From: Branchiostoma floridae
Lineage: Eukaryota; Chordata; Leptocardii; Amphioxiformes; Branchiostomatidae
Reading direction: 5' to 3'
Length of the DNA: 64,000 bases
NCBI RefSeq assembly: GCF_000003815.2
Contig: NC_049981.1
Location: 28,070,131 to 28,134,130, forward strand
Positions 1-64,000 of this stretch are shown here, piece after piece. A program made the position numbers and the translations under genes. The notes under the pieces were generated by a model, which saw only the letters and a list, made by a program, of their open reading frames with translations, was not told where the DNA came from and ran no database searches. Within the stretch, counting starts at the first letter, position 1. Every line of letters begins with the position of its first letter.

Positions 1-2285
1 CATGATATCTGTAATTTGTCAGTGCAGATCCTTACAGTGCCCAGTGGTACATGCCACAGCAAGTTTCCGTTCTGTTTAAGCAGCAAGGTATATTTTTACA
101 GGGAGGGATGTCAGATCTTCTTCTTTTAACGTGCTCGAGGCACCTTCTTGAACGCAGAACTTCCATTATTACGTCATTGTACAACTTGCATTTCTTGTAG
201 CATATCAATTTACAAGACAATGCCTGTTTGTGCTACGTACGTAATTACAAACAGTAATTTAATATGAAAATCCATCTATTCAACTTGCGCTGTGATTACT
301 TACAAAAATATGTAATTTGGTACGTAGAACAATAAAGCATAGTCTTGCAAGGTGACACTAATACACTGTCATTTTCAGGGTTACTCCGCCCAAGCCCCTA
401 AGTAGTCGGCTGGACTATATAATTATAAAAAGTATAACCCCATCTGTGCACAGTTAAATGATTATCGTAGCCACATGCAGTTTTGTCATTTTGACGCCTT
501 ATTATAGAGTGCAGAAAAATATTTTTTGAGAATTGTCTAGCAAAACTTTTGTCAAGCAGGGATATCATAGACAGTGGTACAAAACTACTCCATAAAGAAC
601 GTTCAATAAATGATCTTCAATATTGTATGTAAGGGATAAAAATGGTGCCACTTTCTGTAGGCCATTCCGGCAATCAATCCATCACTAGGAATTTACGTCT
701 ATCCACCTAATGGATACGCGCGTCAATGGAGGATGCTTGGATACCTATGTTTGATCATATTGGCTACAGGACAGCGAGAGGGCCTTAAAATAAACACCTT
801 AGAGAACGTAACCTCACTTGTTGACTCCTCTGGGGAATTTGTAGTGATCATTACATATGTGATGCATGCCTCCTTCTTAGAACTGACCAGCCCATCCTAC
901 CCAAGGGGAGAGAAATACGTGATAGAGGTTAGAAATACAGGTTTGGGTTCTGGTTATTTTTGAATGAACGTCAAGGAAGAATACGCAAAACGGGGCATGG
1001 TAACAAAGCATTTTTGAGGCGTCAAGAACATCTAAACATTTTTTTTGTCAGGAATATCGTGAAATATTGTTTTGTTTTGTTACTGAAAATGAATGCAATC
1101 ATTACCGCAGAAAATTAATCATGCCGACGATTGATAACGTGATGTTGTAAACACGTCAATCACACGTGTTAGTAAACGTTACGCCTAATGAAAACGGACC
1201 TGAAAAGGAAACGCAATAAATAAAACGCGGCGCATAAGATAGATCCAGATGTAATGAAAATGCTTCCAGTTCCTAGTAGGATGATGTTGCAATACACGTA
1301 TCCCCTTTCCACAAGGGCGTACCTAGCTGCGACCTAAAAGTTGACAGCACCCTTCTAATTTTATGCATAAAAAGGAATGTTTTTTTGCATTTCTGCATTT
1401 TCCAATCTAGCCATACGTTTACTTATTTATTGACATTCCAAATTATGAAGTCAACTGTTAGACAAACCGAATTAATGTCTCAGTGAAATCGCAGCGCGAT
1501 CGTCGTGTGGTGAAATGGGGCCCATAGCCTAACAGGTGACAAATTAAATAGAACCACATTGATTAATGTCTTAACAACATACTCAGTGATGGCCTATATC
1601 ATGTATGTCACGTTGTAATGCATCGTGTTAGCCGTGTTTCATACTCAACAAGTACAAGCAATTATGTCCAATCTTCTGTGCTGGGAATTCGTGGATTTGA
1701 ATCTCTCTCCGTACAGTGCCATTAAGCTAGCACAAGTTATTGGATTACGCAAATTCGTGTACGACAATCTCTCTATTATTAGCATCAAAGTACATGTAAT
1801 TTGCTTGAAATGTACCCCGAGCGAATACATTGATTGTCAGAAGCAGTTGGTAGTGCGTACCACTCCGAGAAGAAAATCTGAGAAAGGGATGTTCACTGCT
1901 GTTCCCAACACCACGCTTCAAAATCTTTTCTCGTAAAAGTTGCAAACTGCAGCTTTTAAAGTTACATGGCCCTGCAAGGGTTTCACTGTTATAATGGGCA
2001 GTCTATAGATATATATTTCATGCGTGTACAAAGCGAATGTAATGTGCGATTCCGACTCCAATAAATGGATGGAATAACATACTGATACATTACTTAACGG
2101 TTGGATTTCTTGCTAACAACATATTCTCTACCTACTTCGTGGATCTACGGATCATTGAAGTGTGGGTGTTTATGTACATGCAGACACACTTAACTGACAC
2201 CCCAGTCAATCAAAAAGTCCCCATACGTGCCAACTAGTGTAGTCATACGTGTGTGTGTGCACGAATGAGTTTGAGTTACATGTAC
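1..2285. other. No recognisable gene; probable intron of the left-edge GPCR
   Basis: I see no exon here. I looked on the minus strand for the TM3 exon (a C-x-L start and an E/D-R-Y end) and for the TM4-TM7 exon that should follow the receptor exon ending at 2286, and found neither. The short open frames have no family features; the one at 733-963 begins with a hydrophobic stretch but has no splice or homology support. The stretch is most simply the third intron of that receptor gene, continuing off the window. Confidence 0.4.
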
Positions 2286-3290
2286 CTGTGAAAATGTGAT
2301 TGACCAGCGTGAACGGCACACAGAAGATCCCCACTAGCAGGTCGCTGATGGTCAAGTTCAGAATGAAGTAGTTGGTAATAGTTCTGGTTCTCGGTGTCCG
2401 GATCACGACGATCAGAACAAGGATATTTCCTGTGCGGTGAGACGAGGAACAGGTCGTGATCGTAATCGTGCAATACATATGTATGAGGCTGTATAAAGTT
2501 TGAGCGTACTCGTTTATTTTCTCTCACCAAACATAAACTACAGTTACAAGCCATCCCCTGCATTAGGCTGAAGGATTTTATGTCAAAACGCAGAGGTAGA
2601 GAGTTGAGAAGTTGTAATAAATAACCAAATACGTATAATTTCTCCACCTACGAAGCAAAAACACGCCCTTCTGTCGGCCAATGTGTACTGCACGAAGACA
2701 TGGGAACAACAGCAGTCAATTCAGAACCTGGGAGAGCACGACCGCAAGTCGTATTTACATACAAGTATAGCGTCTAAAGCACTTCTATACTATATTTTAG
2801 GAGATGTTTGCATTTGGGCAAGTGTAGTGTTGTGCCTGCTCGTTTGCTAGTGATATCATATTATCATATCGTATTATATTCTGATTCATACTGCACTTTC
2901 ATGTTGTGTTTTGTTGCTGTTGTAACAAACTTTCATAGATCAAGCTGCTAGCTGGTTCACTCTAGAAATATCCTATCAAAGAACTCATAGTCAAGGCACG
3001 AACAGTGTCCTCTATGCTACCATAGCTTCTTCCCCCCGGTCCGTACATTATTGAAAGTTGACACCTTAATATTCTATCCCCAAGGCCAGGAAGTTTGGCA
3101 ACAATATGGGTGAGCAAAACTTACCAATAACGCATAGGAGGAATACCAGGGAGTACGCCAGGACAATCAGGCCGATGACAGGCCGGGACAGGCGGTAGCG
3201 CTGCATGCTGATGGACTCCAGCAGCTCACGGCCCTCCGAACCACTCATGTTAGCCAGGAGCCTGGCCAAGTCCTCAAACGGTATGTCCAT
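2286..3290 (-). CDS. Rhodopsin-class peptide GPCR, 5' part only (TM1-TM2), incomplete at window edge
   Basis: Seven-transmembrane neuropeptide receptor, N-terminal part. Exon 1 (3290-3125) starts at an ATG giving MDIPFEDLARLL, has an N-glycosylation site (N14-M-S) and a hydrophobic TM1 (about residues 36-56), and ends at a GTAAGT donor. Exon 2 (2429-2286) begins after a CGCACAG acceptor and restores the G-N-I-L-V motif of TM1 (N1.50). It continues through the intracellular loop RTPRTRTITNYF and TM2 with LTISD (D2.50), and ends at a GTACAT donor. Both introns are phase 1 and the join keeps frame: 103 full codons plus one split base. The TM2 wording SDLLVGIFCVPFTLV is typical of NPFF/QRFP/RFamide-type receptors, so a peptide ligand is likely; the exact ligand is not readable. 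TM3-TM7 are absent from the window, so the gene either runs off the left edge or is truncated. The second receptor at 24532-27636 shares the intron after TM2. Confidence 0.85.
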
Positions 3291-3502
3291 CTTCAACCGT
3301 CGTTTTCGGCTGGTTTTCTGATAAGCAATAAGGAAACATAAAATCACTCAGCATTCTCCTTTTTTTACATGTTCTCAATCGTCGTTTGCTGGACTTCATG
3401 AAACCTTCTTCTATTTTTTTTATTTGAAGTGATTTTAAAAGCAGCAAATGTCCTAGCTGGAACCATCACTTATCAAAACGACTACAAATGTATATGCTTA
3501 CC
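3291..3502 (-). other. Probable 5'UTR splice junction of the left-edge GPCR
   Basis: Reading the minus strand, a donor-like ATAAG|GTAAGC ends an exon at 3502. A pyrimidine-rich acceptor (TTATTGCTTATCAG) opens the coding exon at 3317, 27 bases before the ATG at 3290. This implies a 184-bp intron (3501-3318) in the 5'UTR. An upstream methionine in the same frame lies inside this intron, so I prefer the ATG at 3290. Inferred from splice consensus only. Confidence 0.45.
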
Positions 3503-3659
3503 TTATGAGTGGGAACGATAAGTGGCGGCACAGCTCAGGCTGTAAGACAGCCGTAACTCGGTTACCATCGCTTTTGCTAATGACTGTGCGGCCCCAAATC
3601 TTTGTACATCCCACAGTGAGGCGACAACTCAGCACGCCCAATTGCTTTCGTCAGAATCT

Positions 3660-3725
3660 ATTTCTGTAGCCAATCAGAAAGCGGACGCAGAGTCCGTCTC
3701 CGTACTATTGGTCCAGGCAATTCCT
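3660..3725 (-). promoter_or_regulatory. Promoter-like region with two CCAAT boxes upstream of the GPCR
   Basis: About 170-220 bp upstream of the putative 5'UTR exon end there are two CCAAT elements in opposite orientation: AGCCAATCAGAAAG near 3670 and CTATTGGTCC near 3705. Spacing and placement fit a core-promoter region for the minus-strand receptor gene. No TATA box is obvious. This is inference from motif content. Confidence 0.3.
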
Positions 3726-3759
3726 TTAGAATTGTATGCGGCTTGCATCCACAAAATAC

Positions 3760-5890
3760 AACAGTCATAGATATAAAGCTCGTTTCTATGAAAACATGTT
3801 GTCAGTATTTGTAGCAGTTAGTTAGTGCCTGTATTGATTTAAATCTATAGCGTGCACGAATCGCTTTAAGTAGATCCTACAAATTACATTCATGAACGCG
3901 AGAAGAGGCGCCGTTATCGGTATACAGTAGTGCCAGCATGGCGCCCAGTACTGCTTGCCTGTTTGCAGCAGATTTCTATGGGGTACTTGTAGGATAGCGA
4001 TGTTGCAAATATGTGACCACTAGATGACTTGTCTTAGTAATGTTGTCATTTGCTATGCAGACCTAACACACATGTTAACAGTGCCTGTTCGCAGTTGCGA
4101 ATAGACACAGAAAGCAAAGGAAATTAGAAAGGAATAGTTGTCCAGGTGACCATTGGCCAAATTTCTATTCAATGTTATTACATTGGCATTACCCCAAACT
4201 ATATGATATTTGGAAAAGTAGCAGCCTGAATCATAAGCAGTTGCTGTACATTTATCTAAGTCGAACTGTGGTTAGTCATATCACCGATTTACTGGGTGGG
4301 ATACGGGTGGATGCGCACATAAATAAGTCAGTAATGTCGCCACAAACGTCAGGTAGTGGCACGGGAGATTGTCTTTAAACAATGTATCAGCTCTGCTTCC
4401 GACGTTTCTGCTAAGCCCCGCGAAGTAATCAGGTCAACCTGCACTTCTGAATAGGTCTGATTTCATCTGGCGCCAAGAGATGTCTGAGATACAGAGATGT
4501 GGCACGACAGCAATTTTCTGACCAGGTCACGCGGAAAACTTCCGTCAAACACGTTAACGAGAAGGTAACTTCAGAGTTCCTCACTTTCCAGTAATGTGCA
4601 GACATGTCAATGTTCATCTTACTTTAACAACAACAACAGCTTGTAGACGGGCCATAAGGTGCCACAGATGGATGGTTGGTTTATGTGTAATTGACCACAG
4701 AATTGTCGGCCAGCCTGTAACGCTAAAAGATGTCGATTTACATTGAGCTTCATGTCGGTACCGAATCCTCTTGACGTGCGGTATGCGTGTGATGTTCTTT
4801 ATCTTAGACCACCCTCGGCCTCTGGTAAGGATTAAAGAGTGCCATTAGGATTTCTCTGCGGCCATTTCATAAAGTAGATCCAGAGGATATATTAATGTTA
4901 CGACGTGCCGCACTGATCGTCATTTCAAGAATAGATTACCTATCTGCACAACTAGCGTCTCTAAGGAAGAGGTCACACGAGTGCGTTACACAAGTCACAA
5001 GTATGAGCTCCGTAATTAAAATGTTTGGTTTGTTGCGACAATAAGGTCGCCCGTCCTTTCTTTTTGATAACCAGGGTCCAGGCTGCACAGTAAAAATCAA
5101 AGTAAAATACATTTTCCTCCCCGCAATGAGCAGCGGGCCATTCTTAACTCGGGTTGGTTATGTAAACTGATGAACAGGATGAACTGAACTGAACTGGTTA
5201 TGTAAAGATTGCCAGATCATGAGGTTGTTCAGTTTGACCTGCCGTATATGTAGAACTGCCCAGTGCTCCACGGGCTGGGAGTTTCAGGAAATCTACTTGG
5301 AAAGCAGAGTCAGATAGCCACTTAGATGAACGCTCTGCTATAGGCACAGTGACTCAATTTCGTAACTTTGTTTTGAGGAAATCCAGGAGCTAGGAGAAGA
5401 GACTTGGTAGACAAAAAAGTTTTGTTGAATGTGCTGACATATACAAACACAAGGACATTTAATGCGAACTTTGTATGCCAATTAAGAACCAATTTGATAT
5501 CTTATTACGACTTCTATAACAACAAAGTGATAAAAAAGGTAAATGTTTTTCTCAGCTCAACTACAAAGCAGTGCAATAGCGATGAGTTGGACAACCCCGG
5601 GTAAAGATGACAAAATAAGATAAAATAAAATAAAGAAAAGCCAATTTGTGATTGGTTAGCAATCACGTCAGATGGACCAATTAGTAACGGTAATAGTAAA
5701 TCAAGTGAATTTAAGTGTCCGGAAAGTAACCAAGCAGTTTGGAAGATTTGATAGTGTATTTAGTATTATTTTTACCTTCGCCAGAATGGCAAGGTTATGT
5801 CTTGAGTCTGGTGTCTCTATGTGTAGGTCAACAGCATATAACTCGAGTAGCTGTAGATGGAAATTCATGATATTTTGTACTTGAGTAGTA
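3760..5890. other. Intergenic, no gene recognised
   Basis: Moderately AT-rich sequence with only short unsupported open frames (for example 4172-4378 and 5404-5604). A low-complexity AAAATAAAAT run occurs near 5615-5635. I see no RNA gene, coding exon or clear mobile element. Confidence 0.5.
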
Positions 5891-5894
5891 GTTA

Positions 5895-6560
5895 CAGAAA
5901 CGAAGGTCCTGTTTGAAAACAATTCACCTGGCACTTTTTGTGGACACTGCAGCGAGGCGAGTATGTTTGTGCGTATGTGTGTGTTTGCATACAAGATAAC
6001 TCGAGACGTTCTGGATCGTTTTGCATGATTTTTGGTAGTTATGTACTTACTTACTTACTTGGGCCCTTTGTTCCGGTCAGAACATAGGCCACCGATGATG
6101 GTCCTCCATTGTACCCTCCTCTGGGCTTTCTTCCTCAGATCCTGCCAGCTGTTGCAGATACTTTTCATCTCTTCCTCCGTATCTCTCCTCCAGCTATTCC
6201 TGGGCCTCCCCCTCTTCCGCTTGCCCTGAGGGTTCCAAGTCAGAGCCTGGTGTGTAATGCTGGATGTTGGCTTCCGGAGAGTGTGCCCTATCCGTAGTTA
6301 TGTGGGGTTTGGTAAAATTTTCCTGAAGTGCCAGGTTCATGATTTTTGAGTAGTGAATACGTCTTTGGGCAGTAAGTCGTGTAAGTTTGGTTCCCCTGGC
6401 GGCTTTTAAAAAATTGTAGGGGCCGATTTTGTTTTAGACTTTGAAAGGGAATAACTCGAGAACAATTTGACGGATTGTCATGATAGTTGATGTGTTGATA
6501 GTTTGGGTGATAATTTCTATAATCAAATTATTAGTATGTTAATCCATAACTAATTTGCAT
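5895..6560 (+). repeat. R1 dispersed repeat copy, split by a LINE insertion
   Basis: Non-coding family found at least eight times in the window. Its recurring text is ATAACTCGAGAAC, a GGATTGTCATGATTTTTGG-like block, GTATGTGGGTAG and AATTTGCATAATTA-like stretches. Here the block ending TTTTTGGTA at 6037 resumes after 6303 with GGGGTTTGGTAA, because a LINE fragment sits between (6045-6293). A second monomer starts near 6450. Edges are approximate. Function unknown; probably a non-autonomous mobile element. Confidence 0.6.
6045..6293 (-). mobile_element. 5'-truncated LINE (RTE-like) 3' end with 10-bp target-site duplication
   Basis: The minus strand from about 6300 to 6055 encodes, without a stop, the C-terminal end of a non-LTR retrotransposon polyprotein. 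It includes WNPQGKRKRGRPRNSWRR, then a helix-like stretch and IIGGLCSDRNKGPK before TAA (6057-6055). After the stop there is a short (GTAA)n-type tail, as in RTE-like LINEs. The piece is flanked by the perfect direct repeat GTAGTTATGT at 6035-6044 and 6294-6303, which I read as the target-site duplication. It carries no reverse-transcriptase domain and cannot move on its own. It inserted into an R1 copy. Confidence 0.8.
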
Positions 6561-6675
6561 GATTAATCAAGAGAACTTACAGATCTCCTGCATTACTTGA
6601 TAAGACCTGATTTGAGGGACAGTTGCTGCCTTCTCAGGGCTTCTGATTGCTTGGGTTCAACTTGGTAAGTACAAT

Positions 6676-6998
6676 ATGTCAAACTGCTCTTTCTATAATC
6701 AAGAAAGAAAAGAGCTGTTCAAAGAAGCCATCAAATTCCATCCAAACTTTCTCACATTCACTGACAAAAAGAAAGCAGTTCACCTTTTAACATCACTAAA
6801 CCCACACATAATAGAAAAAGTGGGATCTTTCGTCTTCCACTGTCTTCGAAAAAGGAGTCGAACCCAATAACCCAGGATCTAGAGTTAGCTTTTACTAGTT
6901 TTAGACTAGAGTAGACACTTGTGTTGTTGTATTTTGCACTGTTTGAATCTATGTTACCTGCAATTAGCCCACGGGCAAGAATTTGCAATAAACTTGAT
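6676..6998 (+). mobile_element. LINE (CR1/L2-like) C-terminal remnant plus 3'UTR
   Basis: The frame 6676-6870 reads SNCSFYNQERKELFKEAIK, then a block with LTFTDKKKAVHLL and a closing VGSFVFHCLRKR. This is the standard tail after the zinc-knuckle of CR1/L2-type LINE reverse transcriptases (C-x-x-Y-x-x-x-R.. then F-h-x-x-x-x-x-R). The zinc-knuckle itself and the RT are missing, so the copy is 5'-truncated near 6670. Downstream is an AT-rich 3'UTR containing CAATTAGCCCACGGGCAAG and AATAAACTTGAT. It is dead on its own. Confidence 0.65.
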
Positions 6999-7169
6999 TA
7001 ATATAGGGAAGGAAAACAAACAACCGTCATATAATTATTTTTCAAAGAAATGGAGAAGGGGTCATGGCATGACTAGGAGTGGTAGATACAATGTTGCTCT
7101 TGAGGCCGGAGGTACAGTAAGTAGTGTAGGTTTGGGCCCCACAGGAACATGAAGGGACCAGTTTATATA

Positions 7170-7570
7170 GTGCCTGACATTGAAGGTGAATAACTTGATG
7201 ACTTAACAAGGGGTTGACGGATTGTCATGATTTTTGGTATGTGGATAGCTTGAGTTATGTTACATATAGTTAAAATTAATTATGCAAATCGAAATCTAAT
7301 TTGCATAATTAAGGAGGAAAGTGTAAACCCACTATTTAAAACAATTGTAGGACTATTCCAATGTAGTATTTGAAACTGACAAAGAAAATACTACAGATAA
7401 ACATTATACAAATGAAGACCTAATTTGTATAAATAATGAGAAAATGCTATAATCAGTTGTAAATGTCGAGAATTTCTTACTTGTAGCATTTGTAAGTTAT
7501 GTACCGGTGAGCATTGACCAATGATTATGCAAATTAGAATCTTATTTACATAAATTTTTCTTTCGTAAGA
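7170..7570 (+). repeat. R1 dispersed repeat copy
   Basis: Begins near GGTGAATAACTTGATGACT and contains GACGGATTGTCATGATTTTT and GGTATGTGGATAGC. AT-rich blocks with AATTATGCAAAT and AATTTGCATAATTA follow. Same family as 5895-6560, with edges approximate. Confidence 0.55.
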
Positions 7571-10040
7571 TAGGTTGTATACGTCATTTATCTGGGTGGA
7601 GGCGATTTTTGTCTCCAAGCAGACACGTCAGCTAGATGAAAAATGAGAATAATTGCGCTAAATGATTTGACATGGGATAGCGTGGTGGTTCTGTGGCCTT
7701 GCTTATGAATAAGCTTTATCACTTTGACGCTGAAAGTCAGTTGGGATGGGTAAAAGGGAATTGTCAACCGGTAAATGCGCACTTTCATGCAGCCGTTTAA
7801 TTCTGGTAGGTACTCTGGTAGTACATGAATGAAACCTTTGCACTCTCCATAATAAGCCTTGATTATTTGGCGAAGGTATGTGTTTCTTGGAACTCTAATT
7901 AAGACATACTGTCACCGCCCCTTTACTGACAATGAAGAACCTACAATGTGCAGTTCCGATGGAAGTACGTCTGAGGTGTAATGACGGAAGAGAATTTTTA
8001 TAAGTGCATAATTTCGATAATGACACATTCATTTCTGAGTGCTATCTTATATGAACGTGGGTTGTCATGTTGTGCAGCACAATTACCTTTATTCCTGGCT
8101 GTACCAATTCCCAATGCATCCAATCAATTTTACACAGCCGTCGCCAACAAGGTACTGCCATTTACCATATCCTTCAGTTGTGCACTTCTTACAGACTGAA
8201 TCTGTCGAGGATGTCATCAAGACAGACCTGAAGTTCTAATCAGTTTGTAGTAGTACTGAATATTCTGAGGTGATGGCTATCTTAGTAAAATCTTGTCTGA
8301 AACCTAAGTGATAATCTTCTTCGTGTTTAACTGAGAGTTAAAGCGCAGAATGTCGTTACCTCAGATATTCCTGATGACAGAAAAATCTGGTCTAGACGAA
8401 ATGCATAGACGCAATGGAAAGGTCACTATGCTCATACATATACATGTTGGTTACGGGTGATTAGAACCATATATAGTCATCTCTAGGAATGAGGTAAAGC
8501 TCTGCTTAATGCATTCCCATACGATTGAATTGGGAAGAACTGGAATCTTTGACCATTTCAATCCTAGCCCGTTCGAACGTGCTGGACCTCAACAATGCTG
8601 TCTGGATTATCTGGCAATTTCCAGATCTAGCTGTTACTAGTATTTCATTTCATTTATTGGCAATGCAAACAATGCATGACTGGTGGCAGCCAGGTGTATC
8701 TTGTTTCCGGGAGTAAACAGAAGAAGAAACGGTGAAGATGAAAGTTTAAGAGAAAGTGAAAATTTAAGGTACTGCAATGTCCAACCCTGTAGATTTCTAA
8801 CTATCTTTTAGAGGTGATTATCATGCAGACTGACAGACAGGGCGGCTAGGAGTCTCACGGCTTGAACATCGTGATAACAACTCATCGTAATTAGACTTAG
8901 CGACCTCGCTGCACCGGGAAGGGTCTAGAAGATATGAAGTTCTTGACAATACCTACGAATTCAAGGTACAAGATTGGCTAATTCTTTGCTTAACGGGAAT
9001 AATGTTATATCTACCTTTGTCAATATGGAGTAAAATTGCGCGAAATGATCCGAAGACGTGTGATGGCTATTCCATAGAATAATTGTAATTTTTTTTTTAC
9101 ATTTCTCCTGACTGTATCACGCCCTCAGTACAGTTTACAGACGTGTACGTACACAACCACGCCGATGTGTTCGTTGGTATGGGCCTCGTGTATTTCTGAT
9201 CTATGTAAATCATTAAACAAGATTACGCCGTAAAAAGCTTTAATCATATTCTCATGATACCATTATCTTTCAAGGCAGATGGTTTTTGACAGTTAATTTA
9301 AACAACTTTATGCAATTGAGGACGGGGAGTATTACTATTCATACGCACGTCACCCAGCAACTCTTCATCAAGTCGTACTCATTTATAGTTTATCATGTAG
9401 CATCTCCAGGGTGAGTCGATTACCGCTTACAACGTTATAACTGGGAGTAGGTAATAACCAATTTACTGGTGACGGAAATTCTAAGATGATCACGTTTCCC
9501 AATATCACGCCTAACTTGGTGGCAATATATCTGTGGTATCTTGTTGTTTGTCTCTACGTTAATAGCAGTTTCCCGTAAGGTTAACTTGAAACTGACATTT
9601 ACATCATATTTTCTTGGAATTCAACTATATTCTAAAGGCGCGCAAAGGTTCAGGACAATGTTAGCATTTCCTACCATTCTGTGACAATGTAAGGTTGTGG
9701 AAAGCAACATTCGACAGAGACAATGACATTTCCACGTCGTTGCTGATCGCAAAGAAGCACTTAAGGGGATTAAGGGGAATCAGAGGTAACTACTATTTAA
9801 CCAACAGTTACGAATACGTACATGGCACGTACATCCCATTTCACGTGCATCGGACACGTGCATCCCATTTCGGCAGTTCTAAGCCTGAGATAGGGGCCTG
9901 TCCGGAAGCAGATTCATGGCATTCGCACTGAAAGATTTACATTTTGTTGCACTGTTCTAAGGAAAGTTCCATCAGCCTTTTGGAAAACCTTATATGTAAT
10001 GGTATCCATATATCGTGTCTCCTTTCATGTACAGCGTTTG
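7571..10040. other. Intergenic, no gene recognised
   Basis: No coding exon with splice support, RNA gene or named repeat was found. The short frames at 7981-8239, 8525-8716 and 9695-9931 overlap each other or lack any recognisable motif. Confidence 0.45.
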
Positions 10041-10049
10041 AAGTTGTGT

Positions 10050-10345
10050 CCTTAAATTGTTATGGTGCATCTATTTCCATTTGGGGCTATACCGGAGCAG
10101 AGATATATTTGGTCAGGGTTATGTCATGAATACACTATCCCCTTTCCCGTATATTGCCTTCGCCAAGAAGGTCATATTTGGGGTAACGTTTGTATGTGTG
10201 TAGAAGATCAGCATAAGTCAATAACGCCTGGGTGGATTGTATTGATATTTGATATGTGGCTAGGTCTTTCTGAGACACAGGAACGATTATACTTTGGGCC
10301 CCCAACGACTTGTTACGGCACTGCAATGAAGCGATGTTTTTCATA
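10050..10345 (+). repeat. R1 dispersed repeat copy
   Basis: Contains the family blocks CCTTCGCCAAGAAGGTCAT, TGGATTGTATTGATATTTGA, TATGTGGCTAGGTC, a TTTGGGCCCCC block and a GGCACTGCAATGAAGCG block. The order is the same as in the copies at 15860-16195 and 55100-55700. Short frames on both strands here are by-products. Confidence 0.6.
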
Positions 10346-13310
10346 TGCATAATAATGAAAGCTACAAACTCACATTCGCACATCTTGATATCTACTAATG
10401 ATCTGTAGTTAAATCATTTTGTTCAATTAGATAAAAACAATAATTTTCTAATAACTACAGGTTACTGTGAGTTCAACCTTTTTCCCCTACATCATATGGC
10501 CTTTATATTTGAGTGGCAGACAGCATTTGATGTCAGAACAAATTGGACAGGTCTGGGCCCGAATATGTGATTTTGTATTGCAAGGACATTTTGTCAACAC
10601 ATTATACAAAGAGGACTGCAGAAAGGGACGACGGATTTCTACCATTTTTCTTCATGCTGTGAACAACTTTCTGCCTTAAAAGATAATGGATTAAAAAGAA
10701 AATTATTAAATACAACAATGTTTCTATAGTTCGGAACATTTCAGGCTAGAGTGGCCAGGGACCTTCCTTCTTTGTGTTGCATTATTCTTCGTATGACTAT
10801 CTTAGATAGGGAAAACACTTGAAACACGAAAATCAGAAAGTACCATTCTGACTACTGCAGGCACTACCTAACCTTGGCGCATGAGAGCTATCTAGATATG
10901 TGAAAAGGGATGGAGCCACTTCAATGCCATTAGGTAGGGGGTAGGAAAATGTCGACACACGTGCACGGTTTTACACTTTGCTTCCTTCACTCCCTAGAAT
11001 TCCGTTTTTGTTGGGACAGTACAACACGAAAAAGGACAACAGTTTTTGTACCTACACATAGGCCTTGTCCGTAGGGTATCCGTAGGTTTTAAAAACTGTG
11101 TATTTGGGAATATCAAATTGACGGAGGGTGGCTTCAAATTGAAATATTTTCAAAGCAATTTCAAAGTTGATATTTCAAATAATTCAAATATCAATATTTT
11201 CAACATATTTCATCAGTATTTTCAACATATTTCAAACCAGTACCTATACTATATATAGATACTGGTTCACAATTAAAGAGAGTGAGAGGAGAACACACGC
11301 GTGTTCCACTCCTGATTTCGTCTCTATATGACATTTTGCACTTTTGCTTTATGCTCTGGAAATTAAGGTCTCACTAGTCAAACGGAAAGTAATTAATGTC
11401 AATGAAGGTTAGACATCCAGGTAATAAGATGCCCCAAATAGCAACTACTCAATTTTTTGGAAAGCCAGTGACAAAGTCTCAGTGGCGAAAGATGAAACGT
11501 CTGACCGTTTCCAAAATCATATCCAGGTGCTTGAGTAATTGCTACTCGGCGAAATCAATCAACTTATTTATACTATATGTGGCATAGCAATTAGAAACGC
11601 CTAGAAACTGTCAAGTGATGAGAAGCTTCCATGTGGCTAGGTGCTCTAATGTTGTGATATTGGAACAATCCACCCATTCACACCTATTCCTATGGCGACG
11701 TTGACCAATCAGAAAGCCCCATTTCATATTGATTATGACGCCTTATTGATTTATGATTGCTTGAAAGTGTATTTGCAAGTTCATGCCCGTAGGCTAATTG
11801 CAAGTACATGGTACAAAACAAGATAGGGAATATGAATGTAACAATGAACTGTGATAAATATTATTATACAAAGGGCTATTGGAATACTAGCGTTGACTAT
11901 ATCGTATTCACCGGTCAATAATTAGCCAAATAGCCTAATTATTGACCACTTGGCAATGCTATTATGTTATTCAGGGGAGTAGACTTTTTTGCCAACATTT
12001 GTAGTACGTTTCTTCGTTGAATAAGAACATTTACTCTCTTAACATACCCTATCATTATGTGACAAATACGCAATTAAATACGTACTGCATCAGTACAAGT
12101 GAACTTTGAGCGGAAGGACAGGAAATATTATTCGCGTCGCTTCCATTGTAAGTGGAATCATCCGGGGTGTAGGTCTCGTTCTCGAGTATTGTCAACCATC
12201 AGTGAGTAGAGGACTCCTTACAACACTGGAACTTTTGGTTTCCGGCCAAGGATATAACAATCGAATTCTACTGACTTCGGCGCGCGATTTAATTGTAATT
12301 GTAGAAATGGACCGGTAAGCGGTAAGCGGTAAGCGGTAGAAATTAAACGAGTGATGTAGCCATGAATGGAGGTGTGGAAGTGAAACTAGTTCGGTAGTCG
12401 TAGAAGTGACGTTGCTAGTGCATGTGTGTTTCCAACTTGGTAAGCGAGACTTTGTGAACTTCTTAAAAAGAGGACTTGTTCGCTGTGATGCCATGTTTTG
12501 TCCCTTCAGTTCCCACCATAACATTTATGGCCTCAAATCCATTTCAATCTTTATTGAACCAACATCGCAGACATACTGTATTGTGTAATTCTGACAATTT
12601 ATTGGTAAAAACTTAATACACATATCCATCATAAAATGTTCACAAACACTCTAAAATACATTACTGACACCATTAAAACAAATTCACGATCATTTACGAT
12701 CACATCACATTCTAAATTCAACATAACATAGAAGAAAATGTCTGAGCCTTTAAGTCATGCGTTTTACAATATGTGGTAGACGTAACTGACAAGTGAGATC
12801 GAGAAATGGGAATGCAGTGATTAACTAGTATTCAATAGCTCTGCCAGGTACGGTAAAGGTGAGTGTTTGTGTCGTGAAATCCGGCAACATGGAACGTCAA
12901 ATTTATTTGCATTATCGCGCTTATTTACCGGAGATGTTCTGTCTTTAGTGCATTCAGCAATTCACCGAAGTTCAATAAGGATTCTGAAAATGTCCCACAT
13001 GCTATGTTTAAAATTTAGGCACCTTGTTTTGTTTTTACTAATATGCCTTGTCCTTACTGTAGCGTTAGGTTTGGAGTTTGTAGACGGATGATGTTATACG
13101 TAAAATGTACTTGTTGTGGCACAAGGCATTAAATACTGACTGTACTTTGTACAACGGCGCCAGGTTACACTGGTCACATGTAATGGTTACGTAAGTCGCT
13201 GTACTTTTGTCGTGTCAATAAAGATTTCTGTAATGGGATCGCTATGTCAAAGTACCATAGAAATGTCAGAACATACACATGACCGAGTTAAACAGTGCAG
13301 ACTCTAGTTT
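10346..13310. other. Intergenic, no gene recognised; two small tandem repeats
   Basis: No supported gene. Near 11190-11240 an AT-rich block repeats TATTTTCAACATATTTCA twice. At about 12312-12340 the 7-mer CGGTAAG repeats four times. Other frames (11396-11587, 12106-12318, 12867-13091) show no domain or splice support. Confidence 0.45.
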
Positions 13311-13382
13311 AATACATGTATGTTGTTATGAACCCACTGTGTCACATGGTTCACAGTGGGTTCATAACAACATACATGTATT
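13311..13382. repeat. Perfect 31-bp inverted repeat (hairpin)
   Basis: The arms 13311-13341 and 13352-13382 are exact reverse complements, starting AATACATGTATGTTG and ending TACATGTATT. A 10-base loop (TCACATGGTT) separates them. The complementarity stops sharply on both outer sides. It could be a young foldback element, a MITE end-joining or a hairpin precursor; no transcript evidence is available from sequence. Confidence 0.9.
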
Positions 13383-14398
13383 GTATGTACATCACTCCTA
13401 CCCAAACCCCCCTATTTTAGAAGTAGACTAGTCCTGTGACCTCATTCTGGTGCTAAGAATCCTGGAGACAAGACATTAAAGTATGTAGCTCCTCAAAACG
13501 ATCAGTGTGCGGCCAGTTATTTACAATTCCTCAATAGCTTTACCATCGGCTCACAACATATGCATAGCTGCGTCTCTCCAAGTCTATCTCACTCCAGAGG
13601 CACTAGGGTACGGTACGTTATGAACTGTCTGACGCACTTCACGCACTTCAACACATGATAAACCATTAACATTCCTGCCCCTTCCAACCCTTTTAGCCCA
13701 CCTCACTTATTGAAAACAGTAGGGGCCCTTTCTTCCTGGTGTGAGTGGGTCAAAACCTTTCCGGTCCGGAATACTAGTAGTCGTCATATGGGTTAGATGG
13801 TCCTCAATCATGACGATGCTTAGAGAGAAGAGATGCTAGCTGTTCCAGTCCTATTCATGCAATACGTCGCCCTTAAGTGGACCTCGGTTCACATATTGAA
13901 GTGGCCTGGGGGTCTTGCTGAGTGTTGATAATTGAGTAAAAAAACTGAATCACGTTCTACTCTACGTGACAGTACTTAACAAATCACACTTTTCCCCACA
14001 ATAAGCCTTGATTAACTTGGCAATTTTAAACAATTTATTTTGCAGTGGTTGACTTAAGTGGATCTGTACTTGATCAGTTCTCTAAACATTGCGCTTTGAG
14101 ATGAGAGAGTTAAAACTACTGGGACTAGCGCCTACGCTGGAGCCACGAGGTGAGAAGACATGCAGCGAAGCGAGCAAGATTAGGTCTAAAATAGCCGTAA
14201 TTTTCAACTGACATCATGTCTGGTTTTCACAGCACGTGTGCGGTAGATGAGTTTTAAAACTTCAAGATTTAAAAACTTTTGATTGTTATGTAGTGTTAAG
14301 GTGTAATGTGACTTGTTGCTTCTGCAGATATTGATGGGAAGACATCGTTAACGTTGTGTACTAACCTCCTTCGCAGCCGTTCTGAGCGGTATCGTTTA

Positions 14399-14448
<50 letters not shown>

Positions 14449-15860
14449 GGGGAGGGGGCGGCTACTTCAACAAGGCCTCACGTTCTCTAGAGGGAGTTAG
14501 TCCCCCCAAATAGATGAGGCCGCTGTAGAAGCCGGCGAAGGAGGCTAGTTGTTTACCATCTTTGACATGCTCCTTAGACCATATACCCCCCCCCCGTTGT
14601 TTACGTCGCCGGGTGCGCATTGGAACAGTCAGCCCAGGTCAACAATATTACGGGCACTTCGTGACAAGGAACGTAATTAACTGTAGTACGTTGCGTCGAT
14701 GACTGTCTCTTCTGATTTGAGTCACGTAAATGTGGTTAGAGTTTTTCCTTCCCTTTCATTGCGGCCGAGAAGCCCACAATAGTCTTTCGTTAAGCAGTGT
14801 CGCTTGCAATCGAAGTAAAACTTGTGAGGTGTAGAGCGAAGCAATGTACAGCGCGGTTTATTGCTGCAGCTTGCATCATGATACATGTAAAATGGTGTGC
14901 GTCAATGGACTGCGGTCCGTTGGCGGTGTCCTAAATCGCACTTGTGTTACCCTTAACTGGGAATATCATGCAAAACGTACAAGTGTGACTAAAAAAACAC
15001 AAACCACAAAGCATAAAAGACTAGTTTAGTTTTTTATCGATAGTATTCGCTGTGCGCAAATCGTGCCAACGTGCCCCAGCTTCAGTAATACATGTATAAC
15101 TGTTACACGATTAGGCCTCAAACTGTTCGTCATTATTGTCCTATTTCTATTACTTACCCCATCTTCCTCAGTAAGGCTAGGGAACCACGGCCTTCATACT
15201 TCGGTCCTATTACAAAAAACATCCATGTTTCACCTCAAGACCCTGTATTGCATGATTCAAGAATATGCCGCGACGTGGTGCTTCTTAAGGGCCGTCTTAA
15301 CCCAAAGTAGGTCCAGGTCAAGGTCCAGGCCAAGTGATACGGAGCATACCATCAGATAAGTTAATAAGAGCTTTTACACGTGTGACCAATTCGACACGAA
15401 GATAAGAATAGAAGAAAGGTTTAATCTCAGCTGAGACGCAGCCTGTCATGATCCAATTTCACGCCATGTCTTTTTTGCTCACCTCAGAAGCTGTCGTTTT
15501 TAACAAATCTATAACGTCTATTTCGGGGTACACGGTAGGTTGAAGGTTTTATCCGGGGCGTCTTGCCTCTTTGTAACGCTGTATCGGTTCATAGGAGTTG
15601 TAATTCAAATCAGGCATTACAAGCATCGTTCTTGCGCGATAATATGGTCTTATGTTCCGTGTGTCATTTTAGTTTTGTGCAGTGACCTTGTGCAAGTCAA
15701 GTGATGTACATTATGCAGAGTCCTTACTTCACCTTTTTGGACATGAATAAAACATGGCCCGACGTTGTCTGTAAAGTCCGTCAGAAAAAGACCAGTTAGT
15801 CATAGGATTCAACATCTTTTGGAAGAAAATCAAAGTTTAACTTTGGGATAAGTGATCTTG
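13383..15860. other. Intergenic, no gene recognised
   Basis: Apart from the (TG)n tract at 14401 I find no coding exon, RNA gene or recognisable element. The overlapping frames at 15063-15359 have low-complexity R/S ends and no domain. Confidence 0.45.
14401..14446. repeat. (TG)n microsatellite
   Basis: About 23 uninterrupted TG dinucleotides, followed by a G-rich stretch (GCGGGGGAGGGGGCGG). Confidence 0.95.
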
Positions 15861-16195
15861 TAAAGTTTGATACAGTCACCTTGGTAACAACATGATTTTG
15901 GCACATATTGTTGTCTGCTTGTGTTTCCTGATATTTATGCTCAGGGTAACTTTGTAACCTCTGGATATGCATATGATTGTAATAATATGTGATACATAAA
16001 TAGGGGTTGAGGGGTTGGGAAGACGAATGTCCAGGTCGAGTTTGACTCCCTGGCGTGTGACCTTGGCAATGCAGTAGAACGTCCAGTTTTTGTACATTTT
16101 GTCCTGGACATGCCATGGTCTGAACATTTATTGCAGATAGCTTTTGATGAAAGACAATACTGGTGTAGGTTTGGGCCTCCTAGTAGTCATTTGCA
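15860..16195 (+). repeat. R1 dispersed repeat copy
   Basis: Shows the R1 blocks GGTAACTTTGTAACCTCTGG, GGGTTGGGAAGACGAATGTC, a CGAGTTTGACTCCCTGG block, GTGTGACCTTGGCAATGCAG and GTAGGTTTGGGCCTCC. It ends a few bases before the broken EF-hand copy at 16198. Confidence 0.6.
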
Positions 16196-16197
16196 AC

Positions 16198-16455
16198 ATG
16201 GGTTTACTTTGTTCAAGATTGAAGGAGAGTCGACCAATAAATAAATAAATAAATAAAGACGCGAAAGGAAGTAGTAGGACCCACGACACATTTTGCAAGT
16301 CACGAAGCTGAGTACTGGATGAAGATTTTCTACCAGGATATCCCGAACGGGAAACTCTCTGAGGCTGAATTCGTGGAGTACTTCGGAAACTTTTACACGT
16401 CCGCAGATGACGGGAGTAAAACTACTCTCGCCAGGTAATCTTTAAAGCGTTTGAC
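16198..16455 (+). pseudogene. Truncated pseudogene copy of the neuronal-calcium-sensor exon 1
   Basis: About 165 bases (16285-16450) match the first exon of the intact gene at 20011 almost base for base; I count only a few substitutions. Homology starts at an ATG (16198) followed by GGT-TTA-CTT, equivalent to MGIL of the real protein. It is then broken by a (AATA)n insertion at about 16236-16258 that brings an in-frame stop. A roughly 14-base deletion removes the following codons. Near 16436 the CAA codon of the parent is TAA, with a nearby single-base loss. Homology ends at GCGTTTGAC, just at the start of EF-hand 2. It is therefore a non-functional partial duplicate. The parent exon has no intron here, so I do not read GCCAGGTAATC as a donor. 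High identity suggests a recent duplication over 3.8 kb. Confidence 0.9.
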
Positions 16456-16775
16456 TGGAACCAAGCGTTCGCGGAGACATTTGGTGACAAAATGTCTGGC
16501 TGTAGAGTAGATAATCAGAGGGTTCAGAGTGTCGTGCACAGTTATAGCAGTCAGCTCGGAGACAACACGTCAGTACATTTTACTATAAGAAGATTCCAAC
16601 ACACAAAATGCTTAAGGTTCGACGCACAAAATACAACATTGTGTGATATCAGATTATTCTGTTATGTCATAGCTATTGCTTAGGAATAATCCAAGGTCCC
16701 AAATACATTTGAATACCGTTCTCCAGTGAAATAAAGTAGATGATCATGAATATAGTAGCTGCATTTATCACTTAA

Positions 16776-17045
16776 AGCCCACGTCACACCGACCATGGCC
16801 TCTCTATCCTCTCCTGACCATAGATGGGATTTTGTCGCGAGCAAGATCATCTGTGGTTATCAGTCGACGAGGTTTCCTACCTGGCTACTTTTCGTTAAAG
16901 TTGTATTCTCCGACTTGAGGTTTGAAAAGTCAAGTCAAAGTAGATACACTCTAGTTAGATACGAGATGGAGGTAGAAAAGGGTCGATTCTAGGGTACTCC
17001 GAACCCACGTGCCGGCCTTTGGTTGGGTGCTCGGGAGCAAAGTCG
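16776..17045 (+). repeat. R2 dispersed repeat copy
   Basis: Begins AAGCCCACGTCACACCGACC, followed by CATGGCCTC, CCTGACCATAGATGGGA and a GCGAGCAAGATCATCTGTGG block. The related copy at 43995-44240 has the same order of words. The start resembles MITE families with a GTGTGACGTGGGCTT-type end. No coding capacity. Confidence 0.5.
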
Positions 17046-17260
17046 TGGGAAAGTTCTAAATGTGTGACAGGAATTTCAATTGTGTAGAATCATTCTACAG
17101 GGCCGACCAAAAAGGCTGCTGCTGCATGTAAAATTCGGTAAGGGGCGCCCACGGGCAGTTGTATTGGAAAGGGAAGTGGCCAGTACAATGCGACGAGTCG
17201 TCTTCCAAGAAGCGCCATCTAGCGATTGGTTTATTTCCTACGGTTGTTTCTATACACAAT

Positions 17261-17296
17261 ACTGAAATCCCTCCAGGGGGCTCGAGGGATTTCAGT
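17261..17296. repeat. 12-bp perfect inverted repeat
   Basis: ACTGAAATCCCT (17261-17272) pairs with AGGGATTTCAGT (17285-17296) across a GC-rich 12-base loop. A small hairpin of unknown role, next to an R1 copy. Confidence 0.8.
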
Positions 17297-17299
17297 GGC

Positions 17300-17760
17300 G
17301 TTTGGTAGGTAGGAAGGTGGTTATATAGTGAGTTGCTGAAGGTCGATTTTAGGCCCTCCTGTTTGTTAAACTTGGTACTGCGATAGCACATTTTGTACTA
17401 TGATGTCGTCTTTTAGATGGTGAGTAGGTGTCAATTTGAGGCTTGTGTGGTGTAAATGTGGGCCTCCTAGCTGTTTGCTGTGGATCTGCAGGGTCTTGTG
17501 TTTTGTGGATGTTTGTGTTTCCGGCGAATATTTTAAGAATCTGTGGAAGAATTGCGTCGATATTTGGTACGTGGGTAGGTGTTGTGACCCCGTCCATTTT
17601 GAGCACTTAATGACCTTCTGCAGATGGTGATTGACTGCGGTACTGCAGCAGGACTTCCTGGTTTTGTATCTTTGGTTTTGGACGCTCTGTGTTATTGATG
17701 TGTATAGGTGGCAGAATGGTGCTTAAATAAAGATTCGTGGCCGTTAAAGGTATGCTACGG
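17300..17760 (+). repeat. R1-like dispersed repeat copy (diverged)
   Basis: Contains TAGGCCCTCCTGTTTGTTAA, a TTTGGTACGTGGGTAGGTG block and a GCGGTACTGCAGCAGGACTT block, in R1 order but diverged. The frames 17349-17606 and 17436-17630 fall inside it and are by-products. Confidence 0.45.
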
Positions 17761-20010
17761 AGTTTTTTCGCTCAAATTTGAAATATTCTAGAACTAAGAA
17801 ATCTCAGATTTACTACAATTTTTTGACACTTTTTGACACTTTTGTGTCATTATTTCACATTTGCAACGTAAAGGATTAGCCTACAAAACATTCCGCTCTA
17901 GGCATGCTGTAACCTGTTGACCTCCCGAATTAGACCCTCCTGTTTCTTAACAACAGCATGCTTGCCACGAGTAGGTCCCCCGGGGTGGGGTAATCAGTTA
18001 GCACAACAAAAATCAACAGATACTTATTATGTAAACGAGGTCCTCATTTACATAGTTGGTGCAAAAATGCCATAATTGCTAAGAAAGAAGTGCTTGGAAT
18101 TTTATACTTTTGACATGTGTAAGTTACTAGTAGTTCAATTTGAACATTCCCATGCTTGGAATATGCAAATGTGTACGGCATTTTTATAGAATTTAGAAAA
18201 AAAGCTCTGAATATTTCATGGAAGTATGAGGTCTCAGCACTCTTCTTGAAACTATCTCCATCAAATATTCATGCAAATGATGAAAGCGCATTGTTTCTTT
18301 GCTGACGATTCATGATTAATAGTAATGACAAGTCTTTTAGCATTAATGGAGTATAGCACTAGAGTCGAACGTGGCATGCTTGCACTATTTCTGGTTGAAG
18401 CTCGGAACTGAATTGCAGTCAAAGTTGTCATTGTCTGATAATCACAGAGGTAACGCTGGTTCACCTTTATCCAAAGGGTAACTTATTTCCGGTGTTGAAA
18501 AAAATAGGGTATTTAGCGATATCAAGTCGACGGACTGTGGTTTTAAACTGCAATATTTTGACAATAATGCAGTTTGAAATAACAACGGATATAGCTATAG
18601 GTTCCCCCAATATTTGTAAATATTGCAGTTTGGTACAACAATAACGGATATAGGTACCCCGCGGAAAAAGGTGAACTAACGTTAACCATACATGTCTAGT
18701 CTCTGCCGAAACTCACTTTTCTGTGAACATTAGCTGTACGTGTATCTTCATCGAGTTAGTGTGGATCAGGTAACTACATTAGCGCTATTGTTGGCGTCCC
18801 CAGAGCGTTGACCCAGTTAGACAATGTATAGCATGTGTTGCTTGTGTTGTCACAGTGTTTGATTAGTTAGTACTAAGTCCTATTTACCTGCCATGGACAC
18901 AAATAACACACATGCAGGGTAAAGAGGACGATCCCATCCGCATAGCACACAGGTAGTCAAGTGGAGTTAGAGACAACGAGTGATAGTCAATGCAAAAAAA
19001 AAAAAACTGTGCCTATTTATCCTTCATATATACTCGTGTTCATTAGTCAAATAGACAGTTTCCCATGATATATTGTACTAAAGCAATACGATATTAAGAC
19101 ATGACATTGTGAGCAGTCCCTCTTCCCCCCTACACCTTGTGGTCTCACCCACTATTATTTTGTTGGCATGGAGTTGTTTAACGACCTTTCTAGCCGGCTG
19201 GCTTCTCAGGGGACCTTTGCTGAACTATCCCCAACAGACAAGAGGACATGTGCAGAAATTGGACGTTATTTTACCCTGGAGTTGGACTGATACGCATTGA
19301 TATGTAAGACCATTCACTATTACTGGTTCCAATCGAAATTGAAGACATTTTTGGCAGGTTTTCAGAACCTTTATATCTTAGTGTTGGTGACATTCACAAC
19401 ACTGTCTACGAGGGCCCTCGTCCTTCTGACTTCTCTAACCATAGTATCACGTTATACAACATCTGTACATCGTGGTACTGCGACGTGGCAATCTGTTGTT
19501 CAAACAGAACAATCTGAAGAATCCGAACAACAACAACAAGGCGTACCGCCGCAGGCAAGTCGCACTACCGCGTGTCTTGTACCACGCATTGTTGGTAATC
19601 CCGTCTGAACCAGTACCTATTACCAACTGACCCCCTAGCTCTGGACAGGCCAAGAAACAACAACAGAGCAAACGTGAATGTAAGACGAGAAGATATTCAC
19701 TCACTGCCTCATGTACACAGAAGACGACTACGTGTACTCCCGTCAATGCTGCTGTGACCGTACTACTTGTCGAAGCTGTCCTCCCTGACCCAGGCTCCAT
19801 TGCATGCGGGTAATCTGTTATTGAAGCGGAGAAGGTCAGATCGCCAGGAGGATGTCGATAAGGTGACTATAGCTCTTAAGAGGTCGTTCAGAACACGGAA
19901 TATGCATTATGACATTTATTGATTGAACTCGATGCAAAGGATTGCGGGCTTCTGAAAAGACATAAGTCAGTTATATTATAACAATAAACCCGCCGGCGCA
20001 CGTAAGAAAC
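17761..20010. other. Intergenic upstream of the EF-hand gene, no other gene recognised
   Basis: Contains R1-like debris to about 18250 and an internally repeated AT-rich patch at 18545-18660 (GCAGTTTGRAATAACAAC-like words, AACGGATATAGSTA twice). Unsupported frames at 19109-19608 lack domains. The last 100 bases before the ATG at 20011 must hold the 5'UTR or a splice acceptor; no clear TATA or CCAAT element stands out. Confidence 0.4.
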
Positions 20011-20754
20011 ATGGGTATACTTTGGTCAAAAGTGAAGGAGAGTCGCGAAAGGAAGAAGGTGCTAAGCAAAGTAGGACCCACGACACATTTTGCGAGGCAC
20101 GAAGCTGAGTACTGGATGAAGATTTTCTACCAGGATGTCCCGAACGGGAAACTCTCTGAGGCTGAATTCGTGGAGTACTTCGGAAACTTTTACACGTCCG
20201 CAGATGACGGGAGTAAAACTACTCTCGCCAGGCAAATTTTTAAAGCGTTTGACAGAAACAACAACGGTCATGTGAGTCTGAGGGAATACCTCCATGGGAT
20301 GAGTACTCTGTTGAGAGGGAACACGTTAGAAAAGTTGGAGTGGGCTTTTATTTTGTTCGACGTGGATGGGGACGGCTTGGTGAGCAAGGAGGACATGGGA
20401 GGAGTGCTGATGGTATGAGCAGTTTCATAAGTTTCATAATCATTTGGCTAAAACATTTCTTCAAAGAGGCTCTCTTTTTTCGATTACTGAGTTTACTGAA
20501 AAATATCACGTAACATTCACGCTATCTTGAATGACGATGAATATCTTTCTAACGACGAATATCACACTTTTCAGCTGTATAACGATCTTCGCACCAACAA
20601 AGAAGGCGGAATCAGTGAGGAACAGCTCGCAGCAATCATCGATCACGAATTTCCTCTGATCGACCGTACTGGAAAGGGCAGGCTCGGGAAGAGACAGTTT
20701 ATAGAGGGTGTCAGTAGGAGTCATCGCCTGTTAGAGATTATGCCAATCAGATAA
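20011..20754 (+). CDS. Neuronal-calcium-sensor-like EF-hand protein, two exons, 193 aa
   Basis: Calcium-sensor of the recoverin/visinin/NCS group. Exon 1 is 20011-20412 (134 codons), ending ATG|GTATGAG. Exon 2 starts after TTTTCAG at 20575 and runs to TAA at 20754; the join is phase 0. The product is 193 residues, the usual NCS length. M-G2-I-L-W-S6 is an N-myristoylation signal, so membrane attachment is likely. EF1 (about 40-53, DVPNGKLSEAEF) is degenerate as in NCS proteins, with V in place of the usual C of the CPxG motif. EF2 (D81-R-N-N-N-G..E92) and EF3 (D117-V-D-G-D-G..D128) keep ligand residues and should bind calcium. EF4 (D164-R-T-G-K-G..Q175) lacks the final acidic residue and carries K at a ligand position, so it is probably inactive. 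Subfamily (VSNL, frequenin, GCAP or a divergent paralog) cannot be fixed by eye. A broken copy of exon 1 lies at 16198. Confidence 0.92.
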
Positions 20755-21775
20755 CTGCACAGTATCGCATTTCTTAATAGAATTCCTGACGCAGCCAAAC
20801 GATCCCATCAGAATCAGAGGCACAGGATTTAAGACTTGATGACTGTCAGTAACCCCTGTCTCACCTACGATTCTACTGGGGTTACTGTTGAATTCACTAT
20901 TAAAGGACGCATTCTATTCATCAGAAAGAGACAGGAGCGATATTCCTAAGTAGTTAATCCAGGTAACGTCACTGGCGAGATAAGTAGTTAGCAATCTTTC
21001 TTAAGGGTCACAGGGTCAAGAGTTCCAATCTCGTCGTGGGAGTTCTGAATCAGAATAGCAAGAGAAGGCATCTAAGGCCGCCAAACCCATATTTATGAAG
21101 ATTGCAGTATTAAATAGAATTCAGTTTATCACTGCATCTCTCTAAAGTACCAGAAGTGACACAAACTGGAAAAGGTAACCGATTTTGAAAAGCCAGTGCG
21201 AAGTTACTAGGAGTTTTACCATATTTGATCCACCAGTCTATTGTCTTTTGCTCTCGTTCATCACACTGATAAAGATAGCAATATCCCATTCATATGGAGT
21301 ATTGCTCATTATAAAAAATTAGAAGCTTTGATACCAGGGTATTAGATTACATTTCGCACTCACTTATTTCACCTGTAGATGGTAATTTAAGGTATCTCCG
21401 GTTATGTACAGAAACATTACTTCGCAGATTTATAAATGTTCTATTTTCGACTGAATTAGATATACTACCAAGACAGGAATTAGGGTGCTTTAAAGTAAGA
21501 TTACGAATTAATTTTATAATTTTCGTTACAGATAGTTACAGAGACGCATTTTGCAGATGAAATCGCTTGAATGGTGACGCATTTTGAGTTTGTTATTTAT
21601 CATTCGTATAAGCAAAGCCTCAATTCGACTAAGTAATGATCAAAGGTAATTTCAGAACGCTAGCAGCACGAGTGGCCGGACGTGCGTATGTAATGAAATA
21701 TTCGCCGAGATGAAAGGATAGAATCTGACTGCATCTTTCCGTTTAAAACTTCATCAAGGTTCTTAATTTTTGATA
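20755..21775. other. Downstream of the EF-hand gene; no further gene
   Basis: No further exon is visible. An ATTAAA near 20900 is a possible but weak polyadenylation signal for the EF-hand gene. The remainder is unassigned AT-rich sequence. Confidence 0.4.
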
Positions 21776-21779
21776 ATGT

Positions 21780-22200
21780 TGGTTTTCCTTCATAAGAATA
21801 GTGCCTCTAGCGTTTGGCACTGTTTTAAGGGAGAAAAATTGTCCCCCTTTCGCCAAGGCGGCGATCGCAGGCACCAAAATTGAATTTGCGTGACCTTGAT
21901 TTTGTAATTGGAAGATGATGCATGATGTTAATATATGCTTTAAAAGAAAACACACAGTACGCAAAAAAAAAAAAACATTAGCTCTTCAGCGAGCAATTTG
22001 TCAAATCCTTGGACGCTTTGCGGTCGCAGCCTCTGGTGGAAAAGACACCTTGACATTTTCCGTAGGTAGCTTCACGATTTTGGTGTCGTAAAAATTTCGA
22101 GCAGGCTGTGACAGAACCCATCGTCGACAAGGATGTAAGCCTGTTTCATAACAGAACAACTGAATGCATAGGACACGTGTACGGCTATCCAAAAAATGGT
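21780..22200 (-). repeat. R4 dispersed repeat copy
   Basis: Shares with 24190-24440 the words GTGACCTTGATTTTGTAATT, GGAAGATGATGCATGATG and a following AAAACACACA block, and then CAATTTGTCAAATCCTTGG-like text. Frames in it (21743-21964, 22001-22192) have no domain. Strand and edges are tentative. Confidence 0.45.
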
Positions 22201-22714
22201 CTTAGTTTTCCATCGTTCAACAATCGTGCGTCAAATTGGATTGGGTCCTTACAGTCATATTGATCTAATCAGGAATCACGTATTTACCAGATCTCCATTG
22301 AGCGCCTTTTCCTTATCCTCACAAAGCACTCTTTACTGTTATTGTAGTAAACAGCATTAACGTTATAGCCACATAAAGAATTATGCACGTTAACTTACCG
22401 TACGTAGGAAGTGGAACTGCCTAATAGATTTGATATGACATTTGTGATTCAAACAATTTTTTTCAAGTATAAGTATAAACATAAGTAGGTTATGGCTGGT
22501 TGAAAGTATTAAGGTTTGTATGCTTTATTCTCGTATTTTTGATAGGAGACGAAAGCATAACCACGAGTCCTTCAAATAATCACCCAAAACTAAAAAAAAA
22601 ACTCGAAGGTATGCCCTGGATAAGAACTTTGTACAGTATTATTTAGCAGAATGAGACGCTACTAAGCTCAATATGTTTTGTTAGGTGATTGGTTCCTCTG
22701 GTTGGCAAAGTACT

Positions 22715-22814
22715 NNNNNNNNNNNNNNNNNNNNNNNNNNNNNNNNNNNNNNNNNNNNNNNNNNNNNNNNNNNNNNNNNNNNNNNNNNNNNNNNNNNNNN
22801 NNNNNNNNNNNNNN
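22715..22814. other. Assembly gap (100 N)
   Basis: Exactly 100 N bases, the conventional size for a gap of unknown length. It is followed at once by a run of G, which probably caused the break. Confidence 0.99.
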
Positions 22815-24185
22815 GGGGGGGGGGGGTATAAAAAAACACTTAGTTTTGTACTTTGAATTTTGAACTTCGTTATTCATTCTGTGACTTAGCCGATCACCCT
22901 CATTCTGCCTCTGTCAAAACGTAGACATGCAAAATAGAAACATTTTGAAATCTGACGGACATCAAGCTAGTCCCTCATTGGATGAATTGCGAAATGTCAT
23001 CCTCTCATTAGCTTAAGTGCTAATTGCTATTCTCTCATTGGCTGAACTGCTAATCCAGACGGACAGTCAAGATCGGTCATCACTACGATTGAAATATAGA
23101 ACAATAGCCAAAAATAAGAAGACAAAGAAAGAAAGAAAGTAAAATATATACATTCCTTTATTCTCCTTAGACAATTAACACAAAATAAGCGTTCTCTTTT
23201 TACTCCACATATCTATATAGATTTTGACATATTCTAGTTTATATCTTTGATATATATATAAATAAGCGTTCTCTTTTTACTCCACATATCTCTATAGATT
23301 TTGACATATTCTAGCTTATATCTTTGATAGATATATTTCATAATGGTTGTGATGCATTTTACAAATTCCAGTTTATAGTGTACATATCTACATATACATT
23401 GTGTGTAATTCTGCGACGAATGTGTATGGCTTTTGTCTATGAACTATAGATTACAACACGTTACTTATAGTTATGACATCAAACAACACCAAAAAAGTTG
23501 TAGCATTTTACAATTAATAACTACTAACAATTTGAGCGTCACAACCAGAATCATCAAATGGAAAAAAATTCAAAAGTCACACCACGCTTTTAGCATTTAT
23601 CACGCTAAAAACGCAAATTAAATCTACAGAGTAGAACTGTTGAATATTCTTATTTTTTTATGGAAAACATTGAAGAATATTGAAAGGACAATTATGCGCT
23701 TATGGCACGAGATTCAATGTGACATATGATATATTATGATGTAATGCGATACTACATAATGTGATGTCTCTATTTCATTTTCACATTATGCCTTATTCAT
23801 TAATTTGTTGGTGATTGTCGGGCATATTTTTGTGGTTTAACCGCGCTTACAGAGCTATGTTCTCACGTAACAGAAATGTACACAATAACCCAAGAACAAC
23901 ATTTTTCAAATTACAGTCAAATAACAATAACTCTTTTCCAGTACAGGAGCCACGAAAAACACACAATACGTCACTGGTACAGGAACTAAAACCACTTAAT
24001 CAGTTAAATGCCCTCTACTGAGGAGATACTGGCACAGAACGGCAAGTAAAGTATAACATTCAAGAAAGAGCTACCTATGTTTATTTTCCCTGAAGTACGT
24101 TTCACGTTATATCACAGTATTGCACAAAAGTTCGCAAACAAAACAAACAATGATTGTGCAATCTAAATTAGTTAGCAACTCCAGG
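22815..24185. other. Intergenic AT-rich sequence, no gene recognised
   Basis: Contains repeated CTCTCATTRGCTKAA words at 22970-23060, a (GAAA)n stretch near 23125 and the 77-bp tandem duplication listed separately. TTTATT at 24080-24085 is AATAAA on the minus strand and could serve the GPCR gene ending at 24532, though it is 450 bases away. Confidence 0.4.
23184..23336. repeat. 77-bp tandem duplication
   Basis: Two head-to-tail copies (23184-23260 and 23261-23336), each starting AATAAGCGTTCTCTTTTTAC and ending in a TCTTTGATA-type AT block. They differ at only a few positions. Confidence 0.9.
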
Positions 24186-24189
24186 TCGT

Positions 24190-24440
24190 TTTCGCTAGAC
24201 GGCGGTCGACGAGCGACCCATGAGTGATAAAATTTGTATTTTTGTGACCCTTGATTTCATAATTGGAAGATGATACACAATGTAAAAGTATGGTTTGAAA
24301 AACAACAAAACACACACACAAGCAAAACATTTTTCATGGAATTCTTCGAGTGATCTGTGAAATCGTTGGCAAAAAAAGAAGCCAGCGACGGACTGCGAAC
24401 TTTGTGTAGCAATTTTGTCAAAAGGGTGGCCGATCACTTC
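24190..24440 (-). repeat. R4 dispersed repeat copy
   Basis: Matches the 21780-22200 copy through TGTGACCCTTGATTTCATAA, TTGGAAGATGATACACAATG and an AAAACACACACA stretch. Lies just beyond the 3' end of the minus-strand GPCR gene and may be within its 3'UTR. Confidence 0.45.
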
Positions 24441-24531
24441 GCTACGGCAGCACACATCGGTGTAATGCCCAAAACCCTGCCCATGCTGTCCCTATAGCAA
24501 TGTCTAAATGATCAGTTCTTGCTTTGTAGAT

Positions 24532-27500
24532 TTACCGGAGTTCTTTCAGCTCGATATGGACGTGTTCGTTGATCCTTGGCGTGTGTGTGGGCCTGGGTGT
24601 GCGGGAGGCGGCGAGCAGCAGCGGCGTGTGGCCGGGGTTGGTGGCGTTACGGTAGGACTCCCGCAGGTTGTTGTTCAGAGCGCCGTACACCACGGGGTTG
24701 ACGCAGGTGTTGGCCAGCGCCATCCACATCGCCACGGGGTAGACGTAGTGGTGCATGCTCTCACGCTGGCTCCACGACAGGAAGCCGAAGTCTTCCAACA
24801 GCGCGCAGACGTGGAGCGGCAGCCAGGACAGCCCGAAGATGACGGTAGTGGCTGCCAGGATCTTCACCGCCCGCAGTCTGTTGGGCGACGGGTTCCTGCT
24901 CTTGACTGGCGGGCGGATCCAGATGTTCATGACGATGACGTAGTTGAGCAGGGCGTTGGCGATGAGGGGTAAGGCGTAGCAGGTGATGAGCTTGAAGCAG
25001 GTGTAGACGCGGCGTAGCGTGTCGGCCGGCCAGTACTGGGCACAGATGTGCTGACCGCCGTACACTTCGCTGCGGTGCACCATGGCTATAGGCATGTTGA
25101 TGAACACAGCCACGACCCAGATGGACATGATGGCACGGGTGGCCGTCCTGATGGAGATCTTCTCCTCCGTCGGGTAGACAACCAGGTAGTATCTGCAAAG
25201 CAAAAAGAATACACAGGTCAGTTTCGTGACGTAGCCTTAGTCAGTGTCCACGTGTCAGTCGCGCCCCCATGCGGTTACGGTTGGAAGTACATTTAATTTA
25301 CCTTCGGGTATTCTTTGTGGGGGCATTGAGTGCAATAGTACCTCGCACAAAGAGAAAGGAAATATGTAAAACCATTTTCTACGGTAATATGGGTCCCACA
25401 AATTCTTGCTGAGCCGCTTTGAGCGCGATTTCGTAAGCCTATGCTTTACCTACTACATGTATAGGACTGTTCAGCCACAGTCGGCGCTTTCGGACTGATA
25501 TCAATTAGAATTTTACCATGGTCAATATAGACCGAAGGAGGCCATGCACACGCCTTTTAAAAAAGGTCCCATATGCACGAGAGTTAGTTCTTCACCCAGC
25601 CTTAACATCAATCACCTTCCGATACACTCACGGTGCTCTACAGTTGTACATCCTTTCCCTAGTAGATAAAGCAATTCAGCGTAAGTGTTGATGTATTAAG
25701 TGGCTATGTCGGAGGACTATTAATCTCTGACAACTCACACAAAATGTGCGATATATCGGTATATCTCAAACCTAGTGATGAAAAAGATTGATCCATTGAT
25801 GGAAAATGATTTGTGCTAAAATTGAATACAGCTTGCTATTGAGGAGTTTATAATTGCTGGGTACAGCTGCGGGAGTCTGCGTACAGGTCGTTATGGAAAC
25901 GCCATCATTAACAGGGCGAGTGCTGTTGTGTTCCTGAGATAGATCTCAAGAGGCTAGGCTCTGCAGTAATGAGTTGTAATACCAGCACCCCAGGCTATCG
26001 TGTTTCTGTCACATCGAAATGATGCCACATAATTGGCTCTGATAAACCCAGTTCCGATCTATCTTGGAGATATCAGCAAAAGATTGATTTTTCCTTTGGT
26101 AATCGCCAAGACGCTGTTTTCAAGAAAGTGTTGAGTGCACCCCACTGTGCGTGCTAACTCCATCAGACGGTGGCATATAGATACTTCAGAGACTCCTTGA
26201 TTATACATATTGCCTCTTGCTGTTTCCATTGCACACATAATTAGAATCGTTATCATCAAAGTTGCGACCATCTCACTGACTGCCTAGGACACGTGCGTAT
26301 ACGTGGCCTACCACACGGTATCGTAAGAAGTATCTCATTGAAGCTTCGGCACGTTGATGGCATCTCAACGAATTCTATCGTGATTAAAAACGGGTCTTTT
26401 TACCCTTTGTATGCTTTGTTGTTTTCATATTGTCATACAATTTGTATGATGTGACATTCCACGCTTCTACATTGGTTTTGTGCGTAACACAAATCCAGCG
26501 ACGCCGCCGACGCACCGCACAGATGCCCCCCTTAAGGATCACAAACCACTGTCCTACCAGAGCTTGGTAAACCACAACTCCGAGCTAACGTAACGTCAGC
26601 TAGCGTGCTTGATATGTAATCCACCAACGTACCTTTATGATATTAATAGTTTCATTTCGTATAAACACCGTCTGTTTCACATTAGGAACACAGTCGTACT
26701 TGCACAGGTACTCACCGCTCGAAGGCAATGGCGGTGACCGTGAAGATGGAGGTACAGACGAGGATTCCTCTCAGGAAGGGAACCAGCTTACACAGGGCGT
26801 CTCCGAACATGTCCTCTGTAGATGAATGGAGGAATACAGATTTAATTAGCACTCCGAAATGACGTGTCGTATAAGGTCATGTTCACTGATATAGAAATAT
26901 TCTGTCTATAGTCTCAAAACATTGTGCCGGAAAAACATCGTCTGCAGTAAACAAAGCTCTGAAGCAACCTTGTCCAAACATCCAACATATTCAACGGAGA
27001 CTATCCTGAATTTTATTGCATTTTGTATTGTATACTGGTCAAGGGTGAAAAAGTGTCTATTCATTGTCTATTCATTGCCAGCCAGGCTCATCTTCCGAAG
27101 TTCCATCTTGCGTGTTCAAATTTTCGCTGTTCTTGGACAGTACTGGTTCAATCGTATGTAACAATGTCGCACCCTCATGTAATACGGCTTAGGATAATGG
27201 TTTGAAAATAAAGTATAAATTGTAGTACGTACTGTACAAGTAGATTTTACTTACCAACATATATGTAGGTGACGAGTGTAAAAGGGAGGTTGACGAGTCC
27301 CAGCACAAGGTCTCCAGTCGCCAGGTTCATGATGAAGAAGTTGGTGACGACACCTCTAGCTTTGGGCGTCCTGAGGATCATGTAGAGCACGCTGGTGTTC
27401 CCGCACACGCAAAGGACAAAGATGGCGGCGTACATCAGGATGTAGATGACCATGACGACTGTGGACTGCTTGTAGGACGAGTGGACGGCGGCGAAGTCTC

Positions 27501-27636
27501 CATAGTCAGACTGTACATATCCAGCCTCTTCTTCGCTGAAGTTCATCAGGCTGCCCACGCCAGCAGGCAGCACCAGCGACGCCAACAGATCCGCCATGTC
27601 GGTAGAGTTCTCTACAGTTGCCTCCACAGCACCCAT
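24532..27636 (-). CDS. Complete rhodopsin-class neuropeptide GPCR, three exons, 380 aa
   Basis: Seven-transmembrane peptide receptor. Exon 1 is 27636-27255 (127 codons + 1 base, donor GTAAGT). Exon 2 is 26815-26716 (acceptor CTACAG, donor GTGAGT). Exon 3 is 25192-24532 (acceptor TTTGCAG, stop TAA). Both introns (439 and 1523 bp) keep frame. The N-terminus has glycosylation sites N10-S-T and N32-F-S. Landmarks: TM1 with C-G-N80; TM2 with L-A-T-G-D109; C136 opening TM3, pairing with the loop-2 cysteine of GGQHIC; E160-R161-Y at the end of TM3, split by intron 2 inside the Arg codon; TM6 SWLPLH, a CWxP variant; TM7 NPVVY. A basic loop KSRNPSPNRLR precedes TM6. The tail of about 45 residues has no cysteine palmitoylation site after helix 8. 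CKLVPF, ERYY and NPVVYGALNNNLRE fit NPFF/QRFP/RFamide-type receptors; the exact ligand is unknown. The introns hold no other gene. Translation starts at the ATG at 27636, with no upstream in-frame ATG seen. Confidence 0.92.
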
Positions 27637-27651
27637 GACTTTTGACAAAGG

Positions 27652-27988
27652 CTAGCAAATTTAGGCAGGCAACGAAAAAACGATTGACTTGTCAGAAGTG
27701 CTGAAATCAAATGAATTTTGGGGGCTTTGTATAAAAAAAGAAACAATTTTAATACTTTCCGTTAATGAGCATCGCAGGAGCACGTGTTTGGTACGGGTGT
27801 TTTTGACGTCAAGGAATGCTTTTAGCAAAATAGAAATTCAGCCACTTCCCGAAGCTACTCTCCGGATACAACGAAATGCTTGGCAGCGTGTTTGAAGTGA
27901 CATGTTAGATTTGTCCACAGGAGGTGGTTTTGGAAACAGGATGCTGGCTCTTTACCTCTTGTAGATCTTTCTCGAAGGCCCAAGAGTT
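27652..27988 (-). other. Possible 5'UTR exon and intron of the complete GPCR
   Basis: On the minus strand, TGTTTCATTGCAG is followed by a 33-base segment (27988-27956) that ends AAGAG|GTAAAG. A second acceptor (AAATTTGCTAG) lies at about 27652, 16 bases before the ATG. Together they outline a small non-coding exon and a 300-bp intron, similar to the arrangement before the other receptor. Splice-consensus evidence only. Confidence 0.3.
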
Positions 27989-27989
27989 C

Positions 27990-29730
27990 TGCAATGAAAC
28001 ACACAATGTGCATGTAAAAATATGCTCTTTCCTATGATATGCAACGATATCAGCTAGGGTAGTCTATTCGAGGATCATTTTATCAAGTTTTAGCGATTTG
28101 TTATTAATGTTGAAATAGCTGTGCTTAGAATACGACGAGAGGTCACTTGAGCGATGTGACGCAAGTGCATGCGTACTATAACCTGCATAATAGCGTCACT
28201 AACTCTTGTCCGGTCAAAGGCATTCGGAAAATCGTGGGTGGAATATGATTGGAAAGTTGTCGAGTGCCATTTTACTTTGTTCAATGCCAATGAGTGGATC
28301 GATGGGGCCGATGCACAGTGATGGGTCTCGATAGTGCTTTCCGACGTTGCATAGAATGTTCCTTCAAGGCTGCACTTTGCCATTTCCCCTTTTTTGACAT
28401 TCAATGGCACACCAGAAATAGCTTGAAGAGGAAATGTTTTCCGTGAATGACAGAGTCCCGTGGAAGAACATACAAGTGGCGCCACCTGATGAATGAACCG
28501 AGGGGTGACTGTATTGTAGATTGAGTTTGACGACATTGGTGCTGTAAAAAGTATGTTGAATCAACGTTTATGTGTAGTGGCTCAAATACTGTTTATCTAT
28601 TTATTGATATACTTAAATATCAAGAACTGATATCTGGAGTATTGCTGGCTTCTGGTGGTGATGTGATGTATAGCGACAGACAAGACGTATACATAAAGGA
28701 CAAGCTATGACCAAAACTAGATGTGTTCGACATTTGCTGAGGAGATGCATAAAGTAACTATGAGATAAAGCGGCAATGTCGACTAAATGTAAATCAAGAA
28801 ATTGTCTGAATTATCTGTAATCGTTATCATTTTCACTGTGATGTCCCTGTAGCTCAAATGGCAGCCACAGTTAAGCTTCTGGATGCAATTAGTTGGTGAC
28901 TGGGAGACCCTAGGGTAACTATATGCACATGCATGATGCGTATTTTTAAAGAAATTCTCACGCAAAGGTTAGAACGGTGTCAGCTTGATATACCCTGAAG
29001 ATCACAATCCATTCCATATCATCGGATTATTCCGCGGGCTTAGAATGCTCATCTGTATGAACCGAAAGCCTGACGTGCCAACTTGCTTCGGTTTTAGTGA
29101 ATAATGTTGTACGTATGCAATAAGCCAGCTTTAATGTATTCTCGAAGCAAGTGAAATTGACAAAGAGAACCCGTTTGGCCTAAGTGCTCGCCTGTGAAAA
29201 ATAACTTGTTGGTGTTTGAAGTACTGCTGCCAAAAATTTAAGTATATTGACGAGAGGCACGCGTGCGTCAACCAACTCATTACCAGGTGCATAAGATGAT
29301 TCTATGCAAGTAACTTTCGTGTATTAAATGTACGTCACTAATAGGAACTCAGTACAAGTGTCTTCAGCCTAATTGTTTTATTTGTGCTCCTTTGGAATGA
29401 AGAAGCACAACAACAAACATAATTCGGAATGAAATATGAAATGTGAATTTCCTGTAAATTGAACGAACGCTTTTGAATACAGATAGTCGTATAACTGCCT
29501 GCGGATGCCATTAGCCAGTGCGGTGAAGGGGAATGCAATTGCAGACCTGATGGCGGTAAAGTTCAAATGTGCAGCAGCAGGGCCAAGGCAAATGCATTCT
29601 ACCTGATATGATTAGATGTGCACTTTCAGTAGGCTTAAAAAATGATTACATGAGGGAACTAGTGTTAAGCTGACGCAAAGTAAAGTTGAATTGCATATAC
29701 TACTTTAAGCTGAACAGCAACACAACTTGA
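27990..29730. other. Upstream of the GPCR; no other gene recognised
   Basis: A 148-codon open frame at 28090-28536 (minus) has no recognisable domain, low hydrophobic order and an overlapping rival frame, so I do not annotate it. No CCAAT or TATA arrangement stands out. A possible SINE piece is listed at 28848. Confidence 0.4.
28848..28925 (+). mobile_element. Possible tRNA-derived SINE piece
   Basis: CCTGTAGCTCAAATGGCAG is a good pol III A box (TAGCTCAAATGG). About 45 bases later GGGAGACCCTAGGGTAACT resembles a decayed B box region of tRNA-derived SINEs. The fold is not a functional tRNA. Weak call. Confidence 0.35.
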
Positions 29731-29734
29731 GTAA

Positions 29735-29960
29735 GGGGCATATGGTAGACATTGTCGACCATCTTCGGGCGTACTTCGCGATCGCTTGAAGGTCGGCCGA
29801 TTTTAAGATCGACAGAGGGTCGCGCGCATTTTTCGCCTGAAAACCGTCCCTGACACATTGGGTGAGGCTTGAGCGATCGCCTACGAATACATTTATAATG
29901 ATTAGCCTCTCATGACATGGCGCCACCATGTTAATAGGCGTGTCGATTTTTAAGGCTGTC
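29735..29960 (+). repeat. R3 dispersed repeat copy
   Basis: Matches 60100-60245 closely: GGTCGCGCGCATTTTTCGCC, AAACCGTCCCTG, a TGAGGCTTGAGCGATCGCCT block and then ACGAATACATTT. Rich in CGATCG words. Unknown function, probably a non-autonomous element. Confidence 0.65.
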
Positions 29961-30408
29961 ACTACACTGCATCATCAGGACCGAATTGCCTTCTGACATG
30001 CCAATAAAAAAATCCAAATGACCATATTACAGCGAGCTGTGAGCACATAGATCCCGACAAAGACAGTGATATATCCCCGTCAGAGATGAACCTACTTCCA
30101 TGATGTATAGTTTGAATCCACCCATGGGATGAGGGGCCGTTAACGGCCAAGAAGGAGCTACATTCTTGTGCAATAACCAAGCCACCAACCTGTCGACAGG
30201 ACTCAGATATCTACGGTTCTGGAGGCCAAGGAGTAGTGGAGAGGGAATTTAAGTGCAGGAAAGGTGGTGGGTGAGCTAGAGCGAACTAAATGAACATATT
30301 TGGGCAAATCGAGGGCGGCATAGGCACTGACGTCCACAGCGTCAAGTCGACAAATTCAATTATTGGCACAAAAACGTGGCACAAGCCTGGCCTATTAATA
30401 GTTGATAT

Positions 30409-30540
30409 TAATAATAATAGCCTTTATTGCACATTCATGCCCTATCGGGCTAAGTACAGGTATATAGATACAAAGGGTAGTAGTGCAGTACACATGGTTT
30501 CTAAAACATGGATTGTAATCTTTGATTAAGGCTCCCTGTC
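30409..30540 (-). mobile_element. LINE 3'UTR end (same family as 38866-39434)
   Basis: The plus-strand words CCTTTATTGCACATTC, ATGCCCTATCGGGCTAA and GTACAGGTATATAG match the 3' end of the LINE copy at 38876-38930. They lie in the same (minus) orientation. An AATAATAATA tract at the outer end is the likely 3' simple-repeat tail. No coding part can be recognised upstream. Confidence 0.6.
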
Positions 30541-32340
30541 CACCAAGACGGCGATGGCGCTGCGCTGTCACAGCTGCGACCAAAAACGGGTGTGTGTAAC
30601 CTTTGCTTTCATACAGAATATAGCATACAACATACATTTGTGACTGAAACGACAGCAAAGCTTATAAAGCGTAAAAGATTAATCTTTTCTATACAATATA
30701 AGCGCTCTGTCAAATTGACGTCGCAGAGAGAGCACCGGGAGAGCGGGAAAACAAGCAGCCTCCTGGAAACTACCTGCTGGTGTGTTTTATACGTAAATAA
30801 ACAAACATACAATGTAGTTATTGCAAAGGCGTGTGTTCACTTATGGGAAAAGTACTACGTAAACCTTCTCCTCCAACACCCAGCCGAACGCGTACAGTGT
30901 GACAATGATTGCCCAGGTGGACTTGCCACTTGCAAATCTCATCAAACCCAGGGATTACCCTTAGTGCCCTCCGAGTGAGTCAGGCTTAGGGCGGAATCCT
31001 GTAACGAGCCCCTTGTCGCTATCTTCACGGCTCATTAATAGTCTGGTCCATCGGGGCGATTCTGGTGCATAGCCGGGGAGCAGCCAGATCACTCCTTACA
31101 TGAAGTCTATAAATTCATAATACACTAGAAAGGCCGACATTTGCTTAAGAGCAAATACAGCATATTTCAGCCATACCCCTTCCCACGCAACATTGGACTG
31201 TTCCAAATCACCCCTGGGCAAAAATGGAACATCCTCTTAACAGTACATTATCCCCCAAAGTGGACTGGTATTGTGAATTGATTCCAGGTAAAAACAGAGC
31301 TTGCTTCTATTTTTCAGAAAATGACAATAATCACACCTTCCATTCAGAAAATTTTCATCATGACTGAAAATTGTTGAATGACTTCATGTAATGTCATTAA
31401 CAATTTTCAGTACGATAACTAGGTGTAAGTTTAAAAAAGTATAAGCTCCTTGTGATGTGGGTACATTTATTATTGCAGTGAACTTTTTTTTATTCAAGTA
31501 GGGCATGCGATTTAATAATTATCAAGCAGGTGCAGGTACTGTAGGAGCGTTTGTTTTCTTCAAGCTGTAAAACTGTTAAACTGTTTTACTTTGTATGCAA
31601 TCAGCCATCGAGCCTATTCTTATTTTAGTTTAACAACTTCCTGCCAGACCCGGAAGATACGATTGAACCTTGTTCGAGGATTTATTTTCGTCTGTCTGGT
31701 CAGTCTGTTCATACCCTGGCGCTGAGAGTGTTTTATTGGGCTGAAACTCTGGCAGTTTAAAGTTACTTACAATTTAAATGTTCAAAGTTTATGTCAAACA
31801 ACAACAGCACTAGGAAATGTGGCCACTATAGACAGGTGGTCACTATAGAGAAAATGCTGATCTATTGACTAGGAGCCATACGTTACACATGATTTCAGTA
31901 CACTGATCATTAATCATATAAACATTGCACAGGTAAGCCAATTGTTTAGATGTACAATTAAGTTCAAATAATTCTGAAGAGAAAATAATCATTCTCGCCA
32001 CTGTCTAACTTATAATTACGTATCAAAACTAAACGCAGATTTTCTAACTAACGCACCTTTCGCCGACTTCATCAAAGGACCGCCGGCTATCAATCAAACA
32101 CGGCTGTTGATTAGACTTAGAGTTTCAAACAGTCATGTGCTGTGTGCCAATTTACAGCGAACTTCATGCTACGTGATGTTTTACATTGCTTGGACCTTCT
32201 TTCCTACAGCGGTGCTTCTACAAAATATTTAGACTGTAACACTGAGTCCCACATGTTTTATAGAATAGAATTTGACGCAGAACAGTATTTTTTGCTGGGT
32301 ATTTGTCTTGAAACATGTCCGTGGGAATATCAGCGAGGCG
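30541..32340. other. Intergenic, no gene recognised
   Basis: A 128-codon frame at 30592-30978 has no domain. An imperfect stem occurs at 31365-31410 (GAAAATTGTTGAATGACTTC / CATTAACAATTTTC). Nothing else is supported. Confidence 0.4.
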
Positions 32341-32344
32341 GTGA

Positions 32345-32680
32345 CGTAGGGATATCAAACCATCAACAAAAGTCGCATGGCGGCTAACGGCGCAGCGAAG
32401 ATACTAGCGCTATAAATAAGCGCTGCAACTAAGGATGGCAACCCGTACAATATTTTTGTATACTGTTGAGCTAAATAAAGTTTGTTGTTTATGAGGTTTT
32501 AGTTGTCTTTGAAGCTTTGACCCGAAATATTTTAAAGTCAAACTGCTGAAGAGAAGTAAGTGACTGCTACGATTATCGTAGATATGGCCCTAAAAAAAAA
32601 CTGATAAAAGAAGCCTTCTCAATAGTCTAAAATGCAAGAGCTTCCGGGGGGGGGGGGGGGCTTCGCCCACCTGGGTCCCC
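32345..32680 (+). repeat. Y repeat, left copy, ending in a G-run
   Basis: Same word order as 33110-33405: AAACCATCAACAAAAGTCGC, GCTAACGGCGCAGCGAA, GAAGAGAAGTAAGTGACTGC, GATTATCGTAGATATG and AATAGTCTAAAATGC. It ends at a poly-G run at about 32646-32660 and then a GC-rich tract to 32770. Confidence 0.7.
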
Positions 32681-32804
32681 CCCACAGTGGCCCTGCCCCT
32701 GGACCCCGCCAGGGACATTCGGCGGCCCCCGGACCCCTGTCCGACGCTTTGCAAAAATCCTGGCGAGAAGTCTGTACGGCCTGAGTCTTCAAGTTAACGT
32801 ATTG

Positions 32805-33095
32805 TGTGGTCCCGCTTATGAATATTAATTAGCCTTCGCTTTCCTCTTCGCTGATTGGCTGAACCATTAATTGAATTAACTCTTCCTGCCGGCTAGACGC
32901 AGGTGCAGATGTCGGCTCTGTGGGGTGAACGTCCGAAAGGTCATGGCATGGAGAACGAAAGAAAACCAATTTCCCCCCAAAAAAGTGCTGTAATTAAGCC
33001 TTTTACAGTACTTTATGCCAAAAATTTCACTTGGATCATTTTACCAACTATCTTATGCCTATCTATACCAAATGTTACTCATACCAGGGTACAGG
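32805..33095 (+). repeat. X repeat, left copy (no tandem expansion)
   Basis: Starts CCCGCTTATGAATATTAATT and includes CTCTTCGCTGATTGGCTGAA and GGTCATGGCATGGAG. It then has the TATGCCTATCTATACCAAAT and TACCAGGGTACAGGGG words. The right copy at 40120 has the same order. It lacks the 163-bp units that fill the right copy. Confidence 0.75.
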
Positions 33096-33109
33096 GGTGC
33101 AAAATATAC

Positions 33110-33405
33110 CGTTATAAGACCGTCAACAACAGTCGCACGGAGCTAACAGCGCAGCGAAAATACCATCGCTAGCGTTTCAACTTCGGATAACAAGTTATAA
33201 GTACTGTTGAACTCAGTAACGTTAAAGTTTGTTTTTAGTTGCCTTTGACGGTTTGACCTGAAATAGTGTTACGCTAAACTCCTGAAGAGAAGTTAAGTGA
33301 CTGCTGCGATTATCATACATATGCCCCTAAGAACTGATACAATATAAAGCCTTCTGAATAGTCTAAAATGCGAGAGCCTTAGGCGGGCTTCGCTCCCCCT
33401 GGCGG
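33110..33405 (+). repeat. Y repeat, right copy
   Basis: Diverged direct copy of 32345-32680, with matching words GACCGTCAACAACAGTCGCA, AACAGCGCAGCGAAAATACC, GAAGAGAAGTTAAGTGACTG and GAATAGTCTAAAATGCGAGA. It ends immediately before the inverted terminus of the large element at 33414. Confidence 0.7.
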
Positions 33406-33671
33406 GAACACTGCTATCTTCACTGTGCGCTCATTGGTTGATCCTGAATCACATGATTCTCACAACCATATAAGTACAAGGGATGATCACCCTACTGCCT
33501 CTTGTTGGATTCATCCGCAACGCCGAGGTCGCCTGGCGATGGGCGACCAGGTCTCCGCCGCTTGCGGTTTCACGACCACGTTTCTCGCCGCCGGGCGGGT
33601 TTTGTGTCCGAGGAGCACGCAGTGTTGCAGCCTAGACTCCGGATTACCAGTGGGAGGAAGACAACTTCGGA

Positions 33672-35010
33672 GGTTCGGCTGTGCAGCAAGTAACGGCGGG
33701 GCGAGGGATCCAGAAGCTCCGGCGGACCTTGGGCAGACCCTCTCCACGCATCGAAAGGACGGAAGAGCCCTAGTGTTCTACCTAGTGGGGTCAAATTTCA
33801 GGACGGTGGATATACGGCAGGTTTGGGTGGAAAATGCGGTAACATACGTTGTGGTATTTGTCGAATTCTGCTTTTCTGGGAACAATGGTTTGTGTGCCGT
33901 TTTGTTCACGTGTTGTTTTGCATATCTTTGGTGTCGAGCTTTCGCCTGGTTTGCACGTGCTTGATTTGCATTTGTTTGCTTTTAGTTGACTGGGTATTTT
34001 GTCGATAAGCACACAGGGAGGCAGCATAGACTCCAGTTTGACGGAGGAAGACAATTTCTGAGGTTCAGCTGTGCAGCAAGTAACGGCGGGGCGATGGAGC
34101 CAGAAGCTCCGGCAGACCTTGGGCAGACCATCTCCACGTAGCGAAAGGACGGACGAGTCCCACATAGTGGGGGGAAAACTTCAGGATGGCTGAGATATGG
34201 CAGGTTTGGGTGGAAAATGCGGTAACGTACGTTGTTGTATGTGTCGAATTCTGTTTTTCTGGGACACTCGTTTGGGGTGTCGTTGTTCACGTGTTGTTTT
34301 GCATATCTTTGGTGTCGGGTTTTCTCCCGGTTTTTACTGTTTGATTTGCATTTGTTTGCCTTAGTTGACTGGGTGGGAATTTCATTATCTTTTGTTTGGA
34401 ACGGAACGTAGGAGGTTTTGTTCTTAGGAAGGGAGGGAAACTCGTGACAGGATCCCCTTTTGTGACCACGTGAGGTGTGTGCCAGCGTGGCGGGTGAATG
34501 CTCGAGTTGGGTTTAGCTGCTTTACTGTAGGTTCAGAATTTGTGGTCTGAACGTGTTGTTTTCTTAGCAGCTCAGCCCGGATTCCAGCTCTCCCAGGCCG
34601 AGGAAGGCGACTACCACAGCGCGACTGAGATGCAGCAAGCTCTGACAGACTTTTGGCGGCCTCTTCACATATTGAAAGGGCGGAAGAGTCCTACCTGGCG
34701 GGTCGAAACGTCGGATGTTAAAGATACGGCAGGTTTGGGGCGAAAATGCGGTAACAAACGTTTGTGTTTTTTGTCCAATTATGTTTTCCTGGGAACAATG
34801 GTTTGGGGTGGTTGATGTGTACACGTGTTGTTTTGCATATCTTTGGTGTCGGGCTTTCGCTCGGTTCGCTCGTGCTTGATTTGTATTTGCTTTGTCTTTA
34901 GTTGATACTTGTGTTCTAAACGTGTTGTTTTCTTAGCAGATCAGCCCGGTTTCCAGCTCTCCTGTGCCGAGGAAGGTGACTACCACATCGCGACCGAGGT
35001 GCAGCAAGCT
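33672..35010 (+). repeat. Four degenerate tandem units inside the large element
   Basis: Units of about 370-540 bp share CTGTGCAGCAAGTAACGGCG (or GATGCAGCAAGC), GACCTTGGGCAGACC, GGCAGGTTTGGGTGGAAAAT, GCGGTAACRTACGTTG and GTTTTGCATATCTTTGGTGT. They start near 33672, 34061, 34570 and 34930; the fourth is partial. Units 3 and 4 have CTTAGCAG before a short frame reading QPGFQLSxAEEGDYHxAT, which is intriguing but too short to call coding. Confidence 0.7.
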
Positions 35011-35544
35011 GCGACAGAGCGTTGGAGCCAGCAAGCCGAGCATTCTCAACACATACGGCAGTTCTTCGCGGCATCGACACTAGACGACAGCCGTCATGGA
35101 GCGCACGGCTTTGGTTTTTTCAGGGAGGCGTGCACGTTTTTGGTGACATCGATTTGAGGCGGGATTCCCCTCAGATATTTTGTCTTTATGTCTGTTGTTG
35201 CTGTTTTGAAGTGTTTGGTTTCCCTCTAATTAGGGATATTTTCTTTTACCGTTGTTGTTTGTAAAGTTTTGCTTGTGTTGACACAGTGACGGCGACACAG
35301 ACCTGGACTATTAAGGAATGCAGTCGTCTAAGGAACCACAGCCTGGCAGCAGCGTTGGCAGTTTCTATCGCTGAGGGGAGTCTCCTTAAATCACGAGGAA
35401 AGAAGGTGTGTTTTGGTCCGTTTTGTACTATATTTTGGAGAAAACAGCGCATGTACGGATCGTTCTCGGTCGCTCCTGCTTGGTGTTTGATGGTTCTTTT
35501 ATACCGTGAGAACACCGAGTAGCGAGGTCCGGAGAGGTTTCGTG

Positions 35545-38440
35545 TTGGCGTGTTTTCTTTTCAGCTGGTGAAACGGCGCGCATGTGCGGGCCTCTGATCG
35601 TTTGTGCTTGGTGTTTGGTGCACTGTTAGTGTGCGATCACTGAGTAACGTTGATCAGAGAGTTTTTCCGCGCATGGCGGGTGTTTTCATGGGGGTGAAAC
35701 GGCGCGCATGTGCGGGCCTCCGATCGTTGGTGCTTGGTGTTTGATGCACTGTTAGGGTGCGATCACTGAGTAGCGTTGATCGGAGAGTCTTTCCGCACAT
35801 GGCGGGTGTTTTCACAGAAATGAAACGGCGCGCATGTGCGGGCTTCTGATTGTGCTCGGTGTTTGCTGCACTGTTCGTGTGCGATCACTGAGTAGCGTTG
35901 ATCAGAGAGTCTTTCCGCACATGGCGGGTGTTTTCATAGCCATAGGAATGGAACGGCGCGCATGTGCGGGCCTCTGATGGTTGGTGCTCGGTGTTTGCTG
36001 CACTGTTTGTGTGCAATCACTGAGTAGCGTTGATCAGAGAGTCTTTCCGCACATGGCGGGTGTTTTCATAGCCATAGGAATGGAACGGCGCGCATGTGCG
36101 GGCTTCTGATCGTTGGTGCACGGTGTTTGTTGTCACTGTTAGTGTGCGATCACTGAGTAGCGTTGATCAGAGAGTCTTTCCGCACATGGCGGGTGTTTTC
36201 ACAGGAATGAAACGACGTGCATGTGCGGGCTTCTGATTGTACTCGGTGTTGGCTGCACAGTTAGTGTGCGATCACTGAGTAGCGTTGATCGGAGAGTCTT
36301 TCCGCACATGGCGGGTGTTTTCACAGAAATGAAACGGTGCGCATGTGCGGGCTTCTGATTGTGCTCGGTGTTTGTTGCACTGTTAGTGTGCGATCACTGA
36401 GTAGCGTTGATCAGAGAGTCTTTCCGCACATGGCGGGTGTTTTCATAGCCATAGGAATGGAACGGCGCGCAGGTGCGGGCCTCTGATGGTTGGTGCTCGG
36501 TGTTTGCTGCACTGTTAGTGTGCAATCACTGAGTAGTGTTGATCGGAGAGTCTTTCCGCACATGGCGGGTGTTTTCACAGAAATGAAACGACGTGCATGT
36601 GCGGGCTTCTGATCGTAGGTGCCCGGTGTTTGTTGCACTGTTAGTGTGCGATCACTGAGTAGCGTTGATCAGAGAGTTTTTCCGCACATGGTGGGTGTTT
36701 TCACAGGAATGAAACGACGTGCATGTGCGGGCTTCTGATTGTACTCGGTGTTGGCTGCACAGTTAGGGTGCGATCATTGAGTAGCGTTGATCGGAGAGTC
36801 TTTTCGCACATGGCGGGGGTTTTCACAGAAATGAAACGGTGCGCATGTGCGGGCTTCTGATTGTGCTCGGTGTTTGTTGCACTGTTACTGTGTGCGATCA
36901 CTGAGTAGCGTTGATCGGAGAGTCTTTCCGCATATGGCGGCTGTTTTCACAGGAATGAAGCGACGCGCAGGTGCGAGCCTCTAATTGTTGGTGCTCGGTG
37001 TTTGCTGCACTGTTAGGGTGCGATCACTGAGTAGCGTTGATCAGAGAGTCTTTCCGCACATGGCGGGTGTTTTCACAGGAATGAAATGGCGTGTATGTGC
37101 GGGCTTCCGATTGTGCTTGGTGTTTGCTGCACTGTTAGTGTGCGATCACTGAGTAGCGTTGATCAGAGAGTCTTTCCGCACATTGTGGGTGTTTTCACAG
37201 GAATGAAATGGCGTGTAGGTGCGGGCTTCTGATTGTGCTTGGTGTTTGCTGCACTGTTAGTGTGCGATCACTGAGTAGCGTTGATCAGAGAGTCTTTCCG
37301 CACATTGTGGGTGTTTTCACAGGAATGAAATGGCGTGTAGGTGCGGGCTTCTGATTGTGCTTGGTGTTTGCTGCACTGTTAGTGTGCGATCACTGAGTAG
37401 CGTGGATCAGAGAGTCTTTCCGCACATTGTGGGTGTTTTCACAGGAATGAAATGGCGTGTATGTGCGGGCTTCCGATTGTGCTTGGTGTTTGTTGCACTG
37501 TTAGTGTGCGATCAATGAGTAAAGTTGGTCAGAGTCTTTCAGCGCATGCCGGGTGTTTTCATAGGGGTGAAATGGCGCGCATGGGCGGGCCTCTGGTCAT
37601 TTGTGCTCGGGGTTTGTTGCACTGTTAGGGTGCGATTACTGAGTAGCGTTGATCAGAGAGTTTTCCCGCGAATGGCAGGTGTGTTCATAGGGAAAAAAGG
37701 GCATGCAGGTGGCAGGTGAGGGCCTCTGATCGTTTGTGCTTGGTGTTTCTTGCACTGTTAGTGTGCGATCACTGAGTAGCGGTGCCGTTGGTCAGAGAGT
37801 ATTTCCGCACTTGGCGGGTGTTTTGACAAGAAGAAAAGGGAACGCATGTTTGGGCCGCTGATCGGCTGTGCTCGGTGTTTGCTGCATGGTTAGTGTGAGT
37901 TCACTGAGTGGCGTTGTTCAGAGAGTCTTTCCGCACGTGGCGGGTGTTTCCAGAGTCCGGAAAGAAAATGGCACGCATGTGCGGGCCACGGATTGTTTGT
38001 GCTTGGTGTTTGCTGCTCTGTTAGTATGCGATCATTGAGTAGCGTTGATCAGAGAGTTTTTCCGCGCATGACGGGTGTTTCATAGGAAGAAGATGTCATG
38101 CGAGTTTCTAGATCTGGTCGTTTGTGCTTGGTATTGGCTGCACGGTTGATAGTGTGCAATTGCTGAGTAGCGTTGGTCAGAGAGTCTGATCGCACACGGC
38201 GGGTGTTTTCACAGGGAGAAAATGGTACGCGTGTGCGGGCTGCTGATGGTGCTGGGCGTTGGCTGCATTGTTAGTGGGTACTTAGTGGGACTCATAGGAG
38301 TAGCGTGAGTCAGAGAGTCTGCGTCCTTTGCACATAGCGGGCGTTTTCACAGAAAGGAAATGGCGCGCATGTGTGGGTTTCTGGTCGTTCGTGCGTCGTG
38401 TTTGCTGCACTCAGTGTTAGTGTGCGATCACTGCGTGACT
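35545..38440. repeat. 122-bp minisatellite, about 23 copies
   Basis: The anchor GTGCGATCACTGAGTAGCG recurs at about 35631, 35757, 35879, 36011, 36144, 36266, 36388, 36520 and onward to about 38421. Spacing is mostly 122 bp; some units are 132-133 bp owing to a TAGCCATAGGAATGG-type insertion. Each unit also contains TCTTTCCGCACATGGCGGGT and GCGCGCATGTGCGGGC. Units in the centre (36900-37500) are most alike; both ends are degenerate. Short frames on either strand are by-products. Confidence 0.95.
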
Positions 38441-38865
38441 AGTGGCGGTCAGGGAGCCTCTAATCGCGTATGATGGGAGTTTCATGCTCGGAAACGGCAC
38501 TCGTGTATTGGGGTCCAGTGGTTTGGGCTGGGATGTTTGTGGTCACTCTAAAGTGGTTAAAGACGGGGTACCGGTGAATAAAGAATCTTTGTACATGGTG
38601 CGTTTGCATCCTGGCGAAGGAATCAGCGCGCATGTGCGGGCCTCTAGTTATTCGTGCCTGGTGGTTGCTGGCACTGTGAGGGTGCAAAACTGAGTTTGGT
38701 GGCAGAGTGTCGCCCTGCAGAGGACGGTTGTTCATGGCGAGAAAATGGCAGGTTTTGCTCGTTTCGGAAGAATGAATGTGAGAGTATATGTCAGATGAGA
38801 TATCTTGACGGACAAGGGGGAAATTCTTTGATTACTTCGACGGTTTTGAGGCCAGTGAAATGAGG

Positions 38866-39434
38866 GAATATGAATGAATGAAAGACCTTTATTGTACATT
38901 CATGCCTCGACGGGCTAGGTACAGGTCACTGATAACAGGCATGACTGATAACAGAATAACAAACATATGAAAAAAACAACAGGATACAATTTAACTAGTT
39001 GAAGGTACTAAGCTAACAGGATGGTCGACATCTTCTCGCTTCTTTGTACAGGTGTAGATATAAGAACATATAATGTTTGATATACAGGGTTTGTCTAGGC
39101 GCATCAAAAATAGAAATTTATCCGTTGCATTAAGATGTTCAAAATATGGGAACTCTTTTCTGATATATTCATAAAGCACAATCCGTTCATTATGGTACAA
39201 TTTACAGTGTAAAATAAAATGCTGTTCATCTTCTACATGTTGTAGATCACAAAATTGGCAGACTCTATGCTGCAGAGGGGTGCGGTTGTGCCTTCCAGTT
39301 TCGATATGTAACTTGTGGCAACTAATCCGGAGTTTAGTGATAGCTACTCTGTGCTGTATGTTTTTCACCATCAGATATTCTTCTTCTTTATAAATAGTCT
39401 TGAATAATCTATAGGTTCGTAATTTGTTACCGAA
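38866..39434 (-). mobile_element. 5'-truncated LINE with zinc-knuckle C-terminus
   Basis: The minus-strand frame from about 39434 to the TAA at 38991 reads NKLRTYRLFKTIYKEEEYL, then ITKLRISCHKLHIETGRH and the zinc-knuckle C-Q-F-C-(14)-H-F-I-L-H-C. LYHNER and a hydrophobic tail follow. This is the end of an ORF2 protein of the CR1/L2-like LINE group. The 3'UTR continues to about 38876, containing AATAAAGG, and ends in an (ATTC)n tail. The reverse transcriptase and endonuclease are missing. Inserted within the large element. A second 3' end of the family lies at 30409. Confidence 0.8.
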
Positions 39435-39759
39435 AGAAAGAAAGAAAGAGTGGACGCCTTTCGAGTTTTATTAGAATGGGTGAAAGGGGTAAGATAAGAG
39501 AGGGTGTTTGAAGTTACGTGAGAAGGTGAGGTAGAGAGAAAATGGAGAATAAGGGAGGGGGTAAGAGATGTGAAATGTTGAAGTAGAGAGAACTTCAATG
39601 ATAAGGAAGGGGGTAAAGTATAGGAGTTAGAGAATGTGTAGATTTATGAAGTAACAAGTTAGCATGGGGATAAGGTGAAGGTAAGCGACTTCGGCGCTAT
39701 CCCCATAACTTAATCACATATGAAGGATGATCCAATGAGTGCGCAGTGTGGATAGGAAA

Positions 39760-40106
39760 CTATCTTCACTGTGCGCTCATTGGTTGATCCTGAATCACAT
39801 GATTCTCACAACCATATAAGTACAAGGGATGATCACCCTACTGCCTCTTGTTGGATTCATCCGCAACGCCGAGGAGCGCGTGGTGAGGTCGACCCAGGAA
39901 GTAACAGCTGGAGGGAGATTTGATGGGAAACAGGGTTTTCCCGAGGAGGGGATTTGTCAGAAACCGACCCACCCACCCACCCTCCTTTATATTCGTGTAC
40001 AGCTGGCAAGGGTTCCGTCTTCGCCGCGCGACTTCGGCGCTATCCCCATAACTTAATCACATATGAAGGATGATCCAATGAGTGCGCAGTGTGGATAGGA
40101 AACTAT
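39760..40106. mobile_element. 347-bp element with the same ends (A2...B2)
   Basis: Shares its first 115 bp exactly with the left end of the large element and its last 79 bp exactly with that element's right end. The 153-bp middle (39875-40027) has no match I can see to the body of the large element. The ends are imperfect inverted repeats. It overlaps the preceding B1 by CTAT (39760-39763). It reads either as a short deletion derivative inserted next to its relative, or as the right-hand A2-B2 part of a split-direct-repeat retroelement. Confidence 0.7.
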
Positions 40107-40119
40107 ATGCGGGATCATG

Positions 40120-41490
40120 AGGCCCCGCTTATGAATATTAATTAGCCTTTGGCCTCCTCTTCGCTGATTGGCTAGGTCTTTGATTCAATTAACTCTCCGG
40201 CTAACGCGCACAGGTGTGGCTCTGTGCGGGGTCACGGAAGGTCACGTCAGGAGGCCAAAAGAAAACAAATTTCCCCTCAGAAAAGTGCCAAAATTAATCA
40301 TTTTAAAGTTGTTTATGTCAAAAATTTTACTTGAATCTTGTTACCAAGTATCTAATGCCTATCTATACCAAATTTCAGGTCATTTAATTGTAATACCAGG
40401 GTACAGGAGCCAAAAGTGTCCTTTTTTGGTCAAAAATTGGCCAAAAATCGCAAAAATAAGCATTTTGTTACACTGTACACCAAAAGTGTTATTGAATTTA
40501 TATGAAGGGATTATCAAGGCACATCTGTGTCAAATTTCAGCTCATTCGGTTGCAATACCAAGGTACAGGAGCCAAAAGTGTCCTTTTTTGGTCAAAAATT
40601 GGTCAAAAAATCGCAAAAAAAAAGCATTTTGTTGTACTGTACACCAAAAGTGTTATTGAATTTATATGGGGGCATTATCAAGGCACATTTCTGTCAAATT
40701 TCAGCTCATTTGGTTGTAATACCAGGGAACAGGGGCCAAAAGTGTCCTTTTTTGGTCAAAAATTGGTCAAAAAATCGCAAAAATAAACATTTTGTTGTAC
40801 TGTACACCAAAAGTGTTATTGAATTTATATGAAGGGATTATCAAGGCACATCTGTGTCAAATTTCAGCTCATTCGGTTGCAATACCAAGGTACAGGAGCC
40901 AAAAGTGTCCTTTTTTGGTCAAAAATTGGTCAAAAAATCGCAAAAAAAAGCATTTTGTTGTACTGTACACCAAAAGTGTTATTGAATTTATATGGGGGCA
41001 TTATCAAGGCACATTTCTGTCAAATTTCAGCTCATTTGGTTGTAATACCAGGGAACAGGGGCCAAAAGTGTCCTTTTTTGGTCAAAAATTGGTCAAAAAA
41101 TCGCAAAAATAAACATTTTGTTGTACTGTACACCAAAAGTGTTATCGAATTTATATGGGGGCATTATCAAGGCACATCTCTGTCAAATTTCAGCTCATTT
41201 GGTTGTAATACCAGGGTACAGGGGCCAAAATATACAGTTTTGGTCTAAAATTGACCAAAAAATCTCAATAAAATCATTTTAGAGGCAGATATGAAAAAAC
41301 TGAGAAAAATGCATCAAGGTATTGGCCCATTCTACCCCTGTGCCAAATTTCAGATCATTCGGTCCAGGAACGGCGGAGATGAATCACTTTGAAGATTTGA
41401 CAGGAGAAAGAAGAAGAAGAAGAAAGAAAGAAAGAAGAAACATTACGAATACAATATATTTCACCATACTATGTATGGCTGAAATATAAT
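40120..41490 (+). repeat. X repeat, right copy, with internal tandem array and (AAG)n tail
   Basis: Starts CCCCGCTTATGAATATTAAT like the left copy at 32805. Between its TACCAGGGTACAGG word and its end lies the 163-bp array. It closes with a CAAATTTCAGATCATTCGGT block, then GAAGATTTGACAGGAG, an (AAG)/(AAAG) tract at 41407-41435 and ATACAATATATTTCACC. The purine tail suggests a retroposed, non-autonomous element. The 94-163-codon frames within it are by-products of the repeats. Confidence 0.65.
40405..41235 (+). repeat. 163-bp tandem array with 327-bp higher-order period
   Basis: CCAAAAGTGTCC words occur at about 40410, 40572, 40736, 40899 and 41062, and a variant at 41225, giving a 162-164 bp period. 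Alternate units match better than neighbours: those with GGGATTATCAAGGCACATCT alternate with those with GGGGCATTATCAAGGC. A 327-bp dimer (40502-40828) is repeated almost exactly at 40829-41155. Confidence 0.92.
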
Positions 41491-41494
41491 AATT

Positions 41495-43990
41495 CCATCG
41501 GGTGCTACAAAGGTATATATCTTCTTATATATGCAGTAGTATAATATGTGTAATATTTCTTGTCACATCATGATTATTCTAGTGTCAACCCTAACTTCAC
41601 TAGAATGATGTTCTTATACCGATTTAGCGGAACTGTCAAAATAAGACGTATTTCCATTTGGCCTGTTATAAATCCCCAAAGATTAAAGCTCCAAATCTAC
41701 GAAAGGATTCCAACAGGAGGACAGTCAAGTTACTCCGCGCGTGTGCGTGGGTGTGTACAGGGAAATGCTCACAGTAGCTGCAAGGCTCGGTCCTGCTTCT
41801 ATATTCTTTATCGCCAAGCTGATTATCACCTTCAAAAGCTGCGAGGGTGGAAAGCTCCAGGCAGACACTTAAGACACATGAGATACAGTTGCTGCCAATC
41901 ATGGAGGAGCGACATCGGTGCACACGCCGCTTGCCTCCCGGGAATATCTTCCGCTCTATCGGTGTCTACTCCCACACGAGGTTTTCGTAACAATAATGAA
42001 ACTAGCGGGACCTGCCTACAGATCAGCCGGAGGTCAGGAAGTCTTAGAACCAGAAGTTAAAGCTAAAGTAATTCGCAGTCTTCTGCAGCGGCGTCTATTT
42101 TTTTGGGCACACCAAGAATTCCCTTTCCTAGCATAGAAAACCCATTTTGAAAATCGCTTCCCCAGAATAAAAAACGCCTCCACTCCAGAGGTCTGCGAAG
42201 AAGACTACTACAGTACAAGTTTTCTGATTGAATAGGGCAACTTGACGAACACAGCCTGTGCGGATCGTGGCTGACCAAAAGCTTGAGCCACGTGAGGTCA
42301 GAGTTCGAGGCCATTAAGTAGCCACTCCAATACTTCCTTTGATCATAAGCAAAGTAAGTGTGACAGCTCTGCCTATTTGTGATAAGAAGATTGAAAAGTC
42401 ACCAGCTGATGGGACAGACTACCTCCCGGCAAGCTCTATTTCCTTTGAATATTTAACTATGATCATGAGATGCTGCTAGGTCTCTAGCGATCTCTAACGA
42501 GCACATGCTGTTAACACACGTACACATACCATGCACATGACAGATTAATTAGGGTTACTCAGTATTGGACAGTTATACTGCTTGATTCACAGGCATGCTT
42601 AATTAAAACCCTTTGCTGCAAAAGCGCACACATATAATACTGTACTTTTTGTCGTGTTAATAAAGCTTATCTTGTCTAGTATGTGATATGGCACAGTTTA
42701 AGAAATTTGCCCCTTCCTTGGCAATACGGGGCGTGACAAAGATGACAGTTCCTGTACAAGCAGATGTACCAGTGGCAGGCGGGTAGATATGGGCCCAAAC
42801 AATCTCCATTTGGTGGAGATTGTTTCGGACCATGACGACACGCCAGCTACTAGGAGATAAATGTACTTCCAATGTCAACCTCATCGACGACGCGCTAAGC
42901 AGAAGCTGCTTTCCTACTTTTTGCCTTAGCCCTGATTCAATTCAACAATGCTGAGATTTGATTGATCATGATACTTAGTATTAGGCTAAGCTTATGCAAA
43001 AAAAGACATGGGTTAAAGAGTCTATTGAAGTTATGGTTTAGCTACCTCGTGTTTGCAAACGTGTTGGTAGAATGGCGTGATAAGACAGTCAAGACGAACC
43101 AATGAATGAATCTGGATAAGTCATTTTTCTATGTTGAAAATTACCGTTCAACTTTGATCCGTAATGGCCTCTACCGACAAAAATGAATATCCAAGTCATT
43201 AATGAATAAATAAATGATTTATTCGCCTTAAACCTTGGCAACCATGCGGATGACATACGTTTTATTTATACAAATGTTAAAATCTACTTAATTTTACACA
43301 AAATAAACTGCAATCAAAGTAAGTAACTTAGTTACCAAAATACTGCGATTGATTTAAACAGTCATTTATGTTACAGTTGAAACGTGTTATTCTCGTTGTT
43401 CAACAGTTCTTATTTAAAAAAAAAGAAACAATTAATTGAGTCTAATGGGTGCATTCGTGTGCTCTTTGAAGCTGATTGGGCTATTTAGTTAGTTAGACCC
43501 TTTGGGGCAGGGTTATCGACATGTGGTTATTTCAACCGTAATGATATATCCCCACAGGTATCACTGTGGGGCAGGGAGACGGGGACGGAAATTTGAGTTT
43601 AAGCACACGCTTGCTGAGACATATCCGCCGCACCCCCTTTAGACATTTACGCAAGTCATTATTTCTAGTACATGAAAAAGGGTGAAAATACCATCGGTCG
43701 TGTAGTCAAAATTACTCCAATAACGTCGGTTTATGGTGGGAGTGTTGTTTATAAGCCCACGCTGGTGTGCAGGCTTTGACGTGATTAACCAACACCTGAA
43801 GCCTAAATATTACACAGAGAAGGACTTGTGTCCGCTTCATTGATCACCATATAGTGATTGTCTATCTATTCTATGCCTGCTCACACTATCATCGACCCTC
43901 GGTCTTATTTAATGGTGAAGTGAAGTGAAGATCGCCGAAGTGAGTTTGACTAATCTATTTTTCGCCCGAAAATCGGCACATTAAGTGGAG
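41495..43990. other. Intergenic, no gene recognised
   Basis: A 166-codon frame at 41560-42060 and an overlapping one at 41918-42136 show no domain, signal or splice support. A small hairpin is listed at 42797. The rest is unassigned. Confidence 0.4.
42797..42825. repeat. 11-bp perfect inverted repeat
   Basis: AAACAATCTCC pairs with GGAGATTGTTT across a 7-base loop (ATTTGGT). Small hairpin, role unknown. Confidence 0.8.
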
Positions 43991-43994
43991 CTCA

Positions 43995-44240
43995 GTAAAG
44001 CCCATCTTACACACAGCTGACCATGGCCTCCTGACCACATCAGCCCTCCCCCAACCATGACTGGGAGTTGGTTGTGAGCAAGGTAAACTGTGGTTGGCTG
44101 TCTGCTGGTCGGCTGTGCGGCCCTAATGTTCTAGAGTGTTTGAAATTGTATTGGGGGTGGTCGGGAGGTCTGAAAAGGTTCGGGGACTGGTCGACGTGTG
44201 GTTGGGAGTAAGCCATCAGTGACCGCGGGGTGGTTTGAAG
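43995..44240 (+). repeat. R2 dispersed repeat copy
   Basis: AAAGCCCATCTTACACACAG, CTGACCATGGCCTCCTGACC, a CCATGACTGGGAGTTGG block and GTTGTGAGCAAGGTAAACTG correspond in order to the 16776 copy. Further GGTCGG-rich words around 44510-44580 may be part of the same element. Confidence 0.5.
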
Positions 44241-45822
44241 TCAAATTTGTCACCACGCCACTACATATGAATCACTCAGAGTCATAAATGAAACTTTCCT
44301 AAGTCATTTGCAACCGAGGCGACTACACTACTAGAGCGTGAGCCAAACACGGCACGCAACCTGAAACACAGAAATACCGTAGATGCTGTGGTAATTAAAG
44401 CTTCACTGCAACTGTGATACCAATTGGATCTCCCGGAGAAGTTTACATTACATTATGGATCATTTTGAGAGATCGAACAGAGATGAGAGAGAACATTTAA
44501 GAGACTTAGAAATCGGTCGGGAATCAGTTAGGGGGAGTCGGCTAGAGGTCGGGATGGTTGGGAGTGGTAGGTTACAAGCATACCGTTAACGTCGGAAGTA
44601 GGTTGTGTATTGGATGTGAGATGATTAATAAAACATTGCCGCTAAAGATATGGTCTAAAAATGTCAGAATGCTAACAGCTACCACCAATCTTGCTTAAAT
44701 GAAAGTGTTGATTGCATGTATAAGAGGAGCTTTTATGGCTGACTGGTTGATTTCCTCCGGATTTAGCAGTTTCTCGTGTTATTCCCTGTGCATAAGGGTG
44801 TTAAATCAGGGTCCCTTCTGCCTCGTAGAAACACGCCAGGAAAGAAGTTTGAAAGAAAACTGGTCTCTGTTAAGATTTGATTTTGGGGGCGTCTTCTCTC
44901 GTCCATATAGAGGCATTTTTGTGGATTAACATCTTCCCAATCGGCTGTACAGATAGCTTATGAATACTAGTACCATGAGCAAGACCCGTACTGGAGGTTT
45001 TATGTAACATTTCCTCATCTGCTTGCTGATTGCGATGAAGATGACAACGACACTTTCTTTAATGTTGGGTAGGTAAAGTTTTCTACAACGCACCAACACA
45101 GATGACAGATGTTTTCGGATGATTTTTTAAACCTTTTCACATACATGTGTTGTTTCTTTCTGTTCTGAATACACAGAATAAGGCATTCATTATTCCACCA
45201 TGTTCTATCAATTCGATCCAAGGCCTTTTAATGGCAGTATGATTTAATCTTTAGAATCTAAGCATCTTACATGTTAGTAGGCTGAAGTTATCTTTCCCCG
45301 TACGCTCTCATGATTTATGGAGTTTCCAAAGCTTGTCTTTTATAAATCGACTTTACGTGGTTTTTGCGGCTTGGCAACTGATCCTAAAATATCTAGGATC
45401 AGTGATGTATGGCTGTAGATACTCTACAAATGCAATGGTTGATGATGAGCTTTTGTTGGTGGCCTTTCTCAGGAGACTATTTTTGTCGCGGCTTTTAGTG
45501 TTTACTGTGATTGAAGAGTCGGTCGCTAGCTAGATTGACCGATCTTCATCTCTAGATCTACGACATACATAACTACATATTTCGGCCGAAACGTCAGCTA
45601 CAACCCATCCTACTGGGCCACCGAGTGATTCGAAAAAGCACTCAACAAATTCAATTGACAAAACAGATCTTGTTACCCTTTGTATGTTTTATTGTCTTTT
45701 CAGTCATACTTTTACATTCTGCATTGAATTCCAGTCATGAATTCAAGGGTTACATAAATCTGTTTCAGATCGCAGCGAAATGGCATCCACATCTGACGGG
45801 GACGGACATGAGGTATGGGGAA
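44241..45822. other. Intergenic, no gene recognised
   Basis: Short frames only. The stretch 45655-45710 (TTACCCTTTGTATGTTTTAT, then GTCTTTTCAGTCATACTTTT) recurs in diverged form at 26395, 58213 and 60930, so it belongs to a dispersed repeat. Confidence 0.4.
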
Positions 45823-46225
45823 CTGTTTGTTACCACCGGCTCTATGTACGGCTGTTTGTTACCACAGGCTCTATGTACGGCTGTTTGTTACCACCGGCTC
45901 TATGTACGGTTGGTTGTTACCACAGGCTCTATGTACGGCTGTTTGTTACCACTGGCTCTATGTACGGCTGTTTGTTACCACCGGCTCTATGTACGACTGT
46001 TTGTTACCACCGGCTCTATGTACGTCTGTTTGTTACCACCGGCTCTATGTACGGCTGTTTGTTACCACCGGCTCTATGTACGACTGTTTGTTACCACCGG
46101 CTCTATGTACGGCTGTTTGTTACCACCGGCTCTATGTACGGCTATTGTTACCACAGGCTCTATGTACGGCTGTTTGTTACCACAGGCTCTATGTACGGCT
46201 GTTTGTTACCACCGGCTCTATGTAC
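45823..46225. repeat. 29-bp minisatellite, 14 copies
   Basis: The word GGCTCTATGTAC occurs 14 times from 45838 to 46214 with a 29-bp step, except one 28-bp unit (46128-46155, one base lost). The rest of the unit is GGCTGTTTGTTACCACC with a few variants. No forward frame contains a stop, so all three frames stay open across the array. None has a credible start or splice context, and I do not call a protein. Confidence 0.97.
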
Positions 46226-49200
46226 GTGTGCCTCCTGTACAATTTGATTTGCAGTTTTCATTAACTCGTGAAGACGCCATCATCACCATCGAGTAGGCTC
46301 TAGAGATGTTTTTACAACTTTCCATTCCAGACCGGCATGTTTTCAATCGACGCCATACAAATCTTCCGACTGCATTTTAAGGCGTTATGTGTCCTATCTC
46401 CTGTAGTCACGGGGGATAATTTCAATATTGCCCGTAATCAACTCTGTAAATCCAAGCAATATACAGACAGAACGTAGGTTGGGCTTACCGGACCCATCTT
46501 ATTGAAAACTTGAGTTACTCAACCAAGCAGCACGAAGTTGGATACGTTTCTCGACACACTAAAAGGATTCTTTTAGATGATAGCAAGGTTGCCTTACTGA
46601 TATTACAGGCTATATGGGGATAACGTACGTGACCTTGTCTATTCCAATGATACATGCGGACCATCGTCATACGGTCGTTCACCTACGCTCGTAAGTATGA
46701 GCAAGGAGAAATCAGCTATCTACATACCAGAAACCCCGATGATCCGTCAACCCCTTCGTGAGCTACTGTTTTCTAAAGTCTGGAACAAAATCGACTCCTG
46801 CAGTTCCGAAAGCCGCTACGGAGGCCGAATCTACACTACTTGCACCCTGCCCGCGACCATATCATGTTTAAAACAAATGATCTCAAAACCAAACGTTATG
46901 CTGGAGTACCGTAGAAAGCCGCTAAGGCTTCTATCAATCTTGTCCATTTTCCCACCCCCTACCTAGTCCCCACCAGGGTGACTACGGGGAATAGTTGAAT
47001 AATTTGCCAGGGGAGTTTTGCTACCAAAGGATCTAAATTGCCATCCAGGAGAGGGGGTGTCAAGTCAGTGTGAACTGACTCTCCTGGCCAATTATTTGCC
47101 GATTTGTTTTGGACATATTATATTAACCTTAGCCCCTTAGGATTAGAAATGCCGGTTGAAGGCAAACTTGACAAACATGAAGGTACTTTGGAGCTCATAG
47201 AATATTATGCTGATAAACTCTTGCATATTCGCTAACCTACGACCTGACATGGGTGGTTCCATGTTTACAATATACATTGTTGAATATAAAACATGCCTGA
47301 AGAATAACATGGAGAAATGCCATTATCCACAAATAATCCTATAATATGGGAATGCTCTCCACGAATACACCTATGGACATGAACAGCATGACAGGAATCC
47401 TATTTCAAAACCTTCTCTCTTTTTTTAATGACTTTCCATGACTCGCATACGGGTATGAGTTCTCCTGACGCATACGAATGATATAGATATACGAAACCGT
47501 GCAAAAGCACCGGTAGAACACCTCGGTTTTTATTATCCTTTAAATGAAAAAAAAAAATATGGCTCGGTTTTAACCGAACCAAGACAACTTTGTCAACACG
47601 TTATTATGATACATCCACTGACAGATCACGAGCACACATACATAGGCGTTGTAGTTCTACCGAATATGACCATTTCTGAAGCAGTTTTACAAGCCTCGGC
47701 GATTATCAAACGTACTAACAGCTGTCTACAACATCTGCCAGTCGAGGATACGTAACTTTGTGTCAGGTCTGGAAGATTAACCTTATGTAATGCAATATGC
47801 GTTAAGTGCACACCAGCTTGACGCCTTCAGACTAGTGTCTGAAATGTGATCATCTTCAGCTACACGGCCGGTAGGCCCAGACTTCAAGCCACACAGCATG
47901 GAATAATGCAGCTATTTGATTTGATAACATGTATTCAAGAAAAAATTACAGCATTGATATTTTTTTATATATGTTCGGAACAGCAGAGGGAAAACAGATA
48001 AACATGATATAATGAAAGGTAGAGAGGTTCGTACGTACCACCCCACAAGCCGTTATGACAATGTTCTCCCTCAGCAATGCCAGCAGCGTTCGGTGCAAAG
48101 CTTCATATGTCAGAAGATATCTGACATCGACATGTCAATGAGGAGCGATAGTCCCAAACCCCGCCCCCTCTCGACTTGCCGAGCTGCTATTGGCCGAGAA
48201 GGCACGCCGTGAACGGAGAAAGGCATACATGTACATGTATCTTCTCTGGCTCTTCCGTTGACGTTATAGTCACATGGGATATCTCTCTTGTCAATCTGTT
48301 GCTATGGTAGTTTCTCCGTAATATAAACACAATCTAAGTAGCTTTTACAAAGTATACATTTATCATGCATGTTAATCGAGTGTTCTGATTATGTCTATAC
48401 AGAATAGAACGGAATGGTGGAAAGGTATGCCGTCTGTTGTAAAACCCAGCATAACATCCAAATAATAACGATCAAAATGGGAGAGGCTTCGGACAACGAT
48501 CATGCGAATTGAATGCGAGAGACTACGGTAGGGTTTACCGGGATAAATGGTGAACATATATAAATGACCTGACAGAGTGAAACAAATATGCTGACTGGAG
48601 GCGCTCAGTCGTAAGAACGACGACCATTTCAGTACAACTGTGATCAGGATGCTCCATCTTCTGACAGGGAACACAAGTTGCATGAATACTTTTTTGATGA
48701 CTTGGAGTTATGCGTATACATATCTCTGTTAAGATAAGGTCAGGGCATATATCATTTTGAACTGAAAGCTCATCTGTACCGTTGGAAAGGATTGATATAC
48801 CGATTGCTGACGTCAAGGAGCCGTACGATCTCGTGACTTGCATAACCCTAAGGAGAGAGGAACAGCCGAAAACTCTTTGTCTTGTTAAAACACCATTGAG
48901 CTGCTTACATGAAATTTTTTACATGAATGATTTGAATTAGTTTTTAGATCTATTCTTTGCAACTCTAACACTTATGGAAAAGAGTTACGAAAACCTTTGA
49001 TGACCTAAGCATCGTGGCTATGGACAGATTTTTCCACAGAAAATGCTAAACACAATTTATAAGGCATAAAACAACCTTTGTTAAAGGGTAGAAAAGAGCT
49101 AATTCCAAACGCATTCTAACCGCATCCCTGTCATCGAGCACCTTGGTACTTATTACCATCCGGTCTGCTTGGTGAACAGGTTTGTTAGTTGTGGTAACGT

Positions 49201-50835
49201 GATATATCCAGGTAATTTGCTTTCAGCTCTTTAACCAGGGCCCTAAGCCTTTCCAAATGAGTAGCCGTGTCGAACTGACTTTTAAATGCTTTATCTATCT
49301 GTAGGGGGAGCAAAGAAGCCATTCTTTACTCTGCACCGTGACATGTCCTCCCGCGGTGGAAGATAAGGCGGGATCGTGTATCACGAACAGAAATCTATAG
49401 TCCGAGCAGGGCTTGGCTCAACCACATTCTACAGTCCAGGCAGGACTTGGCTCAACGATGGATAGCATCATAGCAGACAGAAAATGAGGAGGATAGTTAC
49501 AGGGAAAAACAGGAAGCCATTTGGCCCTGGTCGCGATGCCGTGCATCACGCCTGTAAAGAAGTACACATTAGCCTGCCGCGAAATCACTGTCACGGCAAA
49601 TTACACCGGAACGGTGATGGCTTCCACCGGCTGTTTCATGCTCAAGACGGCAGCTATGTGGAACTAGGCAGCCAGCTTAACATACTGATAGGCCTTGGAA
49701 ATACCATAGTTATGAAACAATGCATTATGGTTTCTCATGTACCCTTGCAGTACATGCCGTTTATCAACAGTAATCAGACACGGAGGGATAATGGTTGATG
49801 TTGCCGTTTATTCAGTGGTAAATCAATACGATTCAAAGACTTCATGTGAAAGTTATGTCATGTATTTGGTCGTTTGCAAGGCTATATCAAGTAGCTTTCA
49901 CCAAAGCTTTGATGAATGCTCCCTGGCTAGATATTGTTAGCTCTATATGTTATTGGTAAGTAGACTGGTAAGATCTATTTTAGCTGTGCCTTTTTTGCTT
50001 CTATAAAGCTTTGTTCCATATTAAGGAAAACGTTCATGCAGTGCGTTATCTAGCTTTCAAATGGCGCTAACTCGAGTTAATTTATGAGGAAGACGGGCAC
50101 AGATAAAGTAGAATGGCACCCAGGGTTACCGTTATGACAACATTAGGTAATGTTAGCTGGTGTTGTCGTATATCATACGCCTCCAGACAGTCTCCAGACT
50201 GTGACCAGAGGTGTTTGGCTAATTTTGGCAATGCCATGCAATATACGACGGCAAAGTACAAATGTTTGCGAGGAATTCTTTTAAATTTTGAAGGGGACAG
50301 AAGTGGGTAGCTGACTTTGAAATTCTAACACTACTTGCAGCTCAATCTTCTGTGTTTTCCTTATCTCTCTCCTAACGTTACTGATTTTCAAAGAGGTGGC
50401 TCATACAAAGAAATGGTCACAATAGTTTGCGTTTTTGTGGACATTAATTAACTAATATAGGCTTTATCCCTAAAGTTATGCCACGTTCTTTTGGTAATGT
50501 TGCGAACTTTATGAATAATCCTCATGAGATGACAAACTTCCCTGTCTGGGAGAGATTAAAATGTGCTTGATGTGGTAAAACAAATAAACGACTTCATCCA
50601 CTTTTCTTTCCTATTTTTCGTGCAAATAACAAACTGAAAATCCCGACGACGGGCCTAGCAGGTATGTAGCTGTGCATCCATAATGGAAGTAAATATATCT
50701 AAAAGAAATGCCTTGTGAATATGCACTATGGAGTTATATTTTCCTATTTCTATTGAAAAAGGGACATCTAAAGTTCCTATTCTGGCTGAATGATGGAGGG
50801 CACAGCCAACCGTTTTGTGCCGAGAATACAGACGA
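46226..50835. other. Intergenic, no gene recognised
   Basis: A short tandem duplication (AGTCCGAGCAGGGCTTGGCT / AGTCCAGGCAGGACTTGGCT) lies at 49400-49456. The open frames at 46697-46966, 48372-48843 and 49484-49798 lack domains. A possible promoter patch is listed at 48150. Confidence 0.4.
48150..48200. promoter_or_regulatory. Promoter-like GC-box/CCAAT patch
   Basis: ACCCCGCCCCCTCTCGAC (GC box) is followed 25 bases later by GCTATTGGCCGAGAA (inverted CCAAT). No exon was found nearby on either strand, so this may be chance or an orphan promoter. Confidence 0.2.
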
Positions 50836-50837
50836 CG

Positions 50838-50950
50838 CCTGTGAGTGGGATGGAACTGATTTCCTGGTAAGATACTGTTAACAAGCTTGCAATCATCAAA
50901 TCAGGAAAGCTCTCTTGTGTCCAATGGAAAAGTCCACCTGCGGCACGGTA
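50838..50950 (+). repeat. R5 dispersed repeat copy
   Basis: GTGAGTGGGATGGAACTGAT, TTCCTGGTAAGATACTG, TTAACAAGCTTGCAATCATC and CTCTCTTGTGTCCA. Related copies lie at 54455-54560 (plus) and 58690-58800 (reverse). Confidence 0.6.
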
Positions 50951-51210
50951 TTATCGTTGTGCACAGATAACGTGAGAAAGTAGCGGGCATCAAAACCTAA
51001 GTCCTCTGTATACCATCTTCTGGACACTTCAAATCAGATTAAAGGTAAAGAGGGATGTAGTCATGGTAGGTAGTTAACCGCATGACGTTATACTACAGGT
51101 TTAAGACGGGTTCTGGATTTTGGCAATTTCTCGTTGGGATCGGGATCCGGACCACTGTACAGCCCATGAACATGGAATAACCAAAAAACGCTCGGATATT
51201 GCTTATACCC

Positions 51211-51350
51211 ATCGCGTATTCGGCTGTGGGGTGTTTGGCTCAAAGCCAGAAGATCTTGCGTTAGATTCCTCTAAAAAGTTCGCCGTTGTGCCCTTGGCAA
51301 AGGCACTTACGACAAATTTCCTCACTTCACTGTTCTCACTTCACACCTAA
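51211..51350 (+). mobile_element. SINE-like element with conserved 'TTGTGCCCTTGG' block
   Basis: GCGTTAGATTCCTC resembles a decayed B box. About 22 bases later comes CGTTGTGCCCTTGGCAAAGG, then a CACTTACGACAAATTTCC block and CTCACTTC. This GTGCCCTTGGnAAGGCACTTAAC body is common in tRNA-derived SINEs of marine invertebrates and fishes. A short truncated copy. Confidence 0.6.
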
Positions 51351-53090
51351 ATGTATCATAGAAGAAACACTAACGTCCAGGTAAAGACCAACATAAGAAA
51401 ATAAATGAAAGAACACATAGTTTGTTGTCACGATGAAGAGAACAAGCTAAAATCAAAATGCGTGTTCCATGTGATTCTCTTCATGGTATTGCTGGTTAGA
51501 AATAAAACAACCAACATGTGATAAACAAGTTTTGAAATGATTTTTGTCAGAAACCTGGGTAGGCGTCCCAGTTTCTTTAGTCTATGGTTGTTTTTGTCTC
51601 AGGTCTGGATTTATCTGAAGATGATGTCTAGGATCCTCAGGTAGGGATGAAGAGACCATGGAGATAGGAGCACCACCCCAACACTGCAATGGTACGTGAA
51701 AATACAGCCTTGATTTATGTGTGATCACGATTGCCATGATCCTCATCATTATGACGCAGGGAGCTGAAGCGTGGCTATGGAGTGTTATTGCCGCCCCTGC
51801 ACTCTCGCCAAAACCGTCGGTCTTCACCGCTCAAGCACACCTCAAGGAGGTGTCAACTACACGACCAACGCACATCAGCAGCATAACAACACATAGAGCA
51901 GCCACAGGTGCCGTGCGATGCTGCCCCAAAATAGTCAAGAATCTTGTTTATGTTTCCATGTGAAGTATTTTGCTGGTGTTCCCAAACGAGCTTTTTAAAT
52001 GACAATAGCCCCCCCCTCCTCCTCCCATTAACAATATTTCCTTGATGGAGGTGGAACCCACATAGCATTGGACATTATACAACCCATGATGCATTGGACA
52101 CTGCAACCTGGAAAATGGTGATTATCGGTAGTTACGTAAGGCTCGGCTTTTACGTTCAAATGTTTGCTACGCACCCTCGTATGCCACAAAATACTAGCAA
52201 CTTTAATACGAGGCATCTGCAACTAGTACACGTTGTTTTTGCTGTTTCTTTGCGTTCCGTGTCACCCTGACGCATTTCACTGAGTTTAACAATTGCAAGC
52301 TGAAGAAAATCGTTGCAGCCTAGGAAAGGTAGACGACCTAAGAAGGTTTGACATTTGACATCTGCACGAATCTCATGATCAGTCCTTGTCCTTTTCTTTC
52401 TCACAAGGTTTTTCAAGTATGGGGAAGACGTTTTATTTTGGAGATCTTAAGACGTTTGTTCTTGTTGCTATGCCAGAAAATTGACATTCAAAATGTCACC
52501 GCTCCATATCTTCCAAGCAAAGTGCCACTTACCACTCTGGTGGCGGACGGAAACAAGCCATGTATTATGCACCTTTCAGGCGTGTTGTAAAGTGCTCTTC
52601 TTGTTTTTTTTCCAACTGGCACAAGTGGTTGCTACATTGACATTGAGTTTTGACATATGGAAATCTGTTCTGATCATATGGCGTAATTCTTATCAGCCAT
52701 GGATCGTGACATGTGGTATAGCATATGTTATACTAGCAGTGTCATTTTACTCTATATAAATCCTCTTAATATAACTTACTACTGTTTCTTAGCACCGTCC
52801 CTACGTGTACACTTGTAACCCAAGTCGTGTACGTCAGTAAACCGCACACGACATCCTTTACGGATCATTGGGGATCATGCCCCCGCACTGCGAATGCTCG
52901 CATCAGGTAATGCTAGAATTATGATAGTATTCCTCAAATGTATGCCCCTGTCCTGGCTTGGTGGCCTTGTGCCTGGCAACACAAAAATTCACGGGTCATA
53001 ATGGCAAGTGTGAAGATGTTGACACATTGGCAGCACTAAATATGTAGATGTTTTTGGCACATTTAGACAGATTAGCCGTGAGGCTCGGTG
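51351..53090. other. Intergenic, no gene recognised
   Basis: Only small overlapping frames on both strands (51582-51963, 52156-52759), none with a domain. Confidence 0.4.
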
Positions 53091-53094
53091 GGCG

Positions 53095-53180
53095 TCACTC
53101 AACCGAGTATTGAACTCAGGATCTCAGTATCTACTGATTCTGACTCCAACGCCCTAGGTGTTGCGCCACACAGACCCTGA
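53095..53180 (-). mobile_element. tRNA-derived SINE-like head
   Basis: On the minus strand GTCTGTGTGGCGCAACACCT carries an A-box-like stretch and GAGTTCAATACTCGG fits a B box (GGTTCRANNCC type). Spacing is about 55 bases. The arms do not form a good cloverleaf and no intact acceptor stem is seen, so a SINE is more likely than a tRNA gene. Confidence 0.45.
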
Positions 53181-54450
53181 CAACACAGTGAAACATATTC
53201 GGACTCTAAATGGACAAGGTTTTGTCTCTTCCAGTCACATAGAAACGTTTGGCACACACCACTCCAATCCAATATTCCATCCATGTACCCGTAGTCATAG
53301 TTTTTAGAATAGACAAGTATGAAATTGTGTTGTTTATATTTGATATATATTGTATTATATAATTGACATACATCATACCATACACAACTGTTTAGCAATA
53401 GAGTTCATTCATCCATTCATGCATTATACCATCGTCGTTCGCGCAAACGGAGTGCAGTATTGGGATCGCCATGCATGTGTCCTGCAATTTTTAAAGAAAA
53501 GGTCTGTCTTCGAGGTTTGTCTGCTTTAGTTATGTCACTGCTTTCTTGTAAACTCTACGGCATCAAAGTCGTACGGCGGCATACGATGAATGTAACCGCG
53601 CCATTCCACAATGAACACCGAGATAGACCAAGCGCGTGAGAAACGTATTTCATCATAACAACAAGTATGTATAGTTACATTGCTGTCGATATTCTATGTG
53701 CCCGAGACCTAAGACAAGGTGGGATCCAGAGCGAAGCTAGAAAGTGGGAAAAGAATAAATATATGGATTTATGAATGAATGGATGAAGAAGACTTTATTA
53801 ACTTACGTGGATCCGGATACGCGGCTAGATGTTTGCAGCAGGTGTACAACAGCACGGGAGGAGTATTATGACGTCCACTGACCAGCAGGTTTTGGAGGGA
53901 AGTACAACCGTTACGTAACACACGTACCATTGGTTTCCTCTGACGTCAATGCCGTGGGCGGACACTTTTTACCTGCCTTCTTTTAAACAAACCTTCATTC
54001 ATAAAGCAAAAGCATATCTTGTCTTCTTCCATCTAGATAATTGATGAATACAACTTTGCGCTCCAAGCCTCCTTGTCGACAGGTCTACACGTGTGTCAAT
54101 AAGTCGTGGTCTCATATGAGTCCGCATACGTCGATGAAGGCTAGACATTATTAAAGGTGATTAGATACGTTACATGGCAATTACTCAAGCAGATGGACGT
54201 GATTTTGGAAAAGGTCAGTCGTTTCAGATAACATCCGTTAGTGACACCGTTTTCAAAATCATATCCAATGATTTTGAGTCCGCATGCCTTGAGAACCTCA
54301 TGACACCAAAGTAAAACTTTCACTGATAAAATAGAATAAAAGAAATCGAATAAACTGTAGAATAATTTGCTTCGTAAGAATGATGGACATGCCTATTCTG
54401 TGCCCTAAGGCTAAAGAACAGAAAGCTAACGATTATGTGCAAAGACTAAA
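53181..54450. other. Intergenic, no gene recognised
   Basis: No exon, RNA gene or named repeat identified. Short frames only. Confidence 0.4.
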
Positions 54451-54454
54451 TGTC

Positions 54455-54560
54455 TACGACCCTTATGAGTGGGCTGGGACTCATTTCCTGATAAGATATA
54501 ACTCATAGATCTGAAAAGTTCTCTTGTATCCAGTATACACATATCAGCTCCTTTGGTCTT
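54455..54560 (+). repeat. R5 dispersed repeat copy
   Basis: TATGAGTGGGCTGGGACTCA, TTTCCTGATAAGATA and TTCTCTTGTATCCAG match the order of the 50838 copy. Confidence 0.5.
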
Positions 54561-54684
54561 GCCCATTTTCGTCTCATCTACAAAGATTTGGCCAAGTGTG
54601 GCTACCATCAGCATAACTGGACCTTCATCAAAGCTCTAAGGAAATGCTGATGTGCAGACCATTAACCGGCAGAAACAAGGTCAA

Positions 54685-55075
54685 TATTACCATTCCATAT
54701 GCCCAGAGAGCTTTTAAAAAACTTAGATGAATGTTCCCAAACTTCAACATTGCCACCAACTGTTAACCTCTCTCGACCTTCCGGCACAAACTGGTACATC
54801 CAAAAGACCGATCCCAGAAAGGCATCAAGGCCAATGTAATCCAAAGACTCAAACATGAAGAACCCAGCAGCAACGGCACATGTATACATTTCTGCGACCA
54901 GCCGGCCACTAAAAGAAAGTATCAAGAACATTGCAACGCCAGCGCTAATATCTACTCCTCTGCCCTTTTCCACCACTTACAACACAACCAGGAACTCCAA
55001 TCCACAGACATCCTATACCGCGACCGCTGGTTCGAACGGGGAGCTGAAGAGGCTACTGTAACTCAAACAGGAGCT
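54685..55075 (+). pseudogene. Penelope-like element remnant (RT end + GIY-YIG endonuclease), frameshifted
   Basis: Read in the forward direction, this is the 3' coding end of a Penelope-like retroelement. One frame gives NITIPYAQRAFKKLR, a stop, FNIATNC, a stop, then LSTFRHKLVHPKDRSQKG. This is the linker typical between RT and endonuclease. The next frame (from 54855) gives HVYISATSRPLKESIKN, which fits the YIGETxRPLKxRIKxH core of the GIY-YIG nuclease. The first frame resumes with SSALFHHLQHNQEL and ILYRDRWFERGAEEA, matching the conserved SALxxH...RWFERGVKEA end. At least two stops and two frame changes make it a dead copy. The long minus-strand frame over the same bases is a shadow. Family assignment is from motif knowledge. 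Confidence 0.78.
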
Positions 55076-55099
55076 AATTAACTCATTATCTCCATGAAA

Positions 55100-55700
55100 A
55101 ATGGAGATATAACTTTTGGTGTGTCTGTCTGTCTGTCTGTCTGTGTATGTGTGTGTTTGTTTCTGTTTCCGGATATTTGTGGTCAGCATAACTTAAGAAC
55201 CTCTGGATGGATCGCCATGATATTTGATATGTGGGTAGGTGTTGGGAAGACGAATGTCAGGATTAAGTTTGGGCCCCTGGTATGTGACCTTGGTACTGCA
55301 GCAAAAATGGTAGGACTCAAATACCTGTCATATATGTAGTTTGTGGCTGGTGGAACATTAGCAGTATCAACTATGTAAATACGTCCCTAATTTGCATAAT
55401 TAATGTAAAAGTGCTATTATTCTTCTAATTGGTAAATGACGGTAAATCAACATTTGCTTTCAGTGTAAGTGTGAATGTGTACATAACCAAGCATAGATTG
55501 GGTAAATGTGGAAATCAATTACATAATCAGACTATTTCATGGAGATATGAGGTGTCTGAACTCTTGCTTGCATCATATTCTACCCTTATTTCCTATTGGA
55601 ATCGAAATTTGTCTTCAGCTCTTTTGCATTCACAGTATAAACCCAGTTTCCCTCCAGATCTAATCAGTGTCACCAACGAAAGATAGTGGATGCTTTCTGA
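55100..55700 (+). repeat. R1 dispersed repeat copy, the longest forward copy
   Basis: Begins with a small stem (TCTCCATGAAAAATGGAGA) and a (GTCT)n run. It carries in order GCATAACTTAAGAACCTCTG, GATCGCCATGATATTTGATA, GTGGGTAGGTGTTGGGAAGA, TTTGGGCCCCTGGTATGTGA, CCTTGGTACTGCAGC and CTAATTTGCATAATTAATG. Useful as the reference copy for the family in this window. Confidence 0.7.
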
Positions 55701-55851
55701 AACGTCTGACCATTTCCAAAATAACATCCAGTTGCTTGTCAAATGAGTAACCGCTTTCTGGCGAAACCTTTCATCTGTTTGACACCAACCCCAAAAGAAC
55801 AAATTAAAGATTTTCCGCTGTTGCTTTCTTCTGTCATTTGTCCTACTTAAC

Positions 55852-56847
55852 CCTATCCAGACTGGGCTTTTTGGGCCTTCCCTGGCCTGGGGGGGGGGGG
55901 GGGGCTCATTCGACCCCCCCTTCGTATTTTCAAAACGGCTTACTGTATGATCACCAAATTTGTAGGGAAGGTTGTGCTCATCGAGTTTCATAATTCCTGC
56001 AATTTTTATATCATTATGACGTAATATGACGTAATTATGACGTCATTAATTGATATTTTTGGCTAAAACTGGAAATTCCCATAATACCTAAATATCTCAC
56101 TCAAAAAGTTACCAATAAAGGTTTCTTATTAATATTTAAGTGTTATAAGACTTCTGTTGTCAAAAGTCGACGCAACTACGTCAAAATGACTTCATAGAAT
56201 GACGTCATCTGTAGTTTAGCTATCCGCCATCTTGGATTAACGACCCGNNNNNNNNNNNNNNNNNNNNNNNNNNNNNNNNNNNNNNNNNNNNNNNNNNNNN
56301 NNNNNNNNNNNNNNNNNNNNNNNNNNNNNNNNNNNNNNNNNNNNNNNCGCTAAAACCCCATGAAAATTGATTGAAAACGTTCAAATGAATGTTTTCTGTA
56401 AGAAAATACCAAGTAGTGATGAAATTTGAGTGAAAATAAGCTTGTTATACTTTTCATCATGATATTGTCGGCCATCTTGGATTTTGACCAATTACGTCAT
56501 CTCATTAGCATAATTTATGAATATTTAATTATAAATGTTCAACTAAGATGTGTTAGATATTAATGATATATGAAACGATGTTTAGTTTAGCAAGAAAATC
56601 TTAAAATCCCATTGTTTAAACCAAAATTAGTGATTTTTGTAAAATTTGCCTTTCAGAAACCCGTTGCCATGGCAACACGAAAAATCATAAACTTCCCCAA
56701 TTTTATTAAAAATTGTTGCCAACAATATTTTGGGAAAACTCACTAAGTTTGGTTGTTCTAGCACAAGCCGTTTGGGAGCTATAGGGGGTCAAAGTTGCAG
56801 CGGGCACTTTTAGCCCCCCCCCCCCCCCCCCCAGTCTGGATAGGGTT
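55852..56847. mobile_element. piggyBac-like MITE, TTAA-flanked, interrupted by an assembly gap
   Basis: The left end reads TTAA|CCCTATCCAGACTGGG (TTAA at 55848-55851). The right end reads CCCAGTCTGGATAGGG-TT-TTAA (TTAA at 56848-56851). The 16-bp inverted repeats are perfect. TTAA target duplications and CCC..GGG termini are known for piggyBac elements. The right boundary carries two extra T. Poly-G and poly-C runs lie near both ends (55890-55906, 56814-56832). No transposase is seen, though the 100-N gap hides part of the interior. Confidence 0.65.
56248..56347. other. Assembly gap (100 N)
   Basis: Exactly 100 N, inside the TTAA-flanked element. Confidence 0.99.
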
Positions 56848-56851
56848 TTAA

Positions 56852-57290
56852 AGCTCAGCCTTTTACATGAAAATATATACCATCCATGTGATGGTTTTCT
56901 AAAGCGATCATAGCAGTACAACTGTATTTCATAAGGTGCCATGAGACACTGCTGCAAGCTTTTGTCTGCAAATCAATTTGATTTTTCGCCCTTCATGAAA
57001 GAATAAAGCTAATTTCGAGCGAAAGGAAGGTTAAATTTTCACACGTCAAACCAAATACCAACTAGAGTTCTACGAACACATACCTTTGCCAAATAAACCA
57101 GGTTGGTTAGTATGTAGAATGATGTCTGTAGACATTAAAGTGTTATTCATTTTATTTTGTTTTATATGTTATTTGATAAAGTCACACAGACTCTTATCAA
57201 CTAGAATTCTACGACCTCATACCTCTACGACCTCAGACCTATGAAATATTAAGAACTTTTGTAAATGTTAAGCAAATGACATACTAGAAG
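56852..57290. other. Intergenic; contains an AACTAGARTTCTACGA repeat word
   Basis: AACTAGAGTTCTACGAACAC, then CATACCTTTGCCAAATAA, recurs around 57200 and at 63244-63290, so this is repeat-derived, probably the outer part of reverse R1 copies. No gene. Confidence 0.4.
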
Positions 57291-58000
57291 GCCCAAATCT
57301 AATCATTAGTCTTTGTTATTATGAACATCTTTGTCTAAGCTACCTGAATGCCTAAAATGATGAAAATCCGTCGTTCTTTCCTGCAGCTATCCTCATTGGA
57401 ATGTCTTGACAAAAAATGCCCCTGCAGATCCAAAATTAAATGTTAGGGGACTGAAACTTTCCCCACTTTGTCATGACGCTAAAATCTATTTACCACCTTA
57501 ATGTCAATACCATATCATGTCCGGGAAAAGAGATACAATGAAGAAACTGCTGTGAAAGAATATTCTAATAAATTATGAAAATTAGCTATTAATGTGCATA
57601 ATTAGTCTCTCATTATGTTAGTCTTCACTTAGGCATCTACATATTAAAAATCATGCATATCCGCCAACACGGTAACACATTAATTATGCAAATGAGATCA
57701 TCATTTGCATAATCAATATGTATTAACATTTCTCTCTTTCTCCGCTATATACGTGACAAGTTTGAAAGTCCTATCATGGAATGCAGTGGATTTATAAACT
57801 TTCCTTATCAATTATGCAAATTAGCTATTTGCATAATAAGTATTTCATCATGTAAGTCTTCACTTACACCCACTATCTACACACCCAAAATCACAACGAT
57901 CCGTCAACACGTTCTCGAGTTATTCTCGTCCAGAGTTTGAAAGGAAATGGGCGCCTGCAGTTCCAAAAAAAAGCCGCTAGGGAGACAAAACTCACAGCAC
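57290..58000 (-). repeat. R1 dispersed repeat copies, reverse orientation
   Basis: Contains the reverse-complement words AATTATGCAAATTAGCTA, TACACCCACTATCTACAC, CACAACGATCCGTCAACACG and TTCTCGAGTTATTCTC. At least two partial units lie head to tail. A frame starting MGACSSKKKP (57947) looks like a myristoylation signal but lies in the repeat. Confidence 0.6.
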
Positions 58001-58344
58001 TTACTTTCTGCCCCAAGGACTATCTATCATAAAAAAATCACGACCAAAGCATGTTCAGAACACAAGATGACCCTAATTCCGACGAAGAAATGGCAGAGTT
58101 CCCCCCTTCTCGTCAGGGTCATGCCTCCCCGTAATTTAGAGCTAGCAGACTAGTCGTCCGATCGATTTTCGCTACATGTGAGGGGGGGTATAAAAGAAAC
58201 GTATAGAAAATAAACGAATCTTTTTACACTTTGTGTTTTTCGTTGTCTTTTCAGTCACACTTTAACGTTTTGTATGATATACCTCCAATTTTGGTCGTAG
58301 TGAGAGCGCAGCGTAATCGCCGCCTAGTGGACAGGGGGCGGGGT

Positions 58345-58628
58345 CACACATGCGTATATATTCAAGTCCGTTTGAGGTTCGTATGACGCTGTTAGTCTTT
58401 ACCAGGCTCCACAGGTCGCAGGAAAAATAGTACAAATTGGACAAATATGATACATAACCTGCCAGATGAGTTAGCTGACCGACAAGTATGGTTAGCGACC
58501 CAGCTAACTCGTCTGACATGTTACCTCTTTACGTTTGTCCAATTTCTATTATTTTTACAACGACCTGTGGGGCCTGGTGGAGGCAAATACTCCCATGCGC
58601 GCCTCATACGGACTTAAATATATACGCA
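58345..58628. repeat. Foldback element with ~125-bp arms
   Basis: The left arm (about 58345-58475) and right arm (about 58503-58628) are imperfect reverse complements, roughly 80% by eye. Shared words are TTTGTCCAATTT, GCGACCTGTGG / ACGACCTGTGG and ACGGACTTRAATATATACGC. Both arms, read outward from the centre, keep an open frame with the same peptide pattern (SNxYYFxxDLWxLV). Confidence 0.8.
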
Positions 58629-58689
58629 GGATTTGTTCTTTTTGTGTATGTCAAACAAACGAAATGCTTGTAGATAAAGAGACGAAGCT

Positions 58690-58800
58690 GAGCGAGCCGA
58701 AGAGGCGCAGGTGTGTATGTTTAGATCTAATGATTGCAAGCTTGTTAAGAATGCCTTACCAGGGAATCAGTTCCAGCCCAGTCACTATTTTACAAAGGTA
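58690..58800 (-). repeat. R5 dispersed repeat copy, reverse
   Basis: Its reverse complement contains GACTGGGCTGGAACTGATTC, CCTGGTAAGGCATTC and TTAACAAGCTTGCAATCAT, matching 50838-50900. Confidence 0.6.
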
Positions 58801-59692
58801 GATAAACTAGATCAGCTGATAGTCATGACGTAAGTTTGTTGCCATAGAAACACGAGATCAGTCATTTACATGGGTGTTAATTTTCAATTTCCGTTAATGT
58901 AGTTTGTTACCTATTTCATCCTCTCCAAAGCCGAAAGGCTTTAATCTGCCTGATTTGGAATTTGCACACTAAGTAAGAGGCTAGGACAATTCTAGCCCGT
59001 AAAGGCTCATGATAAAGTGTCCAAATATTAGAAATCTCATAGTATATACATTTGTATACTCTTACCTAGATAGATACTGCGCAACACCTCTTTAGTTGGG
59101 GTCAATCGCCCAGTGATACTACGAAGCTATTGCCAATTCCTCGAGAGATCTACTCCCTGAACGTCACCGGGTCTAATATATGAGTGGTGGAATATGTCTG
59201 GGAGTCCCAGTCTAAGGCGGTTCTTGGGAAGTAAGATCATCCATTATGTCCTTGTGAAGTTGATTGATTTGTAGTAGCTGAGATGGTTGTGACGCAATTG
59301 GCTGTGGATATGTGTCGACCGGCAGAGCCAGGAGGCCCTATCTCGTACTTTGTAGCCTTTTGTAGAATGCATTAATTTCGTAATGCAGTTCTTAAGTTGA
59401 AGAAGTTGCCATGCAACTGTTAGGAAATATAAAGTTATCATCATGTCAAGTAGGTACAGGAAAAAAACAAGCGGTAATACTCCATCGTAGTTTGGAAAGT
59501 ACGAAATGAGCAGACGCGTCTATGACGCTGAAGTGGTGTTGAAGACATATCACACAGTACGTGTTTCCGCATTGCACGTGTTTAGTCTAGACGGAATGAA
59601 TGTTTGGCTGATGTCGCATTGAATACATGTCTCTGTAACACCCTCGCCATTACAGGCTGCGACCACGCTGAGCGACCAAAAGATATCTAACA
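58801..59692. other. Intergenic, no gene recognised
   Basis: Only short frames (59244-59444, 59550-59756) without domains. Confidence 0.4.
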
Positions 59693-59892
59693 TACTGTAA
59701 ATGCAGAAATGTTCGCGGTGGATTAATGTTCGCGGTTTTCGCGGTGACCACTTCACCGCGAATTTAAAACCACCGCGAACATTTTTCTATTGTGATATTA
59801 GATTGCAGTCTATGGTGTTACCGCGAACAGAAATCCACCGCGAAAAGTCCTTTTTCCCGCTACCGCGAAATTAAATCCCCGCGAACTTAACA
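59693..59892. repeat. CCGCGAA-rich foldback element
   Basis: Begins TACTGTAAATGCAGAAATG and then has three TTCGCGG words (59711-59743) followed by six CCGCGAA words (59756-59885). The two halves can pair. Short CpG-rich elements of this style, with a TACTGTAAAT head and TTCGCGGTGG, are widespread in invertebrate genomes. I see no coding capacity. Confidence 0.75.
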
Positions 59893-60099
59893 ACATTTTT
59901 TTCTTATCAAGTTTCGTCGATAAAGAGCTAATTGTCTTACGTTTTAAGTGTTTTGTTGCCTTCTAAATCATGCTTTTACACCGTGCATCATATTATGAAA
60001 TGAGGCGTTACAGAGGAAGTTTTGCTCTGCGATCGCCGTCTTGTAAGAGGAGGACCTTAGTACGTTTCAGAACTTGCAGTAGCTACCCACAGAAGTAAT

Positions 60100-60245
60100 A
60101 CCCCTGTCACATTGTCAACGATCTTCAAGCAGAAGGTCGCGCGTATTTTTCGCCGGTAAACCGTCCCTGTCATATTGAGCGAGGCTCGAGCGATCGCCTA
60201 AGAATGCATTTTGTGATGATGAGTGTTCCTCACAAAATGGGAATA
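60100..60245 (+). repeat. R3 dispersed repeat copy
   Basis: AGGTCGCGCGTATTTTTCGC, GTAAACCGTCCCTGTC, AGCGAGGCTCGAGCGATCGC and CTAAGAATGCATTT, closely matching 29735-29960. CGATCG/CGACC-rich text continues to about 60600 (GATCACCGGTGACTAGTCG and similar). Confidence 0.65.
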
Positions 60246-61145
60246 CTTTAATCAATTTTGATGTCATAGTTGTTGGTCAAAGAAAGTCTACATTTGCAAA
60301 AAAAAGGTGATCGGGCGAAACTCGTTTGACCGACGGGCGTACGCAATCCGAATTGAGACCAATGATTAATAAGCCGGTCTCTACTCGCCGGACACTTCGA
60401 AGGTCTACGACCTCAAAGATCACCGGTGACTAGTCGCTGTTAACAAGTTTCGGCGAGCATCGGGCGACTCCCAAAATCATCTACGAACACTAAAAATCGC
60501 GCGCTGATCGACAAAACACCGTGCGTATTACTGCCGAAAATATCATTTAGAGTTCACAGACTCGTCGTCCGATCGATTTTCGCGCCGCGTGAAGGAGGGA
60601 CACTCCTACGCGACACCATTGCTATGTACATGTATCTGTACCAAGATTGTGGGCGGAGAATTCTGTCTAAAACGTTGCCTCCGGGGTTAATGTATTACAG
60701 TATTACTGATTTTGTCTAAAGTGACGCCGTCGCCGTGCCATAAGCCGTAGGGTGAAGACAAATCTCGCCGAGCTGCTTTGCTCCAGATTTTAATCTAACG
60801 CATTAGGCTTTGCGTGTAGACTTATCTTTGTTGCCAAGGAAACTATTTACACCTCCATTCTACCGCGGTGCGACCCAGAGATCTAACAGATCTCTAAATG
60901 AATTTCATAGTTGAAATATAAACAAGCTGCTGTACGCTTTTGCGTTTTGTTGCCTTTTCAGGATTACTTTAACATTTTGCAGGCTATTCCAATCATGTTC
61001 TGTACTAGGAGTGGGTACCGGTACAGAAAATCCAGGTCCGGTGTCTCAGCGATCTCGCCACCAAACACCACCCCCACCCCAGCGACCCCCCCCCCCCCCT
61101 TGGGATAGATCACTAGCGCCCCCCTTTAGTTTTCGCCCCCTACCT
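60246..61145. other. Repeat-derived CpG-rich sequence then unassigned
   Basis: To 60600 it resembles R3-type text. From 60920 it carries the TTTTGTTGCCTTTTCAGGAT word shared with 45680 and 58235. A poly-C run is at 61088-61099. No gene. Confidence 0.4.
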
Positions 61146-61215
61146 AGTCTCCAAGCAGACCCTACGGTGCCTTTGATACTATCTCTTTAGGCACCGTAGG
61201 GTCTGCTTGGAGACT
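61146..61215. repeat. Perfect 27-bp inverted repeat
   Basis: The arms 61146-61172 (AGTCTCCAAGCAGACCCTAC...) and 61189-61215 (...GGTCTGCTTGGAGACT) are exact reverse complements with a 16-base loop. Outer sequence does not pair. Likely a compact foldback or MITE. Confidence 0.9.
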
Positions 61216-63150
61216 TCCCCTACCCCCAAGAACATTACTAGCACTTCTCGGAAGGGTCTTAAGAGTACATGGTTACCACGTATCAGGTGCGTTACCTGGT
61301 ACGATACTGTACCAGGGAGTAACATAGTTGGTGTGTTATCTGGTACCTATATGGCACCTAATTACCGTAAGTTGCCATACCTCGAAAGTTGATATTATAT
61401 TGTACGGTTTAACAAGATATTGAAAGGAAAAAGACATTTTTTTGCAGCTGAGGTGGCATAAAAACAGTGCTATTGCGAACGTATTAATCAAACCGTCTAT
61501 GGTACGGAATACGTCAGCTATATGTTTTTTCATAGTATTTTCTTTCTTGTGCTGGAAACATTTGCAAATCACTAACAAAAATTCAAGTGAAGAATAGTTT
61601 CTCATTATAAACACTATCTACGCGTTAGTTGATATACCTGTTGCTAAAAGCCACAAAAGCACTTTACCAGTCTTAAGAAACACGGGTAAACGCACCATTT
61701 CCTAAATAATAGAAACAACAGTCATATTGGAGGTGAAGATACCCCTAAGCCATGTGTATGTACCAAAATGTGCGTTATTCTAATGAATACCTTATTTGCA
61801 TAATTAATAAAGACATATCATACTTCTTTTGTGGTCAATTCATGGTAGAGACTTCATATTGGAGATGTATAGGTTGCTTGAGGACAGGTGAATACAATGA
61901 AATATATCTTATGTCGAGACTCAGGTATATGCAATAATGGGAATACAAGGGACCCAACCCTCCTTGTCCGATACAAGTCCAACCATTACCATGTAATTAC
62001 GTTAATATTAATACTATGGATGGAGTTATGTATCAAACTCGTGTACTTATATCATTCTGAAACTGCATTTTGTGATTTATACCAATCAACTTCTAAAATG
62101 TCATGTAAACCCGTTTTTTTTCAACCTGTAATCCCCCAAACATGTGAATTTCTGGCCATATAACCTCTTCATTTTCTAATTGGTATAACATCCGGTCCAC
62201 CATCCGGCTAACCGAATTTTTACAGGTCCGGTATTTTTGTACATAGTAACGGTACCCTATTCTGCACTGTATAGCAACAACAAACCAAGGGATTTTCATG
62301 TACAATCAAATCAACTTTATAACTGATTTCCAGTAAAATATGCTAGCATTGCTACTTGCAGCAGAAAAACTAGTTACACTGAGAATTACGTTTATAATTC
62401 AAAGACAGGTAAATCAGAATATTCGAGAAGAAATATTGAATATGCGTGTGATTTACATATCGTCTATCATTCTGCACAACCCGTGCAAAGCTAGTTGATG
62501 TAGCGTAACTTAAAATTGATGTCCCCTCCCCCCAAAAAAGGCAAAGCACTTTGTTCTTCCACTTTGTATACTGTAGCTAATTTCCTACTAACCATGCGCG
62601 TGTACTAAGAAAACCTTCCCTATATATAGCTTTTTCCCATAGTTACAGTGACGTACGATGTGCTTTGACCATGCCACAAACCCTACTTATTCCAAGTTTT
62701 ATGCGATACTCTGCACACCAATGTAACGCTGTCTTTGTGGTTAATCTAGTAGCGTTAAGCTAAAATTTATGTTTTTGTTAACTTAATGGTCACCACGTAA
62801 CAAGGCCTGTAGGCCACTGAAGGTTAAACGATTGTAACTGTAACAGCATCTCTTCGCCCTAGGTCAGAAACATCATGATTGAGACCAGCCCAATTGCTCA
62901 CTATGAGTGAGGACTAACTGACCCCAAATGTAATGTTATCAGGTTACATAGCTGGGAATGGTACATGGGAAACCGAATCATGAAGAAATCTGGTCTCAAT
63001 CACATCACCTAGTAACTTTCATACATATCAATTTGGAACCATGGTGTCAAATCACATCAAAAAGACATGGACAAAACTCTCAATGAGAATAATTGTGGGT
63101 CGTAAACCTCATACAGTAGCCTGGAGTCCAACCTTGTCGTGCGTTTAGTC
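61216..63150. other. Intergenic, no gene recognised
   Basis: No exon or RNA gene. GTTACCTGGTACGATA / GTTATCTGGTACCTAT near 61290-61350 is a small direct repeat. Nothing else is supported. Confidence 0.4.
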
Positions 63151-63154
63151 GCTT

Positions 63155-63196
63155 CCCGAAGGTACGCTTCCGCCAACAAGGAAAGGTACCTTCGGG
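63155..63196. repeat. 11-bp inverted repeat
   Basis: CCCGAAGGTAC (63155-63165) pairs with GTACCTTCGGG (63186-63196). The flanking bases pair partly. Confidence 0.7.
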
Positions 63197-63239
63197 AGCT
63201 ACATATACAGTGTTAAAAAGGTCAGTACATCAAAGGAAA

Positions 63240-64000
63240 CTCAAATTAGAGTTCGACGAACACATCCCTTCGCCAAATAATCATGCCTTTATTCAATACT
63301 AAATAGTACCTACCCCAATAGCAAATGACTGCATGACTGTGTGTTCCTCACAAACCCACAAATGCTGCCAAAAACAAAACTGTGACCACAGATGACCTGG
63401 TAGCATCCCTGGTCAATCAGAATTTCATGCTTGTCAGAGGATTTTCTCCCCAGTAAGCAAAACATATGAGAAACAGCTGTGTCCTTAGATATAGGTCAAA
63501 ATGAGATATATAGAAAACACTGTTTATTTTTGTTAATTGGCCACTGATTACAATTAAATGCATCTTTCCATGTAGATTATTATCTTAAGTACCTTTCTGC
63601 CAATGCAAACAAGCTTGAAAGTCCTATCATGGAATTCAGTTCAATTCAACTTTCCTCATTAATTATGCAAATAATCAAGGGCTATCTACCACTCAAAAAA
63701 TCATAACCACAGCATGTCCAGAACACGAAGTGTCAAAATTGAAAGTTTTGCTGCAGTACCTTAGGCAGCCACTATGGGGCCCATTATCGAACTCGACCTT
63801 TGTTTTCCTGACCGCTACCCATCTACCAAATATTATCAGGATCCATTCAATGTTTCTCGAGTTATGCTGTACACAAGAAAGCGGAAAAACACGTTCGGCT
63901 ACGCCAACCATTTTCGAACACGACCTTCCTTTCTGCAACCGCTACTCAAATACCAAATATCATGAAAATACATACACAGCTACTCGAGTTATATGCTGTT
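63240..64000 (-). repeat. R1 dispersed repeat copies, reverse, running off the right edge
   Basis: Words CTCATTAATTATGCAAATAA, TACCAAATATTATCAGGATC, TTTCTCGAGTTATGCTG and, in a second unit, TACCAAATATCATGAAAATA with CTACTCGAGTTATATGCTG. At least two partial units in the reverse sense; the last is cut by the window edge. The frames at 63693-63965 are by-products. Confidence 0.65.

What the first reader, a model, noticed from the sequence alone, without database searches (positions are those of the whole stretch)
33414..40106. A1-body-B1-A2-B2 architecture: possible split-direct-repeat (DIRS/Ngaro-like) non-autonomous element
A1 (33414-33528) and A2 (39760-39874) are identical over 115 bp. B1 (39685-39763) and B2 (40028-40106) are identical over 79 bp. 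B1 abuts and slightly overlaps A2. The A and B ends are also imperfect inverted repeats of each other. Established knowledge: Ngaro/PAT-type tyrosine-recombinase retroelements have A1...B1-A2-B2 split direct repeats, and DIRS has inverted ends. Here 153 bp separate A2 from B2, and no recombinase or RT is visible. So it may instead be a long TIR element next to a short deletion derivative. Perfect identity of the ends implies recent activity or gene conversion.
Basis: partly seen in the sequence, partly recalled or inferred. Interest (0 to 1): 0.72.

Follow-up and report, generated by a model that had tools for sequence, protein, structure and literature searches.

The report
Gene-less split-repeat mobile element family
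The repeats mark one copy of a gene-less mobile element that recurs in this genome and is laid out like a rare class of retrotransposon that inserts with a recombinase instead of the usual integrase, so it probably borrows the enzymes of gene-bearing relatives that have the same end layout.

Summary
The unit A1-body-B1-A2-C-B2 recurs: 11 of 20 fetched loci plus the window hold A1 and all or part of A2-C-B2; 13 genomic sites carry the B1|A2 junction. So these are not two chance neighbours. None of 13 copies with both flanks shows a target-site duplication. Insertions are mostly at CT|RTT, like the B1|A2 junction GGAAACT|ATC, as tyrosine-recombinase (YR) elements do, not TIR transposons. The body is non-coding: repeated modules and a 122-bp array of 18-24 units. 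Solo A-C-B copies exist. ALOG-type YR elements of the same genome (36 ALOG sites; 14 with ALOG and YR in one open frame) share the layout: three near-identical 7.5-kb copies have A1 upstream and B1-A2-C-B2 downstream. Two A1s closer to the window's (81-83%) have ALOG 7.5 and 13.2 kb downstream, but with a stop inside and not read through. Best reading: non-autonomous split-direct-repeat YR retroelement (DIRS order). RNA intermediate, circle and helper are inferred.

The parts
33416..40104 (+). whole element, ATCTTCACTG...GGATAGGAAACT, flanked by ...CACTGCT and ATATGCGG; no target-site duplication
   Evidence: ends fixed by comparing 26 left and 17 right flanks; no direct repeat beyond mispaired flanks
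33414..33528 (+). A1: left terminal repeat with inverted CCAAT (ATTGG) and TATA-like CATATAAGTA; identical to A2
33597..34905 (+). non-coding body, diverged modules in three copies (77-83% alike)
   Evidence: ORF 33425-33964 matches no Pfam family at E 0.1
35569..38433 (+). tandem array, 122-bp unit, 22.6 copies in the window
   Evidence: 18 to 24 units in the six arrays without N inside
38871..39435 (-). later insertion in the window copy, with a CR1/L2-like RT-tail ORF (38991-39371 minus; family name recalled); borders approximate
   Evidence: absent from L010, L014, L018 at the same place; zf-RVT E 0.0028, below cut-off
39441..39684 (+). purine-rich stretch (74% purine) just before B1, a possible polypurine tract
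   Evidence: a 74% purine stretch also precedes B1 in the C16 ALOG-YR element, but the two are not alike in sequence (106 of 300 shuffles as good)
39685..39763 (+). B1: internal copy of the right terminal repeat
39732..39783 (+). B1|A2 junction ...GGATAGGAAACT|ATCTTCAC...: right end joined to left end; 24-4-24 imperfect palindrome (20/24) around GAAA, inner 12-bp arms 10/12; circle-junction-like
39760..39874 (+). A2: internal copy of the left terminal repeat, with the same TATA-like box
39875..40027 (+). C: spacer between A2 and B2, with ACCCACCCACCC pyrimidine tract
   Evidence: 95-99% identical in fetched copies
40028..40104 (+). B2: right terminal repeat (AT at 40105-40106 is flank)

Best explanation
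The interval is one copy of a non-autonomous tyrosine-recombinase (YR) retroelement with split direct repeats, A1-body-B1-A2-C-B2. Proposed cycle: transcription starts after the TATA-like box in A1, so the RNA lacks the start of A1 and probably the very end of B2; the internal B1|A2 junction carries both missing ends and serves as template to restore them; reverse transcription yields a circle whose junction is GGAAACT|ATC; a YR recombines that junction with a CT|RTT target, leaving no target-site duplication. The enzymes must come in trans, most plausibly from ALOG-type YR elements of the same genome. Shown: repeat layout, recurrence as a unit, absence of target-site duplication, target motif, non-coding body, solo forms, and YR-coding elements with the same layout. 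Inferred: transcription start, RNA intermediate, circle, trans-mobilisation, and which element supplies the enzymes.
For: Unit recurs: 11 of 20 fetched loci plus the window hold A1 and all or part of A2-C-B2 (L014 lacks B2, L015 and L016 lack the start of A2, each at a run of N); the B1|A2 junction pattern occurs at 13 sites against 0 for the reversed pattern. No target-site duplication in 13 copies (11 composite, 2 solo): summed direct-repeat length 15 against 15.7 for mispaired flanks. Target: T at -1 in 26/26, C at -2 in 21/26; on the right R 14/17, T 14/17, T 12/17. Copies are young: pi 0.25-1.7% in the seven segments tested (n 9 to 31), most variable sites singletons. 36 ALOG sites, 14 of which share one stop-free frame length with an adjoining PF00589 match (lists compared by eye). 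L064, downstream of such a frame on C16, shows B1-A2-C-B2 with B1=B2 but for a 2-base gap at the edge, a TATA box in A2 and a junction with 17-bp inverted arms (16/17) around 9 bp, 0 of 1000 shuffles; A1 of that family lies 7.5 kb upstream of the B2 end in three copies. Two A1s nearer to the window's (81% and 83%) have ALOG on the same strand 7.5 kb (C362) and 13.2 kb (C6) downstream.
Against: No direct evidence of an RNA intermediate or a circle. The three C16/C17/C6 ALOG-YR copies have an A unlike the window's (191 of 300 shuffles as good); B (5 of 300) and C (4 of 300) are only weakly alike, so they need not be the helper. The two ALOG frames downstream of window-like A1s each hold one stop, have no PF00589 match (C362 has a 3.1-kb N run there), and are linked by distance and strand alone; the C362 A2-C-B2 is a solo copy, so the 91% similar B there is not shown to belong to the ALOG element. 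No PF00589 match lies within 50 kb of a listed A/B site (compared by eye). The window palindrome is modest (8 of 1000 shuffles as good). Published forms are written with A2 next to B2; here C separates them. Empty-site and methylase searches did not complete; RT genes were not searched.
Confidence: 0.85

Rival explanations
1. Two TIR DNA transposons side by side (a 5-6 kb element and a 347-bp deletion derivative) that later moved as a dimer.
For: A and B are imperfect inverted repeats; CTAT borders all three ends in the window copy; solo A-C-B copies exist, L024 and L025 read in full.
Against: No target-site duplication in 13 of 13 copies, composite or solo; the three CTATs are explained by junction plus target preference; no transposase family hit among the ORFs sent to Pfam; YR elements of the same genome have the same plan, C included.
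Confidence: 0.05
2. Helitron/Helentron-type rolling-circle element: subterminal inverted repeats, minisatellite body, head-to-tail tandem, no target-site duplication.
For: No target-site duplication; tandem array in the body; precise head-to-tail joint.
Against: Right end is AACT followed by A, G, T or C; Helitron end rules (5' TC, 3' CTRR, insertion A|T or T|T) are recalled and not met; the same A1...B1-A2-C-B2 plan is found on YR-coding elements.
Confidence: 0.04
3. YR DNA transposon derivative (Crypton-like): circle excision and insertion by a YR without any RNA step.
For: Junction, target motif and lack of target-site duplication need only a YR; RT was not looked for in this genome's ALOG elements.
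Against: Published ALOG-YR elements carry RT/RNase H (PMC3537659, passages); internal copies of both ends make sense as templates for reverse transcription; that Cryptons lack such a block is recalled.
Confidence: 0.06

Closest known systems
ALOG-type DIRS1-like retroposons (Iyer and Aravind 2012, PMC3537659, passages)
   Same: This genome holds them; three near-identical copies have the A1...B1-A2-C-B2 plan with promoter-like A and pyrimidine tract in C; two A1s 81-83% like the window family's have an ALOG domain downstream.
   Different: The window element has none of their genes; its A differs in sequence from the C16/C17/C6 copies. The passages give terminal direct repeats of 159 bp for the Ectocarpus element and no split repeats.
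VIPER/SIRE of trypanosomes (PMC6681497, passages)
   Same: VIPER has A1 at 5' and B1, A2, B2 at 3'; SIRE is A2 plus a ~30-bp own segment plus B2, as the solo A-C-B copies are here.
   Different: VIPER codes for proteins; here the long form is non-coding, C is 153 bp and the body carries a tandem array.
Ngaro / PAT-like elements (PMC8547959 and PMC4157794, passages)
   Same: A1-[body]-B1A2B2; isolated AB repeats likened to solo LTRs.
   Different: Written as B1A2B2 with no spacer, and coding; PAT has a methyltransferase and Ngaro lacks it, not tested here.
Ngaro-like element near the VCBP2/5 genes of amphioxus (PMC2632668, passages)
   Same: Reports coding YR retroelements and relics in Branchiostoma floridae, with a split-direct-repeat arrangement called distinct.
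   Different: Coding (gag, RT/RNase, YR); its repeat layout is in a supplement that I did not see, so identity with the layout here is open.
DIRS1 (PMC3266345, passages)
   Same: Short circular junction identical to the target, no target-site duplication; ends partly inverted.
   Different: DIRS1 has inverted terminal repeats and internal complementary regions, not direct split repeats.

Membership tests
Split-direct-repeat YR retroelements (PAT/Ngaro/VIPER) | A1 at left end; B1, A2, B2 at right end, A1=A2 and B1=B2 | tested here: met
Split-direct-repeat YR retroelements (PAT/Ngaro/VIPER) | insertion without target-site duplication at a site like the circle junction | tested here: met
   empty sites not seen
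Split-direct-repeat YR retroelements (PAT/Ngaro/VIPER) | A2 and B2 adjoining, as published schemes write it | tested here: not met
   153-bp C between them; the YR-coding C16/C17/C6 elements also have a C and SIRE has ~30 bp, so I read this as a variant
Split-direct-repeat YR retroelements (PAT/Ngaro/VIPER) | encodes YR and RT/RNase H | tested here: not met
   no such ORF found (of the element's ORFs only 33425-33964 and 38991-39371 were scanned with Pfam, the shorter segments were only listed); hence called non-autonomous, 'works like' rather than autonomous member
Split-direct-repeat YR retroelements (PAT/Ngaro/VIPER) | moves through an RNA intermediate | not testable with these tools
   no transcript or circle data
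ALOG-type DIRS retroposons | shares ends with an ALOG-YR coding element | tested here: inconclusive
   C362 and C6:27.19M A1s 81-83% similar with ALOG downstream on the same strand; not read through, frames hold a stop; their right ends not seen
ALOG-type DIRS retroposons | inactive adenine methylase gene | not tested
   PF05869 search asked 13 times, never answered
TIR DNA transposon | fixed-length target-site duplication | tested here: not met
DIRS1-like proper | inverted terminal repeats with internal complementary region | tested here: not met
   A1/A2 and B1/B2 are direct; only the outer ~45 bp of A and B are mutually inverted

The most novel reading that the evidence does not exclude
A recently active two-part system: ALOG-type YR elements mobilise a gene-less element whose cargo is a 122-bp satellite array, so that each new copy seeds a satellite array of changed length elsewhere in the genome. 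This would make YR retroelements a vehicle for satellite DNA, and would show ALOG-type elements alive in an animal although the 2012 survey inferred the metazoan copies it saw to be inactive.
Probability: 0.4. Interest if true: 0.75.

Novelty: new variant of a known kind. Interest (0 to 1): 0.6.

Why it matters
Non-autonomous YR retroelements look little described in the library searched: 'split direct repeats' together with 'non-autonomous' gave 4 papers, of which I read passages of one, where SIRE is the example, and saw three as listings only; the papers found other than PMC6681497 were also seen as listings only. Many young copies with clean flanks make the insertion chemistry of this poorly studied class directly readable: end points, target motif, junction palindrome and solo formation. 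The family also shows that the B1-A2 block with a spacer C is kept when the genes are absent, which points to what the process needs in cis. The open ALOG-YR frames bear on the origin of plant ALOG transcription factors.

Tried and rejected
TIR transposon with 4-bp (CTAT) or 8-bp (GAAACTAT) target-site duplication: both can be fitted to the window copy alone and I held them first; rejected when 13 copies with both flanks showed no duplication.

Deletion-derivative idea (C made from the body): C does not resemble the body beyond shuffles.

Coding body in L011 and others: the long open frames were runs of N (the output was cut in the middle, so not all its segments were seen).

Helitron and Crypton readings: see rivals. 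Rfam (0 matches) and tRNA gave nothing. The sigma-70 scan is meaningless for an animal. The papers search was spoilt by 'non-autonomous pat' matching 'pathway'; in its 20 listed papers of 91 the other five terms had 0 occurrences.

C362 as a full split-repeat element: I first read its A2-C-B2 as belonging to the ALOG element (so noted in the notebook); one search showed no B1 before it and one search showed its left flank shared with the A1 copy (96%), so it is a solo copy in a duplicated stretch; only A1 and ALOG remain linked, by distance and strand.

Limits: the genome search scores only the best candidates (40 of 81, 56, 65, 66 and 82), so copy numbers are lower bounds; one search listed 100 of 144 sites; may be capped at its 100 candidates. 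Of the 21 loci, 19 hold runs of N (all but L026 and the window).
Full report
What is there. A and B are also imperfect inverted repeats of each other over their outer ~45 bases. Between A1 and B1 lie three diverged modules, a 122-bp tandem array of 22.6 copies, a purine-rich stretch and a ~565-bp later insertion. Of the two ORFs of the element scanned with Pfam, one has no hit and the other only the weak zf-RVT hit inside that insertion; the shorter stop-free segments were listed, not scanned.

It is one repeated unit. A genome search with A2-C-B2 gave 54 matches (81 candidates, 40 scored); with A1 plus 32 bases of body, 24 A1-type and 16 A2-type matches (56 candidates, 40 scored). I fetched 20 loci. 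In 11 of 20 (L009-L016, L018, L020, L022), and in the window, A1 and all or part of A2-C-B2 lie together; L014 lacks B2 and L015 and L016 the start of A2, each at a run of N. B1|A2 is visible in 13 of 20 (L009-L014, L017-L023) and hidden by N in L015 and L016. L024 and L025 are solo A-C-B. L026-L028 hold A1 and body without a right end in the stretch: L026 at a contig end, L027 at a run of N, L028 breaking off after 625 bases of body. The junction pattern with up to 3 mismatches occurs at 13 sites genome-wide, 0 for the reversed pattern; L020 is missed by it because of a 1-base deletion in A2. At C3:29228885 B is followed directly after AACT by unrelated sequence, with no A2, as B1 x B2 recombination would leave; its A1 was not seen.

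How it inserts. Twenty-six distinct left flanks (24 A1-type, 2 solo) all end in T, 21 of 26 in CT; 17 right flanks begin with R in 14, then T in 14, then T in 12. Thirteen copies with both flanks, 11 composite and 2 solo, show no direct repeat beyond mispaired flanks (15 against 15.7). The internal junction GGAAACT|ATC is the right end joined to the left end, an imperfect palindrome around GAAA (10 of 12 inner arm bases; 8 of 1000 shuffles as good). This is the logic published for DIRS1: recombination of a short circular junction with an identical genomic sequence, without duplication (PMC3266345, passages).

Age. Diversity among copies, over hits covering at least 97% of the segment, is 0.25% (B), 0.65% (A), 0.70% (purine stretch), 1.15-1.24% (proximal body), 1.5% (distal body) and 1.7% (C), with most variable sites singletons. 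Of 10 copies with both A1 and A2, 7 have no difference between them, L010 and L018 one substitution each, L020 two substitutions and a 1-base deletion. L022 bears T98C in both A1 and A2, but L010 has it in A2 only, so homogenisation per copy is suggested, not shown. In the six arrays without N inside, unit counts by a core motif are 18, 18, 19, 21, 22, 24 (L014, L020, L015, L026, window, L022).

Coding relatives. PF00589 gives 97 matches (100 candidates, 100 scored); PF04852 gives 36 (42, 42 scored). Comparing the two lists by eye, 14 of 36 ALOG sites adjoin a YR match reported with the same stop-free frame length. L064, taken just after one such frame on C16, shows B1, A2 (inverted repeat of B, with CCAAT and TATAAA), a spacer with a CCCTCCCTCCCACCC tract, and B2. 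Searching with that block (82 candidates, 40 scored) found three near-identical tails on C16, C17 and C6 and, 7.5 kb upstream of their right ends and on the same strand, matching A1s. So YR-coding elements in this genome are built A1-...-ALOG-YR-B1-A2-C-B2. Their A is not alike in sequence to the window's (191 of 300 shuffles as good); B (5 of 300) and C (4 of 300) are weakly so, the purine stretches are not (106 of 300).

Nearer relatives. The end motif CTATCNNCACTGNGCNCTCATTGGNT with up to 3 mismatches has 144 sites against 2 for the reversed pattern (100 listed). On C362 there is an A1 at 167668 (minus) and, 7.5 kb downstream, an ORF with zinc ribbon and ALOG domain (PF04852 E 9e-8, above cut-off); on C6 an A1 at 27189059 (minus) with ALOG 13.2 kb downstream. 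Zinc ribbon, then ALOG, then YR is the published order (PMC3537659, passages). Both ALOG frames hold one stop and neither has a PF00589 match. The link is by distance and strand, across sequence not read. The C362 A2-C-B2 (74% like the window's as a whole, A 81%, B 91%) is a separate solo copy, so the right end of the ALOG element is unknown. Beyond these two, no PF00589 match lies within 50 kb of a listed A/B site (by eye).

Against and open. RNA intermediate, circle and helper identity are inferred. Published schemes write A2 next to B2; here C lies between. I treat this as a variant, because the YR-coding copies have it too and SIRE has about 30 bases there (PMC6681497, passages). Solo A-C-B copies resemble the isolated AB repeats of Ngaro (PMC8547959, passages). 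A Ngaro-like element with a 'distinct' split-repeat arrangement was reported from amphioxus in 2008 (PMC2632668, passages); I did not see its layout, so the coding form of this plan may already be in print. Empty-site and methylase searches did not complete; RT genes were not searched.

Verdict. Non-autonomous split-direct-repeat YR retroelement, a new variant of a known kind, with a satellite-bearing body. The 2012 survey inferred the metazoan ALOG elements it saw to be inactive; the stop-free ALOG-YR frames here are at odds with that, though activity was not tested.

Noticed in passing
G000 C16:4869816-4870823, C17, C7, C8 and others: 14 of 36 ALOG sites adjoin a tyrosine-recombinase match in a frame reported without stops, although a 2012 survey inferred metazoan copies to be inactive.
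   Followed up: partly
L064:180-205: AATAAA followed within a few bases by a run of A, between the end of the YR frame and B1 of the C16 ALOG-YR element; looks like a fixed poly(A) tail.
   Followed up: no
L060, L061, L062 (C200, C8): A-C-B remnants that share the same right flank at three places; in L061 and L062 the first ~83 bases of A are replaced by another sequence with a TATA-like box, so the insertion is older than a duplication and may serve as a gene start.
   Followed up: no
G000 C2:14488894 and C2:14489235: Two B-like end motifs 341 bases apart in one direction, as in B1-A2-C-B2: possibly a further diverged subfamily.
   Followed up: no
G000 C16:18267923 and C16:18277817: An A1 and a single B motif 9.9 kb apart on the minus strand with no second A or B listed between: possibly an A1-body-B form.
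   Followed up: no
G000: 23 matches of ~420 bp (70-73%) starting at the A of the C16 ALOG-YR block, without B1: apparently a large set of solo A-C-B copies of related families.
   Followed up: no
L009-L028 arrays: The spacing order at the 3' side of the 122-bp array (124,133,132,131,128) is shared by many copies while the inner part varies, so length changes happen inside the array.
   Followed up: partly
window 32353-33378 and 40118-40373: The element sits in a local repeat whose copies lie on both sides (73-79% alike).
   Followed up: partly
window 40369-41280 and 45823-46226: Tandem arrays of 163 bp (5.6 copies) and 29 bp (14 copies).
   Followed up: no
window 20011-20418 plus; 24532-25203 and 27247-27648 minus: Neuronal-calcium-sensor-like EF-hand ORF and rhodopsin-type GPCR exons.
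   Followed up: no
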